Assembly: GCA_009782025.1 (NCBI GenBank)
Contig: WQUQ01000263.1
Span: forward strand, 1-9,946
Length of the DNA: 9,946 bases
Source of the DNA: Desulfobulbus sp.
GTDB lineage: Bacteria; Pseudomonadota; Gammaproteobacteria; Burkholderiales; Rhodocyclaceae
Direction of reading: 5' to 3'
The notes beneath the pieces are model-generated. The model made no database searches, had not been told where the DNA came from, and saw only the letters and a list, made by a program, of their open reading frames with translations. Shown piece after piece: positions 1-9,946 of this stretch; position 1 is the stretch's first letter, and each line of letters opens with the position of its first letter. A program made the translations under genes and the position numbers.

Positions 1-4
1 GCTG

Positions 5-58
5 CCGGACAGAGTTCCGTCGCGGTTCGCTGCGCTCACCACGACCTACAGACTCCGG
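5..58. repeat. Palindromic intergenic element downstream of hslU
   Basis: An inverted repeat pairs 19-26 (GTCGCGGT) with 38-45 (ACCACGAC), 8 bp with one G-U pair in either RNA, around an 11-base centre (27-37). An outer 5-bp arm CCGGA (5-9) / TCCGG (54-58) brackets it symmetrically. It lies just after the hslU stop. There is no T run on either side, so it is not a classical intrinsic terminator. It resembles the short dispersed palindromic repeats common between bacterial genes, but whether it recurs in this genome cannot be seen here. Confidence 0.4.
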
Positions 59-61
59 CGC

Positions 62-1399
62 TCACAGCACGTAGCGCGACAGATCCTCGTCGGCGGCCAC
101 GTCGCCCAAGCGGGCATTGACGTAGGCGGCGTCGACCCGCAGTTGCTCCAGCCCGGCCTTGCCGGCCTCGAACGAAACTTCTTCGAGCAGTTTTTCCATC
201 ACCGTGTGCAGGCGGCGAGCGCCGATGTTCTCGGTCTTTTCGTTCACCTGGTAGGCGATCTCGGCCAGGCGGCGGATGCCGTCGGCGGCGAAATCGACCG
301 TTACCCCCTCGGTCGCCAGCAGCGCCTGGTATTGCTTGGTCAGGCAGGCGTCGGTCTGGATCAGGATGCGCTCGAAATCGGCCACCGACAGCGAATCGAG
401 TTCGACGCGGATGGGAAAGCGGCCCTGCAATTCGGGAATCAGGTCGGAGGGCTTGGAGAGATGAAAAGCGCCGGAGGCGATGAACAGGATGTGATCGGTT
501 TTTATCATGCCGTACTTGGTCGATACCGTGGTGCCTTCGACCAGCGGCAGCAGGTCGCGCTGCACGCCCTGGCGGGAAACGTCGGCGCCCTGCATCTCGG
601 AGCGGCTGGTGATCTTGTCCAGTTCGTCGAGAAAGACGATGCCATTCTGCTCGACGGCCTTGACCGCCTCCAGCTTGACCTCCTCGTCATTGACCAGGCG
701 GGCCGCCTCCTCGTCGGTCAACAGCTTCAGCGCCTCCTTGATTTTCAGCTTGCGCGATTTCTTCTTGCCGCCGCCGATGTTCTGGAACATGCCCTGAATC
801 TGCTGGGTCAGTTCTTCCATGCCCGGCGGCGCGAAAATCTCGGCCTGCATCACCGGCGCGGCGACTTCGATGTCGATTTCCTTGTCGTCGAGATCGCCCT
901 CGCGCAATTTCTTGCGGAATTTCTGACGGGTCGCGCTGTCCGTCGTCGTCGCCGCTTCCTCGGCGTAGAAACCAGGATTGCGCGCCGGCGGCAGCAGGGC
1001 ATCGAGAATGCGCTCCTCGGCGGCATCCTCGGCGCGGGCGCGGTTGGCCTTCATGGCCTGATCGCGGTGCGATTTGACGGCCATCTCGATCAGATCGCGG
1101 ATGATGGTCTCGACATCGCGGCCAACGTAACCAACCTCGGTGAACTTGGTCGCCTCGATCTTGATGAAGGGCGCATTGGCCAGACGCGCCAGGCGACGGG
1201 CGATTTCGGTCTTGCCGACGCCGGTCGGGCCGATCATCAGGATGTTCTTCGGCGTGATTTCCTGGCGCAGCGGCTCGGCCACTTGCGAGCGCCGCCAGCG
1301 GTTGCGTAGCGCAATGGCCACCGCTTTTTTGGCGTTGCCTTGGCCGACGATGTGCTTGTCGAGTTCGGAGACGATCTCCTTCGGCGTCATCGTGGTCAT
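62..1399 (-). CDS. hslU: HslU, ATPase subunit of the HslVU (ClpYQ) protease
   Basis: This is the AAA+ unfoldase that forms a hexameric ring, unfolds substrates with ATP and feeds them to the HslV peptidase in the cytoplasm. The 445-residue product is close to the E. coli length of 443. Visible are the N-terminal [17 protein letters not shown] block, Walker A GPTGVGKT (57-64), the pore loop GYVG (90-93), an inserted I domain (about 110-243), Walker B IVFLDELD (254-261), a GRFPIR arginine-finger region (326-331), the sensor-2 block GARRLHTV (393-400) and the C-terminal tail SRYVL that docks into HslV. I chose ATG 1399 because it overlaps the hslV stop (ATGA) and gives MTTMTPKE, matching the known family start. 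A further 14 upstream residues are open but lie inside hslV. GAGG upstream serves as the ribosome binding site. It is translationally coupled to hslV. Confidence 0.97.
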
Positions 1400-1932
1400 T
1401 CCAGTGCCTCGAAGGTGAAATTGCGGTTGGTGTAGATGCACAGGTCGCCGGCAATTTCCAGCGCCTTGGTAACGATGGCCAGCGGCTCCAACTCGGTGTT
1501 TTCCAGCAGCGCCCGCGCCGCGCTCTGGGCGTAGGCGCCGCCGGAACCGATGGCGACGATGCCCTGCTCGGGTTCGAGCACGTCGCCATTGCCAGTGATG
1601 ACCAGCGAGGATTCACGGTCGGCCACCGAGAGCATCGCCTCCAGCCGGCGCAGCGCCCGGTCGGTGCGCCAGTCTTTCGCCAGTTCGACGGCGGAACGCA
1701 CCAGATGTCCCTGGTGCTTCTCCAGCTTGGCCTCGAAACGCTCGAACAGCGTGAAGGCGTCCGCCGTGCCGCCGGCGAAGCCCGCCAGGATTTTGCCCTG
1801 GTACAGGCGGCGCACTTTTTTGGCGGTGCCCTTGATGACGATATTGCCCAGCGTCACCTGGCCGTCGCCGCCCATGGCGACGACAGGGCCCCGGCGCACC
1901 GACAGAATCGTCGTGCCGTGATATTGCTCCAT
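1396..1932 (-). CDS. hslV: HslV, peptidase subunit of the HslVU protease
   Basis: This is a threonine peptidase of the proteasome-beta type. It makes a double hexameric ring that degrades proteins delivered by HslU. The product is 178 residues. The sequence [14 protein letters not shown] shows a six-residue propeptide ahead of the catalytic Thr (Thr7). In E. coli only the initiator Met precedes it, so maturation here must cut after Gly6. Family blocks follow: [78 protein letters not shown] and CIYTN. An AGGA ribosome binding site lies shortly before ATG 1932. It follows the STAS gene by 12 bases and overlaps hslU by 4, so the three genes look like one transcript. No heat-shock (sigma32) promoter was recognised directly upstream. 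Confidence 0.97.
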
Positions 1933-1944
1933 ATGCTTCCTGAC

Positions 1945-3210
1945 TCAAGATTTGGGAATGATGATGCGCGCCTGCTTGTTGAGGCCGACCACGGCCATCA
2001 ATTCGGCCACCAGATGATTCGGGCTGCGGATCAGGATCTCGCGCCCCTCTGCCTTGTACGGCGCGATGCGATTGACCAGTTGGCCGGCGGAGAAGAAATC
2101 CATGCGGCGGACGCCGGAAAAATCGATGACGGGCAGTTCGTTGTTCTCGATGACGTCGACCAGTTCATCGAAACGGCAATTTTTCAGATCGCCTTCCAGA
2201 TAATAGGCATCGTCGACCGGCAGCGCCGCGCCCGCCTCCGGCTTGGCCGCCGGCGCGTTCTCCCAGGACGGCGGCGACAATTCAAACGTTACCGCGTAAT
2301 CGACGGCGCGCTCCTCGAACAGTTCCTGCGGCCCTTGCCGCTGCAACAATTCGAGCAGCAGCGCCCAGGCTGGCTCGCGCCCGGCTTCGCCGGCCCGTAA
2401 ACGCTCGTTGAGGCGAGCCAGAAAACCATTGACCTCGTTCAGCGTCAGCGCCACCCCATCCCGCCGGGCCGTGCGCAGAATCGCCGCCAGTTGTCCGGCC
2501 ACCGCATCGTCGCAGCCGGCCAATTTGCCGCATTCAATGACGACGGGCTGGCCCTTGGCCGCCCATTCCGCCAGTTCGTTCAACGACTCGACGTTTTCGG
2601 CGGTCAGCACGCCCTGTAACACCAGGCGGCGCGGGCCGTGGTTTTTGCCTGCCGCCGCCGGTTCCGTCCGCCGCCACGAGGATGGCGAGGTTTCCCAGGT
2701 CTCGGCGAATTCCAGAGCCAGATTTTCAAAAGCGGCGTGATCGCCGACGCACTGCAACAGGTCGAGCAACAGCAACCAGAAGCGCCGCCCCTCGTCGCCC
2801 GGATAGGCGCGGATCAGGGTTTCCAGCAGCGAGCGGGCGGCCGCTTCCTGACCATTGGCGAACAGCACGACGGCGTGTTCAACGTCGCCCTGCACGGGAT
2901 CGATGTCCTGATTGACGTCGATGTCCATGACTTCGGATTCAATGAACTCGGCGTCGTCGAAATCGTCCTTGCCCAGATTGGGGGCGATCACGGACCCGAG
3001 CGGGGCCGACGGCTTGGCGGCTGGCCCGCTGGCCGCGAGCGTCTTGCTGCGGGTGAATTCAAGCTCCGGCAGGGGTTCCGCCAGCGACGCGGGCGCCTCT
3101 TCCGGCACTTTCGGCGGCACAGGCACTGCTCCAGGCGCCTGAGCGCGCGGCTGGCTGGCCTGGCGCTCCGGCATTTTCTGAGGCGGTTTCTTGAAAAAGG
3201 AAAAAACCAT
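1945..3210 (-). CDS. Two-STAS-domain protein with tandem helical-STAS repeats, upstream of hslVU
   Basis: The product has 421 residues and no signal peptide. Residues 1-10 are MVFSFFKKPP, followed by a long Pro/Ala-rich, probably disordered region to about 80 and an acidic stretch (81-105). A helical, TPR-like segment follows (108-170). The rest is a tandem duplication: helical block 146-179 ending SPSSW plus a STAS-like fold at about 193-270, then helical block 283-316 ending SPPSW plus a clear STAS domain at about 335-418. The second STAS has the DFFSAGQLV motif with Ser374 where anti-anti-sigma proteins are phosphorylated. The first has DDAVAGQLA, with Val237 at that position. STAS domains usually act as partner-switch or scaffold modules, and the target here is unknown. 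GGAG precedes ATG 3210 by five bases. It is probably the first gene of a STAS-hslV-hslU operon. An effect on HslVU would be inference from position only. Confidence 0.85.
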   Translation of the reverse strand: MVFSFFKKPPQKMPERQASQPRAQAPGAVPVPPKVPEEAPASLAEPLPELEFTRSKTLAASGPAAKPSAPLGSVIAPNLGKDDFDDAEFIESEVMDIDVNQDIDPVQGDVEHAVVLFANGQEAAARSLLETLIRAYPGDEGRRFWLLLLDLLQCVGDHAAFENLALEFAETWETSPSSWRRTEPAAAGKNHGPRRLVLQGVLTAENVESLNELAEWAAKGQPVVIECGKLAGCDDAVAGQLAAILRTARRDGVALTLNEVNGFLARLNERLRAGEAGREPAWALLLELLQRQGPQELFEERAVDYAVTFELSPPSWENAPAAKPEAGAALPVDDAYYLEGDLKNCRFDELVDVIENNELPVIDFSGVRRMDFFSAGQLVNRIAPYKAEGREILIRSPNHLVAELMAVVGLNKQARIIIPKS

Positions 3211-3234
3211 AAATACTCCGCGAACAGGAATCGT

Positions 3235-3263
3235 GTTTTAGCACGCCATCCGGCACCGTGCAA
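3235..3263 (-). promoter_or_regulatory. Putative sigma70 promoter of the STAS-hslV-hslU operon
   Basis: On the minus strand, TTGCAC (3258-3263) is followed by a 17-base spacer and TAAAAC (3235-3240). TGC sits directly upstream of the -10, as in extended -10 promoters. It lies between the terminator at 3290-3326 and the STAS start, predicting a leader of roughly 20 bases. The -35 is a weak match (3 of 6), so the call depends on the extended -10 and the position. TTGATT at 18-base spacing from TGCTAA is an alternative reading. Confidence 0.4.
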
Positions 3264-3289
3264 TCAACGAATTAGCCCACAGCAGCAGC

Positions 3290-3326
3290 AAAAAAAACCC
3301 CGGTCATTTTGCAACGACCGGGGTTT
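3290..3326 (-). terminator. Intrinsic terminator after the small basic ORF
   Basis: An 11-bp perfect stem, AAACCCCGGTC (3295-3305) with GACCGGGGTTT (3316-3326), encloses a 10-base loop. In the minus-strand transcript it runs directly into eight U residues (the A run at 3290-3297). It starts 17 bases after the stop codon at 3344. It separates the small ORF from the downstream STAS-hslVU operon. Confidence 0.9.
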
Positions 3327-3343
3327 GTCGGCGCGGCAACGAC

Positions 3344-3496
3344 TCAGGCTCCCAGTCCCTTGCGGTTGCGGGCATGGCATTCGGCAGCGTAGATGACCTT
3401 GAACAGGGTCTTGCCGCTGCCCTTGAACAGGCGCTTGCTGGATTTGGAAACGCAGCGGCGCTCCAGGGAAGAACGGCGGGTACGGTTGATGGCCAT
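3344..3496 (-). CDS. 50-residue highly basic protein, unrecognised, with its own transcription signals
   Basis: I do not recognise this protein. It begins MAINRTRRSSLERR and ends HARNRKGLGA. It has 14 Lys/Arg against two Glu and no Asp (net about +12), with Cys15, Cys40 and His41 and no membrane segment. That composition suits a ribosome-, RNA- or nucleoid-binding protein, but it matches no ribosomal protein I know. Reality as a gene is supported by a strong Shine-Dalgarno (AAGGAG, six bases before ATG 3496), a good promoter at 3536-3564 and a strong terminator at 3290-3326. Together these define a transcript of about 240 bases with a single ORF, suggesting high expression. It sits between xerC and the STAS-hslVU operon. 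A dual-function small RNA is an alternative. A 91-residue ORF in another frame over the same place lacks these start signals. Confidence 0.75.
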   Translation of the reverse strand: MAINRTRRSSLERRCVSKSSKRLFKGSGKTLFKVIYAAECHARNRKGLGA

Positions 3497-3535
3497 GATG
3501 AACTCCTTGATTCCGACAATTTTCTGAAACCGGGA

Positions 3536-3564
3536 ATGGTAGGCGCTACACCGGCAAAGGTCAA
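3536..3564 (-). promoter_or_regulatory. Sigma70-type promoter of the small basic ORF
   Basis: On the minus strand, TTGACC (3559-3564, 5 of 6 to consensus), a 17-base spacer, and TACCAT (3536-3541, 4 of 6). It predicts a start near 3529 and a leader of about 32 bases containing the AAGGAG site. It lies in the 83-base gap just after the xerC stop. No terminator separates xerC from it, so readthrough from xerC is also possible. Confidence 0.65.
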
Positions 3565-3579
3565 TGTGTGGCAGATCAT

Positions 3580-4575
3580 TTACCTGGCCTTGGCGCGTGG
3601 ATGTGTTTTGTCATAGACCTGAGCCAGATGCTGGAAATCCAGATGGGTATACACCTGCGTCGAGGCGATGCTGGCGTGGCCGAGCATTTCCTGCACCGCG
3701 CGCAGGTCGCCGGAGGATTGCAGCAGGTGCGAGGCGCAGGAATGGCGCAGCATGTGCGGATGGACGTGCTGCGGCAAATTCTGGCGCACCGCCCATTCGG
3801 CCAGGCGCAACTGGATGGCGCGATGGCCGAGCCGCTGGCCGCGACGGCTGACGAACAGGGCCGGCTCGTCAGCCGTCGCCAGCGTGTCGCGCCGCGCCGC
3901 CCAGGCGGCCAGCGCCGCGCGCGCCTGCTCGCCGACCGGCGCCAGGCGCGCCTTGGCGCGTTTGCCGATGACGCGGATTTCGCCATCGTGCAGCACAGCA
4001 TCGAGAGCATCGCAATCGAGCGCCGCCAGTTCAGCGAGGCGCAGGCCGGAGGAATAGAACAATTCAAACATCGCCGCATCGCGCGCAGCGAGGGCGTCGT
4101 CTTGCGCAGTCGTCACATCCAGCAGGCGGCTGGCTTCATCCACCCCCAGGGCATCGGGCAGATGGCGCGGCGATTTCGGCGCGCGCACGCCGGCGCAGGG
4201 ATTGGTGCGCACCACGCCGTCGTTTCCCAGCCAAACGAAGAAGCCGCGCCAGGCCGACAACAGCCGCCCCAGCGAGCGCCCGGACAGGCCGCGCGCATGC
4301 AACTGGGCGACGAAGCGGCGGATGTGGTGGCTCTGCAAGCGGGCGAGTTCGGTATCGCCGGCCAGTTCGCACAAACGGCGCAGGTCGCGGCGGTAGTTGG
4401 CAACGGTATGCGGCGACTGCCGACGCTGTTCGGCCAGCGCCGCCAGCCAGGCATCGACCGCCGCCGCCGCCGTGGTGAATCGCCCCAAGCCGGAGCTTGG
4501 GGCTTCTTCGCCACGAGTTGGGTGCGCCTTTGGCGCCAGCAGGAATTGGCTCGCTGGCGCTTGCCCCGTGGTCAC
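3580..4575 (-). CDS. xerC: XerC tyrosine recombinase with a 32-residue N-terminal insertion
   Basis: XerC acts with XerD at dif sites to resolve chromosome dimers at cell division. The 331-residue product has the SAM-like N-terminal DNA-binding domain (about 38-125) and the catalytic domain. All catalytic residues are present: Arg179 (SGLRLAEL), Lys205 (VIGKRAKAR), His274 and Arg277 (HPHMLRH), His300 (LGH) and nucleophile Tyr309 (QVYTHLDF). Spacings match E. coli XerD, and the tail YTHLDFQHLAQVYDKTHPRAK is typically XerC. The start is GTG 4575, overlapping the DUF484 stop as GTGA. E. coli XerC has 298 residues. Residues 4-35 here have no counterpart and coincide with a palindrome-bearing segment flanked by a 7-bp repeat. 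Without it the protein would be 299 residues beginning MTTAAAAVDAWLAAL, in register with E. coli. Because the insert is in frame and the catalytic core is intact, the protein is probably functional. Confidence 0.95.
   Translation of the reverse strand: MTTGQAPASQFLLAPKAHPTRGEEAPSSGLGRFTTAAAAVDAWLAALAEQRRQSPHTVANYRRDLRRLCELAGDTELARLQSHHIRRFVAQLHARGLSGRSLGRLLSAWRGFFVWLGNDGVVRTNPCAGVRAPKSPRHLPDALGVDEASRLLDVTTAQDDALAARDAAMFELFYSSGLRLAELAALDCDALDAVLHDGEIRVIGKRAKARLAPVGEQARAALAAWAARRDTLATADEPALFVSRRGQRLGHRAIQLRLAEWAVRQNLPQHVHPHMLRHSCASHLLQSSGDLRAVQEMLGHASIASTQVYTHLDFQHLAQVYDKTHPRAKAR
4470..4572. mobile_element. Palindromic miniature element inserted in frame near the start of xerC
   Basis: A 7-bp direct repeat, CCGTGGT, occurs at 4470-4476 and 4566-4572, enclosing 89 bases. 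One repeat plus the insert is 96 bases, exactly 32 codons. Inside is a 9-bp perfect hairpin, GCCCCAAGC (4482-4490) / GCTTGGGGC (4495-4503), whose tetraloop on the coding strand is UCCG closed by C-G, the very stable UNCG class. There is also an 8-bp inverted repeat GCGCCAGC (4533-4540) / GCTGGCGC (4553-4560). The insert ends are imperfectly inverted (AAGCGCC at one, AATCGCC at the other). The combination of target-site-like repeat, palindromes and extra residues relative to XerC suggests a REP/MITE-like or RPE-like (Rickettsia palindromic element) insertion. No second copy is present in this window, so mobility is inferred. Confidence 0.55.
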
Positions 4576-5243
4576 AGCACGCTCTTGGCGACTCTCGCCA
4601 GCGCCGCCGACACCAGTTCGCCGAGGCGTTCGAGGTGCAGGGTGCCCATATCGGCGTGGAAGCGCTGTCCTTCCTCGCTGCCCAGGGCGATCAGACCGAT
4701 GGTGCCGCCGCCGTTACGCAGCGCGATCAGCGCCTGCGAGCGGATGTGCGGCGCTTGTTCGCCGAACCAGGAGGCGGTGCCGAAGCCGGCGGTGGAGCCG
4801 CAACAGGGGCGGCTGAGGGTTTCGGCGAAAACTTGCAGTTCTTCGCTGACGCCGGCGAATTCCGGCAGATCCTCGACGCCCTCCGGCTTGTTCCACAGGC
4901 GCAGGGCGACGTGCGGCACGGCAAAATCGTCGCGCAGGTGAAAATGGATCAGGTGAATCACCGCCTGGAAGGTTTCGGCGGCGACCAGGCCGACGGCCAG
5001 GCGATGCACCTTTTCGCCGATGGCGTCGTTTTCCTCGCCGAAGGCGATCAGTTCAGCCAGCTTGGCCTCAACCGAGCGGTTTTTCTCGCGCAGGCTCAGC
5101 ATCTGCCGCTCGGCCAGCGAAATGGCCCGCCCGCCATGCGGATGCGGGAGAAAAATCTGGGCCATCAGATCGGCGTACTGCTCGAAGAAACCGGGATGGT
5201 TCTTCAGGTAATCGGCGACCTCTTCGGGAAACAGCGCGCTCAT
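4572..5243 (-). CDS. DUF484 family protein (GAF-like), xerC operon partner
   Basis: The 223-residue product matches the DUF484 family, which in proteobacteria is typically encoded directly before xerC. Its biochemical role is not established. The N-terminal part (8-53) carries the family signature: a VADYLKNHPGFFEQY helix, LPHPHGGRAISLAERQ (32-47) and LREKN. A short helical, possibly coiled-coil, linker follows, and then a GAF-like domain (about 75-220) ending FHADMGTLHLERLGELVSAAL. There is no signal peptide or membrane segment, so it should be cytoplasmic. ATG 5243 is preceded by GGAG with seven bases of spacing, and a good promoter lies at 5277-5305. Its stop overlaps the xerC GTG by four bases, so the two are translationally coupled. 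In related genomes dapF often stands immediately upstream; here a GNAT gene does. Confidence 0.9.
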   Translation of the reverse strand: MSALFPEEVADYLKNHPGFFEQYADLMAQIFLPHPHGGRAISLAERQMLSLREKNRSVEAKLAELIAFGEENDAIGEKVHRLAVGLVAAETFQAVIHLIHFHLRDDFAVPHVALRLWNKPEGVEDLPEFAGVSEELQVFAETLSRPCCGSTAGFGTASWFGEQAPHIRSQALIALRNGGGTIGLIALGSEEGQRFHADMGTLHLERLGELVSAALARVAKSVL

Positions 5244-5276
5244 GGTTGCTCCAAAGCCTCTATCTGAATTTCAAAA

Positions 5277-5305
5277 ATCATAGCAGGAACATGGCGTTGT
5301 CTCAA
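5277..5305 (-). promoter_or_regulatory. Sigma70-type promoter of DUF484-xerC
   Basis: On the minus strand, TTGAGA (5300-5305, 5 of 6), a 17-base spacer and TATGAT (5277-5282, 5 of 6). The predicted start is near 5270, giving a leader of about 27 bases before ATG 5243. It fills the 66-base gap after the GNAT stop, so DUF484-xerC can be expressed independently of lpxL. Nothing else is visible in this gap, and I see no terminator. Confidence 0.7.
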
Positions 5306-5309
5306 ATAG

Positions 5310-5813
5310 TTAAAGTTTTTTCTCCATGATGTAATCGTCCATCACGAAGCCGTCGCCGATGTCGGAAACAATCGCCTCGCGCACCGTGAAGCCGTGTTTG
5401 CGATAGGCGGCAATCGCCTTTTCGTTGTGCTTGTTCACCGCCAGAATCACGCCGGGATAGCCGAGTTTTTGCGCGCGCGCCGCAACGTGAGCGATCAGTT
5501 GGCCGCCGACGCCGCGGCGCTGGACATCGGGATGTATGTACAGCTTGTCGAGCTTGAACTCGCCCCGATAAATCTCGCTACCGGCAAAGCCGACCCGCCG
5601 TTCGCCAGCAAAACACTGGTCGAGCCATTTGTCGGGATTTTCGAGATCGGCGCGCAGTTGTTCGTGGCCGTAGCGTTGCCCGAGCATGAAATCGATTTGC
5701 GCCTGGGTGATGATGTCCAGGTAAGCGGTCTGCCAGATCTCCCGCGCCAGCGCGGCAATGGCCGGCACATCGGACGGCGTCACGGGACGAATTTGAATGT
5801 CCGGGCTGTTCAT
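5310..5813 (-). CDS. GNAT family N-acetyltransferase
   Basis: The 167-residue product is a single GNAT domain that transfers an acetyl group from acetyl-CoA to an amine. The acetyl-CoA pyrophosphate loop is QRRGVG (98-103), preceded by the beta-4 strand LDKLYIHPDV and followed by ILAVNKHNEKAIAAYRKHGF (123-142), the usual motif A/B arrangement. The overall layout recalls PaiA-type polyamine acetyltransferases, but the substrate cannot be read from the sequence. There is no RimI-like signature. ATG 5813 overlaps the lpxL stop (ATGA), with a GGAGG-type site upstream inside lpxL, so it is translationally coupled to lpxL. It occupies the position between an lpxL-type gene and DUF484-xerC where dapF is commonly found. 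It shows no similarity to DapF. Confidence 0.92.
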   Translation of the reverse strand: MNSPDIQIRPVTPSDVPAIAALAREIWQTAYLDIITQAQIDFMLGQRYGHEQLRADLENPDKWLDQCFAGERRVGFAGSEIYRGEFKLDKLYIHPDVQRRGVGGQLIAHVAARAQKLGYPGVILAVNKHNEKAIAAYRKHGFTVREAIVSDIGDGFVMDDYIMEKKL

Positions 5814-6667
5814 GATGGCGAAGCCTCCTCCACGGGCGGCGGTTCAGCGCCGCGCGGCTGTTTGTAACGGTTGTAACCCCACAGGTATTGCGTCGGACAT
5901 TGGCGGATCAACGCCTCGATTTCGTGGTTGATCTGCTGCGCCCGCTCGATGGTCGAGCCGCTCAACGGCTGGCTGGGCGGCAGAAAATGCAGGCGATAGC
6001 CGCGCCCGCCGGGCAGGCGCTCGCCCCAGGTCAACAGCGCCGCCGCGCCGGTTTCCGTCAGCCGCGCTGCCAGGGTCATGGTATAGGCGTAGCGGCCAAA
6101 AAATTTGAGCCACGCGCCTTCGCCGGTTTTCGGCGCCTGGTCGGGCAGCAGGCCGACCATCTGCCCTTTCTTCAGCGCCTTGATGAGCGCGCGCACGCCG
6201 GAAAGATCGGCTGGCGCCAGGTGCAGTTGCGTGCGCTGGCGTCCGGTCAGGATCAACGCCTGCACCGCCGCCGATTTCGGCGCCCGGTACAGCACCGTGA
6301 TGTCGCCCAGCGTCGATAGGTACTGGGCGGTGATCTCGAAACAGCCCAGATGCGGCGTCAGAAAGACGATGCCCTTGCCCGCCTGGCGCGCCGCCGCAAC
6401 CCATTCGCCGCCGACCACCTCGACCACCTGGGCATTGGCCTCGGCCAGCGGACGCAGCCAGATGCGCGCCAGTTCGAGCATCTGCTTGCCGGCCTCGGCG
6501 GCAACAGCGCCGCGCAGCGCCGGGTCGATGCCGGCCTGGGCCAGGTTGTTGCGCAGATTGCGCCGGTAGGTCGGCGAGAGCCAATAGGTCAGGCGCCCGA
6601 GCCAGCCGCCGAGCGCATGAACCAGCCACAGGGGCAGGCGGGAAAGCATCCTGAAAACAAAAACCAT
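5810..6667 (-). CDS. lpxL: LpxL/HtrB-type lipid A (KDO-lipid IVA) late acyltransferase
   Basis: This inner-membrane enzyme adds a secondary acyl chain to lipid A precursors. It belongs to the LpxL/LpxM/HtrB family; which paralogue it is remains unsure. From ATG 6667 the product has 285 residues. An N-terminal hydrophobic helix (MLSRLPLWLVHALGGWLG) anchors it. The catalytic HX4E motif is TPHLGCFE (His106, Glu111 from this start). LLPDQAPKTGEGAWLKFFG and the C-terminal QYLWGYNRYK block are family hallmarks. The frame stays open to an ATG at 6754, but that ATG and its first residues lie upstream of or over the best promoter (6707-6735), and those 29 residues have no family match. I therefore start at 6667 (ATG 6649 is an alternative). 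The ribosome binding site is weak. It is the first gene of lpxL-GNAT(-DUF484-xerC), divergent from metK. Confidence 0.9.
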   Translation of the reverse strand: MVFVFRMLSRLPLWLVHALGGWLGRLTYWLSPTYRRNLRNNLAQAGIDPALRGAVAAEAGKQMLELARIWLRPLAEANAQVVEVVGGEWVAAARQAGKGIVFLTPHLGCFEITAQYLSTLGDITVLYRAPKSAAVQALILTGRQRTQLHLAPADLSGVRALIKALKKGQMVGLLPDQAPKTGEGAWLKFFGRYAYTMTLAARLTETGAAALLTWGERLPGGRGYRLHFLPPSQPLSGSTIERAQQINHEIEALIRQCPTQYLWGYNRYKQPRGAEPPPVEEASPS

Positions 6668-6706
6668 GCCGTTCCGGGGGTTGAAGGTCAGCAATAAAAG
6701 GGTAAG

Positions 6707-6735
6707 ATTATCGGATCGCCGAGTTAAAGAGACAA
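6707..6735 (-). promoter_or_regulatory. Sigma70-type promoter of lpxL
   Basis: On the minus strand, TTGTCT (6730-6735), a 17-base spacer and GATAAT (6707-6712, 5 of 6). The predicted start near 6700 gives a leader of about 33 bases to ATG 6667. It excludes the upstream ATG at 6754 from this transcript. Confidence 0.65.
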
Positions 6736-6736
6736 C

Positions 6737-6767
6737 TTGCGGGGCGATTGACAAATTCTGCTAAAGC
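6737..6767 (+). promoter_or_regulatory. Weak candidate promoter of metK
   Basis: An extended -10, TGC-TAAAGC (hexamer 6762-6767), has TTGCGG (6737-6742) 19 bases upstream. It would start transcription near 6774, exactly where the metK leader hairpin begins. Matches are poor. A perfect TTGACA at 6748-6753 is nearby but has no -10 at usable spacing. It overlaps the region between the divergent genes. Confidence 0.25.
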
Positions 6768-6773
6768 GTCGCC

Positions 6774-6822
6774 TGCTCGTGGTCCGAAGCCGGTAACGCC
6801 GGATCAAAGGACCATTGGAGCA
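6774..6822 (+). promoter_or_regulatory. metK leader hairpin that sequesters the Shine-Dalgarno
   Basis: In the plus-strand RNA, UGCUC (6774-6778) pairs with GAGCA (6818-6822). After a two-base bulge (6816-6817), GUGGUCC (6779-6785) pairs with GGACCAU (6809-6815, one G-U). That makes 12 bp in all. The metK Shine-Dalgarno GGAG (6817-6820) is mostly inside the helix. A nested 4-bp hairpin CCGG (6790-6793) / CCGG (6799-6802) caps it, leaving an asymmetric internal loop GAAG / AUCAAA. This could act as a translational switch. The 3' flank GACCAUUGGAGCA resembles, as I recall it, the 3' end of the SAM/SAH riboswitch placed before metK in Rhodobacterales. However, the pseudoknot partner expected in that loop is missing. 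Confidence 0.5.
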
Positions 6823-6827
6823 TTCCC

Positions 6828-7991
6828 ATGAGCGATTATCTCTTCACCTCGGAATCGGTCGGCGAAGGCCATCCGGACAAGGTTTCCGACCAGATTTCCG
6901 ACGCCATCCTCGACGCCATCCTGGCGCAGGACAAATATTCGCGCGTCGCCGCCGAAACCCTGTGCAACACCGGCCTGGTGGTACTGGCCGGCGAGATCAC
7001 CACCACCGCCAACGTCGATTACATCCAGATCGCCCGCGACGCCATCAAGCGCATCGGCTATGACAACACCGACTACGGCATCGACTACAAGGGCTGTGCG
7101 GTGCTGGTCGCCTATGACAAACAGTCGCCCGACATCGCCCAGGGCGTAAACAAGGCCTACGACGACGACCTCGGCCAGGGCGCGGGCGACCAGGGCCTGA
7201 TGTTCGGCTACGCCTGCGACGAAACGCCGTCGCTGATGCCGCTGCCGATCTATCTGTCGCACCGGCTGGTCGAGCGTCAGGCGCTGTTGCGCAAGGATGG
7301 GCGGCTCCCCTGGGCGCGCCCGGACGCCAAATCGCAAGTCACCATCCGCTATGTCGACGGCAAGCCGCATGCCATTGATACCGTCGTGCTATCCACCCAG
7401 CATTCGCCCGACATCAGCCTGGACGACCTGCGCGAAGCCACCATCGAGCAGATCATCAAGCCGGTGCTGCCGAAGGAACTCATCAAGGGCGACATCAAGT
7501 TTCTGGTCAACCCGACCGGCCGTTTCGTCGTCGGCGGCCCGCAGGGCGATTGCGGCCTGACCGGGCGCAAGATCATCGTCGACACCTACGGCGGCGCTGC
7601 GCCGCACGGCGGCGGCGCCTTCTCCGGCAAGGATCCTTCCAAGGTCGACCGCTCCGCCGCCTACGCCACCCGCTACGTCGCCAAGAACATCGTCGCCGCC
7701 GGCCTGGCCTCGCGCTGCCTGGTGCAGGTCTCCTACGCCATCGGCGTCGCCCTGCCGACCTCGGTCATGGTCGAGACCTACGGCACCGGCAAGGTCAGCA
7801 ACGAAACGCTGACGGCGCTGGTCAGAAAGCACTTCGACCTGCGCCCCAAGGGCATCGTCAACATGCTCGACCTGCTCCGCCCGATCTACCAGAAGACCGC
7901 CGCCTACGGCCACTTCGGCCGCGACGAACCGGAATTCACCTGGGAGGCCACCGACCGCGCCGCCCTGCTGCGCGGCGACGCCGGTATCTAG
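6828..7991 (+). CDS. metK: S-adenosylmethionine synthase (methionine adenosyltransferase)
   Basis: The enzyme makes S-adenosylmethionine from methionine and ATP in the cytoplasm. The 387-residue product is close to E. coli MetK (384). Signatures seen are [14 protein letters not shown] (His15, Asp17, Lys18 in the ATP/Mg site), [12 protein letters not shown] (118-129), [10 protein letters not shown] (184-193), the central [21 protein letters not shown] (228-248) and the phosphate-binding [19 protein letters not shown] (261-279). ATG 6828 is chosen from the family start [11 protein letters not shown] and a GGAG seven bases upstream. That GGAG lies inside the leader hairpin, so translation may be regulated. 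The gene is divergent from lpxL and converges with the MFS-PlsC gene, with five bases between stop codons and no intrinsic terminator visible there. Confidence 0.98.
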
Positions 7992-7996
7992 AGAAT

Positions 7997-9862
7997 CTAT
8001 TTCCGCTCCCCGCGCAATTCCCTGACCCGCGCTTGCAGCACCTCTGGCGTGGCGGCGGCGGGGGCGACGGGCGGGCCGGCGCGCAATTCGATGGCGGCGA
8101 AGAAGCCGCGGCGGAAGGGGCTTTTCATCGCCGCGCCGTCGATGCGCGAGAAGAAGCTGCCCCACAGCCCGGAGAGCGCCAGCGGCACGACCAGCACCGG
8201 GTCGGCGGCGAGGATGCGGCTGATGCCGGGACGGAAGGCTTGCAGTTCGCCGTCCGGGGTCAGGCCGCCTTCGGGGAAGATCGCCACCAGATGGCCGTCT
8301 TTCAGCGCCTGGGAGATGGCGGCAAACGCCTTGTCCGGCCGCGCCGGGTCGTCGGCGATCGCGCTGCCGTGACGGAGCATGAAGCCGATCAGCGGCTTTT
8401 GGAAAAAGCGCTGGTCGATGACGAAGCGGATCGGCTGGCGCACCGCGCCCATCAGGATCACCGTATCGACGAAGCTGACGTGGTTGGCGACGAGCAGCGC
8501 CGGCCCTTCTTCCGGGATGTTTTCCAGCCCTTCGCAGCGCAATCGGTAGGCGGCCTTGACCAGCAGCCAGGCGATGAAGCGCAGCAGGAATTCCGGCACC
8601 AGGCTGTAGATGTAGATGGCCACCACGGCGTTGAGCAGCGCCGCGACGCCGAACAGCGCCGGAATCGACAGCCCGGCGTCGAGCAGGGCGGCGGCGCCCA
8701 TCAAGCCGACGACCATGAACAGGGCATTGACAATGTTGTTGGCGGCGATGACGCGGGCGCGGTGGCTGGCTTCGCTCCGCGTCTGCACCAGGGCGTACAG
8801 CGGGACGATGAAGAAGCCGCCGAAAACGCCGAGCAGCATCAGGTCGAACAGCACCCGCCACACCGCCGCATGGCCGAGCAGCGCCGCTAACTCATGCGAC
8901 GCGCCGGCGGCCAGGCCAGCCGGCGAGGCGAAATAAAGGTCGACACCAAAGAGCGTCAGGCCGATGGAACCGAAGGGCACCAGGCCGATTTCGACGCGCT
9001 TGCCGGACATCCGCTCGCAGAGCAGCGAGCCGATGCCGATGCCGACCGAGAACACGGCCAGCAGCACCGTCACCATCGTCTCGTCGCCGCCCAGCACGTT
9101 CTTGGTATAGGCCGGGAATTGCGCGAGAAACAGCGCACCGTACAGCCAGAACCACGAGATGCCGAGAATCGACAGGAATACCGCGCGGTTCTTGCTGGCG
9201 AAGGCGATGTTGCGCCAGGTTTCCGATAACGGATTGAGGTTGAGCGCCAGTTCCGGCATCGGCGCGGGGGCTGGCGGAATGCCCCGGCTGGTCAGGTAGC
9301 CCGCCGCTGCAACGACGAAACCGCCGACGGCGATCCAGGCCGGGTGCTCGGCCTGGCCGGCCAGCAGGCCGCCGGCCAGGGTGCCGATGAGAATGGCGAT
9401 GAAAGTGCCGGCCTCGATCAGCGCATTGCCGCCGACCAGTTCTTCGTCATGCAGATGCTGCGGCAAAATGGCGTACTTGACCGGCCCGAACAGCGTGGAA
9501 TGCAGCCCCAGCAGGCACAGCGCCCCCATCAGCGTCCAGAAGCTGTGCAGGAAGAAGCCGGCGGCGGCGACGACCATGATGGTCATCTCCAGCACCTTCA
9601 CCAGACGGGCCAGCAGCGCCTTGTCGACCTTGTCGGCCAGTTGCCCGGCGGTGGCCGAGAACAGGAAGAAAGGCAGGATGAAAATGCCGCCGGCCACATT
9701 GCCCAGCAATTCCGGCTTGATCGCCGTCCATTGCGCCGCGTGGAAGGTCAGCAACACGATCAGCGCGTTCTTGAACAGATTGTCGTTGAAGGCGCCGAGA
9801 AACTGGGTGACGAACAGCGGCGCGAAACGCCGTTGCTTGAGAAGGCCGAATTGTCCGCTCAT
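7997..9862 (-). CDS. LplT-like MFS transporter fused to a PlsC-type acyltransferase
   Basis: The 621-residue product has two domains. Residues 1-430 are an LplT-like major facilitator with about a dozen hydrophobic segments and the typical FLGAFNDNLFKNAL start (21-34). Residues 435-600 are a PlsC-type lysophospholipid acyltransferase with the catalytic motif NHVSFVD (His461, Asp466) and FPEGG (529-533). LplT flips lysophospholipid inward across the inner membrane and Aas reacylates it, so the fusion suggests one protein for both steps. Many fused homologues also carry a C-terminal AMP-binding acyl-ACP synthetase domain. It is absent here: the protein ends with a clean stop after the acyltransferase domain. 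The acyl donor must then come from elsewhere, or the enzyme uses acyl-ACP or acyl-CoA directly. ATG 9862 overlaps the stop of an upstream gene (ATGA), and the ribosome binding site is weak. Confidence 0.9.
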   Translation of the reverse strand: MSGQFGLLKQRRFAPLFVTQFLGAFNDNLFKNALIVLLTFHAAQWTAIKPELLGNVAGGIFILPFFLFSATAGQLADKVDKALLARLVKVLEMTIMVVAAAGFFLHSFWTLMGALCLLGLHSTLFGPVKYAILPQHLHDEELVGGNALIEAGTFIAILIGTLAGGLLAGQAEHPAWIAVGGFVVAAAGYLTSRGIPPAPAPMPELALNLNPLSETWRNIAFASKNRAVFLSILGISWFWLYGALFLAQFPAYTKNVLGGDETMVTVLLAVFSVGIGIGSLLCERMSGKRVEIGLVPFGSIGLTLFGVDLYFASPAGLAAGASHELAALLGHAAVWRVLFDLMLLGVFGGFFIVPLYALVQTRSEASHRARVIAANNIVNALFMVVGLMGAAALLDAGLSIPALFGVAALLNAVVAIYIYSLVPEFLLRFIAWLLVKAAYRLRCEGLENIPEEGPALLVANHVSFVDTVILMGAVRQPIRFVIDQRFFQKPLIGFMLRHGSAIADDPARPDKAFAAISQALKDGHLVAIFPEGGLTPDGELQAFRPGISRILAADPVLVVPLALSGLWGSFFSRIDGAAMKSPFRRGFFAAIELRAGPPVAPAAATPEVLQARVRELRGERK

Positions 9863-9946
9863 GCAGGATGTCTCGTGAAAAAGCGGCGGGTGGAGAACAC
9901 CGCCGGCGAAAAGGAATGTCCCTGCCAGTTGAGCAGGCGCTTCAAG
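9859..9946 (-). CDS. C-terminal end of an unidentified gene (partial)
   Basis: The minus strand is open from the window edge to a TGA at 9859-9861 that overlaps the ATG of the MFS-PlsC gene (ATGA). The last 28 residues, starting LKRLLNWQGHSF and ending RRFFTRHPA, are basic and aromatic. The same four-base overlap joins other gene pairs in this window, which favours a real upstream operon gene. The family cannot be recognised from so little. Confidence 0.5.
   Translation of the reverse strand, partial: LKRLLNWQGHSFSPAVFSTRRFFTRHPA

Follow-up and report, generated by a model that had tools for sequence, protein, structure and literature searches.

How did xerC come to carry 32 additional codons close behind its start codon, at a place where that start overlaps the stop of another gene, without either gene being broken? 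In the window, that is, the whole stretch of 9,946 nucleotides that was analysed (contig WQUQ01000263.1), xerC lies on the minus strand at 3580..4575, begins with GTG at 4575, and forms an open frame of 331 codons including the 32-codon extension; XerC proper corresponds to residues 42-329 (NCBIfam TIGR02224, 348 bits versus a cut-off of 335). The upstream gene, which we take to belong to the DUF484 family, occupies 4572..5243 on the same strand, and the xerC start overlaps its stop as GTGA. The additional 96 bp (4475..4570, minus strand), which on the xerC strand begin with CACGG and end with TTCAC, very probably represent a shortened member of an interspersed palindromic family that lies 3' of (T/C)GAC, usually measures whole codons, and here gives XerC a predicted 32-residue extension. 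These bounds follow from a covariance model, BLAST, and empty sites; the covariance hit, 4475-4574, includes the adjoining TGAC, and the window copy was itself part of the model alignment. Congeners without the element, together with the (T/C)GAC rule, identify this TGAC (4571..4574, minus strand) as the target, made of native host bases within the GTGAC stop/start overlap. Because the target holds the TGA (4574-4572) inside GTGAC, neither the stop of the upstream gene nor the start of xerC is lost.

The first-pass annotation had described a miniature palindromic element inside the gene, flanked by a CCGTGGT repeat with a 96-base period and leaving a 299-residue XerC upon its removal. The repeat is present at 4470-4476 and 4566-4572, the hairpin (9 bp, 4482-4490/4495-4503) and the second inverted repeat (8 bp, 4533-4540/4553-4560) were both found, and the 331-residue ORF less 32 codons indeed gives 299 residues. 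The suggestion that the 7-bp repeat is a duplicated target did not hold, because CACGG is the left end of the whole family and native xerC also has CACGG: read on the xerC strand, the left copy consists of a common AC and the conserved element end, and the right copy of the AC and native xerC (compare GTGACCCCCACGGCGGCGG in L025). Sequence comparison places the native CACGG at 4470..4474 (minus strand), and its likeness to the left end of the element is probably due to chance.

Within the insert, all on the minus strand, the right hairpin (4482..4503) has a 9-bp stem with a UCCG loop on the xerC strand and corresponds to the right hairpin that covaries across the family. The insert also holds the conserved core CTCGTGGCGAAGAAG (4503..4517), whose TCGTGG pairs with the CCACGG of the left end, and the middle hairpin GCGCC/GGCGC with its 3-nt loop (4524..4536). 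The left hairpin is missing; the alignment places the 8-bp inverted repeat (4533..4560), a feature of this copy alone, where that hairpin would stand, and the junction falls at 4556/4557. Compared with the common 123-bp form, the window copy is thus 27 bp, or nine codons, shorter. The stretch folds more stably than its shuffled versions, with a z of -2.77 on the xerC strand and -4.12 on the other strand.

The consensus of the family folds into an outer stem, CCACGG/TCGTGG, which carries left, middle, and right hairpins, with a short GAG/CTC stem enclosing the right hairpin; the family has hairpins near both ends, of which the window copy lacks the left one. Standard pairs fill 96.6% of the pair cells, and 15 of the 32 pairs show changes on both sides. 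Among 500 shuffled controls, none reached four of the five measures and two reached the fifth (further pair types), and pairings slid along the alignment paired in 31-41% of cells.

A search for the insert in the host genome and relatives, which the first-pass annotation had named as a check, revealed the family in both. With the insert as a DNA query, 16 places were found in its own genome (2.36 Mb, 360 contigs), the insert itself included; the other 15 match at 71-90% over 39-85 bp with E values from 3e-9 to 8e-4, and the insert is therefore beyond chance. The family unit in the alignment measures ~127 bp counting its TGAC. A covariance model built from 31 copies, the window copy included, yielded 27 hits in the own genome. 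Most full-length copies there are 93-98% identical to one reference copy and three are 81-84% identical, a pattern that we take, from these identities, as a recent spread of one subfamily; the window copy matches the reference only partially, at 74%. Under stricter filters, 31 of 76 genomes of the genus, the own included, match the covariance model, 17 at E <1e-10 and 14 weakly, and at least some of the weak matches represent a sister family of ~102 bp. The plain DNA search found the family in 13 of 120 genomes, the own included and all of the same genus, and none in 48 other sampled genera, with at most seven candidates scored per genome. Across the order, the own genome and G158, a genome of another genus with six copies, were the two of 250 evenly drawn genomes that matched at E 1e-4. 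BLAST of plasmid and phage collections gave no match, no viral contig contained the one exact pattern searched, and in Rfam the window had no hits at the gathering threshold while a full-length copy gave sub-threshold matches only. The named best-matching xerC loci include Azonexus and Dechloromonas, and the high-ranking named protein hits are Azonexus, hence our label "Azonexus-like". The literature that we searched, mostly outside subscription journals, revealed no description of the family for Azonexus, Dechloromonas, or Rhodocyclaceae.

Some neighbouring repeats and positions deserve description in their own right. The sister family of ~102-bp elements, AAAGCGTCGAGC...GCAACTCAC, occurs at L178, L256, L260, L261, L262, and L264, apparently at a single orthologous position shared by several congeners, and twice as a tandem pair with a period of 102. 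A second small palindromic repeat of the own genome has long inverted ends, TTATTCCATTTTTCAATCA..., and is located at L223 (142-250 and 1425-1660), L234, L239, L240, and L241; one copy is empty and several carry the element nested at CCGAC. Between clpP-like and clpX-like genes, a copy of the element sits at the same junction in two species (L236 in the own genome and L338 in congener G073).

The insertion sites obey a simple rule. At 33 sites that we chose as independent, leaving out orthologues, nested repeats, and copies with cut or decayed ends (L175, L180, L182, L184, L237, L242, and L255), the four bases before the element are T or C at 33, G at 31, A at 33, and C at 33, so that (T/C)GAC stands directly 5' at 31 sites, the exceptions being L157 and L177. 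Copies found later, in G073 (L339-L344) and G158 (L350-L355), stand outside this set; the left flanks in G158 are TGAC three times, CGAC, AGAC, and TGAG. The element ends in TCAC at 26 of the 33 sites, and the bases beyond show no pattern repeating the left flank. A target-site duplication of more than 2 bp is thereby ruled out, as right flanks do not echo left flanks, and a 2-bp duplication (AC) is indistinguishable from none because the element usually ends in AC. A classical MITE of a DDE transposase would show a target-site duplication at both ends, whereas here the right flank holds no copy of the left flank (the 2-bp AC case aside).

Relatives also supply the xerC locus free of the insert, for which the first-pass annotation had suggested looking: the xerC start is TGAC in 20 of the 29 congeners without the element, 19 of these in a stop/start overlap, and among 57 xerC loci the covariance model finds the element only in that of the window, besides two matches at E 0.4-0.5. 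Empty sites for eight further genes were aligned from 39 fetched stretches, and clean gaps appeared directly after the GAC of the filled copy: the class II aldolase gene (two filled, five empty), a Bro-N protein gene, taken as DinD-like (one filled, two empty), ligA (one and four), the 3-hydroxyacyl-CoA dehydrogenase gene (one and three), a tcdA-like gene (one and four), gshB (one and three), a heptaprenyl diphosphate synthase component I family gene (two filled, one remnant of 45 bp, and two empty), and ispF (one filled, five empty). Only 16 of the 28 empty sites in relatives have the GAC itself, the others, in other species, having GAT, GAG, GAA, AGT, or AAT. The search left out the NtrC-like regulator, the response regulator, and lptB on account of paralogues, and the empty sites of these genes are presumed. 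In the second palindromic repeat of the same genome, the empty copy reads CCGAC-AAAGT and others have the element exactly there. The empty sites show that the bases before the element belong to the host. Together with the family in the host and its relatives and with sister copies in frame elsewhere, the empty site in relatives bears out the earlier view of a miniature palindromic element lying in frame in the gene.

The length from GAC to the right end is 123 or 120 in most copies, 96 at xerC, and 126 in four of the six G158 copies; lengths of 119, 122, 124, and 127 also occur, in copies with no assigned coding frame. Of the 31 aligned copies, 25 are open in frame 0 (Asp-His-Gly...). In mid-gene this frame passes through ligA and the genes for the class II aldolase, 3-hydroxyacyl-CoA dehydrogenase, the Bro-N protein, and a sigma-54 regulator; elsewhere it is joined to the starts of the tcdA-like gene (MTFD^; 302.5 bits versus a cut-off of 304), the response regulator gene (MAD^), gshB, and others. 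Frame 1 (Thr-Thr...) is used by xerC, ispF, lptB, and two more genes starting with ATGAC or GTGAC; it runs into a TGA near the right end in most copies, but the xerC copy has none. By labels that we assigned ourselves, counting L056 and L063 (read up to the element stop as C-terminal extensions) among the others, frame 1 is open with a whole-codon length in five of five assigned copies versus two of 21 others (Fisher p 3e-4, uncorrected for kinship). The openness of frame 0 does not separate the copies that use it (seven of seven) from those that do not (13 of 19; p 0.15).

At three sites, shared by six, three, and two species, all 11 orthologous copies are free of stops in frame 0, and the sole length difference among them is 3 nt. 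The dN/dS of frame 0 was 0.57 versus 0.92 and 0.76 for the other frames in the six-species set, 0.73 versus 0.46 and 0.70 in the three-species set, and 0.19 versus 0.43 and 2.45 in the two-species set, the last resting on eight differences. With dN/dS mixed across the sets, we claim no purifying selection on the peptide.

Side by side with these, further gene-borne copies were observed. Copies at L176, L181, and L229 in the own genome lie at gene ends and apparently add a C-terminal extension of ~39 codons to the upstream protein, stopping at the TGA of the element itself. In G158, which belongs to another genus of the order, two 126-bp copies (L350 and L352) are in frame, in genes that presumably encode TerC-like and YqiA-like proteins. 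In the aldolase gene of G073 (L300), the site that holds the 123-bp insert in the own genome is occupied by an in-frame insert of ~192 bp (64 codons), and the left part of the two inserts differs.

The extension is rare among the homologues listed. Among the 120 of 7983 matches listed for XerC, 117 have 296-301 residues, and the three longer entries are that of the window (331 residues) and two clusters (329 and 323 residues). The N-termini of these two clusters resemble frame-1 peptides, none of 300 shuffles scoring as high, though the margins are narrow (68 versus 66 and 63 versus 59); one of the two is similar to the frame-0 set as well, a set that includes frame-shifted copies. These likenesses suggest that the two clusters derive from an older insertion with later in-frame losses. 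For the aldolase, 118 of the 120 homologues among the matches listed have 209-222 residues and two are longer, with 250 and 275; the 250-residue match is identical to the query over 98% coverage. The AlphaFold2 model of XerC (mean pLDDT 80.6, from 26 sequences) gives block means of 42, 39, and 50 for residues 1-30, without secondary structure, and has its first helix begin at residue 36; confidence is low for residues 301-312 too. The extension is accordingly predicted by the model to be disordered.

Rickettsia is the best-known source of palindromic insertions that keep the reading frame. The Rickettsia palindromic elements (RPEs), as described in two reports, are palindromic sequences of ~150 bp located in frame in unrelated genes (PMC10969869, PMC3733652). 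The present family resembles them in a length of ~100-150 bp, palindromic structure, many copies, and in-frame positions in unrelated genes, and in an open frame, which in the RPEs is reported to yield a conserved peptide. It differs from them in its betaproteobacterial host, in the (T/C)GAC target shown here, and in its frequent landing at stop/start overlaps. NCBIfam includes RPE models, and no RPE-type model appeared in its listings for ten host proteins (up to 25 matches each). Compared by behaviour rather than by alignment of sequences, the element seems to act like the RPEs, which are the closest known elements in this respect; we describe the family as RPE-like with a readable target rule and claim membership neither of RPEs nor of REPs. 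Small mobile sequences of enterobacteria, RU-1 (127 bp), RU-2, and RU-3, are reported to contribute open frames inside annotated genes (PMC2759123); they are similar in size and occur in other hosts, and the likeness is one of description rather than of compared sequences.

IS200/IS605-type elements insert 3' of a fixed short target without duplicating it and have hairpins near both ends. A non-autonomous relative of such elements would share with our family the fixed 4-5 nt target on the 5' side and the lack of a visible duplication (31 of 33 sites; GAC at 16 of 28 empty sites), whereas the own genome, 79% complete, gave no match to a Y1 transposase and no parent element with these ends was found. 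As the sequence shows, the insertion struck the GTGAC at which the upstream TGA overlaps the GTG of xerC. In the proposed course of events, the element would have moved as non-autonomous DNA by a strand-specific route of the IS200/IS605 kind, driven in trans by a putative enzyme. This route is suggested because the target is fixed and 5', no target duplication is seen, and hairpins stand near both ends; from this analogy, we give single-strand transposition of the IS200/IS605 kind a chance a little below even. Copies within genes would persist only where the frame remains open, and XerC presumably still works, because the extension is disordered, by prediction, and lies outside the XerC domains. 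A bolder proposal, which we put forward tentatively and hold to be rather unlikely, is a new mobile element of coding DNA that has a YGAC target, a codon-multiple length, and an open frame, enters essential genes and gene overlaps without breaking them, is moved by an enzyme other than Y1, and supplies disordered segments of ~40 residues.

Whether the insert is translated at all can be questioned. The element might be an untranslated leader, with xerC starting inside or after it and translation being what the hairpins act on, if they act at all: the first codons contain a strong hairpin, an in-frame TTG late in the element offers a possible downstream start, and many N-terminal REPs may be untranslated according to one report (PMC3733652). 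However, an ATGAC or GTGAC overlap matching GTG 4575, upstream of the element, forms the xerC start of 19 of the 29 congeners; the xerC copy falls 27 bp short of its subfamily, keeps the frame, and is free of the frame-1 stop; and in the copies within the ORFs for LigA, the aldolase, and 3-hydroxyacyl-CoA dehydrogenase, translation cannot bypass the element. An untranslated leader is unlikely on this evidence. It is hardly credible that the extension is a clade-specific variable N-terminus produced by tandem duplication or slippage, its likeness to a repeat being a matter of composition. The GCC/CGG-repetitive flanks and the differing lengths of XerC N-termini would accord with it, but the conserved ends, the covarying hairpins, the 15 other BLAST matches in the own genome, and the clean empty sites elsewhere refute it.

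Spread of a REP-type element through the action of a RAYT (Y1) transposase would explain the hairpins, the fixed 5' target, and the lack of a long target duplication, and Y1 matches (PF01797) do occur in five of 12 searched congeners, including the copy-rich G073 and G026, and in 11 of 22 other genomes of the genus. Intragenic REPs, Thauera included, are described in one report (PMC3733652), and the GTAG- and CGTC-tagged REPs of that account are likewise palindromic, both inter- and intragenic, and able to provide a stop (TAG there, TGA here). In contrast, the consensus of 31 copies contains neither GTAG nor CGTC, and the unit measures 120-126 bp with three hairpins, against 20-40 bp for REPs. 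The RAYT gene that the first-pass annotation proposed to look for did not turn up in the own genome (PF01797; genome 79% complete), no copy of the element was found by its model in the 38 fetched loci of 51 Y1 matches in relatives, and in these loci no Y1 gene adjoins a copy. A RAYT/REP origin is thus not supported and, in our view, quite improbable; we retain, as the reading of the xerC insert, a shortened member of the interspersed palindromic family that is predicted to be translated here.

The mode of insertion of the Rickettsia elements is, to our knowledge, not settled. Here the insertion rule can be read because, for a family found in GC-rich betaproteobacteria, many sequenced relatives offer clean empty sites: insertion after (T/C)GAC, no visible target duplication, and usually whole codons. 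The copies provide a natural set of core enzymes (LigA, IspF, GshB, LptB, and XerC) with and without 32-42 extra residues, through which the tolerance of proteins for new segments becomes directly testable. For this genus, annotated N-terminal extensions can be mobile DNA, and, if the tentative reading of an element of coding DNA is true, the genus would keep gaining ready-made disordered segments of ~40 residues.
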